From Pollutibacter soli (GTDB lineage Bacteria > Bacteroidota > Bacteroidia > Chitinophagales > Chitinophagaceae): DNA of 64,000 bases. A program made the translations under genes and the position numbers. Below, one piece after another: positions 1 to 64,000 of the stretch; position 1 is the stretch's first letter, and each line of letters starts with the position of its first letter. The stretch is taken from positions 342,703 to 406,702 of the forward strand of contig JARJHS010000006.1 of assembly GCA_029269725.1 (NCBI GenBank), given 5' to 3'. Under the pieces are notes generated by a model that had not been told where the DNA came from, made no database searches, and saw nothing but the letters and a program-made list of their open reading frames with translations.

Positions 1-1613
1 CTGTTATTTGTTATATTAACTGTAAATGGTGCACAACCTGAACTGTTGTCCAGAGAAAATAACGGCACAGGCTTCGGCATTACGCAGACGGTTCGTGTAG
101 CCGTGGTCGTGCCGCAAGGGTTTTTTGCGGTTAGCGTCACCGTATAAATTCCAGGTGCAGCGTAGGTATGACAGGGATTGGTTTGTGTTGAAGTGTTGTT
201 TGATCCGCTCGAGGGATCGCCAAAATTCCAGCTGTATTCCGTAAGCTCGCTGCATGTCGATCCCCAATTGCCAAGGATAGTAGAGTTTACAAAGCACACG
301 TTTTGATTTACGCAGACCGGAAGGATGGAATCAATCGCGGCCTCCGGTTTTATCCTGATCTGGATATTACCTGCAGTGTACGGTGTAACATCACAGGCGT
401 TGATTACTTTGAGAACCGCCACAAAAGTGGGATTCGGGCAGGATGATTTTGTATAGGTGTGATACACGGTGTCCGGCGTCATTCCCGGGTTCAATGGGTG
501 AGTCAGAATAACCGAATCCCCATCACCAAAATTCAACACATAAAATGTTCCCGGAGAATTATCCTGCCAGTTGCTGATGATGAATGGCAATGTCGCCGGC
601 GCACACAATCCTGTTGTATTTCCCAGGGTGCCCAATCCACCTGCAGGATTACTTTGATTAGCTACAACATAAGTCGCTGTGTTGCTGCAGCCATTTGTTC
701 CTTTTCCTGTTATCGCGAGATTGAATGCACCGAGTTTTGTATAGGTATGCTCTAAAGGAAAACTTGCGGCGGTAAGGTTATTTTGAACAGTACCATCACC
801 CCAGTTAACCGTGTAAGTGGATATACAGTTTTTATCCGGGGAATTATTATCAATTTTAATAGTGTAGTTCGGATTATTGACGGTTGGTGAATTTTCACAA
901 TTGCTGAACGGAGAGAATATATTGAGATCACGGATACTTACTTCCGGTTTACGAATGACTTTTATCGGTTTTCTAACTGTATCCGAACACCCATTCGCAT
1001 CGGTGACGATCAATTGATTGAAGCCGGAAAATGTTCCGCATCCAAGGACCTGCAATCCTCTGTTTACATCTGCAGCAGTTGCTTTTGATCCGTCAGCAAA
1101 AGTCCATGCATAAGTAAATGGCGCAGTGCCATTGGTAACCGTTGAATTAAAATTAATGACGGTACCGGAACAGGTACTGTCGTTATTGAAAGTAAAATCT
1201 GCCACCGGTTTCGACCAAACGGTAACGCGCAGGGTATCGTAATAAGTTTTTGTAACGCCGGAGGTTACTACGACACTATATCTACCACTGGTATTGGCTC
1301 TGTAGCTGGATGCAATAGCTCCGTTGATATCAGCATTATCTTTTGTCCATTGAAAGCTAGCGCCAGCAGGTGCATTATTAGCAATCAAAAGAACAGATTC
1401 GCCCTGACAAAAACTAAGCGGTTGTGTGTACCTGATAGTATCTCCTGTTGCTGTAGTTCTTAAGGAAAATGACACAGGTTTTTTTGCCTTTACAGGTGAT
1501 GCTTTCCGTTGACCTGAAACAGGTTTCCCGGCCGTTTGTACCTGGCAAAAGGTTATTGATGAGACAATAACAAAAAGTAATGTCAGAATATATCTTAATC
1601 CTGGTGGGTTCAT
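1..1613 (-). CDS. PKD-repeat secreted protein, partial (N-terminal 537 residues)
   Basis: The reading frame opens with an ATG at 1613 and is still open at the window edge, so the C-terminus is missing. Residues 1-24 form a signal peptide ending in SITFCQ. An Ig-like segment (about 60-145) carries CQGESVLLIANN and SGRYSVVVTSG. PKD-type units follow, recognisable by AWTFADG, VNWGDGT, LNFGDGD and YSWNFGDPSSGSNN, each followed by a HTY or CHTY strand. Proteins like this in Bacteroidota are usually large cell-surface or secreted adhesins or enzymes exported by the type IX system; the sorting domain would lie beyond the edge and cannot be checked. Downstream partners are not visible. The domain type is clear, but no specific function can be given. 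Confidence 0.85.
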   Translation of the reverse strand, partial: MNPPGLRYILTLLFVIVSSITFCQVQTAGKPVSGQRKASPVKAKKPVSFSLRTTATGDTIRYTQPLSFCQGESVLLIANNAPAGASFQWTKDNADINGAIASSYRANTSGRYSVVVTSGVTKTYYDTLRVTVWSKPVADFTFNNDSTCSGTVINFNSTVTNGTAPFTYAWTFADGSKATAADVNRGLQVLGCGTFSGFNQLIVTDANGCSDTVRKPIKVIRKPEVSIRDLNIFSPFSNCENSPTVNNPNYTIKIDNNSPDKNCISTYTVNWGDGTVQNNLTAASFPLEHTYTKLGAFNLAITGKGTNGCSNTATYVVANQSNPAGGLGTLGNTTGLCAPATLPFIISNWQDNSPGTFYVLNFGDGDSVILTHPLNPGMTPDTVYHTYTKSSCPNPTFVAVLKVINACDVTPYTAGNIQIRIKPEAAIDSILPVCVNQNVCFVNSTILGNWGSTCSELTEYSWNFGDPSSGSNNTSTQTNPCHTYAAPGIYTVTLTAKNPCGTTTATRTVCVMPKPVPLFSLDNSSGCAPFTVNITNN

Positions 1614-1861
1614 GGGTGAGCTGTAAGTCTATACATTAGGGCATTACGAAACAATACAATTACCAATAACTTATCGAGCTATTGATGATTATTGAAATTT
1701 GAACGTCTGGGATTTCAATGGATGGAAGGAAACGAGGACTTAAATAGGAGTGGATGAGGCTGACCGGATTTAAAGTCTGTAACGACCAGGGTGGTTCTTC
1801 CGGCGAAGTTGAATTTTCGTTAGCGGTTCGAAAAATACGTATTATTATTTATTAATGCAAG

Positions 1862-2215
1862 TCACTCATGTTGCCAGCAATATCCGCTGCTCTTTGCATT
1901 TCTCGAACACCTTGTACCTTTTTTGGTTGTGGCGCGACATTGGGATAGGCTACTGTTTCCCGAATCGTTGTCATCAGATGAATTTTTGCCTGCAATGTTG
2001 TTTCCATAACAATACCCACAAGCTTTCCGCCTCAGTCTTTTTGCTTCCTCAATCGTAACTTTTTCAATAGTGGCACGGCATTGCCTCAGCCCCTGACAAT
2101 TATGCGAATGATAGGCATAAGCGCCGGTGCTTTTACATATCAGGACTTTGTTATCAACTGTATTATCAGAAAGATAACCGACCAGGGTGAAAACCAGCAG
2201 GAGTAATAGCTTCAT
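1862..2215 (-). CDS. small Cys-rich secreted protein
   Basis: A 117-residue protein with an N-terminal hydrophobic signal (MKLLLLLVFTLVGYLS). It then has two cysteine-containing modules. The first (about 25-70) has the pattern ICKSTGAYAYHSHNCQGL...CRATIEK...CGYCY, which resembles the short domain often found on Bacteroidota nuclease or surface proteins. The second (about 92-117) reads CRATTKKGTRCSRN...GYCWQHE, a small Cys/His motif similar to uncharacterised DUF5763-type tails. The Cys/His spacing suggests metal binding or a disulfide-stabilised fold (inference). It is divergent from the glycosidase-like gene to its right. No catalytic function is assigned. Confidence 0.7.
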   Translation of the reverse strand: MKLLLLLVFTLVGYLSDNTVDNKVLICKSTGAYAYHSHNCQGLRQCRATIEKVTIEEAKRLRRKACGYCYGNNIAGKNSSDDNDSGNSSLSQCRATTKKGTRCSRNAKSSGYCWQHE

Positions 2216-2358
2216 GGTGTATCAAAGGTGATTGTTTCCTGATAAACGTAGGGGTAATGTGGTTGTTGCTCACTGAAGAAATACAGCGATGGATTTTATT
2301 CGCCTCTGAAATTCAATTGTCCACCAATGATCGTAATTTGACTTTCTTAACCCTGGAA

Positions 2359-4389
2359 ATGATGATTCGATTGTTTCTTTCTTTCGCTTTTTTTATAGGA
2401 TGTCTTCCGGCACTAACACAGGAGAATCCTCGCCAAAATTTCTGGAACCTTTCTTCCGCCGGTGGTATCACCTGGAACATCTCCCAATCCCCGCAACTCC
2501 CCCATGCTGATCATATCGAACTGTCAGGAACCAAGGTATCTGCCATCATCAATTACGAAATCAATAAAAACAAACAACTCATTCTTCATCGCGATATCAT
2601 CTTTCCGCAACTGCGTACATACGACCGCACGAATGGCGTGAGCTGGCAGAAGTTTCGCGCATATCGCAGACTAACCTATGGTTCGGAGATCGAGCCAACT
2701 ATTACCGACAGCATGGTGACCATTGTTTTTGACAAAGTTGATTCGGTAAGGATCGATGGCAAACTGGTTTTTTATCATACGCCGGTTCACGAAATCACGC
2801 TCACGCGTACACTGTTTCCGTCGATGTCGGGAAGATTGTTTGTTGAGAAATGGACACTGACAAATAATGGAACAATTTCTAAAAAACTGCAAGTTGGTAA
2901 TAATGCAACACAATCGACAATTTCCGGTTACAAAGGCATTTACCATAACAATACTTACAGCGAAGCCAAAACGGAAATCACATTGGCACCTGGCATTACT
3001 TACAGTTTTGCCATTTATTTTGCTGCAGCCATTGATGATGAACCTGTGACCGGATTTGAATTCGCTGCTGTTGAAAAAGAGCGGGATGATTTCATGGCAT
3101 TCATGCAAAATAACCTTGTACTCGAGACAAACAATCCTGTACTGGATCAGCTGTTTTATTTTTCCAAAATACGGGCAGCTGAAAGCATTTTTGATTCGAA
3201 AATGGGATTGGTGCATTCACCTGGTGGTGGCAATTACTACGTGGGCATCTGGGCCAACGACCAGGCGGAATATAGCGGGCCATTCTTTCCGTTGCTGGGT
3301 TATGACAAAGGAATCATCGCCGCAAAGAATGCTTATATCAAATTCTTAAAACACATTCCCAAAGATGATAAGCCGATACAATATTCATTCGAGATCGAAG
3401 GTGATGTTATTGCATCAAACAAAGACCGCGGTGATGCTGCCATGATTGCTTATGGCGCTTCGCAGTACCTGCTGCGCTTAGGTGATCGTCAACTCGCGAA
3501 GGAAATCTGGCCGCTGATCGAATGGTGCCTCGATTACTGCAACCGCAAACTGAACAGCAAAGGTGTTGTAATGTCAAAGACTGATGAAATGGAAGGAAGA
3601 ATTGCCACGGGCGATGCAAATCTCGCGACAAGTTCCTTGTACTATGGCGGACTGACTTCCGGAGCTGTGCTTGCTTCAGAGCTCGGCCTTAACAGGCTTT
3701 CCCAAACATATACGGCCCGAAAAATTGCCCTCGAAAAAAATATTGAAGCGCATTTCGGTTATCGCATCGACGGTTATGATACGTATCGCTATTTCGACGG
3801 CAACGAACGTTTGCGTCATTGGATATCTCTTCCGCTGGCGATGGGCATCAACACAAGAGCAACAGCAACAGCCGATGCGTTGCTGGAAAAACTCTGGACA
3901 GAAAATGGTGTACTCGTCGAACTGGATCCCAATAAAAAACCAGATCAGCAGACATTCTGGGATCGCGGTACGCTGTATGTACTTCGCGGTGTTTTAAAAG
4001 CAGGTTACCTGGATAAATCCATTCCAAAACTTATTACATTCTCAGAAAAAAGATTGCTGGGCGATCATGTGCCTTATGTCATCGAAGCCTATCCTGAAAA
4101 TGATATGCAGCATCTCTCTGCTGAAAGTGCACTGTACTGCAGAATATTTATTGAAGGATTGCTGGGTCTTGAACAAGACGGATTTGCCGCATTCAGTATT
4201 ACACCGAATTTAAATCAACAGCTTCACGAATTAAAACTAAGAAATATGCATGTTGGGAAAGATGTGCTCAGCTTTGAATTGAGATTGGTGGAGGATAAGA
4301 TTGAGACCAAGATTTTTGCGGATGGTAAACTAATAAAGTCGGGTAGTTTTAAAGCGGGGACGAAAGTGAAGTTTGTGATTCCGGAATAG
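2359..4389 (+). CDS. secreted six-hairpin glycosidase-like protein
   Basis: Probably an exported carbohydrate-active enzyme. The frame is open from 2257, but the ATG at 2359 (or 2362) directly precedes a good signal peptide (MIRLFLSFAFFIGCLPALTQ), so I take that start, giving 676 residues. An N-terminal beta-sandwich-like region (about 25-250) is followed by an (alpha/alpha)6-type region. That region has VHSPGGGNYYVGIWANDQAE, RGDAAMIAYGASQYLL, SKTDEMEGRIATGDANLATS and a late WDRGTLYVLRG segment, typical of six-hairpin glycosidases (GH78/GH63/GH116-like superfamily). Substrate and exact GH family cannot be fixed from sequence reading alone. The stop is followed by the hairpin cluster at 4.4-4.75 kb. 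Confidence 0.7.
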   Translation: MMIRLFLSFAFFIGCLPALTQENPRQNFWNLSSAGGITWNISQSPQLPHADHIELSGTKVSAIINYEINKNKQLILHRDIIFPQLRTYDRTNGVSWQKFRAYRRLTYGSEIEPTITDSMVTIVFDKVDSVRIDGKLVFYHTPVHEITLTRTLFPSMSGRLFVEKWTLTNNGTISKKLQVGNNATQSTISGYKGIYHNNTYSEAKTEITLAPGITYSFAIYFAAAIDDEPVTGFEFAAVEKERDDFMAFMQNNLVLETNNPVLDQLFYFSKIRAAESIFDSKMGLVHSPGGGNYYVGIWANDQAEYSGPFFPLLGYDKGIIAAKNAYIKFLKHIPKDDKPIQYSFEIEGDVIASNKDRGDAAMIAYGASQYLLRLGDRQLAKEIWPLIEWCLDYCNRKLNSKGVVMSKTDEMEGRIATGDANLATSSLYYGGLTSGAVLASELGLNRLSQTYTARKIALEKNIEAHFGYRIDGYDTYRYFDGNERLRHWISLPLAMGINTRATATADALLEKLWTENGVLVELDPNKKPDQQTFWDRGTLYVLRGVLKAGYLDKSIPKLITFSEKRLLGDHVPYVIEAYPENDMQHLSAESALYCRIFIEGLLGLEQDGFAAFSITPNLNQQLHELKLRNMHVGKDVLSFELRLVEDKIETKIFADGKLIKSGSFKAGTKVKFVIPE

Positions 4390-4423
4390 GTCGCTCATGC
4401 GTTCAAATTTTTTATATGACAAC

Positions 4424-4752
4424 TTTCGTTGGAACGCTACTTAAAATTTCTTTTAACTCTGTCTCACTTGTTGGTGTTCCCGTGAAAATCCTTCACTTCA
4501 AAAGTTTTTCGGTAACACCAACAAGTATTTTCTTAACTTAATCACACTTGTTGGTGTTCCCATCAAATTTCCCTCAACTCAAAAATATTTCCAAGGAACA
4601 CCAACAAGTATTGGAATCTCACGATAACAGTTTCTTACTTTCGTTGGCGCTACTTAAACCGAAAATCATACGCTTTTAAACTCTGTCACGCTTGTTGGTG
4701 TTCCCCGCAAAAAATCTTCAATTCGAAAATGTTTCCCAGGAACACCAACAAG
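4424..4752. repeat. cluster of three TTGGTGTTCC hairpins
   Basis: Three imperfect palindromes of about 61-64 bp lie at 4466-4526, 4546-4609 and 4691-4752. Each has left arm CTTGTTGGTGTTCC and right arm GGAACACCAACAAG, except that the first copy has a damaged right arm (GGTAACACC). Loops are AT-rich and differ between copies. The flanks repeat too: ACTTTCGTTGG followed by GCTACTTAAA occurs at about 4424 and again at about 4637. The arms match the array beside the transposase at 35.4 kb, but the stem ends in CTTG rather than ATTTG and the spacers are different. The cluster sits between the 3' ends of two convergent genes. Confidence 0.85.
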
Positions 4753-5035
4753 TATTTAATGAACATGAGCACCCACGATTAGAGGTTGCTTCCTTGCGAA
4801 TCAAATTATAGAAAACCTGTGGGCTGAGAATGAAAATTTAATTCCCTTATAATTCGTGAAAAGAAAAAACCAAAAGATATTATGTTATGGGAAAGATCCT
4901 GCAGGTGTGAGCACCGACTCCCCTCCGGCTCATCTCATCGCAGCCCGAAAAATTGGTAAGTTGGAGAACCCTTAGTTTCGCATCTTACGCATTCATTCAA
5001 AATGTAAAATCGTTCCCGTTATCAGACATAACTGG

Positions 5036-5071
5036 AAAAAAAGGAACCACTACATCACATCCTGTGGTTCC
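5036..5071 (-). terminator. intrinsic terminator of the lipoprotein operon
   Basis: Read on the minus strand, GGAACCAC, a 13-base loop and GTGGTTCC form a perfect 8-bp stem followed directly by seven T residues. It starts 16 bases after the stop codon of the last lipoprotein gene, which is the expected place and shape for a rho-independent terminator. Confidence 0.8.
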
Positions 5072-5086
5072 CTAAAAGTTATTGTG

Positions 5087-5893
5087 TTAATCGCACCCAT
5101 AATAATATTGCTCCCATCTTACCGGATATGCAGGTGTTACAGGAAGGTTACTCGTTGTTGTCACTTTAGTTACCCTGCCTTTACTATCCTGTTCATATGT
5201 GATTGTATCGTCCAGAACTTTTTTACCTTGAACTTTATCCCATGTAACCTGCTTCGATGGAAAGTTTTTACTGGGGAATCTCGAGGTAGTCAGCAATAAT
5301 GCATCGCTATTCAGTCTGTTGGTAAAAGGTATCCCCGTATATTCGAGTGTGTCAGTATAAGTCAGGATTCCATTTTGAAAGTATTCGCTATGAGATAAAT
5401 TTCCACCTTTATTGTAAAAATTGGTTTTAGCAATCGTGTCGCCTCTTACGATCCGGATGGTAGTCAGCGCATCACTTCCGTAAATAAAATGCAAGGTATC
5501 AGATTCACCATAGTTAACCGGAAACTCTTCAACTCCCATTGCAGTTAGTTTTCCCTGGCTATCATAAACACCTGTTCGTTCAAGCTTTTTATATACCCCG
5601 GATTGAAGATAAGTCCACGATGCAAGTTTACCATCAGCACGGTATTTATATTCAAAGGCAAAGCCAGCGATATTACCTGTGAAGTTTGATTCTCTTGTCA
5701 TCTGACCTTTAGAATCGTAGTTATAACGCATGGTATAAATACTTGCTGTTGGATTGGTTTGACCTAGCATCGAATCAATTCCGCAAAATTTTGGAGTATC
5801 ATCGGGATTATTTTCGGAAGGCTTACTGCAGGACAAAAAAAAGATACCTGAAAATAAAACAGAGATAAACACATTAAACTTTAAATTCAGCAT
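5087..5893 (-). CDS. lipoprotein with YD-like repeats, copy 1
   Basis: A 268-residue predicted lipoprotein: MLNLKFNVFISVLFSGIFFLSC has a lipobox Cys at residue 22. The mature part has repeated beta-hairpin units of the form YNYDSKGQMTRES, YKYRADGKLASW, GVYDSQGKLTAMG and YEQDSKGRVTKV, like the YD/RHS-type repeats in many Bacteroidota surface lipoproteins of unknown function. Near the N-terminus it has CGIDSMLG, which matches CGPDSM in the gene two upstream. It is the last gene of a three-gene operon on the minus strand, 16 bases after the broken middle copy, and is followed by a strong terminator. Confidence 0.75.
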   Translation of the reverse strand: MLNLKFNVFISVLFSGIFFLSCSKPSENNPDDTPKFCGIDSMLGQTNPTASIYTMRYNYDSKGQMTRESNFTGNIAGFAFEYKYRADGKLASWTYLQSGVYKKLERTGVYDSQGKLTAMGVEEFPVNYGESDTLHFIYGSDALTTIRIVRGDTIAKTNFYNKGGNLSHSEYFQNGILTYTDTLEYTGIPFTNRLNSDALLLTTSRFPSKNFPSKQVTWDKVQGKKVLDDTITYEQDSKGRVTKVTTTSNLPVTPAYPVRWEQYYYGCD

Positions 5894-5909
5894 AATAATT
5901 CTATTGACG

Positions 5910-6395
5910 TTAAATATTGAAATTTTTGCGAGTTGTATACATCACAGGAAGATCCATATGATCTGTTGTGAAAATACAAGAGTCATCACAGTAAACCCTG
6001 TCGTTGATTACATCGTAGTTCTTGTGATCATAGCCCTGGGCCATCCAATCGGCTCCGTAAATAAATTTGAACCCTTCAGACGATCTTTCATCAGCAAGTT
6101 TGCGCAGCATACCGGTTGGGTTTTCACCCGCACCGTAAGTATATTCCTCAGTAGTTGAGTGTACACCGTTTTCGAAAAATTTTGTTTCATTATGCCTGCG
6201 CTGGTCATCATACTGAAAAATCTATTATTGTTCACTTGTCTGACCACCGGAAGCTGAGGTTCCGATCAAGGAATCGAGACTGCAATCAGAAGTGTCAACG
6301 AGCGGTTCACCGCCTTTGTTTGTACATGCATACAACAGACTGCAGAATAAAATCAGCGGGATGATTTGACTTGCAAAAGTCCGTAGGCAAAGCAT
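5910..6395 (-). pseudogene. lipoprotein, copy 2, interrupted by tandem stops
   Basis: An ATG at 6395 starts a lipoprotein signal (IPLILFCSLLYAC) and reads through CSLDSLIGTSASGGQTSEQ to an in-frame TAA (6227-6225) and TAG (6224-6222). The same frame then continues without a break, through QYDDQRRHNETKFFENG, EEYTYGAGENPTGMLRKL and GADWMAQGYDHKNYDV, to a TAA at 5910. Total length is 162 codons. The C-x-x-DS motif after the lipobox and the YDDQ.R repeat unit show it is a shorter relative of the genes on each side. Two adjacent stops with the downstream frame preserved point to a recently broken gene, or less likely to readthrough. Confidence 0.7.
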
Positions 6396-6426
6396 GGTAT
6401 TTCCTGTTATTTCTTATGTGATCAGA

Positions 6427-7266
6427 TTATTTGCAGCTATACCAATACCGATAGGTTCGATCTTCCGGCGGCGTGATGTGCGTGATATTACTTTTAAGCG
6501 TAATCTTTGTTGGCCGGCCATCTGTATCGAATTCATACCCGTAACTATCGTCTATCATTCTGTTCTGCGAGAAGACATCATAAACAATTTTCCGCGATGG
6601 ATAATGTTTCGAAGGCAAAACTTTATTCATCAACTGATCAGCCGATTTTTCCAGGATAGGAATATTCAGTTGTGACGAATAAGCTATCGAGTCAATGAAT
6701 TGCAACTGCCCACTGAGATAATGCTCGCTGCGAACCAGGTCTTCATCTTCATAAAAATGAATGCTATGATAGGCAGTATCGCCATCATCGATGTTGGCGG
6801 TTGTAAATTTCTGTGACGCATAACCGAAACTGGCAAGTCGTTCTGCAAAACCCCCTACGCCCCACCCCTCCTGTGTGTATCCAGTCATACGACCCTGTAC
6901 ATCATAAATGGCTTTTCTATCACGGAGCAGATCACCGGTTGTATTTCGCTCAATCCAGGAAATCACATTTCCTTCGGCATTGAAGTTGTAATGATAGCTA
7001 TACAATTTGTATAAGGGACCGTAAACACTGATGGTGGTGGTTCTTCCTTTATCATCATATTCATAATAGTACATATTCGGTGGCGCAGAAGGAGTTATGG
7101 TGAAATACATGGAATCGGGTCCGCAGGGCTTGACCTGGACATCTGCTTCTCTAACCGGACTTTTACTACAGGATATTACGCATATAACAACAATGCATAA
7201 TGCAAAAAAATCAGTTGAAAGGAAAATATTCTTTCGTTGAACTTTTCTGAATACTCCGGCTCTCAT
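6427..7266 (-). CDS. lipoprotein with YD-like repeats, copy 3
   Basis: A 279-residue lipoprotein with a longer N-region (MRAGVFRKVQRKN) before the hydrophobic segment ending CVISC. The mature part contains YEYDDKGRTTTIS, YNFNAEGNVISW, AIYDVQGRMTGY and YEFDTDGRPTKI, the same repeat style as the 5.1-5.9 kb paralogue. The motif VLPSKHYPSRKIVYDV parallels RFPSKNFPSKQVTWDK there. It is the first gene of the operon, 31 bases before the broken copy. Function is unknown; a surface-exposed lipoprotein is the safe reading. Confidence 0.75.
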   Translation of the reverse strand: MRAGVFRKVQRKNIFLSTDFFALCIVVICVISCSKSPVREADVQVKPCGPDSMYFTITPSAPPNMYYYEYDDKGRTTTISVYGPLYKLYSYHYNFNAEGNVISWIERNTTGDLLRDRKAIYDVQGRMTGYTQEGWGVGGFAERLASFGYASQKFTTANIDDGDTAYHSIHFYEDEDLVRSEHYLSGQLQFIDSIAYSSQLNIPILEKSADQLMNKVLPSKHYPSRKIVYDVFSQNRMIDDSYGYEFDTDGRPTKITLKSNITHITPPEDRTYRYWYSCK

Positions 7267-7368
7267 GGTACGATAGTGGATTTGGTTAGCAATTAAATCC
7301 CGGCAATATTGATTGCCAAAAGCAAAATAGTCATTTTAAACGAAACAGAACGTAGAGGTATTGCCTAA

Positions 7369-7418
7369 CTCACCCCCGGCCCCTCTCGTTGCTTCGCAAG
7401 AGAGGGGTCTGGGGTGAG
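7369..7418. repeat. CTCACCCC...GGGGTGAG palindrome at uvrA 3' end
   Basis: CTCACCCC, then GGCCCCTCTC, a TTGCTTCGCAA turn, then GAGAGGGG and GGGGTGAG form a long near-perfect hairpin. The uvrA stop codon (7370-7372) lies inside its left arm, so the last residues of the UvrA protein (TPLLRSNERGRG) are repeat-encoded. Related copies lie near 9964, 10182 and 10421. It may also act as a transcription stop, but there is no clean T-run. Confidence 0.75.
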
Positions 7419-9946
7419 AGAACCCGATGAAGATAGATAGCTGTTTTACTGGCTTTATTTCCAGCAACTTCAACAGGCGTTCCCTGCGCAATAACCTTTC
7501 CTCCCTCTTCCCCCGCGCCGGGACCAATATCGATTACCCAATCGCTACCGGCCACGATCTGCATATCGTGTTCGACAACGATCACAGTATCCCCTGCATC
7601 AACAAGGCGATTCAATTGCGCTGCAAGTTTTTCTGTATCTGACGGATGAAGACCGGTAGTCGGTTCATCTAATATATACAGCGTGTCACCGCGACCGGCA
7701 CGCTGCAATTCTGTTGCTAGTTTGATTCTCTGTGCTTCACCACCGGATAATTCTGTTGCAGGCTGCCCAAGGCGAACATATCCCAATCCCACTTCATGCA
7801 ACACATTCAGCGAACGACTGACCTGCTGATCTTCTGAAAAAAATGCAAGCGCTTCATCAACTGTCAAGCCAAGAACTTCAGCAATGTTTTTCTCTTTATA
7901 TTTTATCTCGAGTGTTTTTGAATTGTATCTCGTTCCGTTACAAACCGGGCATGGCGCATAAACACTTGGAAGAAACAACAATTCCACCATCACAAATCCT
8001 TCGCCTTCGCAATTTTCGCATCTGCCTTTTCCGACGTTGAAAGAAAACCGGCCGGCATCATAACGGCGGGCCTTAGCCGCTTTCGTGGATGCAAAAAGTT
8101 TCCTCACATGATCAAACAATCCAGTATACGTTGCAAGGTTTGAACGCGGTGTTCGCCCGATCGGCTTCTGATCAACCTGCACGAGCCGTTTTATGGATTC
8201 AATACCTGAAACAATTTTTCCTCCCAGCGTCTGAACGGTTTCCTCCTGCAACTTATCTGATTCTTCTTCTGCAGGCTGCAATACATGACCCAGGTGTTCA
8301 GCTACCAGTTCGACCAACACCTGGCTCACGAGGCTGGATTTACCCGAACCTGAAACTCCCGTTACACTAGTGAATACTCCAAGAGGGAAAGATACGTCCA
8401 GGTTGTAAAGATTATTTCTGGTGACGCCTTCCAGTGTTAGCCAGCCTTTTGGTTCACGATCCTTTGGTTCTGTAAATAGATTTTCGTGAAATAGATATTT
8501 CGCTGTTTTTGATTCTGAAATATTTTTTAAGCCATCTGCCGGACCACTATACAATATCTCTCCGCCTTTTTCGCCCGCGTCCGGACCAATGTCAACGATC
8601 CAGTCCGCATGACGTATCACATCAGGTTCATGTTCCACAACAAACAAACTGTTTCCCGAAGCTTTTAACAGATCAAGCACTTTGATCAAAGCTTCGGTAT
8701 CTGCGGGATGCAATCCAGCAGAAGGTTCATCCAGCACATACACAACACCAAAAAGATTGGAATGCACCTGTGTAGCAAGACGCAGGCGCTGCAATTCCCC
8801 AGGCGATAAAGTCGGTGTACTTCTTTCAAGGGATAGATAACCAAGACCAAGATCCAGCAATACATTTATTCTGGCAACAAGATCTTCTGCAATTCGCTGT
8901 GTGACGATCATTTTCTCCTGCGACGACTGACGGAATTTCTTCGTCGCTGATCCATCTGCGAATGGTTTGAAAACTGTCATCAGTCGTTTCAATGGCAGAC
9001 GGGAAAGTTCCGTGATATCATGTTCATCAAATTTCACCGATAATGATTCCTGACGAAGTCGTTTACCCTTACACGTCGGGCACTCACTTCCGATCATGTA
9101 TTGCGACACACGTTTCTTCATCAATGCACTCTGCGTATTTGCAAATGTGTGCAGCACATATTTTCTTGCTCCGGTAAACGTGCCCATATAACTCGGTTCC
9201 ATTTTTCTGCGGATAGCATCCTTCACTTCCTCTCGATTGAATCCTGCATATACAGGAACAGTGGGTTGTTCATCCGTAAACAAAATCCAGTCACGATCTT
9301 TTTTTGGCATTTTTTTCCATGGGACATCTACATCATAGCCCAGGGTGGTTAAAATATCGCGCAGGTTCTGCCCCTGCCATGCGCTGGGCCATGCCGCAAT
9401 TGCGCGTTCGCGGATAGTGAGGTTGTCATCAAGTACCATTGATTCTTCCGTGACCTCATATACACGTCCAAGCCCGTGACATTGCGGGCATGCGCCCTCG
9501 GGCGTATTTGGTGAAAATGATTCAGCATACAGCAACTGTTGTCCTTTCGGATAATCGCCCGCACGCGAATAAAGCATACGCAATAAGTTAGACAGTGTGG
9601 TCACAGACCCTACGGACGACCTTGTTGTCGGCGATCCCCGTTGTTGTTGCAGTGCCACAGCAGGAGGGAGCCCATCGATGCTGTCCACCACCGGAACAGG
9701 CATCTGGTGAAATAAACGTCGCGCATATGGAGAAACCGATTCGAGATAACGACGCTGGGCCTCGGCATATAAAGTGCCAAATGCCAGCGAAGATTTTCCG
9801 GATCCCGACACACCAGTAAAAACGACGAGCGCATCGCGTGGTACCTGGAGTGAGATATTTTTCAGGTTATGTTCACGCGCTCCGCTGATGTGAACGAAAC
9901 CGTCGTGGAGTTTGTCGGGATTGTGTTGGGGCATATGTTGGAGCAT
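7370..9946 (-). CDS. UvrA-like excinuclease ATPase, class II type
   Basis: A tandem ABC ATPase of the UvrA family, 858 residues from ATG 9946 (ATG 9934 is equally possible; the frame extends to 10030, but that part is repeat-derived). The first Walker A is GVSGSGKSSLAFGT and the second GVSGSGKSSLVSQVL. The signatures LSPGELQRLRLA and LSGGEAQRIKLA and both ILDEPTTGLHP/VLDEPSAGLHP Walker B segments are present. Zinc modules are CPQCHGLG, CPTCKGKR and CENCEGEG...CPVCNGTRYN. The length is below that of canonical UvrA (about 940), which fits class II UvrA (UvrA2/DrrC-like) proteins reported to lack the UvrB-interaction domain (family knowledge). No uvrB or uvrC is nearby. A role in DNA-lesion recognition or drug tolerance is inferred. 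Confidence 0.85.
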   Translation of the reverse strand: MLQHMPQHNPDKLHDGFVHISGAREHNLKNISLQVPRDALVVFTGVSGSGKSSLAFGTLYAEAQRRYLESVSPYARRLFHQMPVPVVDSIDGLPPAVALQQQRGSPTTRSSVGSVTTLSNLLRMLYSRAGDYPKGQQLLYAESFSPNTPEGACPQCHGLGRVYEVTEESMVLDDNLTIRERAIAAWPSAWQGQNLRDILTTLGYDVDVPWKKMPKKDRDWILFTDEQPTVPVYAGFNREEVKDAIRRKMEPSYMGTFTGARKYVLHTFANTQSALMKKRVSQYMIGSECPTCKGKRLRQESLSVKFDEHDITELSRLPLKRLMTVFKPFADGSATKKFRQSSQEKMIVTQRIAEDLVARINVLLDLGLGYLSLERSTPTLSPGELQRLRLATQVHSNLFGVVYVLDEPSAGLHPADTEALIKVLDLLKASGNSLFVVEHEPDVIRHADWIVDIGPDAGEKGGEILYSGPADGLKNISESKTAKYLFHENLFTEPKDREPKGWLTLEGVTRNNLYNLDVSFPLGVFTSVTGVSGSGKSSLVSQVLVELVAEHLGHVLQPAEEESDKLQEETVQTLGGKIVSGIESIKRLVQVDQKPIGRTPRSNLATYTGLFDHVRKLFASTKAAKARRYDAGRFSFNVGKGRCENCEGEGFVMVELLFLPSVYAPCPVCNGTRYNSKTLEIKYKEKNIAEVLGLTVDEALAFFSEDQQVSRSLNVLHEVGLGYVRLGQPATELSGGEAQRIKLATELQRAGRGDTLYILDEPTTGLHPSDTEKLAAQLNRLVDAGDTVIVVEHDMQIVAGSDWVIDIGPGAGEEGGKVIAQGTPVEVAGNKASKTAIYLHRVLSPQTPLLRSNERGRG

Positions 9947-9963
9947 GAAAATATTGTGCCCTG

Positions 9964-10217
9964 ACTCACCCCTCCCTCCCCTCTCGCTTCGCGATTGAAG
10001 GATGAATAAAGGACTACTATAGCTTCGCAACCGATATTAAACAATTATAAATTGTCCATTGTCAGGAAATACAATTTTTTTTATGCTTGGCGATAGGTTG
10101 CCTGAAGCATTTATTAAAATTTATCGTGGTGCTGAGAGCACTTGAGTAGTGTCAATGTTGTTGCGGGTTCCGTGTTTGCATTCACCCTGCCCCTGTCTCA
10201 ATGCGAGATAGAGGGGT
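9964..10217. repeat. two degenerate CTCACCCC palindromes
   Basis: A partial copy at about 9964-10000 (CTCACCCCTCCCTCCCCTCT, then CGCTTCGCG) overlaps the spurious 5' extension of uvrA. A second, shorter copy at about 10182-10217 reads TCACCCTGCCCCTGTCTC, a short turn, then GAGATAGAGGGGTC. Both belong to the family of the palindromes at 7369 and 10421. Confidence 0.6.
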
Positions 10218-10416
10218 CAAAAAAGGACAACCATAGCTTTTGCAACGGAAAGTATACCTGAAATATCTAACCAGCATTCAACGAAAATTAAACTTGCGTA
10301 TGAAGCGATTGAGAACAATAACTCATTCATTTATTCACGGCATAACGAAAATGCAAAAAATAACGACGTTGCCGGATGAAGTGCAGAATCTTTGATTTAG
10401 TGCAAATACTCAACAA
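10031..10416. other. intergenic stretch between uvrA and the TPR kinase
   Basis: About 390 bases with no convincing gene. It contains the degenerate palindrome at 10182-10217 and otherwise AT-rich sequence. It would hold the uvrA promoter, but no clear Bacteroidota promoter match was found. Confidence 0.5.
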
Positions 10417-12390
10417 CTAATCACTGACCCCTTCTCCACTCTCACGCTTCGCGAAAGTGGGGCCGGGGGTGAGCCACCACACCGTAAACTCACTTCCCTC
10501 CCCATTTATTGAGTTAACCTCAATCTCCCCTTTATGCGCCTTTACCATATTATAGCTCAGACTCAATCCCAACCCTATCCCATGACCTGTTGGCTTGGTG
10601 GTGAAGAATGGCTGAAAAATTTTATCGCGGATATTTTCGGAAATTCCATTGCCGTTATCCTTCACTTTTATAAGTAACTTCCCGCCTTCTCTTTTTGTCG
10701 AAACTTTTACGATGGCATGATATCTTTCTCCATCCGCTTTCTGCTTCTCGTCAACGGCGTCAAAAGCATTATTGAGTAAGTTTACAATGACCCTTGCAAT
10801 ATCCTCCGGGATCATCAATGCTGTTCCCGCATTAGGATCTGTATCAATGATCAACTCAGCCTGCAAATTTTTTTGCCTCGAACGATAACTTTGGTACGCA
10901 AGCCTGCTGTAATCCCCCACAAGCCTATTCACATCTGACAGCTCATAATGGCCGTTGCCAGTGGACGAATGCTGCAACATCGCTTTCACAATTTCATCCG
11001 CGCGTTTACCATGGAAATTTATTTTCTCTTCATTGGCTTTGAGATTTCCTGCATTCGAAATGGCTTCCGGAATATTTCCCTCTTTTAATTCACTCGTCAA
11101 TTCGTCAATCATCTCTGAATTGAGATCAGCGAAATTGTTTACAAAATTCAACGGATTCTGAATTTCATGGGCGATACCCGCAGTGAGCTGACCCAGCGAG
11201 GCCATTTTTTCCGATTGAATCAATTGCGCCTGCGTAGTTTTCAGATCGGCTAATGTCTGCGCGATTTCATTTTTTTGTTGCTGTAACAGGATGTTCGCCT
11301 GTTTTTCTTTCCTGCTGTTACGATATAAAATGATCGCCACAATCATTGCAATTGCAAAACCGCTCAGCGTTGACAACAACTTTATCCGGTTACGATAAGC
11401 AAGCTGCGCCATCTCCAATTCGCTTTGTCTCTCCCTCTGTTGAAACCCCAGCGATGTAGCAGCTGCAACTTTTTCCGCGCCATACAAACTATCTTTTACC
11501 TCCATGGCAATTTTATGGAACTGTAGTGCCATTCCAGGATCGGTATCTGAATATAATTCCGAAAGCAGCAAAGCAGAGTTGAATTCCATATCACGAAAAG
11601 AATTTCTCACACCAAAATCATAAGATCGCTTTGCATATGCGATCGCTGAATCTCTTCGTCCGCGGTCCTTGAAAAATTTTGCCAGTTCAATACTGGGATC
11701 CTTGCGATAATACATCAAAGCAAGACTGTCAAGACCCTTCATAGCATATGCATCTGCCATTATAGAGGATATACCGACCTGGATGAATCTGTTGCCCATT
11801 CCGATCGCTGTATCTTCAGCCTTTTTAGCAGAAATCAACGCCGAATCCGGAAGACCCAGCTGATTGTAAGCATCTGCAGAACGCCAGAAAGTAACTGCAT
11901 AAAAAAAAGAATCCTTGCTATTGTAGGTAAGCTCCCGCGTCTCCTGGAAGTATTTCAGCGCCTCACGATAATTTTTCAGACTCATGTACACATTACCTAT
12001 GCGTATCATGGCAAAAGCCTGGTCAAACTGCTGGTGATTAGCTCTTGCAATCTCGAGCGCCTTCAAACCCAGTTCAAGGGCATTGGTAAAATTTCCTCTT
12101 GAAAAAAAATAATAACTCAAAGCGAGCAGGCTCTTTGCTTCACCGGAAGCATAACCGATTTTCCTGGACAGCTCAAGCGCTTTCTGCCCATAGAAAAATG
12201 TTGAATCCCTTACAAGATCATCGTCACGGTAAGATTCAGCAAGCTGCGTCATCACCAGGGCTCTTGTACTATCGTCCTTCGCTGTTTGCAACGCGTAGGT
12301 AAGTCGGTCTTTCTGCAATACATCTTTATTCTGAGCATATGCCGCACAGGAGATGACCAATCCAGTAATTGCAATGTAGAAGTTCTTCAT
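10417..12390 (-). CDS. TPR-containing sensor histidine kinase
   Basis: A 657-residue membrane sensor kinase. I start at ATG 12390 because MKNFYIAITGLVISCAAYAQ is a clean signal peptide; the nine residues before it are not. Periplasmic TPR repeats (about 40-310) include SYYFFSRGNFTNALELGLKA and ALKYFQETREL. A transmembrane helix (LLSTLSGFAIAMIVAIILY) leads to a coiled coil, then HisKA with the phospho-acceptor His408 in GIAHEIQNPLNFVNNF, and a HATPase with NLLNNAFDAV, VKDNGNGI and GIGLGLSLSYNMVKAHKG. There is no receiver domain. The last 20 or so residues (PGPTFAKRESGEGVSD) are encoded by a palindromic repeat, so the native C-terminus has been replaced or extended. Confidence 0.9.
   Translation of the reverse strand: MKNFYIAITGLVISCAAYAQNKDVLQKDRLTYALQTAKDDSTRALVMTQLAESYRDDDLVRDSTFFYGQKALELSRKIGYASGEAKSLLALSYYFFSRGNFTNALELGLKALEIARANHQQFDQAFAMIRIGNVYMSLKNYREALKYFQETRELTYNSKDSFFYAVTFWRSADAYNQLGLPDSALISAKKAEDTAIGMGNRFIQVGISSIMADAYAMKGLDSLALMYYRKDPSIELAKFFKDRGRRDSAIAYAKRSYDFGVRNSFRDMEFNSALLLSELYSDTDPGMALQFHKIAMEVKDSLYGAEKVAAATSLGFQQRERQSELEMAQLAYRNRIKLLSTLSGFAIAMIVAIILYRNSRKEKQANILLQQQKNEIAQTLADLKTTQAQLIQSEKMASLGQLTAGIAHEIQNPLNFVNNFADLNSEMIDELTSELKEGNIPEAISNAGNLKANEEKINFHGKRADEIVKAMLQHSSTGNGHYELSDVNRLVGDYSRLAYQSYRSRQKNLQAELIIDTDPNAGTALMIPEDIARVIVNLLNNAFDAVDEKQKADGERYHAIVKVSTKREGGKLLIKVKDNGNGISENIRDKIFQPFFTTKPTGHGIGLGLSLSYNMVKAHKGEIEVNSINGEGSEFTVWWLTPGPTFAKRESGEGVSD
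10421..10473. repeat. TCAC..CCCC palindrome inside the kinase 3' end
   Basis: TCACTGACCCCTTCTCCACT, then TCACGCTTCGCGA and AGTGGGGCCGGGGGTGA form an imperfect hairpin of the same family as 7369-7418. It lies wholly inside the coding region and encodes the final residues of the TPR kinase; the stop TAG at 10417-10419 is just outside it. Confidence 0.7.
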
Positions 12391-12915
12391 TTGTGATCTA
12401 AACTTTTGGATACACAATCCCGTATAAGAGATAGCATTCTTCCTGATAATTTTTAGGTGTTGCAGTTACATGGAGCAATCATAATTCAACTTTCCAACTC
12501 TTTACCAATTTTCAATCCTCAAATAAAACACCGGGGACGGGACCTGGTAAGAACTATAGTTTAAAAATAAAATACTGTACTTCCCGCAATTAAGTTAATC
12601 ATTCGGCATTTAAAACTGGTGCCGGAAATTTAGCGGAGACTTGCGAGGAAAAATTTTCAGGATCGGCTGGCCATTTTTGATTTTCGGTCAAAACCGCCAG
12701 GTATCCGATCCGCCGCGGCGGATCGGATACCTGGCAGCTTTCAGCAATTTCGAAAGCGTTTCTGAAAAAAACAAGGGAAAAAAACTTTACACCGACAGAT
12801 TATTCTATTTATTTCTGTGGTTTTACACGAGGTTCTGTAAGGAATGTTCAGTAAATACAAAAATCCTCAAAAGAGATGGCAGCAAAGAAAACTGAATTGA
12901 AAGGCATGGTTGCAC
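12391..12915. other. intergenic region with palindromic repeat copy A
   Basis: About 525 bases between the kinase start and the winged-helix gene's stop. The left part (12391-12640) is plain AT-rich DNA where the kinase promoter must lie. The right part holds repeat copy A (12687-12806). The frames across it are repeat translations, not credible genes. Confidence 0.5.
12687..12806. repeat. about 120-bp palindromic repeat, copy A
   Basis: A perfect 38-bp palindrome at 12697-12734 (arms beginning CCAGGTATCCGATCC) is followed by conserved flank AGCTTTCAGCAATTTCGAAA, then GAAAAAAACAAG and CCGACAGATTATTCT. The same order occurs at 16040-16157 (copy B). The inner part of the stem differs (CCGCCG versus ACTTG) while both arms stay complementary, which is compensatory change. 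Confidence 0.8.
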
Positions 12916-13776
12916 TCATGCTATTTCTAACCGATATCCCTTTCCATGAACATTTACAATATTCACCGCCGGATCACCCTGCAGTTTTTTGCGGAGCTTG
13001 GAAATAAACATATCCAGGCTGCGGGTAACAACGACGCCTTCATCTTCCCATACTTCCTTTTGTATCCTTGCCCGGTCAATGACTTCATTCGGAGATTTGA
13101 TAAGAATAGATAAAATGTGATTTTCCTTTCCGGTGAGTTCGATCACTTCATCATCCAGCTGTAATTGTTGCAGATCAGCATAAAACCGGAACCGCCCAAC
13201 AGGAATCGCTCCGTCATCTTTGATCGGCGGTTCAATAATCTGAGGTTGACTTTTTCTTTTACGAATAACAAATACAGCCCCAACACCAATAACGGCCAGG
13301 GCGGTTAATGGAATCCATAAGAAGAGGTTGCCTGACTGCGCAGGCGCAACACGAAGCAAAATTGAATATTGATTTTCGGGAAGGTTGCGGCCGCGGCATG
13401 CTATTACTTCTTTCGCACTGTCTTTATTTAAACTAAAACTGTATACGATTTCATCGCTGCGATTTTCATGGACTTCAATCAGCCATTCGGAACGGAAATC
13501 AAAATTCCTTTTCATGATGTTGACTAAAGAATCCGGTACGAGGGCCAATGCATTTTCAAAACTGATCCGGTAAACGCCAGGTTTTTGAATCTTCACCGGC
13601 AGAACTCTTGAAACGCTATCCCGGTTGCTCAGCAGCACCATGTGACCGATATTCCTCAACATATTCAGTTCTTTCTGATCTGAATATGAAGCATCAATTT
13701 TGTCGCTTCCCCTGACTGCAAAAAACAGGAAGAGTGCGCATGGTACAATCAATATAAACCACCTTCTTTTCATCAC
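12916..13776 (-). CDS. membrane-tethered winged-helix transcription regulator
   Basis: A 286-residue protein. It has an N-terminal transmembrane or signal segment (about 5-21), an extracytoplasmic region of about 130 residues (ELNMLRNIGHMVLLSNRDSV...), a second membrane helix (about 151-171, LFLWIPLTALAVIGVGAVFV) and a basic stop-transfer RKRK. The C-terminal OmpR/PhoB-type winged helix (about 195-286) has LTGKENHILSILIKSPNEVI, RSLDMFISKLRKKL and VNVHGKGYRLE. The predicted topology puts the DNA-binding domain in the cytoplasm with the sensor outside, like ToxR but in reverse order. There is no receiver domain. It is likely a one-component or kinase-independent regulator; the ligand is unknown. 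Confidence 0.8.
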   Translation of the reverse strand: MMKRRWFILIVPCALFLFFAVRGSDKIDASYSDQKELNMLRNIGHMVLLSNRDSVSRVLPVKIQKPGVYRISFENALALVPDSLVNIMKRNFDFRSEWLIEVHENRSDEIVYSFSLNKDSAKEVIACRGRNLPENQYSILLRVAPAQSGNLFLWIPLTALAVIGVGAVFVIRKRKSQPQIIEPPIKDDGAIPVGRFRFYADLQQLQLDDEVIELTGKENHILSILIKSPNEVIDRARIQKEVWEDEGVVVTRSLDMFISKLRKKLQGDPAVNIVNVHGKGYRLEIA

Positions 13777-14214
13777 TCAGTTATGAAGTTTAAAATGCAC
13801 TGCTCGGCGCAATTTTTCAATCATGTAAAACTATGTAAACTGTCCGGCCCCAGCGTATCATTCATATAAATTTACAGTCGGTTACATATAATTTACAAGC
13901 AGTTTACCAACCCTGGCAGGTCATGGCTTAGATTGCCCTTAAAAAATGGTAAAATATATGGTTCTCAGGTGTTGAGCGGAAACGGGATGAATAAGTCGGA
14001 TATTTCAGGCTGGATAATTCTCTCATACAGGTGGGAACTGTTCCATATTCAAAAACTGCTCGATTTTCCGGGCGATGAAAAAATTTCTGTCCCGGACTTT
14101 TCCGGATATACCAAAAAATCACTGGCAAAAGAGTATTAAGTAACAATGTTTTCCAATTGATCCCGGTGGAAGATAATCTCAAAACCTCATCTAAACGCGA
14201 AAGTTAACAAGCAC
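13777..14214. other. divergent intergenic region
   Basis: About 440 bases between the winged-helix gene and the propeller lipoprotein, which are transcribed away from each other, so both promoters should be here. Short open frames exist on both strands (68 and 84 codons) but overlap each other and have no recognisable features. I see no repeat. Confidence 0.5.
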
Positions 14215-15909
14215 ATGCGACTACTGAATATTCTTACTTTTTTAGCCCTTGGTTTCATCACTGCATGCCAGACTGCGCCGATAAAAAAATCGGGTGGATA
14301 CCAGGAAGACACTTTGTTTACAGACAGGAATAGAAAACAACTACCGGATAAATCTTACAACTATGTCTACAATGAAATCAGATACACCGATTCCAGTAGT
14401 ATGGGTGTAATAATACAGAACAGCCTTCCAAAGGGTGGAATGCGGTATACCAATACCAGCAATAAAAGATTTCCTTACGTTATATACTGGAGCCGTATAA
14501 CTAATATTACAAATACTCCACTCGAAATAACGATTGATTTTCCTGCCGACTCATTCCCTTTACCAGGCACTTATTTAAAATTATTCCTGCTTCCGGATAC
14601 GATGACTTCTGAAAAATTATCAATGTTCGACTATGGTATCAAAGGATTAAAATCATTTCTTGACAGCGGTTTTTATAAACCAACGCATTTAAATCAAACA
14701 ATTCAACCAAAAGAATTCTGCGCTTTGTATGTTGCAGTATTGTCTTCTGAGCCAGGTGGTGTCGTACGAACCGGATTTGCTTTAAACAAACGAGGCCTTT
14801 TTTACAGGGTTACAGGCATAACTCCCGAGCTTGATGAAACACAAATTCCCTGCGGAACGATTGCGAGAACAGTTTCTGCATCAAAACCAGCGCCTCTAAT
14901 AATTGGTAAACCCAGCGCAATAAATGACCCTGGTCTTGTAAGCCAGTACATCCGAAGTATATTCCAGGACTCAAGGGGGAATTACTGGTTCGGTCCGGCA
15001 GGTCAGAGTGTAGTCAGGTACGATGGAAAAACTTTGCGATACTTCAGTGAAGCAGAGTTTTTCAATAACGATACTGTAGTGGTTGGTGATAAAATGAGCG
15101 TACACGCTATCGCTGAGGATCAGAATGGCAACTTATGGTTCGGAACGGATAAAGGTGTTGTGAAATACGATGGCTTGCTCAAGGATTCAGCAGAACAAGG
15201 AAAGTCATTTAAAAGATATGCTGAAAAAGAAGGGCTGAGTAATCTCTATATCGGTCGTAAAAGTATTCTCGCAGCTAAATCCGGCAAAGTATGGATTGGC
15301 ACCGGAGGCGGTGTTTTCATTTATGATCCATCCGCCGATAGTGCCGGAGGCAAATGCTTTACACCATTTGAGTTAATTCCTTCAGTACAAATCAAAGATA
15401 TCATGGAAGATCAGGATGGAAACATCTGGTTTGGCACAGGCAATAATGGTGTCTTTCGATATGATCCCAAATTGTCGGGCCCGGGTGCAATCAGGAATAT
15501 TAAGGAGAATGATCGCCTTGGGGATAACTATGCCGGCGGTATTATACAGGACAAATCAGGTAATTTCTGGTTTACGATGAAGGGTGGTATATGCAAATAT
15601 GATGGTAAAACCTTCACCAATTTTACTTCAAAAGACGGGCTGGGTGGTACTGAAATCTGGGGTATCTATCTTGAAAAATCCGGCATCATCTGGATCACTG
15701 CAAGAGGCAGCACTACGCGATTCGATCCTTCGATTCCGCTGTCAGATCCAAAAGCATTTACTGTTTTTACTGAAGCTGACGGATTAAACTGTTGCGTTCA
15801 GAGCATGTACCAGGACAAGGCGGGAAATATGTGGTGGGGTGCGGGCGCCGGACTTTACAGGTTTGATGGGAAACGATTTTACCAGGTGAAACAAAAAGGG
15901 CCGTGGTAG
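14215..15909 (+). CDS. regulator-propeller (Reg_prop) lipoprotein
   Basis: A 564-residue predicted lipoprotein: MRLLNILTFLALGFITAC has a lipobox with Cys at 18. The N-terminal half (about 30-230) is a beta-rich domain without a recognised family. The C-terminal half contains two-component-regulator-propeller units: SRGNYWFGPAGQSVVRYDGK, QNGNLWFGTDKGVVKYDG, QDGNIWFGTGNNGVFRYDP, KSGNFWFTMKGGICKYDGK, KSGIIWITARGSTTRFDP and KAGNMWWGAGAGLYRFDGK. Such propellers form the periplasmic sensor of hybrid two-component systems, but here no kinase is fused. It may sense and hand a signal to a separate membrane regulator such as the divergent winged-helix protein (inference). Confidence 0.85.
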   Translation: MRLLNILTFLALGFITACQTAPIKKSGGYQEDTLFTDRNRKQLPDKSYNYVYNEIRYTDSSSMGVIIQNSLPKGGMRYTNTSNKRFPYVIYWSRITNITNTPLEITIDFPADSFPLPGTYLKLFLLPDTMTSEKLSMFDYGIKGLKSFLDSGFYKPTHLNQTIQPKEFCALYVAVLSSEPGGVVRTGFALNKRGLFYRVTGITPELDETQIPCGTIARTVSASKPAPLIIGKPSAINDPGLVSQYIRSIFQDSRGNYWFGPAGQSVVRYDGKTLRYFSEAEFFNNDTVVVGDKMSVHAIAEDQNGNLWFGTDKGVVKYDGLLKDSAEQGKSFKRYAEKEGLSNLYIGRKSILAAKSGKVWIGTGGGVFIYDPSADSAGGKCFTPFELIPSVQIKDIMEDQDGNIWFGTGNNGVFRYDPKLSGPGAIRNIKENDRLGDNYAGGIIQDKSGNFWFTMKGGICKYDGKTFTNFTSKDGLGGTEIWGIYLEKSGIIWITARGSTTRFDPSIPLSDPKAFTVFTEADGLNCCVQSMYQDKAGNMWWGAGAGLYRFDGKRFYQVKQKGPW

Positions 15910-16333
15910 CAAATACATGACCGATAAAAGAATGCATTAAAAACCGCTCAGCGTCGTGATGATTAAAAGAGCCCGGTATTGACGTATTCAGCAGTTCGAT
16001 AACCAGCAAATAAATTTTTACGGATTTTCGCGTTGTTTGGCAAAAGTCGCCAGGTATCCGATACTTGCAAGTATCGGATACCTGGGAGCTTTCAGCAATT
16101 TCGAAAGCGAATTCAGAAAAAACAAGTGAAAAATACTTTTATCCGACAGATTATTCTTTCATGAGAAAAGAAAATTGCGTTTTATACTTCATCATTAATT
16201 CTTATGCTTCCTTGAAGATTTTCGATGGAACACCTACATTAGAAAACTTTGTACCACCCGAGTCTCCCCTTTTTTGAATAAATTCGTTCCCGTTTATTTA
16301 CAGCGAAACCAGCATTCCATCCACCACTCAACC
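15910..16333. other. intergenic region with repeat copy B
   Basis: About 420 bases. The middle is the palindromic repeat at 16040-16157. The frame running through it is a repeat translation. The last 170 bases precede the start of the large HEAT/cytochrome gene and probably hold its promoter; a TTTG occurs at about 16248 without a clear full match. Confidence 0.5.
16040..16157. repeat. about 120-bp palindromic repeat, copy B
   Basis: A perfect 36-bp palindrome at 16050-16085 (CCAGGTATCCGATACTTG and its complement), then AGCTTTCAGCAATTTCGAAA, AACAAGTGAAAAA and CCGACAGATTATTCT. It is collinear with copy A at 12687-12806 and in the same orientation. Confidence 0.8.
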
Positions 16334-19300
16334 ATGTCAAAAGTGAATTTCACACTCCGTACTCAAGGTGTATTGGCATTAGCCACCATGATTGCAACTC
16401 TTTTCAACGCTTGTTCTTCGGATAAAAAAGAAGCAACCGATCTGCGGATAAAAACCGTTGATTCTGCAGCGAATGCTGCGTTGGTTTCCTCAGTCGAAAA
16501 TCTGGTGAAACCCGTACTGGATTCGGGATTAACGATGCAGCTCTGGGCGACTGACTCACTCGTCATATCCCCAATCGCCATCGATATTGATGACATGGGT
16601 CGTTTGTATTACACGACAACCAATCGTCAGAAAAATTCTGAATTTGATATCCGCGGACACCGGGATTGGGAAATTGAATCCATTGCGCTGCAGACGATCG
16701 AAGACAAGCGCGCTTTTCTTCGCAAAACATTATCCCCGGAAAACAGTAATAAAAACAAACAATGGCTCGCTGATCTGAATGGCGACAGCTCTCACGACTG
16801 GAGAGATATGACTATTGAAAAAGAAAATGTGTATCGCCTGGAAGATACCAATGGTGATGGCATTGCTGATAAGTCACAACTTGTGGTGGATGATTTTAAT
16901 GATGAAGTGACTGATGTTGCGGGCGGCGTGCTCAGTAATGAAGAAGACTTATACGTTGCCGTGGGTCCTGATCTCTGGAAGTTGCGCGATAAAAATGGTG
17001 ATGGAATTGCTGATGAAAAAACTTCACTCTCACACGGCTATGGAATTCATATTGGTTTCAGTGGACATGGTATGTCTGGCGTCGAGATGGGACCCGATGG
17101 TCGTATCTACTGGCAGATCGGTGACATCGGTTTTAACGGAACAGATAAAACAGGAAAGAAATGGGAGTATCCGAACAGTGGTGTGATCGCTCGATCCAAT
17201 CCCGATGGAAGTGATTTTGAAATTTTTGCATCAGGCATCCGAAATACACATGAGTTTGTTTTTGATGAATATGCGAACCTGATCAGTGAAGATAATGATG
17301 GTGATCATGCAGGAGAAAGAGAAAGACTGGTGTACATCGTGAATGGTTCAGATGCAGGATGGCGTAGCAACTGGCAGTACGGCAAGTACCGCGATCCGAA
17401 AAACAATTCTTATAAAGTTTGGATGGATGAGAAAATGTATTTGCCGCGCTGGGAAGGCCAGGCTGCCTACATTGTTCCGCCGATCAGCAATTTTGTGAGC
17501 GGACCCACGGGCATGTTGTACAATCCCGGAACCGCACTGGGACCGGAATATGCAAACACTTTCTTCATTGTTGAATTTGTAGGAAGTCCTTCTGCATCTG
17601 CATTACACAGTTTTAAATTGAATCCATCCGGTGCTGGTTTTTCTCTCGGAGAAACCAAAAAAATATTGAGCGGTGTGTTACCAACAGGAATCGATTTCGG
17701 ACCTGATGGTGCGATGTACGTGGCCGACTGGATCGATGGTTGGGGAACCCGTCCTTTCGGAAGGATTTGGAAGCTGGACGTGAATGCAGCGGATGCTTAC
17801 CCTGAACGTAAGCTGACAAAAGAATTATTACAGGCTGATTTCAAATCAAAGACTCCGGAAGATCTGGGAGAGATCCTGAAAAATCCGGATATGCGTGTGC
17901 GACTCAAAGCGCAGTTTGAACTTGTTAAACGAGGTGACAAAGGCGCAGCAATTTTCGATAAAAGCCTGCAACAGAAATCAAGCCAACTGGCAAGGGTACA
18001 CGCAGTATGGGGAATTGCGCAGCTGGGTCGCCGGAAAGAAACTTATGCTGCAGCATTGATTCCCTATTTAAAAGACAGCGATGCAGAAATCAGGGCACAG
18101 GCTGCAAAGTGGCTGGGTGATATCAAATACACAGCTGCGGGTAATCAACTGATTGCTTTGCTGCAGGATACTGCAGCGCGTGTCCGCTTTTTTGCTGCGG
18201 AAGCTTTGGGAAGAATTGGGTATCAGCCTGCCGTACCAGGCATCGTCTCGATGCTGCGTGCCAATAATGAAAGCGATGTTTATCTCCGTCATGCCGGTGC
18301 GCTTGCACTTGCGAGGATAGGGAAGCGTGAGCCGATACTTGCGCTCGCTGGTGATAGCTCAAAAGCCTTGCGCATTGCAGCAGTAGTTGCACTCAGGAGA
18401 ATGGCTGATCCGGGCATTACCGTATTCCTGAAAGACAGTGATGAATTTGTAGTGACTGAAACAGCAAGAGCGATCAATGATGATTTATCCATCGAAAAAG
18501 CGCTACCTGCTTTAGGTGATATTCTGAATACCACTCCATTCAAAAACGAAGCGCTGATCCGTCGGGCGATCAGTGCCAACTTACGTACAGGCACAGCCGC
18601 CGCGATGCAGAACCTGGTCAGCTATGCTCAAAAGACAACTGCACCTGCACTGATGCGCGCCGAAGCCATTGCAGCGTTGAGTGGCTGGGCAAACCCGTCG
18701 GTTGTTGATCGAGTGGATGGAAGATACCGTGGCGAAGTGAAACGGGATGCCCCAGGATTGCTCGGCTCAGTAGCTGAACCTTTCAAAGCTTTACTGAATG
18801 CTCCTGATTCAGCCGTTCGCATGGCGACGGTAAAAGGAATTGAAATAATCGGAGCACAAAATACATCCGATGAACTTTTTGCTATTCTGAAAGGCGATCG
18901 TTATCCGGCCATCCGTGTTGCTGCATTAAAAACTCTCGCTGCGCTGAAAGATAAAAAAATGGATAAGGCGATTGAGATGGCACTTAATGACAAAGACAAA
19001 ACCGTCCGGGTAGCTGGATTATCCATTGTCAACAAACTCGATATACCAAAAGAGCTTGAAATAAATCTGTTGAACAATGTTATAGCCACCCGTTCGGTGG
19101 AAGAAAAGCAGGCAGCGATTCTGACCCTGGGTTTGATTCCTCTGCAATACTCCTCTGTTCCGATAGAAACCCTGCTGACAAAAATGGAAAAGGGCTCACT
19201 CAACCCTGAATTGTACCTGGAACTTGGGGAAGCGATCGACAGTACAAAGTCAGCCGACCTTGCAGCGAAATACAAAAATATCAGCAGCAAAAACTCTACT

Positions 19301-19759
19301 GATGATGTATATGCTGCATATGCCAGTGCACTGAAAGGGGGCGATGCCTACCGTGGCAGCGGCGTATTTTTCTGGAACCAGAGTGCACAGTGTCTTCGTT
19401 GTCATTCCTACGACGATCGCGGAGGAAATGCCGGACCGAGATTAAATGGCGTTGGCAAAAGACTTTCACGAGAACAGATCCTTGAAGCACTGATCAGTCC
19501 GAGCGCAAGATTAGCTCCCGGTTTTGGAATAGTTACACTTGAACTAAAAAACGGTCAGACAGTTTCGGGTACGCTGAAACGTGAGTCGAAAACAGAACTG
19601 GTGGTTGCGTCAGGTAATGAAGCGGATAAGACAATTAAAGTTAGTGATGTAGCTAAGAGAACAAACGCGATGAGCAGTATGCCGGATATGAAGACGATTT
19701 TGTCCAAGAGAGAGATCAGGGATGTGGTGGCGTTTCTGGCAGGGCAAACAGGAGAATAG
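16334..19759 (+). CDS. lipoprotein with beta-propeller, HEAT repeats and cytochrome c domain
   Basis: I use ATG 16334 because the frame's earlier start is a TTG at 16274 and the signal MSKVNFTLRTQGVLALATMI...LFNAC begins here; the product is 1141 residues. The lipobox is FNAC. A glucose-dehydrogenase/PVC-type propeller (about 40-480) shows DIDDMGRLYYTTTNRQ, GPDGRIYWQIGDIGFN, GSDAGWRSNWQYGKYR and FGPDGAMYVADWIDGWG. HEAT-like repeats (about 500-960) include LKDSDAEIRAQAAKWLGDIK and MLRANNESDVYLRHAGALAL. The C-terminal cytochrome c has CLRCH (Cys1020-His1024), NAGPRLNGVGKRLSREQILE and a candidate axial Met near SSMPDM. It is probably a periplasmic haem-containing sugar or alcohol dehydrogenase-like protein; the substrate is unknown. 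Confidence 0.85.
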   Translation: MSKVNFTLRTQGVLALATMIATLFNACSSDKKEATDLRIKTVDSAANAALVSSVENLVKPVLDSGLTMQLWATDSLVISPIAIDIDDMGRLYYTTTNRQKNSEFDIRGHRDWEIESIALQTIEDKRAFLRKTLSPENSNKNKQWLADLNGDSSHDWRDMTIEKENVYRLEDTNGDGIADKSQLVVDDFNDEVTDVAGGVLSNEEDLYVAVGPDLWKLRDKNGDGIADEKTSLSHGYGIHIGFSGHGMSGVEMGPDGRIYWQIGDIGFNGTDKTGKKWEYPNSGVIARSNPDGSDFEIFASGIRNTHEFVFDEYANLISEDNDGDHAGERERLVYIVNGSDAGWRSNWQYGKYRDPKNNSYKVWMDEKMYLPRWEGQAAYIVPPISNFVSGPTGMLYNPGTALGPEYANTFFIVEFVGSPSASALHSFKLNPSGAGFSLGETKKILSGVLPTGIDFGPDGAMYVADWIDGWGTRPFGRIWKLDVNAADAYPERKLTKELLQADFKSKTPEDLGEILKNPDMRVRLKAQFELVKRGDKGAAIFDKSLQQKSSQLARVHAVWGIAQLGRRKETYAAALIPYLKDSDAEIRAQAAKWLGDIKYTAAGNQLIALLQDTAARVRFFAAEALGRIGYQPAVPGIVSMLRANNESDVYLRHAGALALARIGKREPILALAGDSSKALRIAAVVALRRMADPGITVFLKDSDEFVVTETARAINDDLSIEKALPALGDILNTTPFKNEALIRRAISANLRTGTAAAMQNLVSYAQKTTAPALMRAEAIAALSGWANPSVVDRVDGRYRGEVKRDAPGLLGSVAEPFKALLNAPDSAVRMATVKGIEIIGAQNTSDELFAILKGDRYPAIRVAALKTLAALKDKKMDKAIEMALNDKDKTVRVAGLSIVNKLDIPKELEINLLNNVIATRSVEEKQAAILTLGLIPLQYSSVPIETLLTKMEKGSLNPELYLELGEAIDSTKSADLAAKYKNISSKNSTDDVYAAYASALKGGDAYRGSGVFFWNQSAQCLRCHSYDDRGGNAGPRLNGVGKRLSREQILEALISPSARLAPGFGIVTLELKNGQTVSGTLKRESKTELVVASGNEADKTIKVSDVAKRTNAMSSMPDMKTILSKREIRDVVAFLAGQTGE

Positions 19760-20083
19760 GCAACAGGCAGGAGTATGCAGGCAGGAGAAAACAGCCAGCT
19801 GCTGCAAAATATGAGCTTACATATTTTCGCTGGATTTTCTCTGCCTTTCCTCTGTGTGTAGTTTCTCGGTTGTCAGCTTTGTGTTTTGAATTCAGGCAGG
19901 AGGCCGGAATAAGCAGGAGAAAAAGCCAGACAATAGCAAGAAGGCAACAGTCAGCAATACCTGGTGGATTACTGATGCAATTTTTTTTCGAAGGATTTCT
20001 TTGCCTTTCCTTTGCGGGCTGTTTTACTTGGCTGTTTCTTTGCGGTTTGATGTTAGAGAGGAGGCATCTGAACAACCCGACAA
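19759..20083. repeat. dispersed GGCAACAGGCAG-type repeat, copies 1 and 2
   Basis: A unit of roughly 130-150 bp occurs twice in a row (about 19759-19905 and 19905-20055) and again at about 20459-20585. Each has a GGCAACAGGCAGGAG-like start, AGCCAG, a GGATTTTCTCTGCCTTTCC-like middle, and a (GGGCTGT)TTxxxxGGCTGTT end. Copy 1 begins just before the stop of the cytochrome gene, so that gene's last codons (AGQTGE) are part of the repeat. Both strands are open for 85-120 codons only because of composition. Confidence 0.6.
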
Positions 20084-20355
20084 TCAAAAATGCTTATCAA
20101 GATTTAAATATTCCACCTTTTCCATAAAAGGGAAGTATGGTAATATTTCAATCAGTTCTTTTGCTTTTGCTTCATCGATATCTTTAAAAATTAATACTGC
20201 ACCTGTCTTTGACACCGAAAGAAAAAAAATCTCCAGGATAGCTTCCTGCTGCCATTGGTTTATAAACTCCATTTCTCTCCGAGAAAGATCTGGTATTGCT
20301 TTATTTTTTCGATTGATTCAGGCGTGATATTTATGAATGCCAAGATCCGTTTCAT
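20084..20355 (-). pseudogene. small muconolactone isomerase-like protein, frameshifted
   Basis: An ATG at 20355 starts MKRILAFINITPESIEKIK; the matching continuation AIPDLSRREMEFINQWQQEA, ILEIFFLSVSK, GAVLIFKDIDEAKAKELIEI and LPYFPFMEKVEYLNL is in another frame. The switch falls in the A-rich run GAAAAAATAAAG near 20306. Joined, this gives a protein of about 90 residues resembling the small ferredoxin-fold YciI/muconolactone-isomerase-like proteins, which share the E-A-x-x-L-x-x-LP pattern. A frameshift in a homopolymer could be a real mutation or a sequencing error. Confidence 0.65.
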
Positions 20356-20458
20356 AAATTTCGTTTACTGAGCGGCAAATAATCCGGCCAATGTATTTCA
20401 GATTAAAAAACGGGTGAAATAAATGCAGGTTTTGTAGAATTGATACAGGTGACAGTAA

Positions 20459-20585
20459 GAAGGTAGCAGGCAGTAGTAATAGCCAGCTGCGCAGAATATG
20501 TCCTTACTTTTCGCAGGATTTTCTCTGTCTTTCCTCTGTGGGCTGTTACCCCGGCTGTTGGCTCTGTGATTTGACTTTAAACTGG
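20459..20585. repeat. dispersed GGCAACAGGCAG-type repeat, copy 3
   Basis: GTAGCAGGCAGTAGTAATAG, AGCCAGCTGCGCAGAATATG, GGATTTTCTCTGTCTTTCCT and GGCTGTTGGCTCTGTG match copies 1 and 2 at 19.76-20.06 kb in the same order and orientation. It sits just after the downstream kinase gene's stop (minus strand). Confidence 0.6.
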
Positions 20586-20632
20586 AGCAAAAAAGCATTT
20601 ATCATATTTGCCGGATTTCTTCAGACGCCTCT

Positions 20633-22774
20633 TTAAATAACAACCACAAATTTCGATCCCTTTCCTTCCATACTGCTCACCCGGATCTCACCGCCATGCG
20701 CTTTCACTATATCATAACTCAAACTGAGTCCAAGTCCTGTAGCTTGTCCTGTCGGCTTAGTAGTGAAGAAGGGTTGAAATATCTTTTCTCTTATACGCTC
20801 AGGTACACCGTCAGCATTATCCTCTACCTCAATCAATGTTTTTCCATTTTCAGCCCGGGTACTGATCTTCACTGTTGGAGAATACAATCCGTTCTCCTTC
20901 TTTGATCTCTCACTCACCGCATAAAATGCATTGTTCAGAATGTTAACAACCACACGTCCGATATCCTGCGAAACGATCGATGCGGTTGAATCTTCCTTAT
21001 CGAAGTTGAATTCCATCGTTGCCTGAAAATCTTTCTGCTTTGCCCGATAGCCATGATATGCCAATCGTGCATACTCTTCCACCAGCTTGTTTACATCGGT
21101 CATTTCTTTATGTCCGCTGGTACTACCTGTATGTTGAAGCATGCTTTTTACTATTCCATCCGCTCGCTTTCCATGATTATTTATTTTTACTTCATTCTCT
21201 TTAAGGCTGTTCGCTATAAGGGAAGCTTCACTGATTTTACCTTTATTCAATTCTTCCTGCAACTCAACAATAAGTTCAGCATTTACATCCGAGAAGTTAT
21301 TGATAAAATTGAGCGGGTTCTGAATTTCATGTGCTATTCCCGCGGTGAGCTCTCCAAGCGAAGCCATCTTTTCTGCCTGGATCAACTGCGCCTGAGTTGT
21401 TTTTAACTCAGTCAGGGATCGATGAAGCTCTGAGGTGCGCTCAGTTACCAAAGTCTCGAGTTTCAGATTTTGCGAGGCCAGTATCTCCTGTTTTTCTTTT
21501 TCAACTGCCAGGTTTTTCTCCGACAGTGTCGCCACCTCGTTCAGCTTTTGTTGCAGACGTTTGCTTGTACGTGCAAAATCATTAGCGAGAAATATCGACA
21601 CGGCAGCAGGTGGAGCAACGATATAACCCAAAAAGAAGAATGAAAATATATTCAGCGGTGGATTTAGTAAATGATCAGTAACTGAGCCGATTGCATTGGT
21701 CAAAAAAAGGAAAAAGCAAATCAATGCAATTACAAATCCAATCGTTAATATTCTTGCCTCCTTCATATTCCTCCTCCATGCAATGATGGAAATGATGATG
21801 ATCATTATGTAAATAAAAAAAGGAACATTTGATAGCGTTATCTCGAATCCTTTCTTATACCACAAAGACGCCGTGATAAGACTTGCGATACAAAAAACTC
21901 CTGTTAGCCATAATAATAATTTCTTCTGAACATTCAGGTAATTCTGAATGGAAGCAAGCATTAATATCTGACCAACGAAATGAATCGAGCTGGCAAGCAT
22001 ACCAAATTGAAATTTCTTATCCTGGTCCGCCCCATAGTAATAATAATTGTGTACTATTCCGCCGGTTACAGTAAAGAGTAATGCCAACGAGAAGTATAAA
22101 TTTGCCTTCCTGGCAGGATACATGATATAGAAAGCCATGTGCAGGATAAAAGCCATAAACATGATACCCTGCATAAACATATCCAGCCAGGGCCGCGTAA
22201 AAATTCCACGGTACTTACCAATCGCGTCCGACTCACGCATAATCATCATGTTCAAAAATGGGTTGGTAGTGCCATAGAATGTGATGTACTTTATGCCTGG
22301 CTGGGCAGCAAAGCGAACCGAAAAAGTTTGCACACTATCGTTGCTGAGTGGCAGGTATACTGGTGCCCAATGCGGATCTTCTGCCTTGATCAATCCATTC
22401 TTACTATTAATGGTACCATATGTTGCAATTAATATTCCGTTCAGGTAAATTTCAGAAGCTACTGACTGTTTGACCAACATCGACATCTTCCGCCGACCTG
22501 CCTCTTCGGGCAGGCGTATACGTAACCGCATCCAGCCTACTCCTTTTTTTGCATCTTCTGGTATCGAATCGTGTATATCAGCTGCCGGCCTGATCGGTTT
22601 CCAGCGACTGTCATCAAAGCCTGGCATCACCGCTTCCGGCTGATCAGTCATACTATACCTCCAGCCATTGTTCAACAAGATGAACGATTTTCCAGGGTCG
22701 TCCAGGATGATTATTTCCTGCGACTGCAGGAAAAAAGGTAACATACAAAATATAGATACAGTTATAAAACGCAT
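20633..22774 (-). CDS. 7TM-DISM-type sensor histidine kinase, downstream copy
   Basis: A 713-residue sensor kinase. Signal MRFITVSIFCMLPFFLQSQ; an extracytoplasmic jelly-roll region (about 25-180) with NNGWRYSM, DDSRWKPIRPAADIHDSI and KQSVASEIYLNGILIATYG; about seven transmembrane helices (200-390); a coiled coil (about 395-465); HisKA with His482 in GIAHEIQNPLNFINNF; and a HATPase with VVNILNNAFYAVSERS, VEDNADGVP and GQATGLGLSLSYDIVKAHGG. There is no receiver domain, so it must signal to a separate response regulator not found in the window. Its start lies three bases after the stop of the upstream paralogue, so the two are almost certainly co-transcribed. Confidence 0.9.
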   Translation of the reverse strand: MRFITVSIFCMLPFFLQSQEIIILDDPGKSFILLNNGWRYSMTDQPEAVMPGFDDSRWKPIRPAADIHDSIPEDAKKGVGWMRLRIRLPEEAGRRKMSMLVKQSVASEIYLNGILIATYGTINSKNGLIKAEDPHWAPVYLPLSNDSVQTFSVRFAAQPGIKYITFYGTTNPFLNMMIMRESDAIGKYRGIFTRPWLDMFMQGIMFMAFILHMAFYIMYPARKANLYFSLALLFTVTGGIVHNYYYYGADQDKKFQFGMLASSIHFVGQILMLASIQNYLNVQKKLLLWLTGVFCIASLITASLWYKKGFEITLSNVPFFIYIMIIIISIIAWRRNMKEARILTIGFVIALICFFLFLTNAIGSVTDHLLNPPLNIFSFFFLGYIVAPPAAVSIFLANDFARTSKRLQQKLNEVATLSEKNLAVEKEKQEILASQNLKLETLVTERTSELHRSLTELKTTQAQLIQAEKMASLGELTAGIAHEIQNPLNFINNFSDVNAELIVELQEELNKGKISEASLIANSLKENEVKINNHGKRADGIVKSMLQHTGSTSGHKEMTDVNKLVEEYARLAYHGYRAKQKDFQATMEFNFDKEDSTASIVSQDIGRVVVNILNNAFYAVSERSKKENGLYSPTVKISTRAENGKTLIEVEDNADGVPERIREKIFQPFFTTKPTGQATGLGLSLSYDIVKAHGGEIRVSSMEGKGSKFVVVI

Positions 22775-22777
22775 TGC

Positions 22778-25036
22778 TCAGGTGAGTATAGGTGATGATG
22801 ATGTTTGCTGCTTTTCAACAGGTAGCTCGATGTTCATTATCGTTCCGCCTCCGCCATTGTCATCAATGTACATCCGTCCGCCATGCGTTTTTATGATATC
22901 GTAACTCAGACTCAATCCCAACCCCGTCCCGTGTCCTGTCGGTTTCGTAGTGAAAAAGGGCTGAAAGATCTTTTCCCGGATATGTCTGGGTATGCCGCTG
23001 CCGTTATCCTTCACCGTTATTACGATGGTATCACCTGTGCGCTTAGTGGATACGGCGACTTCGTTTCTGGCTGATTCATTACCATCGCTGCTGATCGTTT
23101 CGCCGACTGCTTTGTCAATCGTAGAGACGCCATGCCTGTCTCTACGATTGACAGCAGCCGAACTTCGCTCCATACAGGCATAGAATGCATTGTTGAGAAC
23201 GTTCAGCAATACACGACCAATATCCTGAGCAACCATCGGTACTACTCCGGCGTTGGGATCAAGATCAATATCAATCGCGGCATTAAAATCTTTCTGCTTT
23301 GCACGATAACCATGATAGGCAAGCCGTACATATTCATCCACCAGCTTGTTTACATCGGTGAGCTCCTTCTGTCCGCTGCTGCTGCGCGAATGTTGCAGCA
23401 TGCTCTTCACTATCCCGTCCGCTCTTTTTCCATGATGATTGATTTTCTCTTCATTTTCTTTCAGGCTTTCGCTAATCGAAATGGCTTCTTTCACTTCGCC
23501 CTTCTTTAATTCGTCCTGCAGTTCCGCAATCAGTTCACGATTCAGGTCTGAGAAATTATTGACGAAATTCAATGGGTTTTGTATTTCATGTGCGACTCCG
23601 GCAGTCAACTCTCCCAGCGAAGCCATTTTTTCGGATTGTATCAGCTGCGCCTGTGCAGATCGCAGATGTTCAAGTGAATGGGTCAGTTCGGCCGTTCGTT
23701 CTTCCACTTTCTTTTCAAGTTCCTGGTTCATGGAAACCAGGATCTCCTGTTTTTCCTGTTGTTGTCTCCGATTAGCCTCAGCAAGATCATTGTTCTTACG
23801 AATCGTTTCCTGCAATGATTTGTTGGTGTATGCAAAATCCAACGCGAGAAAAAGAGAAATGGCGACGACTATTCCCATCGCGTTAACGAGGTTGGTAATC
23901 AGAATAGCCGGAGTGCTAAAAATAGTCCGTGATTCATCATGATTTCTTACCAGCATAATGAAAGTGGCAAAGAACACGGATGTTATCATAACTCCCACAG
24001 CAATGATCCAGGAGCCTTTTACTCTGGACCGAACCGCCTGTATCGCAAGGCGCGCGATATTTACATACACGATTATCTGAAAAAAGACAGCGCCTATTAG
24101 CCATCCTCCTTCATATATAAAAGCATCCAGGAAGGTTGCCACCACACCCAAAAAAATCAATAGCCGGAAAAAAATGTCGTTTTTGCGCAATAGAAATATC
24201 TGCAATGAATAATTCAGAAACAACATGCCGATATTATACCCCAGGAATGCAAAGTTGCCGAAGAAGAATTTCAAATCAACTTTGTGATTGTAGTATAAAT
24301 GCACACCCTGAGATATATTCCCTATAATAACTACCAAAGCATACAAAGCAAAATATAAGTTAGCTCTCTGTGCCGGGTAAAGAAAAAATAAAGCGGCATG
24401 CAATATGAGCAGCATCAGCAGAGTGCCATTTAAAAGAAACCCATAATTGAGGGCTGTATTTTCGGTATAATTGAAAAATGATATCGCTTCATTTGTTGGC
24501 ACCAACTCAACTGTCAGTAATGGGTTTAGGGTATTAAATGTTTTAGTGTACAAGACACCAGGCTGCATCGCAGCCCGTACAGCAATAACCTGCTTTGCGC
24601 CCGGAGAAAAAAATACCGGGATAGGCTTCCAACCCGGATCGTAGGCCCTGACCGATTGTGTATCATTACCCAAAACTCCAAATCGTCGAATCATTTTTCC
24701 ATTGAGATAAATTTCTGAAGCTACTGACTGACGAATATTTAATGAATAATTTTCATTGGCTTTAACATCATTTCCATCGATTGTATATCGCAACCATATC
24801 CTGGCTACATTTTCCAATTCTGATAGACTGTCATGAATATCTCTTGACGGTACAATCGCTTTCCAGTCACGATCATCATATGACGAAGCTGCCCATGCTT
24901 TATCATCACCTTCTTTATATTTCCATCCTTTCTCAAGAGCAACGCCGGGTACGTCCAGGTGGCCGGGAATACTCGCAGCAGCAACAGCCAGGACAATAAT
25001 CCCCAGCAGCAGAAATATGACGTTCCGGGTTGACAT
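22778..25036 (-). CDS. 7TM-DISM-type sensor histidine kinase, upstream copy
   Basis: A 752-residue paralogue of the next gene with the same plan: N-terminal hydrophobic segment; jelly-roll with EKGWKYKEGDDKAWAASSYD, SRDIHDSLSE and RQSVASEIYLNGKMIRRFG; about seven membrane helices (200-400); coiled coil; HisKA with His483 in GVAHEIQNPLNFVNNF; and a HATPase ending GHGTGLGLSLSYDIIKTHGG. Between YACMERS and the next HATPase strand it carries about 25 extra residues (AAVNRRDRHGVSTIDKAVGE...) absent from the paralogue. That insert is encoded partly by a perfect inverted repeat at 23114-23152. It is the first gene of the two-gene operon. Confidence 0.9.
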   Translation of the reverse strand: MSTRNVIFLLLGIIVLAVAAASIPGHLDVPGVALEKGWKYKEGDDKAWAASSYDDRDWKAIVPSRDIHDSLSELENVARIWLRYTIDGNDVKANENYSLNIRQSVASEIYLNGKMIRRFGVLGNDTQSVRAYDPGWKPIPVFFSPGAKQVIAVRAAMQPGVLYTKTFNTLNPLLTVELVPTNEAISFFNYTENTALNYGFLLNGTLLMLLILHAALFFLYPAQRANLYFALYALVVIIGNISQGVHLYYNHKVDLKFFFGNFAFLGYNIGMLFLNYSLQIFLLRKNDIFFRLLIFLGVVATFLDAFIYEGGWLIGAVFFQIIVYVNIARLAIQAVRSRVKGSWIIAVGVMITSVFFATFIMLVRNHDESRTIFSTPAILITNLVNAMGIVVAISLFLALDFAYTNKSLQETIRKNNDLAEANRRQQQEKQEILVSMNQELEKKVEERTAELTHSLEHLRSAQAQLIQSEKMASLGELTAGVAHEIQNPLNFVNNFSDLNRELIAELQDELKKGEVKEAISISESLKENEEKINHHGKRADGIVKSMLQHSRSSSGQKELTDVNKLVDEYVRLAYHGYRAKQKDFNAAIDIDLDPNAGVVPMVAQDIGRVLLNVLNNAFYACMERSSAAVNRRDRHGVSTIDKAVGETISSDGNESARNEVAVSTKRTGDTIVITVKDNGSGIPRHIREKIFQPFFTTKPTGHGTGLGLSLSYDIIKTHGGRMYIDDNGGGGTIMNIELPVEKQQTSSSPILT
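23114..23152. repeat. system 2 palindrome inside a kinase gene
   Basis: GTCAATCGTAGAGAC, a nine-base loop GCCATGCCT, then GTCTCTACGATTGAC: a perfect 15-bp stem. The core matches the palindrome family linked to the decayed transposase at 43 kb (compare 61477-61520). Here it is in frame and encodes residues of about 629-641 of the kinase, within the HATPase domain. Confidence 0.85.
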
Positions 25037-25479
25037 TCCTGAGAAATTTAGATCAGGTGTTAATTTTCTAAAAATGATTTATCAGCGCAGGGTGGATTGG
25101 CAACGTATGAACGAAAAACAGTGTGCAAAGGGAAGGAATAACCGAAGAGAGATCTTTAATTTATTTCAAAACAAGGAAACGGACAAAAGTTTTAGTCAGG
25201 CAACAGGCAGCAGGCAGGAAAGGGAGGCAGGAGATTTGGTAGTCATAGTGTAGTATCGGGCAAGCTATTGGATCTTTTGAGGGCAGGTAATCTTGCTGTT
25301 CGTTGTTCGTTATTCGTTGTTCGTTTGAACAGCCAGTGTATAGTTTCACCCGTATTCTGTATCCTGTAGTCTGTTTTCTTCAGTCCGCCAGGCATATAAA
25401 ATGTTAATACCCTTTTTTATTTATGCAATAACCGATAATCTTACATCTGAAATTCAGACTGGCAAAACAGATTTTCACC
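25037..25479. other. intergenic region with low-complexity repeat words
   Basis: About 440 bases, divergent between the kinase operon and the alpha-2-macroglobulin gene. It contains GGCAACAGGCAGCAGGCAGG at about 25199-25218, a short TTCGTTG repeat at about 25299-25326 and CTGTATCCTGTAGTCTG near 25359. These words recur elsewhere in the window. No gene is credible here, and the promoter of the large downstream gene should be at its right end. Confidence 0.55.
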
Positions 25480-28400
25480 ATGAGAGAAATATTGATCGTT
25501 ACGGCATTGATTATCACCCAATTACACGCATTTGCACAACAGAAAATGACTGACTATACCAAGCTTTGGAAAAAAGTTGATGATCTGATTGAGAAAAAAG
25601 GACTCACAGCTTCTGCCCTGACAGAAGTAAAGAATATTTATTCTCTTGCGGTTAAAGAGAAAAATGATGCACAGCAAATCAGGGCATTGGTGTATGAAGG
25701 GAGGTTGACCGACACAAATGAAGAAGATGCGACACAAAAAATTTCAGATCGATGGAACTCTTTGCTGAAGACTTCCCATGAACCTGTATCATCATTGTTG
25801 AACAGTATGCTCGGAAAATTATATTGGAATTATTTTCAACGCAACAGATACAAGCTATACCGTGAACCGAATACTGAAAACGGAAAACTGGAAGAAAAGA
25901 AGAAAGATCTGGAGTCTATGGATGCTGAGGAACTGCATCAGCTGATCACAAAACATTTTACTGCATCGCTGAAGGATTACAAAACGCTTTCCGGAATAAA
26001 ACTTAACCAGTGGCAACCCATCATTATCAAAGGAAATAATCCTGAATTGCGACCCACGCTTTATGATCTTCTGGCGCAGGCCGCACTACAATATTTTGTC
26101 AGCGGAGAAAGAACGTTACGGAAAGCAGTAAACGATTTTGAAATTTCAGACACCCGTGCATTCGGTCATGCAGCACAGTTTGTACAGTGGAAACCCGAAA
26201 CAAAAGATTCCACCTCACTCTATTACCAGGCCATACTGATCTATCAGCAACTCATCCGGTTACATCTTTCGGATAAAAATCTCACTGCCCTGCTGGACGT
26301 CGATATTGAACGTTTACAATTTGTACATCGCATCGCTGTCACCCCGGATAAAAATGAATTCTACAGGGCCGGACTATTGAGTATTTTTTTGAATTATCCG
26401 GACAGGCCGGAAGCAGGTAAGGCATTCTATCTCGCTACTGCACAGGTGTACCAGGAGGCAATGAACTATTCAGATGAGAACCCAGATCAGCGACTACGCT
26501 TTTTATTGGTTGATGTAAAACAGCAACTGGAACAAATACAAAAAAAATACCCATTGACTGAAGCTGCAGCAAATGCATCAAATCTTCTGCAACAGATACT
26601 GAAGAAATCAGTACAACTGGAAACGGAGAGAGTGAATCTTCCGGATCAGCCTTTCAGAACGAGAGTGAGTTTTGCAAATACAAACCTGATGTATTACAGG
26701 ATCATCAAAGTGGACGATCATTTTCCTGATGAGAATAACCGCTGGGATGATAAGTACTGGCAGAAGCTTGTTTCATTAAAACCAATCGACCAGGTAAGAC
26801 AGGAATTGCCACTTGCACCGGATTACAGAACTCATTCAACTGAAATTAAAATTGATGCATTGCCGGTAGGTCGTTATGCTTTGCTGGCAGGAGTGAATGA
26901 GAATTTCAGTCTTGATCAGAATCCATTGGCGGTTCAATACTTCGATGTCTCGGATATTTCATGGGCGAACAATGGCAATCATTATTTCTTTCTGCATCGC
27001 GATAACGGCCAGCCATTAACAGACGCGCAAGTGCAGCTGTGGAGTAAAAAATACGACTACAAAACGAACAAATACAACTTTACCAAACTTCAGAGTCTGT
27101 CTGCAAACAAAAATGGCTACGCCTTCATTTCTGCACCTGAAAAATTAGATGGTCAGTTGACATTTGAAATTAACTGGCAGAAGGATCACCTTTTCAGTTC
27201 GGATGAACAAATTCGTCCATACCCGATCTATAGAAATGCAACTGGTGAAATTCCGGATGAAGAAAAAGCACGAAGTCATGCATTTATTTTTTTAGATCGT
27301 AGTATTTATCGTCCGGGGCAGGAAGTATTTTTTAAGACAATCTATATACGTAAAAACAAAAATGAGAATACGCATGCTGTGATCTCCGGCCTGAGATCAA
27401 CCGTCTACCTTAACAACGCGAACGGAGAAATAATTGACTCCCTGCAATTGGAATCAAACGAATTTGGATCTGTATCAGGGAAATTCAGATTACCTCTCAG
27501 CGGACTAACCGGGTCTTTTAGTATCAGAGAAGCTTATACGAATGCAACACAGCAATTCAATGTTGAAGAGTACAAGAGACCGAAGTTCCAGGTTACATTG
27601 GAAAAACCTAAAAAGGAATTTAAATTGAATGATACGGTTACAGTGGAAGGGAATGCTGTTGCTTATGCAGGAATCGCTATAGGCGGATCGAAAGTGCGTT
27701 ACCGTGTAACCAGATCGGTGTTTTATCCATATCCGTTTTATAGCAGGTACAGGATCATGCCTTACAGTGAGCCGGTGGAGATTGCGAATGGAATTACAGA
27801 AACGGGTGTCGATGGAAAATTTAATATCTCTTTTCCCGCTGTACCCGATAAGAATTCCGATCCAAAATCATTGCCGGTATTTCATTATTCCATTAGTGCC
27901 GATGTAACTGACATCAACGGCGAGACACGTTCTGCAGAAACGATGGTGTCCATCGGTTATCATTCTTTGCAGATCTCGGGGTCGGTTGCGGAAGTATTAT
28001 ATGCTGACAGCACAAATAAAATTTCTGTTTCGGCAACCAATCTTTCTGGTGAACCTCAAAAAGCAACTGTAAAAATCACAGCATATCTGCTGGAAACACC
28101 GGATCGATTGATACGTGAACGTTACTGGAATCAGTCCGACACATTTATTTTCAGTAACGAGGAGTACATTAAATATTTTCCAAACGATGAATATGCTGAT
28201 GAGTCAAAAAAAGAAAGCTGGAAAAGGAAGGCGAAAGTGTGGGAAATAACGGACACGGTCAGCGGAAATAATCAGTCGGTTACTATTCCAAAATCTGCCT
28301 TGAAGCCGGGAGTATATGCAATTGAGATATCAGGTACGGATAAATCCGGCAGGGAAGTAAAGACTGTTGTATATACTGAGCTGAAAGCTTCAATCAACAG

Positions 28401-31400
28401 CAAAAGCATGGTCCCTTCTTACTACCAGGCAGCTGTGAATAAAAATACATTTGAGCCGGGAGAAATTGCCCGCCTCCATCAACAGACTGATGCTGATCAG
28501 TTATTCATCATTCGGCAACTCATCTCCGCGACTGAAAGCGAGCAATACTATTTTAATCGTGAGAATCGTGATTTTGTTTACGATATCCAACGGTTGAATA
28601 AAGAATCAAAAAACACAGATTATCCGGTAGTGGAAAAAGATCGTGGAGGTTTTGGTATATCGCATGTTTTTGTAAAACACAACAGGTTATTTATCGATGA
28701 ATCCGTAATTGCAGTCCCCTGGACCAATAAAGAGCTGGATTTCCGGTTCACCACTTTCCGTGATAAAACATTGCCCGGGTCAAAAGAAGAATGGGCTGTA
28801 CAGGTGAGTGGATGGAAAGGTGAGAAACTGGCGGCTGAAATCCTGACATCGATGTATGATGCATCATTGGATCAGTTTATGGTGCATAACTGGTACAAGC
28901 CTGCAATATTTTCAACCTTTCACCGACAGGCAGGCTTGTGGAGCAAAAACTCCTATTTCGCGGTGAGCCATGGCGATATTCGTTATATAAACGAAAAAAC
29001 AACGGAGATTAACTCTGCGATTCCAGATGAATTGTTGTGGGTTAAGGATGAGCTGGTAAATGTCGGATATGCGATGCAACGTATGGCGAAAGGTGTCGTG
29101 GTGAAAGATGAAGCTGTCTTGCAGGAAATGGCACCTCCACAAGCAATGAATTCATTAGCGGATACCGTTGCAGTGCCAGACCTGGAAAAAGACCCTACTG
29201 GATCGAAGGGACTTATGAAAACAATTATCGTCAGGAAAGAAGGATCTGAACAGCCAGCAAATGAAAATCAGCCAACGAAAATGCGTACCGATTTCCGCGA
29301 AACCGCATTCTTCTTCCCTGATCTCAAAACCGACGCTAACGGAAATGTGAACTTTTCATTCACAATGCCCGAAGCGTTAACCGAATGGAAATGGCAGGTT
29401 TTTGCTCATACTAAAGACCTGGCGATGGGCCTCGGAACAAAAACGGTGATTACGCAGAAAGAACTGATGGTACAACCGAATCTCCCAAGATTTTTACGCG
29501 AAGGCGATAAACTAACGGTGGCGGTTAAGGTAGTCAATCTCACTGATGTGGAGATGACCGGTCAATCCGTTCTGCAACTGATCGATGCTGCATCCGGACA
29601 AGTTGTGGACGGGCTATTCACCAATGTTTTTCCAACACAGTACTTTACTGCCCCGGCAAAAGGTTCTGTTCCGGTAGAATTCACCATGACGATGCCTTAC
29701 AGTTTCAACCGGCCGCTGATCTGTCGCATCACTGCCAAGGCTGGCAATCATACCGATGGAGAAGAGATTGCGTTGCCGGTGTTAACTAATCGAATGCTGA
29801 TTACGGAATCGCTTCCGGTTCGCATGACCGGCACCGGTACGAAAACATTCTCATTTGAAAAACTGTTGCAATCAGGTAAAAGCCCATCACTGAGTAATCA
29901 TGGCATTACTGTTGAATACAGCAGCAATCCCGCGTGGTATGCCGTTCAGGCACTTCCATATCTGACGCAATATCCTTATGCATGTGCAGAACAGGAATTC
30001 AATCGCTTTTATGCAAATACGCTGGCATCGATGATCGCCAGCAAGCATCCGAAAATCAAAGCATGGTTTGAAAAAAGAATGCAGGACAGTGCGAAAGGAA
30101 AACCGGTACAACTCATCAGTAATCTGGAAAAAAATCCTGAGCTGAAAAATATCCTGCTGGAAGAAACGCCATGGGTACTGGATGCAGAATCAGAAACTGC
30201 GCAGCAGAAACAAATTGCAACACTGTTCGATATGATCAGGATCTCTGCTGACCTGCAAGCAAGCCTTGCAAAACTTGCGCAATCGCAAACCAGCAACGGT
30301 GGTTTTGTGTGGTTCCCCGGCGGCCCGGAAGATCGCTATATCACCCAGTACATCATCACCGGTATTGGTCGCCTGAAAAAACTGGGCGCCATTCCTGCAG
30401 CACAACAGTCTACTGTAACCGAAATCGCCAGCAAAGGCTTGAAATACCTGGCGCAACAGATTCGGAAAGACTATGACGAAGTGCAGAAAAATAACAAGAA
30501 AGTCGCCGCTTATGTGCCCGGCGATTTAAGCATACAATATTTATATGCGATCAGCTTCTTCCCTGAATTTAAAGCTGATACAAAAACAGCAACCGCCATT
30601 CAGTATTTCCGCAGCCAGGCAAAGAAAAACTGGGTGAAAAAAGATCGTCAGACCCAGGCGATGCTGGCGCTCAGTGCTCACCGTGCAAAAGATGCCACAC
30701 TTGCAAAATCCACCCTGAAAGCCTTGAAAGAACAATCTGTAAACAGTGAAACATTGGGGCGTTACTGGAAAGCGCCGCAATATGGATACTACTGGTACCA
30801 GGCGCCGATTGAAACGCAGGCATTGATGATAGAAGCTTTTGATGAGATCAATGCAGATGCGTTGATGGTTTCAGGTCTGAAACAATGGCTGCTGTTGCAG
30901 AAACAGACACAGAACTGGTCAACAACCAAAGCAACTGCCGATGCTTGTTATGCTTTGTTGTTACGCGGATCCGACTGGCTCGCTACCGATCCGGATGTGA
31001 AGATCAGCCTGGGTGAAAGCAATGCATTCGTATTTGATAATTCAGCAGCAAAGGAAACAGGTACCGGATATTTTAAATCGGTTATTGGTGCAGGTGAGGT
31101 AACTCCGGAATTGGGAAAAATTAAAGTTGAAGTAAGCAATACTCCGGCAGGTGAGAAAGCGCAGCTGAGCTGGGGTGCTGTGTACTGGCAGTATTTTGAA
31201 AACCTCGACAAAATCACGTCAGCTGCAACACCATTATCGATCAAAAAAACCTGGTATGTGGAAAGAACAAGTGACCGCGGACCGGTGCTTGCATTAGTGG
31301 AAGACAATACTTCATTGAGGCCTGGTGATAAACTGAAAGTAAGACTTGAACTTCGCAGTGATCGCGCGATGGAATACATCCATGTCAAAGATCAGCGTGC

Positions 31401-31653
31401 ATCAGGTACAGAACCGGTGGATGTGATCAGTGGCTATCATTACCAGGGCGGACTTGGATATTATCAATCCACACGTGATGCTTCAACGAACTTCTTTATT
31501 TCTTATCTGCCAAAAGGAACCTATGTATTCGAGTATGCATTGTTTGTAAATCAGCAAGGAAATTTCTCTGCCGGACCAGCGGTTGCGCAGTGCATGTATG
31601 CGCCGGAGTTTTCGGCGCATAGTGAAGGAGTGAGGATCAAGGTTCAACGTTAA
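25480..31653 (+). CDS. alpha-2-macroglobulin family protein
   Basis: A 2057-residue secreted or periplasmic protease-trapping protein. MREILIVTALIITQLHAFAQ is a signal peptide. An N-terminal helical region (20-400) typical of Bacteroidota members is followed by MG-type beta domains, for example SHAFIFLDRSIYRPGQEVFF (about 605-625) and PKFQVTLEKPKKEFKLNDTV. The A2M core has RTDFRETAFFFPDLKTDANG and EWKWQVFAHTKDLAMG. The thioester motif CAEQ is intact at Cys1502-Gln1505 within YPYACAEQE. It therefore should form the Cys-Gln thioester used to bind attacking proteases covalently (family knowledge). No pbpC/PBP1C partner gene is adjacent. The last codons (VQR, then TAA) fall in a dispersed repeat, AGGTTCAACGTT. 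Confidence 0.95.
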   Translation: MREILIVTALIITQLHAFAQQKMTDYTKLWKKVDDLIEKKGLTASALTEVKNIYSLAVKEKNDAQQIRALVYEGRLTDTNEEDATQKISDRWNSLLKTSHEPVSSLLNSMLGKLYWNYFQRNRYKLYREPNTENGKLEEKKKDLESMDAEELHQLITKHFTASLKDYKTLSGIKLNQWQPIIIKGNNPELRPTLYDLLAQAALQYFVSGERTLRKAVNDFEISDTRAFGHAAQFVQWKPETKDSTSLYYQAILIYQQLIRLHLSDKNLTALLDVDIERLQFVHRIAVTPDKNEFYRAGLLSIFLNYPDRPEAGKAFYLATAQVYQEAMNYSDENPDQRLRFLLVDVKQQLEQIQKKYPLTEAAANASNLLQQILKKSVQLETERVNLPDQPFRTRVSFANTNLMYYRIIKVDDHFPDENNRWDDKYWQKLVSLKPIDQVRQELPLAPDYRTHSTEIKIDALPVGRYALLAGVNENFSLDQNPLAVQYFDVSDISWANNGNHYFFLHRDNGQPLTDAQVQLWSKKYDYKTNKYNFTKLQSLSANKNGYAFISAPEKLDGQLTFEINWQKDHLFSSDEQIRPYPIYRNATGEIPDEEKARSHAFIFLDRSIYRPGQEVFFKTIYIRKNKNENTHAVISGLRSTVYLNNANGEIIDSLQLESNEFGSVSGKFRLPLSGLTGSFSIREAYTNATQQFNVEEYKRPKFQVTLEKPKKEFKLNDTVTVEGNAVAYAGIAIGGSKVRYRVTRSVFYPYPFYSRYRIMPYSEPVEIANGITETGVDGKFNISFPAVPDKNSDPKSLPVFHYSISADVTDINGETRSAETMVSIGYHSLQISGSVAEVLYADSTNKISVSATNLSGEPQKATVKITAYLLETPDRLIRERYWNQSDTFIFSNEEYIKYFPNDEYADESKKESWKRKAKVWEITDTVSGNNQSVTIPKSALKPGVYAIEISGTDKSGREVKTVVYTELKASINSKSMVPSYYQAAVNKNTFEPGEIARLHQQTDADQLFIIRQLISATESEQYYFNRENRDFVYDIQRLNKESKNTDYPVVEKDRGGFGISHVFVKHNRLFIDESVIAVPWTNKELDFRFTTFRDKTLPGSKEEWAVQVSGWKGEKLAAEILTSMYDASLDQFMVHNWYKPAIFSTFHRQAGLWSKNSYFAVSHGDIRYINEKTTEINSAIPDELLWVKDELVNVGYAMQRMAKGVVVKDEAVLQEMAPPQAMNSLADTVAVPDLEKDPTGSKGLMKTIIVRKEGSEQPANENQPTKMRTDFRETAFFFPDLKTDANGNVNFSFTMPEALTEWKWQVFAHTKDLAMGLGTKTVITQKELMVQPNLPRFLREGDKLTVAVKVVNLTDVEMTGQSVLQLIDAASGQVVDGLFTNVFPTQYFTAPAKGSVPVEFTMTMPYSFNRPLICRITAKAGNHTDGEEIALPVLTNRMLITESLPVRMTGTGTKTFSFEKLLQSGKSPSLSNHGITVEYSSNPAWYAVQALPYLTQYPYACAEQEFNRFYANTLASMIASKHPKIKAWFEKRMQDSAKGKPVQLISNLEKNPELKNILLEETPWVLDAESETAQQKQIATLFDMIRISADLQASLAKLAQSQTSNGGFVWFPGGPEDRYITQYIITGIGRLKKLGAIPAAQQSTVTEIASKGLKYLAQQIRKDYDEVQKNNKKVAAYVPGDLSIQYLYAISFFPEFKADTKTATAIQYFRSQAKKNWVKKDRQTQAMLALSAHRAKDATLAKSTLKALKEQSVNSETLGRYWKAPQYGYYWYQAPIETQALMIEAFDEINADALMVSGLKQWLLLQKQTQNWSTTKATADACYALLLRGSDWLATDPDVKISLGESNAFVFDNSAAKETGTGYFKSVIGAGEVTPELGKIKVEVSNTPAGEKAQLSWGAVYWQYFENLDKITSAATPLSIKKTWYVERTSDRGPVLALVEDNTSLRPGDKLKVRLELRSDRAMEYIHVKDQRASGTEPVDVISGYHYQGGLGYYQSTRDASTNFFISYLPKGTYVFEYALFVNQQGNFSAGPAVAQCMYAPEFSAHSEGVRIKVQR

Positions 31654-31680
31654 AAGTAGAACGTTGAACGTTGAACGCAG
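31649..31680. repeat. GTTCAACGTT / GAACGTTGAACG low-complexity repeat
   Basis: GGTTCAACGTTAAAAGTAG followed by AACGTTGAACGTTGAACG. The alpha-2-macroglobulin stop codon (TAA) is formed within it. Related words occur at about 32097, 32564-32590, 32665-32697, 51155-51193 and 63823-63857. Confidence 0.6.
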
Positions 31681-31700
31681 CGGTTGCGGATGGTGGTTGC

Positions 31701-32016
31701 AGGTTTTAAGTTGTAGGTTATAAGTTAGGTCTTGCGCGAACATTCAGGCTTCTGCTATAAGTAAGCTCTTTTTTGTGAGATTTCTTTGTTCCTATGAGTC
31801 TATGTGGTGCAAAAAAATCTGAACCACATAGGCACATAGTAAACATAGGCACGCTCCTCTTAAAAGTACAGGTTTTAAGTCAGAAGTTATAGGTTGGCTC
31901 TTGCGCGAACACTCAGGGCTTCTCCTGTAACTGAGCCTTTTATCATGAGAATTCTTTGTGTACTATGTGCCTATGCGGTGCAAAAAAATCTGAACCACAT
32001 AGGCACATAGTAAACA
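31701..32016. repeat. two direct repeats of about 145 bp
   Basis: Copies at 31701-31845 and 31870-32016, same orientation. Shared parts in order are AGGTTTTAAGT, GTTATA, CTTGCGCGAACA, TTCAGG or TCAGGGCTTCT, a TTTGTG segment, GGTGCAAAAAAATCTGAACC and ACATAGGCACATAGTAAACA. The right half of each is a hairpin (CTATGTGGTGC...GAACCACATAG). It occupies the gap after the alpha-2-macroglobulin gene. I see no gene in it. Confidence 0.8.
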
Positions 32017-32146
32017 GAGGATTTTACCATTTTCATTCTCCTTATTCAATCTTGTGGTAGTTGAAATCAGTAAACGATTCCGAAACCGCTTAGGCTTACG
32101 TTCTACGTTTTACCTGCCTTTGTATCTTAGCAAAAAAACCAAACCA

Positions 32147-32569
32147 ATGAGCGTCTACTCCATCCCTTCCCGTTTCCGGAGAATCGAAAATCTGCATATC
32201 CTGCTCTGGCTGATAAAAGATTCCTGCTGGGCGCTGAACTTTAAAGTGGCGGGGATGATCATGATCGTTCCTACCCTGGCGGTAGCCATTTATATCACCT
32301 GGCAGACGCGAAGCATTACTTCGGAGCTCATCCATAACCTGGCCGTTGTATTCTGGATCGTCGCCAACTGTACCTGGATGACGGGAGAATTCTACGGCTG
32401 GGATGAACAGATCAGCGGCGGAATCGGACTACGCCATATTGCAGTGATCCCCTTCTCCCTGGGCCTGATCATATTGTTTTATTACTATATCTTCCTCGCT
32501 CCCAGTAAGAAATTCAGGGAGAAGATGACTGAGAGAACACAGGAACTAACTGATGAGGTTCAACGTTGA
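32147..32569 (+). CDS. small integral membrane protein of unknown function
   Basis: The frame is open from 32054, but residues before Met32 are encoded by repeat-like DNA, so ATG 32147 (MSVYSIPSRFRRIENLHILL) is the likely start, giving 140 residues. Three hydrophobic helices are visible (MIMIVPTLAVAIYI; LAVVFWIVANCTWM; IAVIPFSLGLIILFYYYIFL), followed by a charged tail KKFREKMTERTQELTDEVQR. No known domain is recognised. Its final codons (EVQR) and stop TGA are in the same GGTTCAACGTTGA word that ends the upstream gene. Confidence 0.65.
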   Translation: MSVYSIPSRFRRIENLHILLWLIKDSCWALNFKVAGMIMIVPTLAVAIYITWQTRSITSELIHNLAVVFWIVANCTWMTGEFYGWDEQISGGIGLRHIAVIPFSLGLIILFYYYIFLAPSKKFREKMTERTQELTDEVQR

Positions 32570-32697
32570 ACGTAGAACGTTGAACGCGGGTCGTTGACAC
32601 TGCTGATTTCCTGCACTATCCGGATCTTACAAGTCCTGGTACATAACTGCCACCGCTTAGGGCAGCGTTTAACGTTTTACGTTCTACGTCCAACGTT
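32564..32697. repeat. GTTGAACG / GTTCTACG repeat words before aspS
   Basis: GGTTCAACGTTGAACGTAGA followed by ACGTTGAACG at the left, and CGTTTAACGTTTTACGTTCT followed by ACGTCCAACGTT at the right (32665-32697). The two blocks are roughly inverted relative to each other. The stretch covers the stop of the small membrane protein and the upstream part of the aspS promoter region. Confidence 0.55.
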
Positions 32698-32707
32698 CGT
32701 ATATTTG
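32675..32707 (+). promoter_or_regulatory. candidate Bacteroidota promoter for aspS
   Basis: TATATTTG at 32700-32707 fits the Bacteroidota -7 consensus TAnnTTTG. About 20 bases upstream a TTTTAC (32675-32680) is a weak match to the -33 TTTG box. The aspS ATG is 28 bases further on. The upstream half is repeat DNA. Confidence 0.4.
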
Positions 32708-32735
32708 CCGTCCTGAAAAAATCAGGTTTAAGCCT

Positions 32736-34562
32736 ATGTACCGGACAAATGACTGCGGTGAATTACGCAAAGAGCATATCGGAAAGGATGTAACATTGGC
32801 GGGCTGGGTGCAGACCGTCAGAAAATTTGGGGCAATTACTTTTGTTGACCTTCGTGATCGTTATGGTATCACACAGATCGTATTCAACGAAAATCTCAAT
32901 AAACAACTCGATGATCAGCCGCTGGGGCGTGAGTTTGTGTTGCAGGTAAAAGGAAAAGTGATCGAACGCAGCAGTAAGAATCTGAATATACCCACTGGTG
33001 AAATTGAAGTTGCGGTGAGCAGCTTTTCTATTCTTAATAAATCTGTTGTTCCTCCATTTACTATACAGGATGAAACTGATGGAGGTGATGATCTGAGAAT
33101 GAAATTCAGGTACCTGGATCTGCGTCGTAATGCAGTCAAAAAAAATCTTGAATTGCGCTACTCGGTGAATCGTTCCGCAAGAAATTATCTGCATGAAAAC
33201 AAATTCATGGATATCGAGACGCCATTCCTGATTAAGTCTACACCCGAAGGTGCACGCGATTTCGTTGTGCCTTCACGTATGAACCCGGGTCAGTTTTATG
33301 CGCTTCCGCAATCACCGCAAACATTCAAGCAATTGCTGATGGTGAGTGGTTACGATCGATATTACCAGGTGGTGAAATGTTTCCGTGATGAGGACTTACG
33401 CGCCGATCGTCAGCCTGAGTTCACGCAGATCGACTGTGAAATGAGTTTTGTTGAGCAGGAAGATATTCTGAACATGTTTGAAGGCTTAATCAAAAGGATC
33501 TTTAAAGATGTAAAAGGAATCGACTATACCGAAGTGGTGGAACGAATGACCTGGGAAGATGCGATGTGGCAGTTTGGTAACGACAAACCGGATATTCGTT
33601 TCGGGATGCAACTCTGCAACCTGAAATCGCCGGACGTTGTTCGTGGCGAGAAAGAAGATCGTTCATCTTTGATCAACGGGGCAAATTTCAATGTATTTGA
33701 CCAGGCAGAAACGGTACTGGCAATTGCTGTTCCGGGAATATCAGAATATACACGCAAACAAACCGATGAACTCACGGAATGGGTTAAGCGCCCACAGATC
33801 GGCATGAAGGGTTTGGTGTATATCAAGTGCAATACTGATGGCACTTATAAAAGTAGTGTCGATAAATTTTACAGCGAAGAAAAACTGAAGGCCATTGCCG
33901 ATGCGGCAGGCGCTCAGAAAGGTGATCTCGTGTTAATCCTTGCCGGCGCAGAAGAGCGCACAAGAAAAGCGATCAGTGAATTGCGTCTGGAAATGGGTGA
34001 ACGTCTGGGCTTAAGAAAGAAAGATGAATTCAAATTACTCTGGGTACTTGACTTCCCCTTGTTCGAATATAGCGAAGATGATAATCGCTGGGTGGCGCGT
34101 CATCATCCGTTTACCTCTCCGAAACCTTCGCAGATTGAAACGATGATCAACAATGCACCTGAGATCACTAACGCTGCCGAGTACCTGCAACACCCTTATG
34201 CCGGCATCAAGGCAAATGCATACGATATGGTGCTGAACGGAAACGAGATTGGCGGTGGTTCCATTCGTATTTACCAGAGAGAATTGCAGGAAAAGATGTT
34301 TGCTGCATTAGGTATGAGTCCGGAAGAATCGAGACATAAATTCGGGTTCCTGCTGGGTGCATTCGAATACGGTGCACCGCCACATGGTGGAATTGCATTT
34401 GGTTTCGATCGTCTCTGCGCCATTCTCGGTGGGTCTGAAAGTATCCGTGACTTTATCGCATTCCCGAAAAACAACAGCGGTCGCGATGTGATGCTGGACG
34501 CGCCTTCGACTATAGATGATAAGCAACTGGTGGAATTGAGTCTGAAGATCGATGTTGAATAG
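32736..34562 (+). CDS. aspS: aspartyl-tRNA synthetase
   Basis: A 608-residue class II synthetase that charges tRNA-Asp. An N-terminal OB-fold anticodon-binding domain (about 1-105) contains [20 protein letters not shown]. The catalytic core has [12 protein letters not shown], motif 2 in [20 protein letters not shown] and motif 3 in [14 protein letters not shown] bacterial-type GAD insertion lies between about 290 and 420. The length fits bacterial AspRS (about 590). Whether it is discriminating or also charges tRNA-Asn cannot be told here; no gatCAB genes are in the window. Spacing and strand suggest a single-gene transcript. Confidence 0.97.
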
Positions 34563-34610
34563 AGTCCGAACGACAGGTTACGAAAGCCGGAAGGTATGAA
34601 ACCTGATCCA

Positions 34611-35245
34611 TCAGCTTTTAGTCATTTGTTTGCTGACAGCTTTGTGTTTAAAGATTCTGCTGGAAATAAGGTTCATCGGAAACCGGCAGCATAAAATGAT
34701 AAAAGCGGCCACCGGACTCAGAAATGAAATCAGTGTGGCAGACAGACCGTTAAAACATAGCTACGTTACAGGCCATCTTGTTTGCATAATTTGTTTTTGC
34801 ATCGAGCTCCTTTTTCAGAAACTCCGGTTTTGAAGTCACATAGTTCCATATCTGATTCTGAAACACGGTGATTAAAAACGTATTTGCAGAATAACAAAAC
34901 ATTGCAGGCACATCTCTGAAATAAGTACCGATCAGTGAAGTGGTGAATGGCAGCAATACAATAAAAAGAAGCCAGGTATTATTGTACCGGAACATTTTAT
35001 AGTCGACTCTCGAGATAAATTGAAAAAACTGGTGGTGTACTTTCCAGAAGGCAGCAATATTAAAAAACGAAAGAAAGAAGGCCAGGAATTTATGGTCTCC
35101 TATCTGCCAGATCGCTAAACCTCAGGATGCCATCTGCATTTTTATGGATTTTCAATTCCAGGGCCAGTAATGTAATTGCAATAGCAACTACGGTATCGGT
35201 AAAGAATACGAGGCGTTCAAGATCAAGATTTTTTTGTTCGGACAT
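34611..35245 (-). pseudogene. TMEM175-family potassium channel, frameshifted
   Basis: An ATG at 35245 begins MSEQKNLDLERLVFFTDTVV, then AIAITLLALELKI, the first TMEM175 helix with its F-S/T-D signature. The frame stops after FSDLADRRP. A second frame picks up GDHKFLAFFLSFFNIAAFWK, VHHQFFQFISRVDYK and LFIVLLPFTTSLIGTYF up to NKMACNVAMF. A third frame, one base off at a TTTT run, continues NGLSATLISFLSPVAAFIIL to a TGA at 34611. Summed, this is about 211 codons, the normal size of bacterial TMEM175 proteins, so the whole gene is present but broken twice. Confidence 0.75.
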
Positions 35246-35313
35246 CGCTCCTGTATGTTCAGGGAGTGGGCAAATCTAATGAACAGGCATAATGGCAGTA
35301 ATTCGTTTTTCGA

Positions 35314-35378
35314 ATATTTGTTGGTGTTCCTGCGATGAAGTTTTTCCATAAAGAATTACCTGGAACACCAACAAATAT
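35314..35378. repeat. system 1 hairpin at the transposase stop
   Basis: ATATTTGTTGGTGTTCC, a 31-base loop, GGAACACCAACAAATAT: a perfect 17-bp stem. Its last base is the first base of the TCA that is the transposase's TGA stop on the minus strand. It has the same arms as the seven-hairpin array on the other side of the gene. Confidence 0.9.
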
Positions 35379-35890
35379 CAGCAATGAGTCAGAAATCCCC
35401 AGTTATCAAAACCAGACTGATAAAATGCAGCGGAAGAATATTTATACTCTTCCGGTAAAATACACAACCCTGCTCTGACCGGATTCAAATGCACATAGTC
35501 AATTTTTTGTTTCATCATATTTTCATTGATCATTTCGATATACAAAGGATTACGTCGCCAAAACTGAAAGTTTCTGTCAGCCGCTTCTACCTTAAAATAA
35601 TCGAGAACCAGAGGGTGGTTAATTTCCAGGTCGGCTTTAATCCGCTGGGCGGTATACTTCATAAAATCCCGCTGTACGTCTGATTTCTTTCTTCCTGCTC
35701 TCATTTGCCAGATCAGATGGATATGATTGACCATAATTGCAAAAGCAAACAAATGGATTCTTCGATCTTCAACAAGGAACCGAAGACTTTCGGCAACTAT
35801 ATCTTTATACTTATCTGGTTTTAGCAGGTGCTGTTTTTTAAAATTCGAAGCAGTAAAGAATTGAGGGAATTCGGTAATAATTTCGACCAT
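35378..35890 (-). CDS. REP-associated tyrosine transposase (RAYT, Y1/HUH family)
   Basis: A 170-residue single-domain protein of the Y1 transposase superfamily (IS200/IS605-like, RAYT branch), which nicks single-stranded palindromic DNA through a tyrosine (family knowledge). The HUH motif is HIH (56-58) in MVNHIHLIW. The C-terminal part has FQFWRRNPLYIEM, then QKIDYVHLNPVRAGL, with Tyr132 a candidate nucleophile, and EEYKYSSAAFY. Length and motifs appear intact. There are no IS ends or accessory tnpB. Instead it is bracketed by hairpins: one touching its stop and an array of seven beginning 94 bases upstream of its start. This layout is the hallmark of RAYT/REP domestication. Confidence 0.88.
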   Translation of the reverse strand: MVEIITEFPQFFTASNFKKQHLLKPDKYKDIVAESLRFLVEDRRIHLFAFAIMVNHIHLIWQMRAGRKKSDVQRDFMKYTAQRIKADLEINHPLVLDYFKVEAADRNFQFWRRNPLYIEMINENMMKQKIDYVHLNPVRAGLCILPEEYKYSSAAFYQSGFDNWGFLTHC

Positions 35891-35983
35891 TCAGTAATCT
35901 ACGCCGCATAACAGGCCGGGACAAGGGAAGAACATCACTATATAATCAGATTTTTCTCTTCGATTTTCGTGGTGGGCTACAAC

Positions 35984-36701
35984 ATTTGCTGGTGTTCCCA
36001 ACCGAATGTCATCGCCAGTTGCAGCCGCCAAAGAACACCAACAAATATTAGCAAAGCCGACAGTCACGAAATCTATATTCGGAAGTTTTATCTCTTATTT
36101 GTTGGTGTTCCTAGCCGTACGTTATGTCCTGGTGGAGCCGCCAGGGAACACCAACAGCGAAATCATCAGTTGCTGATGCAGAGCTCTTATTTGTTGGTGT
36201 TCCTATCTGAACGTTATCGCCTGATTAAGTCGCCAGGGAACACCAACAAATATTGGCAAAGCCGACAGTCACGAAATCTATATTCGGAAGTGTTATCTCT
36301 TATTTGTTGGTGTTCCTATCCGAATGTTAGCGCCTGACTAAGTCGCCAGGAAACACCAACAACTTTTGGCAAAGCTGACAGTCACGAAATCATTAGTTGG
36401 TGATGCAGAGCTTTTATTTGTTGGTGTTCCTAGCCGAACGTTATCGCCTGACTAAGTCGCCAGGGAACACCAACAAATATTGGCAAAGCCGACAGCCACG
36501 AAATCATTTTGGAGATGCATATCTCTTATTTGCTGGTGTTCCAATCCGAACGCTATGGCCTGGTGGAGCCGCCACGAACACCAACAAATATTGGCAAAGC
36601 AGACAGTCACGAAATCATTTTGGAGATGCATACCTCTTATTTGTTGGTGTTCCTATCCGAACGTTATCGCCTGACTAAGTCGCCAGGGAACACCAACAAA
36701 T
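35984..36701. repeat. array of seven system 1 hairpins
   Basis: Hairpins at 35984-36046, 36097-36156, 36189-36251, 36302-36362, 36416-36478, 36528-36589 and 36639-36701. Arms are ATTTGTTGGTGTTCC and GGAACACCAACAAAT. The loops share CCGAACGTTATCGCCTGACT, then AAGTCGCCA, with a variant TGGTGGAGCCGCCA. The period is 111-114 bp, except 92 between the second and third. Spacers repeat ATTGGCAAAGCCGACAGTCA then CGAAATC, followed by one of three endings before CTCTTATTTG. Copies 1 and 6 have GCTGG in the left arm, copy 2 a changed right end, copy 4 a GAAACACC. The array fills the gap between the M28 peptidase stop and the transposase. Confidence 0.92.
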
Positions 36702-36722
36702 ATTTGCGTTTGTATCCACAAT

Positions 36723-38837
36723 TCATTTCAACGTCATCGCCCCCGCAGCCACATTCGCATCCAGCACCTTCACCACATCATCCAGTTTCACCACACCATA
36801 ATACCAGTTCCCGGCAGCAAGGCATTCCGCCTGCAAAGCTTTGTTGATATCATAATAACTGCGCTTGCCATCAACAAAATTCAAAAGTTCCGTGCGCATC
36901 GTGGGATGAAGAATCGTTCCTGCAGCACCGCGCACCCTTTTTTCAAAATAAGTATCAAGTACAGGATGGTTTACAGGAATCTTTTTTGACGCAGCAGTTT
37001 CTGCTTCGCTTAGTTTGATCGATGGTGCTTTTGTGACACCATTCATTCGTTTGTACAACTCCGCAATTTCATTCTGCATCGCGGTTTGTTTTAATTTCAT
37101 TTGCGCAACAGCATTGGCAATCGCCTTATTCGATTCAGCATCATTTCCGCTGATCTTACTAACCGACTGCAGCGCACGTATTTCCCTAAGTATTCCCTGT
37201 TCAACAATAATATTTGCATTCTTCCATCCTTCTTCTTTATCCGTTACCGTCTGTATTTCATTGAATGCCGCCTGCAAGTCATTCGCAAGTCTTTTGCTTC
37301 CCTGCGCATAGGTTTCAGACAGCAACAAACTGGTCTGATCTTTTTCAGCCTTACCAAAATAATAAGCCATCGACGCAATGATGAACGCATTTCTCTCCAG
37401 CTGCGTCTGATCAATCTGCCAGAGATCATCTTCAGAAGAATGTATCCAGTTGTCATCCCAATTGATCAACGCAACCGATGGTACACCAATCGCCCCTTCA
37501 ACAAAATTGAGGTTATCCGATGCATCAAAGAAGGGCACAAATCTCGCTCCGAATGATTCGCGCGTTCCTCGTGTTGAATAAATAGGCCGTGAATGCGGAC
37601 GCGGATATCCTCCCATCCTTCCGGCAGTAATAAACGAATTGTTGGTTTGTATTACGAATGTTCCTATGTTCTCAAACACCGCATCGAGATAACTGGTGAT
37701 AGAATGCGGAGCATAGATCAGGTTCTGTACGCGACTTCCCAGCGACTGCTTAGCACCAACCATATCCTGGTGGAGGTTCAGCAATAATTTTGATGGTTGA
37801 TCCGGAAAATCCCTGAAATAACGGTACTCAGAATAAATTTCATCTGTCCACCAGAAACGGATATCACGCAGTGGCCGCTGAATCTTCCCTTCTGCAATGA
37901 GTTTATTCAGCGTGCGCGCAATCTCCAGCAGATTTGCACAACCACTTCCGTCATCGTTCGCAGATCCCTGTTCCTCCTGCAAATGCGCTGTAATTACAAT
38001 TGCCTGGTCATGATATTTTGATCCTTTGATCCATCCCTCAACAAACCCCGTACGTCCGGGTGCCTTTCCAATTTCGGTGTCTACCTTCACGCGAACAGTA
38101 ACTTTTCCTCCCGGCACTTTCTTACCGGTTGCAAAAAAATCTTCGGTTGTTGAAGAAGTAACCATTTTTCTTAATATATCTCCCTTTCGTGGTGGGAGAT
38201 TAAATGCGAAAGTTCCCTGTTTGCCTTCCGGCGGTGTTACCGCAATTCGCGTCCAGGCGATCTGATCAGGAAAATCAAATTGACTTTTACTTTCGGAAGT
38301 TGTATAGGAAATTACCCCGACAGCACCTTTCGCCCATACGGCGTTCGCAACTGCGGCTTGCGGATTACCATTGATAAGAACAATTTTTCCTGCAACATCC
38401 ATTTTTTCCAGCTCCCCTTTTGTTCCGTTGCCGATGTAAACAAGTTCAGCAGAGAGGTCTGCATCATGACTTCCATCAGAAAGATATACCGCATGATCAC
38501 CTATATCAGCAAGTTTTAATTCCACCGGATCAGTAATCCAGAGTTCCGCAGATTTTGCAGTATAGTTAGGTCCTTCCAGTTTTTGCTCAATAAATCTTAC
38601 ATCTTCCAGGCCTGCTTTTTTCGCCTGCTCAACAACATAATTCGAAGCCTGGAAAAATCCATCCATGCCGGAGTCCCGATGCCATTGTGTAAGAATCCGG
38701 ATCGCTTCGAAAGCGCGATCGCCGGACAATTCATTGATCAGCATCCTGATTTCGGCATCAGATAAAAATGGTGTTTGCTGCGCAGAAGCAGAACTGTACA
38801 CCAATAACAAAAACAAAAGCCTGCGTAATTTTTTCAT
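36723..38837 (-). CDS. secreted M28-family zinc peptidase with PA domain
   Basis: A 704-residue exported peptidase. MKKLRRLLFLLLVYSSASAQ is a signal peptide. A protease-associated (PA) domain lies at about 130-200 (LVYIGNGTKGELEKMDVAGK, then IVLINGNPQAA, GAVGVISYTTSES). The M28 catalytic domain (about 245-500) contains VITAHLQEEQGSANDDGSGC, with His285 and Asp295/Asp296 as metal-ligand candidates, and TDEIYSEYRYF carrying the acidic residues. A C-terminal helical region of unknown role (about 500-704) follows. M28 enzymes are aminopeptidases or carboxypeptidases with two zinc ions. Its stop is 21 bases from the last array hairpin. Confidence 0.85.
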   Translation of the reverse strand: MKKLRRLLFLLLVYSSASAQQTPFLSDAEIRMLINELSGDRAFEAIRILTQWHRDSGMDGFFQASNYVVEQAKKAGLEDVRFIEQKLEGPNYTAKSAELWITDPVELKLADIGDHAVYLSDGSHDADLSAELVYIGNGTKGELEKMDVAGKIVLINGNPQAAVANAVWAKGAVGVISYTTSESKSQFDFPDQIAWTRIAVTPPEGKQGTFAFNLPPRKGDILRKMVTSSTTEDFFATGKKVPGGKVTVRVKVDTEIGKAPGRTGFVEGWIKGSKYHDQAIVITAHLQEEQGSANDDGSGCANLLEIARTLNKLIAEGKIQRPLRDIRFWWTDEIYSEYRYFRDFPDQPSKLLLNLHQDMVGAKQSLGSRVQNLIYAPHSITSYLDAVFENIGTFVIQTNNSFITAGRMGGYPRPHSRPIYSTRGTRESFGARFVPFFDASDNLNFVEGAIGVPSVALINWDDNWIHSSEDDLWQIDQTQLERNAFIIASMAYYFGKAEKDQTSLLLSETYAQGSKRLANDLQAAFNEIQTVTDKEEGWKNANIIVEQGILREIRALQSVSKISGNDAESNKAIANAVAQMKLKQTAMQNEIAELYKRMNGVTKAPSIKLSEAETAASKKIPVNHPVLDTYFEKRVRGAAGTILHPTMRTELLNFVDGKRSYYDINKALQAECLAAGNWYYGVVKLDDVVKVLDANVAAGAMTLK

Positions 38838-39306
38838 ACAAAACTTTTAACCGTCAAATACAAAAAATGTGATGAGATTTTTTATTCATTACTCCCGAAT
38901 GTAGCAAAATTACTACCAGCAAAATCAGCTGGCCGGCAATAGACAAACACGGCTGCTGTTTTAAAGCAGGATAAAGAGGGTCTTTCAATAGCTGCCTGGG
39001 GCGACGTCTTTTTCCCGCGGATCATTAATGATTGAAGAAGCCGGTGCGCTCATGCTGATCTGCGCCCATCTGTGGGAAATTTTTGAAAATATCGGACTCC
39101 CGGCTTAATCTTATTTATTCAGAAAACACCTGTTAATTAAATTCAAATCGGAACAGCAACGTTTTTTTCAATGACTGATGGAGTGCATTTCATTTCTGGT
39201 AACCGCTTTCGTCATTGTGAAAGAGCTGAAAAAATAATTTTCAAATTCCTTCCGGTATGTACGCAATGAATTTGCTTTATGCTCGAGATGTGATTTAAAA
39301 CAAAGC
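38838..39306. other. intergenic region, no gene seen
   Basis: About 470 bases between the M28 peptidase start and the TolB-like gene's stop (both minus strand). It should contain the peptidase promoter. I see no RNA gene, clear repeat or credible reading frame. Confidence 0.5.
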
Positions 39307-40206
39307 CTACAACCGCCGATATTTCACATACGCAATCCATTCTCCATCGGGCGACCATGCAGGCACATTGATTGTACCTTGTCCACCAAAGAATACAGGC
39401 GTCAGATCCTTTATCACTTTTGTTTCCACATTCATCAAACGCAGCTTTACATCCTTTCCGAAGGGGTGCTGACCCTTTTGATCCTGCAGGTAAGCGATGT
39501 AATAAATATGTTGATTGTCCGGCGAAGGGTGCGCAAACCAGTTGTCAAAATCATCACTGGTTAACTGTGTCTGTCCGGAACCATCTGGTTTCATCCTGTA
39601 CAAATGCATTCTTCCGGTCCTGTTGGAATTGAAATAAATCCACTGACCATCGTAACTGTATTCAGGTCCGTCATCAAGTCCTTCCGCGTCAGTCAGTTTT
39701 GTCTCCGAAGTATCCATGAAATTTTTCCCGTAGACATCCCATTTTCCGTTACGCAAAGCACAGTACACGATGGTTCTTCCATCAGGACTGATACCATGCC
39801 AGTAACTGGGATTATTTTTTGCTACCAGTGTGAAATCACCGCTGGCAAAATTGTAGGCATAAATTCTGGACACGTTTGACCTTACCGTATCATCCCGGCG
39901 ACTCATCAGCAATACAGATCCATCGAAACTTAAACCATGATCGTTATTACAACCCGTTATTTTATCGGGAGCGATTTTACCCAGGTTTTTTCCATCAAGA
40001 CTGATCTTCTCCAGGAAACCTTTGGAATTAATGATCAGGAATTTGCCATCTCTTGACCAGTTGGGCGCTTCAAAATGTCTCTCTTCTTTCAGGATAACTT
40101 TTTCCTGTCCGGTTTTAATATTCAGAAGAATCAATGTGCTTTCGACGTTTGTTTGGTTTTGAGCGAATCCGGACACTGAAATCAGTAGGAAAAAAAGAAT
40201 TCTCAT
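39307..40206 (-). CDS. TolB-like beta-propeller secreted protein
   Basis: A 299-residue protein from ATG 40206, chosen because MRILFFLLISVSGFAQ is a signal peptide and the 74 codons upstream are not protein-like and run into a hairpin. The mature part is a WD40/TolB-type propeller with repeated blades: APNWSRDGKFLIINSKG, NDHGLSFDGSVLLMSRRDD, YWHGISPDGRTIVYCALRNG, GPEYSYDGQWIYFNSNRTG, FAHPSPDNQHIYYIAYL and VPAWSPDGEWIAYVKY. These domains bind proteins or form a lid for peptidases. No transporter partner is next to it. Function is unknown. Confidence 0.8.
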   Translation of the reverse strand: MRILFFLLISVSGFAQNQTNVESTLILLNIKTGQEKVILKEERHFEAPNWSRDGKFLIINSKGFLEKISLDGKNLGKIAPDKITGCNNDHGLSFDGSVLLMSRRDDTVRSNVSRIYAYNFASGDFTLVAKNNPSYWHGISPDGRTIVYCALRNGKWDVYGKNFMDTSETKLTDAEGLDDGPEYSYDGQWIYFNSNRTGRMHLYRMKPDGSGQTQLTSDDFDNWFAHPSPDNQHIYYIAYLQDQKGQHPFGKDVKLRLMNVETKVIKDLTPVFFGGQGTINVPAWSPDGEWIAYVKYRRL

Positions 40207-40368
40207 ATGAACATTATTTCGTTGTCGAAAATTCAAATGAATATACATGAAAGGCAATTCATTTGTGGGTGTTTCCCTGACGACCCGAATTCGACACAAC
40301 GTTAAAAATGGAACAACAATAGATAATAAACCCGCATTGCCCTGGATAATAAGCTCCCTGTTGCGAAT

Positions 40369-40430
40369 ATTTTGGGTGTTCCGAAGTACATTAAGTGCGG
40401 AATAACATTCCCACTGGAACACCAACAAAT
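40369..40430. repeat. isolated system 1 hairpin
   Basis: A damaged left arm ATTTTGGGTGTTCC pairs with GGAACACCAACAAAT. It lies between the VanZ-like gene's stop and the TolB-like gene's start, 4 kb from the array. It has no neighbours and its own loop sequence. Confidence 0.75.
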
Positions 40431-40450
40431 AGATTCTGCATTAAAGAACG

Positions 40451-40876
40451 CTACTTTTCAGGATTCGCCTTCTCGGTCCGGCCATCATTTACACTTCCTT
40501 TGACCACCAGGGCAATCAATGCAAACACCACCCATACCGCAGAAAAAGCAATCAGCCCATACAAATTTGATTGTACGTCTTCGGGATCAAACCTTCCATG
40601 AGCAATATGAAATTTCTTTTTTGAATATTCCTGTCCATATTCGATCGCAATTCCAAACAAGTAGAGAAATCCGAATACGAGGATATGCTTCCAGAGTTTT
40701 CTTCCGGCGAAGAGAATATTCAGAAAAGCAGCGGCGAGAAAATAAAATGCAGCATGCAATTCTTTATCATAATGCCTGAACTGCGACGGCAGTTTCAGGA
40801 TAAAGCCAACAATGGCAATTCCAAAGCAAATAATGGTTAGCGAAATTTTAAATCCGCGAGATAATTTTAAGTCCAT
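40451..40876 (-). CDS. VanZ-like membrane protein
   Basis: A 141-residue protein with four hydrophobic helices. The VanZ-type signature is visible as YDKELHAAFYFLAAAFLNIL and FGIAIEYGQEYSK, followed by HGRFDPEDVQSNLYG. VanZ family proteins are small membrane proteins, one of which gives low-level teicoplanin resistance; most chromosomal members have no proven role. It could be in one transcript with the TolB-like gene 244 bases downstream, but the hairpin between them argues against tight coupling. Confidence 0.8.
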   Translation of the reverse strand: MDLKLSRGFKISLTIICFGIAIVGFILKLPSQFRHYDKELHAAFYFLAAAFLNILFAGRKLWKHILVFGFLYLFGIAIEYGQEYSKKKFHIAHGRFDPEDVQSNLYGLIAFSAVWVVFALIALVVKGSVNDGRTEKANPEK

Positions 40877-40990
40877 GCTGTTGATTCAATTCCCTACTGA
40901 AAAAAGATGTCTGAAAAGCGTTAACTGAATTATTGAAGACTTGTTGTCCCTGGATCTGCTACTTTCACATAAGTTTAGATTTCTGCAACA

Positions 40991-42016
40991 TCACATCAGA
41001 ACCCCGTTCTTTGGTTGTATAGCAGGTGGCACATCCGTTTCTCCGATCATCTGTAAAAGATCAACTTCGATAGTCCTGCATATAGAAAGCATCGGCACAT
41101 CATTCACCAGGCCTTCAAACGGATTTTCGGAATAATCACCAATCAGTTCCATCACGAGGTACACCCAACCGATCAGCATTCCAAAGGGAATGGCCAGCCA
41201 CATGGCGATCGGGCCGAGCTTATGAAATTCGCCAACCAGCCCGAAGGGCAATAGAAATATAAATATGCTGACGAAAATAAAACTGAAGCCCCCGTATTGT
41301 CGGGGTAAAGGAAATCTTTTCAATCGTTCGGCCATACCCTGTTGCTCATAAAAGTCGTTCAGCACTTTCTGCATTTCCAGTTGACGCAGCAATTCAAGCT
41401 GACCTTCTTTGCAATGGAAAGCGAGCTGCTGACTTTGTTTATCGATGATCTGCGTTGCCAGGTTGACAAAAGGTTTTGCAGGATAAAGATCAGCATCCGG
41501 TAAATATTTCTTTGGCCAGTCCGGATCCACCTGGTCAACAAAGGCGCCCGCACCGAATCGGTCTCTACGCCCACGGCTAAACGAACCCCAGATCCATTTC
41601 AGGCTGACATGTTCCCAGGGAGTTGGAACCAACAATTGGGAACGTAATGTATATACCCATCCGATATGGCGGAAAATCAATTTGCGTTTAATATTCTTTA
41701 ATTCTTCCTCATCCATCGTATTACTGACGATATATGATTTAACCATGGCCGCCCACATCCTGCTGCTGTTGACTACAGCGCCCCAGATCCTTCGCCCCTC
41801 CCAAAGACGTTCATAGGATTGATTGTTTTTGAAACCCACATAAAAAGCAACGGCAGTACCTACAACTGAAACAGGTAGCCAGGGCAATGCGATCCATTTC
41901 CAGCCAGTGTAGTTGTAAACGATGGTTACAAGAAACATCCAGGAAGCAAGCCAAAGCAAATGATGGCCGGTGAAATGGTAAATCGTTCTTAACGTAATCG
42001 ATTTTCGGATGAGCAT
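40991..42016 (-). CDS. bestrophin-like anion channel (UPF0187)
   Basis: A 341-residue membrane protein. The bestrophin-family signature appears as GFKNNQSYERLWEGRRIWGA followed by VVNSSRMWA (about 60-90). An early helical pair (LLWLASWMFLVTIVYNYTGW) and two later membrane helices (FIFVSIFIFLLPFGLVGEF; IAMWLAIPFGMLIGWVYLVM) are followed by the family's conserved ELIGDYSENPFEGLVNDVPM. Bacterial homologues form pentameric ion channels (family knowledge). It appears complete. Confidence 0.88.
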   Translation of the reverse strand: MLIRKSITLRTIYHFTGHHLLWLASWMFLVTIVYNYTGWKWIALPWLPVSVVGTAVAFYVGFKNNQSYERLWEGRRIWGAVVNSSRMWAAMVKSYIVSNTMDEEELKNIKRKLIFRHIGWVYTLRSQLLVPTPWEHVSLKWIWGSFSRGRRDRFGAGAFVDQVDPDWPKKYLPDADLYPAKPFVNLATQIIDKQSQQLAFHCKEGQLELLRQLEMQKVLNDFYEQQGMAERLKRFPLPRQYGGFSFIFVSIFIFLLPFGLVGEFHKLGPIAMWLAIPFGMLIGWVYLVMELIGDYSENPFEGLVNDVPMLSICRTIEVDLLQMIGETDVPPAIQPKNGVLM

Positions 42017-42191
42017 GCAGTCAAAATAAAAAAAACAGCTGAATGGCTGTCGTGATCAATTTAAATCCAATATATGATTTTATGCAGATTTATACGGGAG
42101 GCAGGTGAATGTTTTCGAATTGATCATTTCTCATTGCATAATCAAGGCCTGTTTATTAGGTTAGATTCAGATAATTCAAAAATTTCCAGCT

Positions 42192-42277
42192 GATCTGCGC
42201 AGATTAAATACACGCAGAAGACGCAGAAAAACGTCAGCGTATTCTGCGTCTTCGATCTGCGAATTCTGCGGGAAATA
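42192..42277. repeat. ACGCAGA-type repeat, copy 1
   Basis: GATCTGCGCAGATTAAATAC, ACGCAGAAGACGCAG, ACGTCAGCGTATTCTGCGTC and TTCGATCTGCGAATTCTGCG form an inverted-repeat-rich unit. It matches 51983-52067 over about 85 bp in the same orientation. Confidence 0.75.
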
Positions 42278-42829
42278 GTAAATTCAAAACTGACAAAGAA
42301 AAAATCAGGAGTAAAATCAGGCTGGCCGATACATGAGCTGATGAGAGCGTAGTTTCCAGGGTATATAACTGATCAGTCCAACAACCGACGCTTATATATC
42401 ACACAGCAAATGCATTCTCCTTTTCACCAAAAATCAGCAATGTCAGTTTTTGAACTGAAACTTACAATGGAGTTTGCCGGATGAATACAGCAGTCCTATA
42501 CCGTTCAGAATTTCTTTTAAACTGATTTGTTTTATTTTGAAATCTGTCAATGATCCGGGCTGCGATCAAATTGGTAGGTTAACTATACCCGATCATCACA
42601 GCGATCACAAAACAGCAAAGACATTTAAGATAATAGTTCATGGCCGGTAATTTTAAAATGAAGGGCTTTCCCGGATTGGCATTGAACTGTTCATTCCGCT
42701 TACGATGGGAATGATACTGAAGGATTTCTTAGAATACAGGAAGGATCTGTGGTGGGAGTCAGATATTCAAGGTAAAAACTTTTTTTATGAAATCATAGTC
42801 TTTTGGCCAGGAACTTGAAGAACGGCAGT
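42278..42829. other. intergenic region, possible gene remnants
   Basis: About 550 bases with no complete gene. One plus-strand stretch near 42675-42825 reads IGIELFIPLTMGMILKDFLE in an open frame, and one minus-strand stretch near 42595-42645 reads MNYYLKCLCCFVIAVMIGYS. Each is short and could be a decayed gene or chance. Confidence 0.3.
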
Positions 42830-42871
42830 AATTTTTGCAGGGAAAACGCATGCGTTTTCCCTGCAAAAATT
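42830..42871. repeat. perfect 42-bp palindrome after the decayed transposase
   Basis: Arms AATTTTTGCAGGGAAAACGC and its complement, meeting at GCATGC, with no mismatch. It ends three bases before the TTA that is the pseudogene's stop codon. The core (AGGGA...ACGCATGCGT...TCCCT) is of the same type as the other system 2 palindromes. Confidence 0.9.
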
Positions 42872-42874
42872 CAT

Positions 42875-43392
42875 TTATCTGTAGAATTTATCCTCCTTCC
42901 CACGGGAGGGATTTGTTCTAATGTATTTAAAAACTTCTCCAACGAAATAACATCCCTCATTATATGATCATAAAACCTGGGTTGCTATTAAAATGCGAAT
43001 CCCAGACGATGAGTATGTTTTGAAACTGCCGATTTGTATGATCCGATTATTGACGAAAGAGAGTTCTTTCGCTGATTTTGAAATCATTGGGAACCAGTCA
43101 ATGGATCATCGTTTTGTAGGGACAACGCATGCATTGTACCTACAATTTTCAAAATCCCGTGAATGTGATTAGGCATTACCATAAATTCGCTCAATTTGGT
43201 GTTATCGGCGTGATTTTTAATTTCGTACCACATAATGTCAGCAATTAACCCCACGTTCGATAACTGCATTTTTCCATTTTGTATTTCACCAAAATAATTT
43301 TGTTTATTTCTCGTACAAATGGTGATGAAATAATCCGCAGGAGAAAGATAATCCCGGGATTGCGAATGGAGATTGGACATACGGTTGTTCAA
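42875..43392 (-). pseudogene. RAYT-type Y1 transposase, decayed
   Basis: The first 102 codons are open: ADYFITICTRNKQNYFGEI, a typical RAYT N-terminus, then FMVMPNHIHGILKIVG with the HUH motif HIH, ending DDPLTGSQ and TGA at 43084. In another frame the gene continues FQNQRKNSLSSIIGSYKSAV, SKHTHRLGFAF, then two stops (TAA TAG) where FAWQ is expected, then QPRFYDHIMRDVISLEKFL. A third frame ends YIRTNPSRGKEDKFYR and TAA at 42875. All expected family parts are present in order over about 172 codons. At least two frameshifts and two nonsense codons make it a pseudogene. Confidence 0.85.
43114..43145. repeat. system 2 palindrome inside the transposase pseudogene
   Basis: TTGTAGGGACAACGCATGCA followed by TTGTACCTACAA, an inverted repeat with one or two mismatches. 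It lies in frame, encoding VGTMHALSLQ, in the region after the HUH motif where this transposase type often carries a repeat-derived linker (from memory of the family). Confidence 0.75.
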
Positions 43393-43425
43393 AGGCCATT
43401 TATTTTGAACTCCATGAAATGGCCT
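43393..43425. repeat. hairpin before the decayed transposase
   Basis: AGGCCATTT, a 15-base loop, AAATGGCCT: a perfect 9-bp stem directly upstream of the pseudogene's start codon. It could be the 5' recognition hairpin of the element. Confidence 0.5.
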
Positions 43426-43455
43426 AAAATTATACTACTGCTTTTCCAGAAAAAT

Positions 43456-43489
43456 CAGAAAAACAATACCGACCGGACGTATTTTTCTG
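43456..43489 (-). terminator. possible terminator of the phospholipase C gene
   Basis: On the minus strand CAGAAAAATAC, a short loop and GTATTGTTTTTCTG form a stem with one bulge, followed by ATTTTTC. It begins 5 bases after the stop of the phospholipase C gene. The stem is AT-rich, so it is weaker than a textbook terminator. Confidence 0.4.
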
Positions 43490-43494
43490 ACGTA

Positions 43495-46038
43495 TTACAA
43501 AACCCTTCCCATTAACGGATCCGTAATGCTGTCTTTTCCTGTTTCCACACGTCCCGCATATCTTCTTTCGAAGGAATTATTTCCGGCAATGCGCACACTG
43601 AAATCATACCATCTATGTGATTTTTCAAATGAAAGGGTCACCAGTTTTACTTTTCCTTTTCCTGTGCCGGCAGCAGGCAATACCAGATCTTTTTTCGGTG
43701 CTCCGTACGCGTTATCAATCAGCTCAATCCTGTATTCCTTTTTATCAAGATTTTCCAACCCAAGTGTGATACTGCCGGTTAGTAAATCAATGCGCTTTAA
43801 ATCAGTGTCGTACTTCATAGATACATTCACCAACACTTCATTTTCACTGCCTGAAAACTCGCGGAAAAATCCGTTCGGGCCGTAGACCAGCAAATGATAA
43901 TTTCCATTTTCAAAATCCCTGATTGTCCAGCTGTCTTTTAACTGATCGCCGGAACTGACTGCGTAAGCTCTTGGTGATGCATTTTCATTCCTGAATTTTC
44001 CACGGGTATAGACATGAAAAGGGGCGCCCGCGGATTTCGAACCGAATACGGTATTTGAAGCACCAAGAATAATTTCGATTGAATTTTTATCGGCACTGTA
44101 CCTGGCATCGGCATTCAATACATAAGGCAGACTATTTGAAGGACGGGTACCTTTTTCCTGGTCAGGAATCAATGAAGATGAAAGCGGATCCTTATTGATC
44201 TGCGCAATTTCTTCGCTGGTCAGTTGCTTGTAATTCGAAGGAACATTCCTGAATTTCGCTTTATGAATGCTTTCAATAAATTCTTCTTTCTCTACAGGCT
44301 TCGGAAGATTAATTTTCTCCCCGTTATAAGGTCGGAAAGTGGAACTCAGGTCGCCACAAATGGCTCTTCTCCATGCGCTGATCTCGGGCACTACTATTTT
44401 CCTCTTAAATTTCTGACTCAGAAACTTTTCCAGGAATTGCAAGGAAGAAGTATGATCAAATACTTCTGAATTCACATAGCCACCCCGGCTCCAGGGCGAA
44501 GCGATTACTAACGGCACACGATACCCGAGTCCGATCGGGCTCACACGTATATGCTCTTTGTCCGACTGCTGGTCTGCATTCGCTACATATTCGACTCCTG
44601 TATTGATACCTGCAGAGACAAGACCAGTATCTTTTTTATACGGATGCGGTACTACAAAAGGCGGAATATGATCAAAGTATCCGTCGTTTTCATCATAAGT
44701 TAGTATGAAAATCGTTTTTTTCCAGATCTCCGGATTTTTAGTGAGGATATCCATCACTTCACTGATATACCACGCGCCATACCAGGCAGCTCCCGGATGA
44801 TCAGAAAAATTTTCCGGAGCAACCAGCCAGGATACTGTTGGTAGTTGGTTTGATTCAACATCTTTCCTGAACTGATAAAGAATATCCCCTTTAGGAATCA
44901 GCAGTTCTCTATCAACACCATTATCATTGTATTTTAATGACGTCAGTTTGTGGTAATCAGCATCACCCCTATTCGTATCAAATGCTTTTTTGTGAATATT
45001 TTTGTCAAACTCAGAAAGTGTATTGAATTTCTCCGCGGTACAATTCTTTTTGTCTTCTTCGATTTCAATTTTCTTTTGCTTAATCCATCCTATCTCGTCT
45101 GTATTCCGCTGTGCTTCAGGAGAATCTGCAGCAAGCGTTTTTGCCTTCTCTTCTCTTTTCAGCAATTCAGCATCGAGCTGTCTGGAAATCTTCGGAAGGG
45201 CGGCGATGTACTCCGGATGTAACTTGACATTGTATTGTTTGAAAAACTCAATCGAATTGTCAGTAAAGTTTGCCAGCCATGCATCCTCTTCACCTTCAAA
45301 CCCAACACCAACACTCAATTCGTTCTGATAAATTTTCCATGGAATTTTATTTTCCTCCAATACCTCCGGACATGTTTTCCAGCCCACCATATTTCCATAG
45401 TCAGCATCGCCATTCCAAACTGCCGCCAGTGCATTTGCATCTGGTTTTTCGCGGATAGTACCTGTCCAGAAATACAATCGGTTGGGCGTTGTGCCTGTTA
45501 ATGCAGAGCAGAAATTCTGGTCGCAAACGGTGAATGCATCCGCAAGAGAATAATAAAACGGGATATCCTCACGGGTAAAAAATCCCATAGTGAGCGGCAT
45601 ATCTGCATACTCTTTATGCCCGGAACGTTTTGACTGCAGCCATTTATCATATTTTCCATCGTTCCTCGCATCCACCTGGTTACTCCACGAATGCGGCAGT
45701 GAGCTCATCCACGTAATTTTCGAATTATGGATATCGTAGTGAAAGGGTGCAAATGTTTTTCCTTCCGCATTCGTCTGCAGCCAGACCGGGTTATTATCGG
45801 GCAGCCTGATCGCTCTTGGATCGTTGAACCCGCGAACGCCTTGCAATGTGCCGTAGGTATGATCAAAGGATCTGTTCTCCTGCATCAGGAAAACAATATG
45901 TTCGGCATCCATAAAAGTAGAACCTGGCGCCGGGTCAATGGCCATTGCCTTTGCGATAGAAGCGGGCAATATATTGATCAGACCTGTACCCGCTGACAAT
46001 TGCGCTGCTCTTTTCAGAAACTCTCTTCGTGTATCCAT
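43495..46038 (-). CDS. phosphocholine-specific phospholipase C
   Basis: An 847-residue exported enzyme that hydrolyses phosphatidylcholine-type lipids to diacylglycerol and phosphocholine (family knowledge). The N-terminus MDTRREFLKRAAQLSAGTGL has a twin-arginine motif (RREFLKR), so Tat export is expected. The catalytic phosphoesterase domain (about 40-600) shows HIVFLMQENRSFDHTYGTLQ, TGTTPNRLYFWTGT, ILTYDENDGYFDHIPPFVVP and RVPLVIASPWSRGGYVNSEV. Two C-terminal beta domains (DUF756-type) follow at about 650-840 (FHVYTRGKFR; HLLVYGPNGFFREF; KSHRWYDFSVRIAG). The length and layout are normal for the family. Confidence 0.93.
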   Translation of the reverse strand: MDTRREFLKRAAQLSAGTGLINILPASIAKAMAIDPAPGSTFMDAEHIVFLMQENRSFDHTYGTLQGVRGFNDPRAIRLPDNNPVWLQTNAEGKTFAPFHYDIHNSKITWMSSLPHSWSNQVDARNDGKYDKWLQSKRSGHKEYADMPLTMGFFTREDIPFYYSLADAFTVCDQNFCSALTGTTPNRLYFWTGTIREKPDANALAAVWNGDADYGNMVGWKTCPEVLEENKIPWKIYQNELSVGVGFEGEEDAWLANFTDNSIEFFKQYNVKLHPEYIAALPKISRQLDAELLKREEKAKTLAADSPEAQRNTDEIGWIKQKKIEIEEDKKNCTAEKFNTLSEFDKNIHKKAFDTNRGDADYHKLTSLKYNDNGVDRELLIPKGDILYQFRKDVESNQLPTVSWLVAPENFSDHPGAAWYGAWYISEVMDILTKNPEIWKKTIFILTYDENDGYFDHIPPFVVPHPYKKDTGLVSAGINTGVEYVANADQQSDKEHIRVSPIGLGYRVPLVIASPWSRGGYVNSEVFDHTSSLQFLEKFLSQKFKRKIVVPEISAWRRAICGDLSSTFRPYNGEKINLPKPVEKEEFIESIHKAKFRNVPSNYKQLTSEEIAQINKDPLSSSLIPDQEKGTRPSNSLPYVLNADARYSADKNSIEIILGASNTVFGSKSAGAPFHVYTRGKFRNENASPRAYAVSSGDQLKDSWTIRDFENGNYHLLVYGPNGFFREFSGSENEVLVNVSMKYDTDLKRIDLLTGSITLGLENLDKKEYRIELIDNAYGAPKKDLVLPAAGTGKGKVKLVTLSFEKSHRWYDFSVRIAGNNSFERRYAGRVETGKDSITDPLMGRVL

Positions 46039-46064
46039 GATGTTAAGTACGAAGGGTGAAAATA

Positions 46065-46086
46065 CAACCCGATTATTAACGGGTTG
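46065..46086 (-). promoter_or_regulatory. palindrome in the phospholipase C promoter region
   Basis: CAACCCG, eight bases, CGGGTTG: a perfect 7-bp inverted repeat 27 bases before the start codon. On the minus strand a TTTG box lies about 19 bases upstream of TAATAATC, which partly fits the Bacteroidota promoter pattern, so the palindrome overlaps a possible -7 region. An operator is possible, but this is weak evidence. Confidence 0.3.
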
Positions 46087-46181
46087 TTATGTTTATGCAA
46101 AAAAACCTGTACCGATCGGCTCAAATTCGGGCTGCTTTAATTTTCCAGTGAAAGTAAAACAGTACTGCCCTTTTGCCGGAT

Positions 46182-46709
46182 TCAGCTTTTCTTCCGCCGG
46201 TATTCAAGGTCGTATTCGGTGGTCCAGGTTTTACCATCATCGTCACTCCTTTCTCCAAGCTGACGTACTTTATCATCTGCCAGTTTGGTAAAAGTTAGTC
46301 TTCTCATAAAATATTTTCCAGAGCCATCAGCCACTTTATCTGCATAATAAATTACCTGGCCATTGGTACCAGTTCCTCTTAAAAATTCCGTTGTGTTCCC
46401 GGTATTATCTGTCCAGGTTTGCTGCCACTGTTTGCTGGCAATATTATAGCTATTAAAGCTTTTGCCTTTAAATAAGAGATTCTGTTGTACCGAAACGCTG
46501 GTCCATTCCTCCAGGATCACACAACTATCGAGGATAAGCGAAATTTTACTGGTACCCGCAGCTTTATTGTTTTTATCGTAGACATTCCAGTCGCCGATCC
46601 AAAAATCCAGTTTCCTGAATTCGGGACTGCTGCAGGGTTTATTCTGAGAAAACAGATGTAAACTCAGGCCTGCTGATACGATCAGCAAACAGATCAAATG
46701 CCGTTTCAT
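46182..46709 (-). CDS. secreted protein, DUF1579-like
   Basis: A 175-residue protein with a signal peptide (MKRHLICLLIVSAGLSLHLF). The mature part begins SPEFRKLDFWIGDWNVYDKN, then SLILDSCVILEEWTSV, SYNIASKQWQQTWTDNTGNT and RLTFTKLADDKVRQLGERSD, which is the pattern of DUF1579-type lipocalin-like proteins. It is complete and sits 143 bases upstream of the phospholipase C gene on the same strand. Function is unknown. Confidence 0.7.
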   Translation of the reverse strand: MKRHLICLLIVSAGLSLHLFSQNKPCSSPEFRKLDFWIGDWNVYDKNNKAAGTSKISLILDSCVILEEWTSVSVQQNLLFKGKSFNSYNIASKQWQQTWTDNTGNTTEFLRGTGTNGQVIYYADKVADGSGKYFMRRLTFTKLADDKVRQLGERSDDDGKTWTTEYDLEYRRKKS

Positions 46710-46874
46710 TCCTTTCTATTTTAAATTTTCAATTCAATACCATTTAAACTTATTCATCAGTTGCCAAAAAGAAATTTTTTTTCACAGTGTACCCCATTCG
46801 CGGTTGATGATTATGAAGGCTATAAAGAACTGCAAATTCCTCATTACCTGATCAATTTAGTTTAATTTCAACCT

Positions 46875-47525
46875 ATGTATAAGATTATTCTGATCATCGC
46901 CCTGGCGCAGACTTTTCTCAGTATAACCGGCACAAAATCAATGCAGGAAAAAGGATTTGAAATTCTCTTCAACGGAACCAATCTTGATAAATGGATTGGA
47001 AACAAAACAGATTATGTCATCGAGGGAAAAACTCTCGTGCTGCGTCCTGAAAACAAAGGCAAGGGTAATTTATATACTTCCAAAGAGTATGGTGATTTTG
47101 AACTGCGATTCGAATTCAAATTAACAGATGGAGCTAACAACGGCATTGGTATCAGAACGCCTGCCGAAGGAGATGCTGCTTATGTGGGTATGGAAATACA
47201 GGTGCTGGATGATAATGCAGAAAAATGGAAGGATCTGAAAGATTATCAATATCATGGTTCTGTGTATGGCGTGATTCCTGCGAAGAGAGGTCATCTCAAA
47301 TCCAATGGCAGCTGGAATGAAGAACGAATCATTGCAAAGGGTAATCGCATCACGGTGATACTAAACGGCACAACTATTCTTGATGGTGATATTGCAAAAG
47401 CATCTGAAAATGGTACTGTTGATCACAGGGAACATCCTGGTCTGAAAAATAAAAAAGGACATATCGGCTTGCTGGGTCATGATACGCCGCTGGAATTCAG
47501 AAATATCAGGGTGAAAGAATTGTAG
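46875..47525 (+). CDS. DUF1080 (3-keto-disaccharide hydrolase-like) protein
   Basis: A 216-residue exported protein; MYKIILIIALAQTFLSITG is the signal. The DUF1080 fold is recognised by FEILFNGTNLDKWIGNKTDY, TSKEYGDFELRFEFKLTDGA, NNGIGIRTPAEG and the C-terminal KKGHIGLLGHDTPLEFRNIR. Some members hydrolyse 3-keto sugars, while most are uncharacterised concanavalin-like proteins. It is a single gene with no sugar oxidoreductase beside it. A palindromic repeat lies 44 bases after the stop. Confidence 0.85.
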   Translation: MYKIILIIALAQTFLSITGTKSMQEKGFEILFNGTNLDKWIGNKTDYVIEGKTLVLRPENKGKGNLYTSKEYGDFELRFEFKLTDGANNGIGIRTPAEGDAAYVGMEIQVLDDNAEKWKDLKDYQYHGSVYGVIPAKRGHLKSNGSWNEERIIAKGNRITVILNGTTILDGDIAKASENGTVDHREHPGLKNKKGHIGLLGHDTPLEFRNIRVKEL

Positions 47526-47569
47526 GCAAATGGATCGCCATTTTTGCGCCGGGATTTAAGGCTGATCCC

Positions 47570-47613
47570 CGTTAATTGCAGAGATAAGGTATGCCCAATC
47601 TCTGCAATTAACG
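47570..47613. repeat. system 2-type palindrome
   Basis: CGTTAATTGCAGAGAT, a 12-base loop AAGGTATGCCCA, ATCTCTGCAATTAACG: a perfect 16-bp stem. The core resembles the AGAGAC...GCATGC...GTCTCT palindromes elsewhere in the window, with the inner stem degraded. It may act as the 3' end of the DUF1080 transcript. Confidence 0.75.
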
Positions 47614-47748
47614 TCTCTGTTTTCAACTTCAATGATTGCCCCGCGTTCATAGGCCATCTTTCCGCCTTCAACCTTAAACTTTCAACCGGCTGTTCACTTC
47701 GTAATTCTAAAACCCCTATCTTCATCCTACCAACTTAAGCCGCCGAAT

Positions 47749-47763
47749 GGCCGGTTACCGGCC
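47749..47763. promoter_or_regulatory. GC-rich hairpin before the ATP-grasp operon
   Basis: GGCCGG TTA CCGGCC: a perfect 6-bp GC-only stem 20 bases upstream of the first start codon of the operon. It could be a regulator site or a leader hairpin; nothing further supports either. Confidence 0.35.
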
Positions 47764-47783
47764 TGTCATTTTAATTTTTGAAT

Positions 47784-49238
47784 ATGACCGGTGAAGCGTT
47801 ATTACAGGCTTATAAGACTGACCCCCATAAGTGGGACGAGATGCTCCAGAATGGCAACCTTCGCCCGGAGTATCGGCATGTATTTGAGACCCTGAGATCC
47901 TCAGAAGTTGAGCATCTCCTGCAGAAAGATAAACTGGCGGGCGAACTCTTCATGAACCAGGGTATCACATTTACTGTGTATTCCGACAATGCCGGAATCG
48001 AGCGCATATTTCCTTTCGATATCATTCCCCGCATCATTACCAAAGACGATTGGGATAAAATTGAACGCGGTATCAAGCAGCGTCTCAAAACGCTGAATCT
48101 TTTCCTGAATGATATCTATGGCGACCAGCAAATATTGAAAGATGGAATAGTACCGGCTGAACTGATTGCATCCTGTCCGCAGTACACACGTGAAGTTCAT
48201 GGAATCAAAGTCGCGCATGATATTTTCGTTCATATTGCCGGGATCGACCTGATTCGCGGTGCTGATGGCGAATTCTATGTGCTGGAAGATAACCTGCGTA
48301 CACCTTCCGGTGTTTCCTATATGCTGGAAAACCGCGAAGTGACTAAAAGACTTTTTCCGGATCTGCTTTATACTAATAAAGCACGCATGGTAAGCAACTA
48401 TCCCTTGTTGTTATACCAGATCCTTTTGTCTATGGCTACCCGCCAGATTGCCAACCCCGTGGTGGTTTTGCTCACGCCGGGCATTTATAACTCCGCTTAT
48501 TACGAACATACATTCCTTGCACGCCAGATGGGTATCCCACTGGTGGAAGGTCGGGACCTGATGGTAGATAACCATAAAGTTTACATGAAAACGACCATGG
48601 GTCTGACACAGGTAGACGTGATTTATCGGAGGATTGATGATGACTATCTTGATCCGTTGGTATTTAAACCCGAAAGCGCATTAGGCGTGCCCGGGTTGAT
48701 GAGTGCATATCGCAAAGGAAATGTGGCATTAGTGAATGCTGTTGGAAACGGCGTTGCTGATGATAAAGCAACCTATGCCTATGTGCCCGCAATGATCAAA
48801 TATTATCTGAATGAAGATCCAATTCTTCCGAATGTTCCTACATACCAGATGAGTGAGGTAGATGCAAAAGAATATGTTTTCAAAAACATCAATTCGATGG
48901 TGTTGAAACGTACCAATCAATCCGGTGGATATGGAATGCTGATGGGAAATAAAGCAACACAGGAAGAGGTAGATCTTTTCAGAAAAGAAGTTGATAATGA
49001 TCCAAGGAATTTTATCGCTCAGCCGATCATCCAGCTTTCCACAGTGCCCTGTTTTATTGATGGAGAACTCAAGGCACGTCATGTGGATCTGCGTCCGTTT
49101 GCACTTCAGGGGGCTGATGGAATTCATATTGTCCCTGGCGGACTGACTCGCGTCGCCCTACGTGAAGGCTCACTCGTAGTTAACTCATCACAGGGTGGTG
49201 GGAGCAAGGATACCTGGATCATCGATTTAAAAGATTAA
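47784..49238 (+). CDS. circularly permuted ATP-grasp protein
   Basis: A 484-residue protein of the circularly permuted ATP-grasp family (DUF404/DUF407). The frame begins at a TTG (47778), but the ATG two codons later is the likely start. Family segments seen are RIFPFDIIPRIITKDDWDKI, NLFLNDIYGDQQILKDGIVP, DLIRGADGEFYVLEDNLRTP, SGVSYMLENR and VDVIYRRIDDDYLDPLVF. Also seen is a late ATP-binding KRTNQSGGYGMLMG and ARHVDLRPFALQG. ATP-grasp enzymes form acyl-phosphate intermediates to make peptide-like bonds; the substrate here is unknown. It is the first of three genes with gaps of 23 and 8 bases. Confidence 0.88.
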   Translation: MTGEALLQAYKTDPHKWDEMLQNGNLRPEYRHVFETLRSSEVEHLLQKDKLAGELFMNQGITFTVYSDNAGIERIFPFDIIPRIITKDDWDKIERGIKQRLKTLNLFLNDIYGDQQILKDGIVPAELIASCPQYTREVHGIKVAHDIFVHIAGIDLIRGADGEFYVLEDNLRTPSGVSYMLENREVTKRLFPDLLYTNKARMVSNYPLLLYQILLSMATRQIANPVVVLLTPGIYNSAYYEHTFLARQMGIPLVEGRDLMVDNHKVYMKTTMGLTQVDVIYRRIDDDYLDPLVFKPESALGVPGLMSAYRKGNVALVNAVGNGVADDKATYAYVPAMIKYYLNEDPILPNVPTYQMSEVDAKEYVFKNINSMVLKRTNQSGGYGMLMGNKATQEEVDLFRKEVDNDPRNFIAQPIIQLSTVPCFIDGELKARHVDLRPFALQGADGIHIVPGGLTRVALREGSLVVNSSQGGGSKDTWIIDLKD

Positions 49239-49261
49239 TCAGTAGCAATCAACCCGGACAT

Positions 49262-50203
49262 ATGCTGAGCAGAATTGCAGATTCTTTATACTGGCTCGAT
49301 CGGTACATGGAAAGAACAGAGGGCATCATTCGTATTCTCAGAACTGAATATGTATTGTCGCTCGATAAAAGCCAGGAAAATATTACTTCGTGGAGATCTA
49401 TCCTGGAAATTTTCAGTCATGCTGACGAAGAAAAAATGCAGCTTATAGAATACAATGGTAATATGGTGTTGCAATATGTCTTCTCAGATACTTCCAACAA
49501 TAATTCACTGAAAGTTTTGCTGAATCGTGCACGTGAGAATGCCCGTGGGGCCCAGGATCATATTACAAAGGAAGTTTGGGAACAGGTGAACCACATGTAC
49601 CATAGCGTGAATTCGCCACAGTTTGTCAATAGACTTACATCACAGGATGCACTGCCAGCGCTGGATCGGATGACGGATATGATCACGCTTTACAATGGTG
49701 TTGCAGGAAGCACCATGCCACGAAGTATGGGCTGGTATTTTATGAATATCGGAAAATTCATTGAGCGATGCCTGATTACTATCGAAATGACAAATCTCTA
49801 TTTCAGCAATATCAATTATGATTTAGAAGATACACGTGATATCCTGTACTGGAGAAATCTTCTCCTGTCTCTTTCAGGATATGAGCTTCATTTAAAAACT
49901 TATCGCAGTAATAAGCACACGCTGAATGTACTCGACCAGGTTTTATTTAACAGGGAGTTCACACGTTCAGTACATTACAGCATCGCAAAGATGGATCACT
50001 ACCTGAAGCATGTGATCACAAAGAATAATCCGCCACAGAAAGAAAAACTGACCAAGGAATTCGGCCGGTTGATGAGTCTTATTGAATATGCTGACTCAGA
50101 ACAGGTGAAAAATGTTTCCACCGAAAATTTTCTTGACCTGATCCGTAGCCAGCTCTTACAGTTCAACAAATTATTTGCCCAGGTATTCTTTTCTTATTCT
50201 TAG
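49262..50203 (+). CDS. alpha-E domain protein (DUF403)
   Basis: A 313-residue all-helical protein starting MLSRIADSLYWLDRYMERTE, the standard opening of the alpha-E family. Further family segments are ENARGAQDHITKEVWEQVN, AGSTMPRSMGWYFMNIGKFI and LRSLSGYELHLKTYR-like (LLSLSGYELHLKTYRSNKHT). It is found almost always beside circularly permuted ATP-grasp and transglutaminase genes, as here. No catalytic residues are known; a partner or scaffold role is inferred. Confidence 0.88.
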   Translation: MLSRIADSLYWLDRYMERTEGIIRILRTEYVLSLDKSQENITSWRSILEIFSHADEEKMQLIEYNGNMVLQYVFSDTSNNNSLKVLLNRARENARGAQDHITKEVWEQVNHMYHSVNSPQFVNRLTSQDALPALDRMTDMITLYNGVAGSTMPRSMGWYFMNIGKFIERCLITIEMTNLYFSNINYDLEDTRDILYWRNLLLSLSGYELHLKTYRSNKHTLNVLDQVLFNREFTRSVHYSIAKMDHYLKHVITKNNPPQKEKLTKEFGRLMSLIEYADSEQVKNVSTENFLDLIRSQLLQFNKLFAQVFFSYS

Positions 50204-50211
50204 TGTGAGCC

Positions 50212-51156
50212 ATGTCGATTTTCAAAATTCACCATATTACGCAATACGATTACGACCGACCGGTACGGGAAAGTGTAAACGAAATCCGGATATTCCCTTA
50301 TGTATGCCCGGAACAGGAAATGCTACACCAGGAGCTGAACATCACCGGTCAGCCCAGTCTTCACGTATTCCAGGACTACTGGAAAAACAAGGTAGCAACA
50401 TTCAATATACAGGAGCCGCATCAGCTTTTGCTGATTGAAAACAAACTGATCGTAAGAACAACAGTCACGACCGAGCCCTATCTCAATTATAATACAGGTA
50501 AGTCTGCATTGGAGACTGATGTCAGAAACCAATTGCAGTTGCTTGAGCTAACAAAAGCGGATCATATCGAGCGGCAGGAAGAGATCAACGAGATCATCGA
50601 AAAGATTGATCAGCCCTGGAAAAGTATTGCGGGTATTGTACAGGATTGCAGTCAATACATCTTCCAGTATTTCCAGTACATCAAAGGCATTACGAATATC
50701 GAATCTACAGTCGATGAAATTCTGCAGCATAAGGCAGGTGTTTGCCAGGATTTCGCGCATGTGATGTTGCAGGTTTTGCGAAGCATGAAGATTCCTTCGA
50801 GATACGTAAGCGGGTATATCTGCCCCAACAAAGACGGACTTCGCGGTGAGGGCGCAACGCATGCGTGGGTGGAAGCCTGGATACCTATGCATGGCTGGGC
50901 TGGAATTGATCCCACAAACAACGTGTGGGTTACACATAAACACATCAAACTCGCAGTTGGTCGCAACTTCAGTGACTGCTCCCCTGTCCGAGGTTCTTTC
51001 AAAGGTCCGGCAAGACAGCTACTTAGTGTATTCGTCTCCGTTGGATACGAAGATGGACGTGTTTTCGAAGATCGCTCAAGGGTGAAGATGAGTACTACCG
51101 AATCGGGAGAACCAGATGAGGTTTTTCCGGAGAGTTTCGCGAGTCAGCAGCAGTAG
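50212..51156 (+). CDS. transglutaminase-like cysteine protease family protein
   Basis: A 314-residue protein. The N-terminal beta domain (about 1-115) begins MSIFKIHHITQYDYDRPVRE, as in bacterial transglutaminase-like proteins. The catalytic core has Cys178 in HKAGVCQDFAHVM, His217 in GATHAWVEAW and Asp233 in WAGIDPTNN, a complete Cys-His-Asp triad. It could cut or form isopeptide bonds made by the ATP-grasp partner (inference). It is the last gene of the three-gene operon; the stop runs into a repeat. Confidence 0.9.
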   Translation: MSIFKIHHITQYDYDRPVRESVNEIRIFPYVCPEQEMLHQELNITGQPSLHVFQDYWKNKVATFNIQEPHQLLLIENKLIVRTTVTTEPYLNYNTGKSALETDVRNQLQLLELTKADHIERQEEINEIIEKIDQPWKSIAGIVQDCSQYIFQYFQYIKGITNIESTVDEILQHKAGVCQDFAHVMLQVLRSMKIPSRYVSGYICPNKDGLRGEGATHAWVEAWIPMHGWAGIDPTNNVWVTHKHIKLAVGRNFSDCSPVRGSFKGPARQLLSVFVSVGYEDGRVFEDRSRVKMSTTESGEPDEVFPESFASQQQ

Positions 51157-51193
51157 GTTCTACGTTTAACGTTTAACGTTGGACGTTTAACGT
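51155..51193. repeat. GTTTAACGTTTAACG low-complexity repeat
   Basis: GGTTCTACGTTTAACGTTTA followed by ACGTTGGACGTTTAACGTG between the transglutaminase stop and the stop of the convergent gene. It is the same word family as at 31.65 and 32.6 kb. The minus-strand gene's stop (51187-51189) lies in it. Confidence 0.6.
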
Positions 51194-51858
51194 GACCACA
51201 CTTCATTAACCGGATTTCCTGCAGAACTTTTTCCTGAGTGATGCCATTCTTTTCCTTCCACTTTTCCATCAAAACTGAGAGAGGCTCCAACACGTTGCGG
51301 ATCGCGGGAGAAAAATTCGATATGCTCGGTGTACTTGCCGTTTTCGAAAGTATAGCTACCGCCACCGGTTCCGGAGAACTCGCCGGTTTCTGTATTGATC
51401 GCGGCCCAATGGAATCGTTTTCCTGAAAGTAATTTTATCGTTTTTCGTGCACCGCGATTACTGATATCATTGCCATCACGTCTTATGATTTTCCAGTTTC
51501 CTGCCAATGGACCAGTACCATCATCCGTTTTCTTCCATGTCTCAGTTTTACCATCGCGTGTTAATTTCAATTCAGATCCGGCTATTGCATATGTGTAGCT
51601 GATTTCATTTCCAACTACAGATTTATCCGCAGAATTAAATTCAATCTTTCCCTCCAGTTTATTTCCATGGGGTTTTGCAGTTCCTCCGTTTGTCTGAATG
51701 AATTTCTTTCCCGCAATATCAAAACTGCTGACACTGAAATAATCATCAATGATCACCAGCGTATGTGTCACGGAGCCTTCTTTGAATTCCCAGGCACCTT
51801 TCAGCTGGGCTTGATTTCCTCCGAAAAAAAATACAGAGAGTAGAATAATGTATTTCAT
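51187..51858 (-). CDS. secreted lipocalin-like protein of unknown function
   Basis: A 223-residue protein; MKYIILLSVFFFGGNQAQ is a signal peptide. It seems to have two similar beta domains: LKGAWEFKEGSVTHTLVIID...ELKLTRDGKTETWKKTDDG and LAGNWKIIRRDGNDISNRGA...YTFENGKYTEHIEFFSRDPQ, ending KVEGKEWHHSGKSSAGNPVN. Similar proteins are annotated in Bacteroidota only as membrane or secreted proteins. It is convergent with the ATP-grasp operon. Confidence 0.7.
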   Translation of the reverse strand: MKYIILLSVFFFGGNQAQLKGAWEFKEGSVTHTLVIIDDYFSVSSFDIAGKKFIQTNGGTAKPHGNKLEGKIEFNSADKSVVGNEISYTYAIAGSELKLTRDGKTETWKKTDDGTGPLAGNWKIIRRDGNDISNRGARKTIKLLSGKRFHWAAINTETGEFSGTGGGSYTFENGKYTEHIEFFSRDPQRVGASLSFDGKVEGKEWHHSGKSSAGNPVNEVWSR

Positions 51859-51982
51859 AATGGCAATTTTAAAAGTACAGTTCCGGCTTTTATAGGACCT
51901 TGGATTTATTTCTGGACCAAATAGCGCTTGCTGAGTAAGTCATTTTTGGGACAGCATCCGATATACGTGAATATCTCCCGCC

Positions 51983-52067
51983 GATCCCGCGGATCAAATA
52001 CACGCGGATTTTCGCAGAGGACGTTCAGCGCAAATCTGCGTCTTCAATCCGCGCAATCTGCGGGAAA
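51983..52067. repeat. ACGCAGA-type repeat, copy 2
   Basis: GATCCCGCGGATCAAATACA, CGCGGATTTTCGCAGAGGAC, GTTCAGCGCAAATCTGCGTC and TTCAATCCGCGCAATCTGCG. It aligns with 42192-42277 along its whole length, and both copies can fold back on themselves. Confidence 0.75.
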
Positions 52068-52144
52068 ATGAACACCTCGAATACTTTCAGCAACCCGATA
52101 CACGTGAGTTCTTATCTGGCGTTTAGGAATTTTGCTCGCCTCAT

Positions 52145-53014
52145 TCAGAAAAGTTCTACCACCCAGCTTCTCTGCCACACCCGTGAAGGATCCAATAAAA
52201 CCACACCGGGCTTGTCTTTTAATTCACCACTTGCATCAACCTCATCAGCATGGCCCTGCCATGGCTCTATGCAGACAAAAGGAGCAGCATTGGCAGCGGC
52301 CCATATTCCGAGATAAGGCCAACCCGCAATAGTAAAGCGAAAGCCATGCTGGGATTTAGTTGTCTTCAAACTCACCCAGTCTGATTTCAAATGCTTCAGT
52401 ACAACCGCATCTTTAACAAATAAATCGGGGGATAGTTTTAATTTATTCTCATCGATCAGTAATGGTTCATATTGTTTCAACAACAATCCATTCGCCAAAT
52501 TATATCGCCCGCTGGTTTCACGATGTTCAAATTCCAGATAATAATCTTCGTAAGCCAACTGAGATTCCAATGGGACTGCAAATGCAGGATGCGCGCCGAT
52601 ACAAAATAAAAGTTCTTTACTCCCGCTATTTACTACTGTATAATTTACAATCAATGCTGAGTCGACTAATGTATATTTCAATTCCAGTTGAAAATCAAAA
52701 GGAAAAACATGCAGACTCTCATCGTCCGATTTCAAAACGAACTTTGCTTCATTATCACCTGTTTTTACTGCGGTAAAATTTCTTTCCCGCGCAAAACCAT
52801 GCCTTGGTAATTTGTAAGTATTCCCTTCAAAAGTATACTGGTCATTCCTTAGTGAACCGACTATCGGAAACAGTACCGGAGAATGTTTTCCCCACCATCT
52901 GGCATCGCCTTTCCAGATATAATTGAGGCCAATGTCTTTTTTTGTGAGGGTTGTAAGTTCCGCACCCAAAGGATTTATGGTCGCGGAAAGAATTTTATTT
53001 GAAATGGAAACCAT
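52145..53014 (-). CDS. aldose 1-epimerase family protein (LacX-like)
   Basis: A 289-residue cytoplasmic protein of the galactose mutarotase superfamily, LacX subgroup. The N-terminus MVSISNKILSATINPLGAEL has no signal. Family motifs are WKGDARWWGKHSPVLFPIVG, YKLPRHGFARERNF (His of RHGF) and CIGAHPAFAVPL (second His). The late IAGWPYLGIWAAANAAPFVC and IEPWQGHADEVD carry the conserved Glu/Trp. Such proteins interconvert sugar anomers; the sugar is unknown. It is complete. Confidence 0.9.
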   Translation of the reverse strand: MVSISNKILSATINPLGAELTTLTKKDIGLNYIWKGDARWWGKHSPVLFPIVGSLRNDQYTFEGNTYKLPRHGFARERNFTAVKTGDNEAKFVLKSDDESLHVFPFDFQLELKYTLVDSALIVNYTVVNSGSKELLFCIGAHPAFAVPLESQLAYEDYYLEFEHRETSGRYNLANGLLLKQYEPLLIDENKLKLSPDLFVKDAVVLKHLKSDWVSLKTTKSQHGFRFTIAGWPYLGIWAAANAAPFVCIEPWQGHADEVDASGELKDKPGVVLLDPSRVWQRSWVVELF

Positions 53015-53365
53015 GATCAGAATTTTCGGTTATGCGGGATATTTACGTCTGGATACAAAGTGATTCTCTAATCAGATTCTAATCAGCTGCAATTACTATA
53101 CAATTCAAAGAAAAACAATTCCGTACACACCGCGAAAAAATAAGAAACAGAGAACAGAGAACCAGGGTACAGAAGACGGATACAGAAGACGGTGAACAAC
53201 CAAATGCAATTACTGAAAAGTTATTGTTTGTAAATCGTAGGAATGAACTGCATCGCGTATTCTACGATTTACATTATAAACGGTATTTCATCAAATGGGA
53301 ATTGCTGCTATAGGTGGCTGATTGTGCTATCAACACCTGGATTCTGCTACCTGTATTCTCTAAAA
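53015..53365. other. intergenic region with one palindrome
   Basis: About 350 bases. Left of the palindrome is a low-complexity AACAGAGAACAGAGAACCAG and ACAGAAGACGGATACAGAAG tract at about 53145-53190, of the same style as other repeat words in the window. It also holds the epimerase promoter region. No gene is seen. Confidence 0.5.
53230..53272. repeat. degenerate system 2-type palindrome
   Basis: GTAAATCGTAGGAAT and ATTCTACGATTTAC pair with a single bulge around a loop containing TGCATCGCGT, the core half-site also found at 61499. It looks like a partly decayed copy. Confidence 0.65.
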
Positions 53366-55159
53366 TCACTTTGCTGTCTCTTCAAACAGATCCTGCTGTT
53401 GCGTCATCACTTCCCTGTACTGCTCAAATATTCGGGATTTGGAAACAAACCCGATGACTGTCAACTCTGTATCGACGACAGGAAGAAACCATTTTCCCGT
53501 TCTGTCCATTTTTTGCATCACCATCCTGATGGAATCCTGTGAATGAATAACGGTATCTGATTTTTTCATGAGTTGTTTTATAGTCATCGATTTATATAAA
53601 TCTTCTCTGAAAAGGTATTGCCTTACTTCATCCATCGTAATTAATCCTTCAAACCGTTCTTTTTGGTCGACAACTGCAAAAATGGTAATGCTACCTGTTC
53701 TCATTTTCTCAACCAGATCCCCGAGATGCTGGTTTGTCATCAATACAATAAAATTCTTATCGATTACCTGGTCCAGTGTAATTGCTGAAAGAATATTACT
53801 GTCCTTATTTTGTGTAAACACCTCTCCTTCAGAAGCGAGCTTTTTCAACTCCATCGAATGAGGCTCAAAATGTTTTACGATAAAATAGGAGAAGATGGAT
53901 ACCACCATTAAAGGAATGATCAACCAGTAGCCGTTGGTAATTTCAGCAATCAGAAAAATTGCTGTTAATGGTGCATACATTACGCCACTCAGAATTCCTG
54001 CCATACCTACCAGCGCAAAATTGCTTTCAGGTAAACTAAACCATCCTGTTTTGTTGAGTATTCTCGAAAAAAAGAATCCCAGATAGGCACCGGTAAATAG
54101 TGAAGGTGCAAAGTTCCCTCCATTTCCGCCGCTGCCAATGGTTATAGCAGCTGCGACTGGTTTAAATAGTACGATAAATCCTGCCAGCAACAGGAGCCGC
54201 CATTCCGCATCGAAACTTTTCAACAGACCTGTCCGGTTCTGAATATGTTCAGGTGTACCATTTGCAAGAAATCTCACGGTATCGTATCCTTCACCAAACA
54301 AGGGGGGCAAAAAAACATACAGACCAATCAGGATTACGCCACCGATAATGGCTTTTAAATACACATTCGATTTCCAGTCTTTTATCCCGAGTTCAACCTT
54401 CTTAAATACGCGTGCATAATAGACAGCAACAAAACCCGATAAAATTCCAAGCAGGCTATACCAGGGAATATTTCTGAAATTAAAATCGGTGCCCAGGATA
54501 AAATTGAACATCACATCTTCACCGAGTATTATTTTTGAACACAATACTCCTACTACGGCGCTTACCACCAGTGGTATAAAATAGCTTACGATTGTTTCAG
54601 CCATTAATACTTCAATCGCAAAAATAATTCCGGTAATGGGTGCGTTAAAAATGGAAGCAATACCAGCAGCAGCGCCACATGCAATCAATAAAGTGCGTTC
54701 CTGGTAATTAACGCCACTGAGTCTGCCAACCGTTGAACCCCAGGAGGCACCAGTAGCCACGATCGGCGATTCCAATCCTGCTGATCCACCAAGACCAACC
54801 GTGAGTGAACTGGTTAAGACATGGGAATAATTGTTCTGCGAAGGAATAATAGAAGACTTCCGCGCTATCGCGCGTAACACCATCGCAATGCCTTTCTCCA
54901 GCTTTCCTTTAAAGAGGCGCTGAATAACTACAACTGTAGTCAGTAGTCCGACTACAGGATAGATTAAAAACTGATAAGATTCAGGATCTCTGAGAACAAA
55001 AGCCTGGAAGCGATGTACGATTATTTTAAGAAGTACGGCAACCAGCCCCGAAACCAGCCCTGTGATTGCCGCAAGCAGCATCATCAGTTGGATCCGGTTA
55101 AACCTGATACGTAAATACTTTATGACATGCTGATAAGGTTCTGTCAGAAATTTTTTCAA
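53366..55159 (-). CDS. ClC-family chloride channel/transporter with CBS domains
   Basis: A 597-residue membrane protein. The ClC selectivity motifs are GLGGSAGLESPIVATGASWG (the gating Glu is kept, in GLESP rather than GREGP) and GSGGNGGNFAPSLFTGAYLG (GNFAP). About a dozen hydrophobic helices extend to residue 435. A C-terminal pair of CBS domains (about 460-590) contains LDQVIDKNFIVLMTNQHLGD, DEVRQYLFREDLYKSM and IRMVMQKMDRTGKWFLPVVD. The retained gating Glu fits either a channel or a chloride/proton exchanger. CBS domains usually bind nucleotides and regulate the pore. Confidence 0.93.
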   Translation of the reverse strand: MKKFLTEPYQHVIKYLRIRFNRIQLMMLLAAITGLVSGLVAVLLKIIVHRFQAFVLRDPESYQFLIYPVVGLLTTVVVIQRLFKGKLEKGIAMVLRAIARKSSIIPSQNNYSHVLTSSLTVGLGGSAGLESPIVATGASWGSTVGRLSGVNYQERTLLIACGAAAGIASIFNAPITGIIFAIEVLMAETIVSYFIPLVVSAVVGVLCSKIILGEDVMFNFILGTDFNFRNIPWYSLLGILSGFVAVYYARVFKKVELGIKDWKSNVYLKAIIGGVILIGLYVFLPPLFGEGYDTVRFLANGTPEHIQNRTGLLKSFDAEWRLLLLAGFIVLFKPVAAAITIGSGGNGGNFAPSLFTGAYLGFFFSRILNKTGWFSLPESNFALVGMAGILSGVMYAPLTAIFLIAEITNGYWLIIPLMVVSIFSYFIVKHFEPHSMELKKLASEGEVFTQNKDSNILSAITLDQVIDKNFIVLMTNQHLGDLVEKMRTGSITIFAVVDQKERFEGLITMDEVRQYLFREDLYKSMTIKQLMKKSDTVIHSQDSIRMVMQKMDRTGKWFLPVVDTELTVIGFVSKSRIFEQYREVMTQQQDLFEETAK

Positions 55160-55826
55160 CTCAAAATGTTCAGTCGCAAAAATAAATCCTAAGCTGCAAA
55201 AAGCTGACCAGCAGAACAGAAATGAAATACAATTATCAAAATGATATTACTATCCTTCACAATATCAGATTCTCCTGTGTTTTTAAAACCTGATCCCACC
55301 AGATTGCCGGCGTGTTTTTCTGCCAGGATCTGTTGTTTCACACTTGTTTCCGGCTCCTGCCAGCATGTATCTTCGCTCTGATGGATACCGGTATTAATCC
55401 TGACCAGCAGCAGCTGTTGCTGGAAAAAGTTAGCTAACACTTCTGCGGAAGATGATGATGCAGGTGATCGTCCTGGGCGCGCTCAGGACCACTTGCTATT
55501 ATCATCCTCCCCCAAAAAGGTGGTGGAGGCGGGGGAGGGTAGGGAGGGCCCATGAGACTCGCTGCAGAGAAACAGGATTCGACAATTTGAAGACTTTTAC
55601 ATGAAAAAATCATACTTAGTAAAAATCTGTTTTGATCAATTCCTTATCCTGAAGACCAGACCGCCGTGCAAACTTTATTTGTCCGGCGACTATAAACACG
55701 GTTCGGCTGATTTTTCCTATAGATAGTTAACAAAGATAGATTATTCAGTTGCTGTTGTAGAATGGTCGACAAAATACCAGGATATTAGCGCTGAAATGCC
55801 AAACTTTTCCCGTTCCTGTTCCGCAT
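55160..55826. other. long intergenic region with a G-quadruplex motif
   Basis: About 670 bases. At 55531-55548 the plus strand reads GGGGGAGGGTAGGGAGGG, four G-runs with one- and two-base loops, a canonical G4 motif. On the other strand the same DNA encodes a proline-rich 39-codon frame (MGPPYPPPPPPPFWGRMIIA...) from an ATG near 55553. An 83-codon minus-strand frame at 55189-55440 starts only at a GTG and has no recognisable features. I do not call a gene here. Confidence 0.45.
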
Positions 55827-56216
55827 TCAGTTTCCTGTATTCTCAAAATAGGGCACATCGTCCCTTGATTCGTTTGATTTCTGTTGCCAGTATTCCATCG
55901 TTACCACGCGACCACCCGGCGCGCGAAGCAACCTCCCAAAAATGGCATTGGTGGGATTGAATCTAACATCAGTAACACCGATCGTAAATGTTTCAGGCAA
56001 TAGCGGAGGCGGCTCTGGTGGTGTCGCTGCAGGATCAGCAATTTTTGGAGGAGGAGGAGCTTTGGGGGGAGGAGACGGTACGACAACAACTGTATATTTA
56101 TTGAACTCCAGAAGCGATTTCAAAAATGCCACCCGTTGCGGTGTCGCCAGTTTTTCTACTATGGCACATTTGATACCATCAAGCTCTTCAAACAAATGAT
56201 TCTGATTAATTGCCAT
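55827..56216 (-). CDS. proline-rich hypothetical protein at the end of the nuo cluster
   Basis: A 129-residue protein with no signal peptide. An N-terminal helical part (MAINQNHLFEELDGIKCAIV...RVAFLKSLLEFNKYTVVV) is joined by a linker of PSPPPKAPPPP and PPEPPPLLPE to a C-terminal part (TFTIGVTDVRFNPTNAIFGR...VVTMEYWQQK). No family is recognised. It starts 13 bases after the nuoN stop on the same strand, so it may be co-transcribed with nuo, but nothing links it to complex I. Confidence 0.6.
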   Translation of the reverse strand: MAINQNHLFEELDGIKCAIVEKLATPQRVAFLKSLLEFNKYTVVVVPSPPPKAPPPPKIADPAATPPEPPPLLPETFTIGVTDVRFNPTNAIFGRLLRAPGGRVVTMEYWQQKSNESRDDVPYFENTGN

Positions 56217-56229
56217 GCGCAGAAATATT

Positions 56230-57630
56230 TCAGATACTTATCCTTTGTATATAATCATAGATCCAGCTAAAGACACCACCAAGTAAAATGCCCGCAGTAC
56301 AAACGATCAATGTAAATCTGTCGCTTCGCGCTGTTTTTAATTCCGGCATTGCATGATCCGCATCTTCCATAAACATCAGCTTCACAATCTGCAAATAGTA
56401 ATACAACGACACCACCATATTCAATGCAGCGATCAGGATAAACCAGACATGACCCGAATATGCACCTGTTCCGATAAGAAAAATTTTACCAAAAAATCCA
56501 GCGGCCGGTGGAATACCTGCGAGGGAAAACAATGCCAATGCCAGCATCCATGCAAGAAAAGGATTTGACTGGCGAAGTCCCTTTAATCGTTTAATATCCT
56601 CGATTCCCGCATGATCATACAAAACGCCAGCGACAACAAATGCAGCGAGATTGGAAAAAAGATACACAAGAATAAAATAAGTCACAGCCGTGGTTGCCGT
56701 AACCGGAACACCCACCATCGCCACTAAAATAAATCCTACCTGAGCAATCGAGGAAAATGCAAGGAATCGTTTGATATTATGCTGACGAATTGCAAATAGA
56801 TTTCCTATAATCATAGTTGCCAGTGAAAATGCGACCAGCAACCAGTGCCAGACTGCTTCATATCTGGAAAACACCTTAAACAAAAGTGTCAGCAGTACAA
56901 AAGCCATGGTTCCTTTGGATATGACAGAAAGAAAAGCTGTTACTGGCAAAGGAGATCCTTCATACACATCGGCCGTCCACAAATGGAAAGGAACAACAGA
57001 TAATTTGAATGCAAAAGCACTGAATATAAAAACCAGAGCGAGAATGGGAAATCCTGTAATCACGTCTGAAGTGCCGACAATATCGAATTGCAGACTTCCG
57101 GTAGCACCATAAAAAAGAGATATCCCAAATAACAATACGCCGGAAGAAAATGCAGATGATAAAATCAGCTTCATCGCAGCTTCCGAAGACTTCTTTTTTT
57201 CCAGTTCAAAATTGGCAAGCGCGGTGAGAGGTAATGTTGACAATTCCAATGAGAGATACAACATCAGCAGATTTCCAGACGATAAAAGAAAATACATACC
57301 TAACAATGAAGATAAAATCAACACAAAAAATTCCGTAAGGTGTGCATGTTTTCTGAACCAACCGCTGAAAGAAAGGGAGATCAGGTACACCCCAAGGCTA
57401 AGGGTGGTTTTCTGAAAACCTATGAGCGGACTATTGACAAATAGCGAACCGAAAATTGAGCCTCTTGTATTTCCTATCGCTGAAACAAAAACATTAATTA
57501 ACAGCAGGACCTGCACCAACGACAATATCTTTTCATTCGCCAAACCTTTACCCAATTTGAAGAGTAAAAGAGTGAAGATGATCAAAGTGATCAGCAGCTC
57601 GGATTTCATCAATATTAAAAAATCGGGCAT
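56230..57630 (-). CDS. nuoN: NADH-quinone oxidoreductase subunit N
   Basis: A 466-residue antiporter-like membrane subunit of complex I, about 14 helices. Typical segments are LSLELSTLPLTALANFELEK, KLSVVPFHLWTADVYEGSPL (the conserved Lys/His and PxxxWxPDVYEG-like motif), NIKRFLAFSSIAQVGFILVA and LFSLAGIPPAAGFFGKIFLI. It is the distal proton-translocating subunit, in the inner membrane. The start is 16 bases after the nuoM stop. Confidence 0.95.
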   Translation of the reverse strand: MPDFLILMKSELLITLIIFTLLLFKLGKGLANEKILSLVQVLLLINVFVSAIGNTRGSIFGSLFVNSPLIGFQKTTLSLGVYLISLSFSGWFRKHAHLTEFFVLILSSLLGMYFLLSSGNLLMLYLSLELSTLPLTALANFELEKKKSSEAAMKLILSSAFSSGVLLFGISLFYGATGSLQFDIVGTSDVITGFPILALVFIFSAFAFKLSVVPFHLWTADVYEGSPLPVTAFLSVISKGTMAFVLLTLLFKVFSRYEAVWHWLLVAFSLATMIIGNLFAIRQHNIKRFLAFSSIAQVGFILVAMVGVPVTATTAVTYFILVYLFSNLAAFVVAGVLYDHAGIEDIKRLKGLRQSNPFLAWMLALALFSLAGIPPAAGFFGKIFLIGTGAYSGHVWFILIAALNMVVSLYYYLQIVKLMFMEDADHAMPELKTARSDRFTLIVCTAGILLGGVFSWIYDYIQRISI

Positions 57631-57646
57631 AGATCTCTATTGTTTG

Positions 57647-59134
57647 TTATCCGGTGGCCATCTGTTTTATAATTTCCTGCGTCGCCGGATTTACAAGTTT
57701 GTACAACACAAAAGGTAAAACTCCCATGATCACGATTCCTGCTATCAGAATAACCGCTGCCAGCTTTTCATTCCACATCGCTTTCGGCAACTCTTCAAAT
57801 TCTCTGTTCTTAACTGGTCCCATAACAGTGGAGCCAATCGCGCGAAGTATGTAGACAGCTGTAATTACAATGGACATACAGGCCAATACAGTTACCACAC
57901 GATAAATTGTTTCGGGTCTTTCCCAACCGCCCATAAACACTGTCATCTCCGCGGGGAATCCACTTAAGCCAGGTAAACCAAGAGAACAAAGCCCGGCAAT
58001 AAACATTGCTGCGGAAATGAATGGGATCGTCTTCAGCAATCCCCCCATTTCACTCACCTTTCGCGTATGCGTACGAGCGTACATCATCCCGATCACTGCG
58101 AAGAAAAGTGCCGTCATCAACCCGTGAGATACCATCTGAAATACTGCACCATTGATTCCCGATTTCGTCAGCATTCCGATTCCCAGTAAAACAAAACCGC
58201 AGTGACTGATGGAAGAATAGGCATTGATGTATTTCAGATCGGTCTGCATCATGGTCGCAAATGCACCATATACAATAGCGATGGCAGCGAGTATGACAAT
58301 CACAATGCTGTAATGCTGTGCGGCTTCAGGCATTAAGGTTGTGGCAACCCGCAGACAACCATAGCCTCCGAGCTTCATGGAGATTCCAGCAAGAAACATG
58401 GAACCTGCAGTGGGTGCAGACGAGTGACCGTCCGGCACCCAGGTATGAAATGGAAAAATGGCAGTAAAAATGCCAAAGCCAACAAATACCAACGGAAATA
58501 AAATCAATTGTGATTGTAGAGGAAGTGGATTTGATAGAATGGTTACGAAGTCAAAACTCCTTTTTCCGATCGGCATCTGGTAATACATAAATAGAATGCC
58601 AACCAGGATCAGTGCAGAGCCTGCCATCAGCATCAACGCTAGCTTATTTGCACTGTAATTTTTATTACCACTTCCCCATATACCGATCAGCATGAATTTG
58701 GGAATAACAGCAATTTCGAGGAAACAAAAAAGTGTGAAAAGATCCAGCGAAATAAAAAATCCATATGCACCCGACGCAAGTAGTAGAAGCAAAATGAAAA
58801 ACTCTTTCCCCTGCTTTTCGATGTTCCATGAAACAAGAATACCTGCAGTCACTACGAGCGATGTCAGCAGGATCATTGCAACGCTGATGCCGTCAACTCC
58901 AAAATGCAGACTCGCGTTCCAGCTGCTGAACCATTCTATTTTTTCATCAAAAAGAAATAAGCTGCTGTTTCCCTCCCTTCGTTGCTCCGCAAATGAAACA
59001 GTCAGTAAAGCCACCGCCATCATTTGCAATATTGTACCCGCCAAACTCACGAACTTCGTGTGCTTTGCAGGCAAAAGAATTACCAGCAATGCTGTGATAA
59101 CCGGTAGAGCAGGTAATAACCAGAGCGGCAACAT
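57647..59134 (-). CDS. nuoM: NADH-quinone oxidoreductase subunit M
   Basis: A 495-residue antiporter-like subunit. Family segments are FLEIAVIPKFMLIGIWGSGN, FPFHTWVPDGHSSAPTAGSM, LKYINAYSSISHCGFVLLGI and LGLPGLSGFPAEMTVFMGGW. The conserved Glu of the proton channel lies in FCFLEIAVIPK. Gaps of 3 (from nuoL) and 16 bases (to nuoN) show one operon. Confidence 0.96.
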   Translation of the reverse strand: MLPLWLLPALPVITALLVILLPAKHTKFVSLAGTILQMMAVALLTVSFAEQRREGNSSLFLFDEKIEWFSSWNASLHFGVDGISVAMILLTSLVVTAGILVSWNIEKQGKEFFILLLLLASGAYGFFISLDLFTLFCFLEIAVIPKFMLIGIWGSGNKNYSANKLALMLMAGSALILVGILFMYYQMPIGKRSFDFVTILSNPLPLQSQLILFPLVFVGFGIFTAIFPFHTWVPDGHSSAPTAGSMFLAGISMKLGGYGCLRVATTLMPEAAQHYSIVIVILAAIAIVYGAFATMMQTDLKYINAYSSISHCGFVLLGIGMLTKSGINGAVFQMVSHGLMTALFFAVIGMMYARTHTRKVSEMGGLLKTIPFISAAMFIAGLCSLGLPGLSGFPAEMTVFMGGWERPETIYRVVTVLACMSIVITAVYILRAIGSTVMGPVKNREFEELPKAMWNEKLAAVILIAGIVIMGVLPFVLYKLVNPATQEIIKQMATG

Positions 59135-59137
59135 TTA

Positions 59138-61069
59138 TTAGTTTCTGTTTATAAAAAAAATAATGATCAATACAGATGCAATTACGGTGAACAGGTATAC
59201 CATCCCGTACAATTGCACTTTCCCTGATTGCAATTTTTTTATTTTGCTGGCAAGTCCTATTGTTGAATTGCCGGAAAAATTCACAAGTGCATTAACAACG
59301 TTTTTATCAAACCATGCAGCGGGTTTTCCGATACCATTCATGATAACTTTCTTCGTCAGGAACAACCACACCTCATCGATATAAAATTTATGATATGCTG
59401 CTTTGTACAAATTTCCAAGGCGTTGTGAAACTTCCTGCGGTCTGTTGCCTGGTGCATTATACAACCACGCAGCTGTCGACACCCCTAATATTGCAAGCAG
59501 AACAGGCGCTATCGAAAACACAAGGTGAAGTTCTGTGGCTAAAGGTCGTCCGTCAGAACTAACAAATCTTCCGAAAGGAATAAGCCCCAACACCACAGAA
59601 CCGGCTGCAAGTACAAAAAGCGGTACCATTTGTCCTGCGCTTCCTTCTCTGTGTTCAGGTTGATGAAGATGTTTATTGCTATTTCTGAAAATCAGGAAAT
59701 ACAATCGGAACATATAGAATGCAGTCAGGGCAGAAGTAAAAAGCGCGATCCAATACACCGGTTTGTTTCGCTCCCATGCTGCGAGCAAAATTTCTTCTTT
59801 ACTGAAAAAACCTGCAAACGGCGGAATGCCAGCAATTGCAAGACAGGCAATCAGGAAACTGATATGTGTCAGTGGCATACTTTTTCTCAAGCCACCCATC
59901 TTACTTACTTCATTGCTGTGCACTTCGTGAATCACAAGTCCTGCACAAAGAAATAAAAGCGCTTTAAAGAATGCATGTGTAAACAGATGAAATTGAGATG
60001 CTGTAAAACCAAGCCCTTCTTCGCCAAAACCGGAAACGCCAAGAGAAAACATCATGAACCCGATCTGTGACATCGTGGAATAAGCCAATACTCTTTTAAT
60101 ATCTGTTTGAGTACATGCAATAATTGCAGCAATCAATGCAGAAAACACACCGACATATGCAATCAGGTTTAGTATTTCAGGAGCTGAAAAATAATAGACG
60201 GGGAATAATCTTGCTACCAGGAATACGCCCGCCACCACCATCGTTGCGGCATGTATCAATGCTGAAACAGGTGTCGGACCTTCCATCGCATCGGGCAACC
60301 ACACATGCAATGGAAACATCGCGCTCTTACCGGCGCCTCCGATAAAAACCAGCAGCATGGCCCAGGAAATGGTAGAAATACCGAGCCATGCAGATGAGGT
60401 AGAAACTGATGCTGATTTACCATGACCAAATTGTCCGATGATCGCCTCAAAATCCAGTGATTTCGCTTCGAAAGCAAGAATCAGAATTCCGATCAGTAAT
60501 CCAAGGTCTGCAAATCGTGTAATGATAAACGCTTTTTTTGCCGCTGCAACTGCAGAAGGTTTTTGATAATAAAAACCAATCAGCAGGAATGAGGAGACGC
60601 CGACCAATTCCCAGAAAATATACATCTGGAAAATATTTGACGACATCACCAGCGCCAGCATGGAAAATGTAAATAAACCGAGGTATGAAAAATATATATT
60701 AAATCGTTGCTCCCCTTTCAGATAACAGATACTGTAGCTGTGCACCATCAGGGAGATAAAACTAATCACCACCATCATCATGACCGCAACCGGATCAAGC
60801 AGCAATCCCATTTTAATTGAAATTTCCGGCGTGAATTGCAGCCACTCATATTCTGTAACCAGTATTTTCCTGTAAGCGCCACCACTACCGCCATACACAA
60901 AGAAATAGTCGTACGCTGTCAGTAAAGCTGCTCCAGCAGAAACAAGTATCGCCCCGGTGCCGATGGCCCCTGCCCATCGTTTAATAAAGTTTCCGTTTGC
61001 AAGCCCCAATAAAAGAAAGGCCGCAAATGGCATTATTGGAATCAGCAGTATCAATATCAGCTCCGGCAT
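59138..61069 (-). CDS. nuoL: NADH-quinone oxidoreductase subunit L
   Basis: A 643-residue subunit, the largest of the antiporter-like subunits, with the long C-terminal lateral helix region (KAAYHKFYIDEVWLFLTKKV ... VYLFTVIASVLIIIFFINRN). Core segments are FWELVGVSSFLLIGFYYQKP, AMFPLHVWLPDAMEGPTPVS, ALIHAATMVVAGVFLVARLF and DIKRVLAYSTMSQIGFMMFS. The length is typical. It lies 13 bases after nuoK. Confidence 0.97.
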   Translation of the reverse strand: MPELILILLIPIMPFAAFLLLGLANGNFIKRWAGAIGTGAILVSAGAALLTAYDYFFVYGGSGGAYRKILVTEYEWLQFTPEISIKMGLLLDPVAVMMMVVISFISLMVHSYSICYLKGEQRFNIYFSYLGLFTFSMLALVMSSNIFQMYIFWELVGVSSFLLIGFYYQKPSAVAAAKKAFIITRFADLGLLIGILILAFEAKSLDFEAIIGQFGHGKSASVSTSSAWLGISTISWAMLLVFIGGAGKSAMFPLHVWLPDAMEGPTPVSALIHAATMVVAGVFLVARLFPVYYFSAPEILNLIAYVGVFSALIAAIIACTQTDIKRVLAYSTMSQIGFMMFSLGVSGFGEEGLGFTASQFHLFTHAFFKALLFLCAGLVIHEVHSNEVSKMGGLRKSMPLTHISFLIACLAIAGIPPFAGFFSKEEILLAAWERNKPVYWIALFTSALTAFYMFRLYFLIFRNSNKHLHQPEHREGSAGQMVPLFVLAAGSVVLGLIPFGRFVSSDGRPLATELHLVFSIAPVLLAILGVSTAAWLYNAPGNRPQEVSQRLGNLYKAAYHKFYIDEVWLFLTKKVIMNGIGKPAAWFDKNVVNALVNFSGNSTIGLASKIKKLQSGKVQLYGMVYLFTVIASVLIIIFFINRN

Positions 61070-61082
61070 AAGTTTGAAAGGG

Positions 61083-61397
61083 TTAGTACTTCATTTCTTC
61101 AGCGGCGTTCACATCAATGGTGTTATGACTACGATATAAATTGATAATAATAGCGATCGCCAGCGCAGCTTCAGCGGCAGCAATCGCAATAATGAACAAA
61201 GTAAAAAACACACCATCCAGTTTCTCAGGCCATACGTATTTATTAAATGCGATGAAATTCAGACAAACACTATTTAATATCAGTTCGATGCTCATCAGGA
61301 TTGTAATGAGGTTCCTTCTTGTAAAAAAACCATACACGCCAATAAAAAACAGCGCAGTGCTGATGAAGAGGATATGGTATAATCCGGGGGTGTTCAT
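61083..61397 (-). CDS. nuoK: NADH-quinone oxidoreductase subunit K
   Basis: A 104-residue, three-helix subunit. MNTPGLYHILFISTALFFIG is followed by FTRRNLITILMSIELILNSV (with the conserved Glu) and FFTLFIIAIAAAEAALAIAI (second conserved Glu). Complete and of normal length. Its start codon is directly preceded by a tandem 7-bp repeat (CAACGAA on this strand) that ends exactly at the ATG, which is unusual for a tightly packed operon. Confidence 0.96.
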   Translation of the reverse strand: MNTPGLYHILFISTALFFIGVYGFFTRRNLITILMSIELILNSVCLNFIAFNKYVWPEKLDGVFFTLFIIAIAAAEAALAIAIIINLYRSHNTIDVNAAEEMKY

Positions 61398-61481
61398 TTC
61401 GTTGTTCGTTGTTCGTTGTTCGTTGTTCGTTGTTCGTTGTTCGTTGTTCGTTGTTCGTTGTTCGTTGTTCGTTGTTCGTTG
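61398..61481. repeat. twelve tandem copies of TTCGTTG directly upstream of nuoK
   Basis: 84 bases made of exactly twelve copies of the 7-bp unit TTCGTTG with no variation. It ends at the base next to the nuoK start codon, so on the nuoK strand the leader is (CAACGAA)12 then ATG. No Shine-Dalgarno-like sequence is visible in it. Shorter copies of the same word are found near 25.3 kb. Because the unit is 7 bases, slippage would change the leader length. Confidence 0.95.
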
Positions 61482-61520
61482 ATCGTAGAGACGCGATGCA
61501 TCGCGTCTCTACGATCAACG
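61477..61520. repeat. perfect 44-bp palindrome in the nuoJ-nuoK gap
   Basis: CGTTGATCGTAGAGACGCGA and its complement, joined at TGCA, with no mismatch. It is joined to the tandem TTCGTTG tract (the last unit overlaps it). It is the best-preserved relative of the palindromes at 23114, 47570 and 53230. Confidence 0.95.
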
Positions 61521-61568
61521 GCAAACGGTTTTCAGTTTCTGTTTTCAGTTTTCTGCATCCTTCTTTTC

Positions 61569-61598
61569 CATAGACACAACGCATGCGCTATCCCTACA
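61569..61598. repeat. decayed system 2-type palindrome
   Basis: CATAGACACAACGCATGCGC followed by TATCCCTAC. The GCATGC centre and the AGACA...TCCCTAC flanks match the palindrome inside the transposase pseudogene, but the arms pair poorly. Confidence 0.55.
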
Positions 61599-61675
61599 AA
61601 AAAAACCTGACATTAAAATGTTCCTGTTCCCTGCTTACTATTGCCTGGCTGTTACTACTTACCACTTACTACTTA

Positions 61676-62221
61676 CTACTTACTGGCGTTCTCACTGCCT
61701 ATTGCCTCCTGCCTGCTGCCTGACTTCATCGCAATCACAATACATCCTATCATCGCTGCAAGTAACAAAATGCTCACCACTTCAAATGGAAGCGCGTACC
61801 CTTTATCATCAATGCTCAGCATTTGCTGTCCGATGTCAGCAACGCGCGGGCCACCAAAGTCGTGATCATCGAGCGGAAACGAATGCTTTACTATCTGCAA
61901 CATGCACAAAGCGAACCCGCAAAAAGCAGCGAGTGCCGAGAAGAACTTCCTCGAACCCTTCTGCGGCGGCAGCAACTCACCTGATTTCTGTGTCAGAAAA
62001 ACAGAAAATATAATCAGCACCGCTATCCCTCCCGCATACACGACGATTTGTACAGCAGCGATAAATTCAAATTGCAACCAGAAATAAAATCCGGCCATTC
62101 CTATCAGTGAGAAAAGAAGATAAATAGCAGAACGGAAGATGTGTCTGCTGGTTACAGCAAGCAATGCGCTACCCAAGGTCAGCAGCGCCAGCAAATAAAA
62201 TATTACGGCTGAAGCAGTCAT
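61676..62221 (-). CDS. nuoJ: NADH-quinone oxidoreductase subunit J
   Basis: A 181-residue, five-helix subunit. MTASAVIFYLLALLTLGSAL, AIYLLFSLIGMAGFYFWLQF and EFIAAVQIVVYAGGIAVLII (the conserved NuoJ QIxVYxGGIxVL motif) are present. The last residues (SRQEAIGSENASK) are encoded by a GGCAGCAGGAGGC-type repeat, so the C-terminus is not native. It overlaps the nuoI stop by four bases (ATGA) but is 278 bases from nuoK, while all other nuo gaps here are 16 bases or less. Confidence 0.95.
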   Translation of the reverse strand: MTASAVIFYLLALLTLGSALLAVTSRHIFRSAIYLLFSLIGMAGFYFWLQFEFIAAVQIVVYAGGIAVLIIFSVFLTQKSGELLPPQKGSRKFFSALAAFCGFALCMLQIVKHSFPLDDHDFGGPRVADIGQQMLSIDDKGYALPFEVVSILLLAAMIGCIVIAMKSGSRQEAIGSENASK

Positions 62222-62700
62222 TCCACGCCTTCTTCCAGTTTGGAACCGGGTTGGTTTAATGTTTTGGTCAGTAAACTTCTATCGTAAACACTATGTTCAA
62301 ATGTCTGTGCCATTTTAATGGCATCCGTCGGACAGGCCTGGATACAGAGATTACACATGGTACACAATTCAAGATGATATATAAATGTATCCAGCGCCTT
62401 CTTCTTCTTCCCCTCAGCGTTTACTTCAAACTTTGTAATAATCTTAATAGTTCCGTTAGGACAGGCCAGCTCACATGCAGTACAACCGGTGCAACGATGT
62501 GTATTCTCTTCGGAATGCAGCATTACCACTTCACCACGAAATCTCTCCGGCAACACCAGTGTCGCGCGGTTATCCGGATACTGTTCGGTAATGATTTCTT
62601 TATGGTGAGTAAAATAATACCCGGTGCGCTTCATTCCCGTGAGCAGTGATTTTACCGCTCCAAAAATGTCACCAAAGTATTTTTTTGCTCCCATTGTCAT
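62218..62700 (-). CDS. nuoI: NADH-quinone oxidoreductase subunit I
   Basis: A 160-residue peripheral-arm subunit carrying two [4Fe-4S] clusters (N6a and N6b). The ligands are C70, C73, C76 and C80 in CTGCTACELACPNGT, and C113, C116, C119 and C123 in CTMCNLCIQACPTDA. The preceding YPDNRATLVLPERFRGEVVM is typical of the family. It lies 5 bases after nuoH and overlaps nuoJ by four. Confidence 0.97.
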   Translation of the reverse strand: MTMGAKKYFGDIFGAVKSLLTGMKRTGYYFTHHKEIITEQYPDNRATLVLPERFRGEVVMLHSEENTHRCTGCTACELACPNGTIKIITKFEVNAEGKKKKALDTFIYHLELCTMCNLCIQACPTDAIKMAQTFEHSVYDRSLLTKTLNQPGSKLEEGVE

Positions 62701-62705
62701 TCAAT

Positions 62706-63782
62706 TTAAAAATGCCATTTCATAATCGCAATCAATGTCACCAATAAAATATTCACCATGCTGATTGGCAACAGATATTTCCATTCCAGGTTAAGCAACT
62801 GATCAATGCGAAGCCTTGGAAATGTCCAGCGAAACCACATGATCACGAAAATGAGGAAAAATGTTTTACCAAAGAACCACATAGATGAAGGAACATAATC
62901 CATTATCTTATTGAATCCTTCCCAGTTTCCGATATGTAAAGGCATCCATCCACCAAGGAAAATCGTTGCAGCGATGGCGCAAACAATAAACACATTCACA
63001 TACTCCGCCAGGAAAAAAAGCGCAAACTTCATTCCCGAATATTCCGTGTGAAAACCCGCCGTCAGTTCTGATTCTGCTTCAGCCATATCAAAAGGTGCGC
63101 GGTTGGTTTCAGCTGTTACTGCAATGATGAAAATTATAAATGACAGGATTACCGGAAGATGCCCTTTGAAAATCCACCATCCATCTGCCTGTGATTGAAT
63201 AATTTCAGAAACACTCAAACTACCCGTGAGAACAACAATGCTTAGTAATGAAAGTCCGGCTGATAATTCATAGCTCACAATCTGTGCCCCACTTCTCATC
63301 GCCCCAAGCAATGAATATTTATTATTACTGCTCCAGCCTGCCATTAATATCGCAATTACTGAGAGTGACGATACAGCAGATAGATAAAGCACTCCGATAT
63401 TCAGATCCCATATCTGAAAATTCCTGGCGAAAGCAATCGGCGCCATCAGCAGCATCGCTGATATCATGGCAATAAACGGCGCAAGGTTAAACATCACCTT
63501 ATCTGCTCCTGCTGGTGTCAGGCCTTCTTTAACCAATAATTTCACTGTATCCGCCACCGTTTGAAACATGCCTTTCGGCCCCACCCTGTTTGGTCCCAGG
63601 CGAATTTGCATATATGCAGAAACTTTTCTCTCCATCAACACCAGTATCAATCCCAATACGGCAAACAATGTGATCACGAGCACGCATACCAGGGCCATCT
63701 CGATCGTCACCGCCCAGAAAGGACTGAAACTTTCGTACAGCCAGTGATTGATTTCAGATGTTATGCCCGATAGGCTCCACAT
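62706..63782 (-). CDS. nuoH: NADH-quinone oxidoreductase subunit H
   Basis: A 358-residue membrane subunit forming the quinone-binding site with the peripheral arm. Diagnostic segments are MERKVSAYMQIRLGPNRVGP, LVKEGLTPAGADKVMFNLAP, ETNRAPFDMAEAESELTAGF and HTEYSGMKFALFFLAEYVNV. The C-terminal MWFRWTFPRLRIDQLLNLEW is also normal. It is the first nuo gene in the window; earlier nuo genes would lie beyond the right edge. Confidence 0.97.
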   Translation of the reverse strand: MWSLSGITSEINHWLYESFSPFWAVTIEMALVCVLVITLFAVLGLILVLMERKVSAYMQIRLGPNRVGPKGMFQTVADTVKLLVKEGLTPAGADKVMFNLAPFIAMISAMLLMAPIAFARNFQIWDLNIGVLYLSAVSSLSVIAILMAGWSSNNKYSLLGAMRSGAQIVSYELSAGLSLLSIVVLTGSLSVSEIIQSQADGWWIFKGHLPVILSFIIFIIAVTAETNRAPFDMAEAESELTAGFHTEYSGMKFALFFLAEYVNVFIVCAIAATIFLGGWMPLHIGNWEGFNKIMDYVPSSMWFFGKTFFLIFVIMWFRWTFPRLRIDQLLNLEWKYLLPISMVNILLVTLIAIMKWHF

Positions 63783-64000
63783 TTTGAGTTATAAGTTATG
63801 GGTGTTAAGTTATAAGTTAAAGGTTGAACGTATAACGTTAAACATTAAACGTAGAAACCTGCGTTTGCAAATTTGTTTCACATTTTCAAGAGCCGGCTGT
63901 TCCCTACTTACTACTGCTATGTAAAAGGCTGTGGTGCCGAAGCGAAAGCTCAGCATTGTTAAAAGTTTCTACAAGTCAATTCAGAAATTTTCTCCACCTG
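63783..64000. other. region upstream of nuoH at the window edge
   Basis: GTTATAAGTTATGGGTGTTA, then AGTTATAAGTTAAAGGTTGA, then ACGTATAACGTTAAAC: low-complexity repeat words also seen at 31.7 kb and 51.2 kb. The last part is open in one minus frame for only 13 codons from the edge (QVEKISELTCRNF), which cannot be assigned to a gene. Confidence 0.5.

Follow-up and report, generated by a model that had tools for sequence, protein, structure and literature searches.

A gene for a RAYT-type Y1/HUH protein that lies amid a row of long-loop hairpins raises the question whether protein and hairpins form one system, of the kind described for proteobacterial RAYTs and their REP hairpins. Such a gene is found in the window analysed here, a stretch of 64,000 nucleotides from Pollutibacter soli. 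In PMC8266576, TnpA_REP from E. coli and from two further Proteobacteria is reported to bind single-stranded REP hairpins in a strand-specific manner and to cleave beside them.

The RAYT gene and its hairpin array

Read along the minus strand, the M28 peptidase gene comes first, followed by seven tandem hairpins, the Y1/HUH gene and one further hairpin (Table 1). This is the layout given in the preliminary description, and all its elements were confirmed: a minus-strand open reading frame of 170 residues with one hairpin next to the stop codon and seven on its 5' side, and the M28 peptidase gene at the far end of the array. The first of the seven hairpins is located 94 nt ahead of the RAYT start codon.

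Table 1. Features of the RAYT locus and other hairpins of the same family (positions in the window)
Feature	Position	Strand	Remarks
Three more same-family hairpins	4467..4752		4467-4525, 4547-4608, 4691-4752; loops unrelated
Hairpin beyond RAYT stop codon	35317..35375		2 nt beyond stop codon; 31-nt loop; exact arms
RAYT-type Y1/HUH protein, 170 aa	35378..35890	-	ORF; HUH = NHIH, His56/His58; Tyr132 in YVHLNP
Tandem array of seven long-loop hairpins	35985..36700		M28 gene 3' end to RAYT start
Array hairpin 1	35985..36045		1 mismatch per arm
Array hairpin 2	36098..36158		0 + 2 mismatches in arms
Array hairpin 3	36190..36250		arms exact; GGC 36255-36257
Array hairpin 4	36303..36363		0 + 2 mismatches in arms; GGC 36368-36370
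Array hairpin 5	36417..36477		arms exact; GGC 36482-36484
Array hairpin 6	36529..36588		1 mismatch per arm; GGC 36593-36595
Array hairpin 7	36640..36700		arms exact; 22 nt to M28 stop codon
M28 peptidase gene	36723..38837	-	Pfam 47 bits
Two more same-family hairpins	40262..40429		40369-40429 and, more degenerate, 40262-40323; loops unrelated

Other points of the preliminary description hold in part. The arms said to be shared by all eight hairpins are exact over both 14-nt arms in four of them, and the other four carry 2 mismatches each over the two arms. The proposed period of 111-114 bp fits five of the six start-to-start spacings (113, 92, 113, 114, 112, 111), the exception being 92; the second spacer of the array is shortened to 31 nt. 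The spacer endings had been described as three alternating types. By eye they run A, B, A, B, C, C, and strict alternation is therefore limited to the first four. Together with a 173-nt repeat (84%) that a repeat search found within the array, this order fits a two-unit block duplication plus a separate C-C pair, and it is plausible from the sequence that the array has grown by block duplication of its units. GGC follows four of the seven array units, and there is none at the hairpin beside the RAYT stop codon.

The eight hairpins are not a product of chance: arm matches with up to 3 mismatches number 53 in the window against a mean of 21.9 in shuffled sequences, where none of 100 shuffles reached 53, and hairpins whose 10-nt arms are perfect occur 15 times in the whole genome, compared to 0 for the reversed pattern.

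The protein scores 76 bits (E 2.7e-21) against the NCBIfam family NF047646 (REP_Tyr_transpos), under the curated cut-off of 80, which we treat as borderline and not as an exclusion from the RAYTs. Y1_Tnp is its sole Pfam domain, with 20.9 bits just under the cut-off of 23. In an alignment of 25 of the 31 listed RAYT loci, all 25 sequences match REP_Tyr_transpos at E<=1e-3, and His56, His58 and Tyr132 are invariant, i.e., the HUH motif and the single catalytic tyrosine are present. The AlphaFold2 model of the window protein (mean pLDDT 95.2, pTM 0.90) finds its top match in the PDB in 4er8, the structure of a RAYT in complex with a REP hairpin (E 1.4e-9, TM 0.68/0.70), with IS200/IS605-type transposases ranking next; the sequence profile of the protein also retrieves 4er8 (E 6.5e-7). 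Relatives are numerous in the protein database (1156 at E<=1e-3, the nearest 88% identical). The genome itself contains a single copy of the gene, and its next match is 31% identical. An IS200/IS605 insertion sequence, for which multiple near-identical gene copies would be expected, was rejected on this ground. Profile match, invariant residues, modelled fold and single copy together support an intact, single-copy RAYT.

The hairpin family in the genome

A genome-wide count of the arms, suggested in the preliminary description, showed that they recur, as the 13-nt arm at <=1 mismatch gives 118 matches versus 7 for the reversed pattern. At least 56 hairpins of the family were found at 22 loci (20 stretches around listed arm matches and the window), a lower bound since the stretches were taken from the arm matches listed first. 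Between loci the arms are 93% identical, a value that is biased upward because the search selects for arms. The loop interiors are 53% identical (0.529) between loci, compared to 52% (0.520) after shuffling, with 53.1% as the highest of 30 shuffles; the 12-nt flanks of the hairpins are 56% identical, a figure without shuffle control.

The length of the loop is confined to narrow ranges. When the genome was scanned with a perfect 7-nt core, gaps of 1-30 nt gave 2 matches (control 1), gaps of 31-61 nt 39 (control 0) and gaps of 62-92 nt 4 (control 0), two of the latter spanning a neighbouring hairpin. The 39 gaps fall in 39-42 and 45-50, and 43-44 is empty. Measured between 11-nt arms in one hairpin per locus, the distance is 35-38 nt at 12 of the 22 loci and 41-46 nt at the remaining 10, with none at 39-40; between 14-nt arms the loops measure 31-34 or 37-42 nt, and their sequences are unrelated between loci. 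In many hairpins of the longer class one arm carries, by eye, an unpaired A and then another short stem, which would leave a free loop of about the size found in the shorter class. From the narrow loop length and the free loop sequence we infer that what counts is the stem and the spacing, and not the letters of the loop. The short-loop form of the hairpin shows no excess in this genome (1 versus 1 in the control).

GGC is mostly gone from the hairpins of this genome, where it lies within 10 nt on the 3' side in 9 of the 56 listed hairpins, and GCC within 10 nt on the 5' side in 3 of the 56 (swapped controls 1 and 0).

The window array has counterparts elsewhere in the genome, with 5 copies spaced at 103-105, 6 at 125-139, 8 at 80-100, 3 at 194 and 3 at 80/144. 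Within seven arrays the loops are related copies of one another (mean identity 0.63-0.96) and not unique spacers, and a CRISPR-like reading was rejected for this reason. An integron attC reading was dropped as well, as the arms do not match the core-site consensus. Two of the arrays have an internal order of their own. Six hairpins on contig C35 (L063:3554-4369) alternate in spacing between 172 and 117-118 and also alternate between two loop types, a clear two-unit block repeat. In an array of eight hairpins on contig C4 (L053:7395-8093) opposite orientations, judged by the bulged A, are interspersed in a BIME-like manner.

Flanking hairpins of related RAYT genes

The RAYT loci used for comparison were the best-scoring ones, up to 30, of a same-family search, in which 90 of 147 genomes matched at E<=1e-5, and the best 80 of 421 stretches from GTDB; the set comprises the nearest relatives, found with patterns derived from such relatives, and favours near ones. 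Wherever the tree gives a phylum, the named relatives (the best 80 of the 421 loci in GTDB genomes) are all Bacteroidota. The scan covered 108 loci, with L017, L082 and L088 outside it. Ten loci lacking a motif-bearing open reading frame (L080, L108, L111, L116, L155, L160, L164, L170, L172 and L174) were set aside, and removal of near-copies and of proteins below 135 aa reduced the other 98 to 93.

Strong hairpins, defined by a stem of at least 8 nt, are found upstream of the gene at 68 of the 93 dereplicated loci, downstream at 66 and on both sides at 54, compared to means of 5.3% upstream, 3.7% downstream and 0.27% on both sides in a shifted-position control (20 draws). The 8-nt stem core is identical upstream and downstream at 41 of the 54 loci and has at most one mismatch across the gene at 42 of the 54; among pairs taken from different genes, 34% are this similar. 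GGC, for which two stem bases and six flank bases were examined, lies on the flank that faces away from the gene in 44/66 downstream and 34/68 upstream hairpins, and on the flank that faces the gene in 1/66 and 7/68, respectively. The short loops, read in the sense of the gene, are more than half purine downstream (51/54) and less than half purine upstream (50/60). The flanking hairpins face outward from the RAYT gene. This orientation and the placement of GGC on the outer flank make GGC a candidate for the role of tag played by GT[AG]G in other groups.

The stems vary by lineage (GTTGGTG, GTTGGTC, GTTGGAG, GGTTCGTG and others). Protein distance and stem distance show a weak correlation (Mantel r 0.17 over 80 loci, reached in 6 of 2000 permutations), which speaks for the explanation favoured below; the low r, uncorrected for relatedness, weakens this point. 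At 13 of the 93 loci there is no hairpin above the threshold on either side. By eye, at least two of these (L163 and L171) have a 7-nt stem, which is below the threshold of 8, and some (e.g., L068 and L123) have imperfect versions with a longer loop. Upstream of a distant RAYT in another genus (L089 in G058) short tetraloop hairpins are repeated in tandem about every 57 bp, and arrays beside RAYTs thus recur outside the genus of the window.

At 70 of the 93 loci at least one of the strongest flanking hairpins has a loop of 3-6 nt. Ten of the 93, the window included, have long-loop hairpins only (12-37 nt). On a quick tree the long-loop label changes 8 times, or 6 times when the hairpin-less loci are left out, which indicates that long loops were gained or lost repeatedly and are no single clean innovation; the idea of one long-loop clade finds no support in this tree. 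In five long-loop relatives (L070, L072, L073, L074 and L100) GGC still stands after a downstream hairpin, as judged by eye. When the 147 genomes were scanned for the long hairpin, the genome of the window gave the strongest signal (39 versus 0 in the control), the next highest count being 10. In one other genome (G074, contigs C30, C65, C175 and C222) long-loop hairpins were observed whose loops are alike between loci, unlike those of the window's genome, which may reflect a more recent spread there.

The 90 genomes that have a RAYT match contain 302 short-loop hairpins of the GTTGGTG type (control 19), and the 57 that lack one contain 33 (control 3). An excess of at least three hairpins over the control is found in 26 of the 90 genomes with a match and in 4 of the 57 without (p = 0.0014), an excess of at least two in 28 of 90 and 8 of 57, respectively (p = 0.020). 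Since one stem type was scanned, other stems are missed in these counts. For this form, the hairpins of the relatives are therefore not equally common in genomes lacking a RAYT, the outcome that the preliminary description had named as speaking against a RAYT/REP system. Against a tight link stand three genomes with 16 (G005), 34 (G082) and 19 (G089) hairpins despite distant RAYT matches only (best E-values 3.9e-15, 1.1e-20 and 2.9e-16, respectively). Long hairpins are absent (0, controls 1 each) from two congeners that lack a RAYT match, a weak comparison as their genomes are far smaller (2.3 and 2.9 Mb versus 6.1). A cluster of five close-set GTTGGTG-type short hairpins lies in a genome without a RAYT match at E<=1e-5 (G061, contig C10:68341-69659), possibly a relic of RAYT loss.

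A probable REPtron-like unit among known systems and alternatives

What is observed, then, is a gene with its catalytic residues and a predicted RAYT fold, the hairpins beside it, their copies across the genome and an outward hairpin-gene-hairpin layout in many Bacteroidota relatives. With a probability of roughly 0.8 we consider the window to hold a REPtron-like unit, whose RAYT-type protein likely binds its hairpins in single-stranded form; a predicted nick next to them would lead to their spread and local amplification. The Bacteroidota RAYT/REP system proposed in the preliminary description thus finds support in the fold of the protein, in the position and the matching stems of the flanking hairpins and in the co-occurrence data, but the unusualness of the array and the novelty of the system were overstated.

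Judged by its homology, the window protein likely handles its hairpin as the proteobacterial TnpA_REP does. The stem would give the substrate specificity, and the outer GGC tag or a bulge would determine the choice of strand; according to PMC8266576, the contributions of bulge, loop and GTAG vary from one RAYT group to another. Cleavage and religation during replication would then spread the hairpin, and arrays may grow via slippage or repeated insertion. In this genome a locus-specific loop of 31-34 or 37-42 nt would take the place of the 3-6 nt loop usual in relatives. A more far-reaching version, in which this RAYT lineage reads only the stem and the loop length, the loop of 31-42 nt is free cargo at each locus and ordered arrays grow, is one that we put forward tentatively and hold to be rather doubtful. 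If it were true, the enzyme would propagate or maintain the arms, resulting in families that share arms and not interiors.

Like the REPtron of RAYT/TnpA_REP (E. coli TnpA_REP, 4er8), the unit has a Y1/HUH fold, one close gene copy, hairpins on both sides of the gene, dispersed copies and clusters. Unlike in the REPtron, no GT[AG]G is found in the 8 nt on the 5' side of the window hairpins, whichever strand is read, and many relatives carry GGC at the outer foot. The loops of the window, with 31 nt or more, also differ from the REP search rules given in PMC6006769, which ask for a loop of 2-5 nt or, above a bulge of 1-3 nt, an additional stem. The array resembles BIME-2 and the tandem BIMEs of enterobacteria in its consecutive palindromic units, but its units have long loops and stand seven in a row close to the RAYT start codon. 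It had been presented as far larger than the usual REP doublet, but as a kind it is not exceptional, since tandem BIMEs have already been described (PMC8266576, PMC2817692) and further arrays, of 3 to 8 hairpins, exist elsewhere in this genome.

The TnpAY1 subclass 2.6, mostly from Bacteroidetes and equated in PMC6006769 with RAYT group 5 of Bertels, is described there as lacking GT[AG]G and having atypical flanking secondary structures with copies elsewhere in the genome (Quentin 2018). Judged by its sequence, the window protein appears to share most features of this subclass: NHIH, IWQ and YSSA fit the motifs NH[LIV]H, WQ and SS, GT[AG]G is absent, the length is in the range of about 170-180 aa, and the flanking structures are atypical, with copies elsewhere, in a group mostly from Bacteroidetes. 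It has YVHLNP and not YIH[QN]NP, the exact form of which occurs in 6 of the 25 aligned rows with the position before NP varying freely, and the comparison with the structures of subclass 2.6 is by description only. The cognate hairpin had been called undescribed. For the hairpin itself this agrees with a literature search, covering few subscription journals, that returned no description of the hairpin family, the GGC tag or the length-limited long loops, but RAYTs of subclass 2.6 with atypical flanking structures are in print. The TIRYTs and TIRtrons (Di Nocera 2013, PMC3733652) likewise have a Y1 gene bounded by inverted sequences, some of them partly self-complementary. In difference to TIRYT/subclass 2.1, the window protein has no long C-terminal HTH domain (170 aa, Y1_Tnp only) and hairpins are present, so that this class does not fit the unit well.

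The hairpins could instead be elements of the host that act as RNA at 3' ends, as mRNA stabilisers or attenuators, with the RAYT gene merely adjoining some of them. By crude ORF calls (six-frame, >=120 aa), all 22 hairpin loci lie downstream of at least one gene and none between divergent genes, although the loci are partly non-independent and three of them also overlap an ORF of 123-153 aa; moreover, 22 nt separate the window array from the stop codon of the M28 gene, whose mRNA end it could shape according to the preliminary description. Known REPs, however, also sit downstream of coding regions, as noted in PMC3733652, and therefore this placement cannot separate the two readings. We consider host RNA elements quite improbable in view of the relatives, where RAYT genes are flanked on both sides at 54 of 93 loci by outward-pointing hairpins with matching stems (41 of 54). 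Intrinsic terminators predicted in 35000-37000 number 2 versus 2.2 expected, both within the RAYT gene and none at the array; as the scan was limited to loops of 3-8 nt, it says little about long-loop hairpins. Among known RNA families there was no match near the gathering score (best E 0.027, 24.3 bits versus 70).

Two further alternatives take the long loops as their starting point. Inverted arms of 14 nt around a variable centre of 31-42 nt, in dispersed copies, would also suit tiny MITEs, whose terminal inverted repeats are moved by an ordinary DDE transposase and not by the RAYT. This is highly improbable, because the related stems of relatives hold loops of 3-6 nt beside RAYT genes, too short for the centre of a transposon, and because the loops are as unrelated between loci as shuffled sequence (0.529 versus 0.520), unlike copies of one MITE. 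The hairpins might also be decayed or fused inverted pairs of REPs that have lost their middle and are relics, no longer substrates of the RAYT. For double-foot REPs the central deletion of an inverted dimer is suggested in PMC6006769, and the absence of the GGC tag from most copies here is in line with this. It is nevertheless unlikely, as unrelated loci fall into the two narrow length classes of 35-38 or 41-46 nt, with 39-40 empty over 22 loci, long loops of 12-37 nt are the only type at 9 further RAYT loci, and the arms are 93% identical between loci, even if the search selects for arms.

RAYT-REP biochemistry, as covered in PMC8266576, concerns proteobacterial hairpins tagged with GTAG, and the loci compared here offer candidate enzyme-hairpin pairs, with GGC as the tag, in many Bacteroidota. 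Owing to the natural variety of stems and loops, swaps of natural pairs can test directly which feature is recognised by a RAYT, be it stem, loop, bulge or tag. Such candidate pairs occur throughout the Bacteroidota, whereas the loops in the genome of P. soli are unusually long; this genome poses the question how arms and loop length persist while the sequence of the loop does not.
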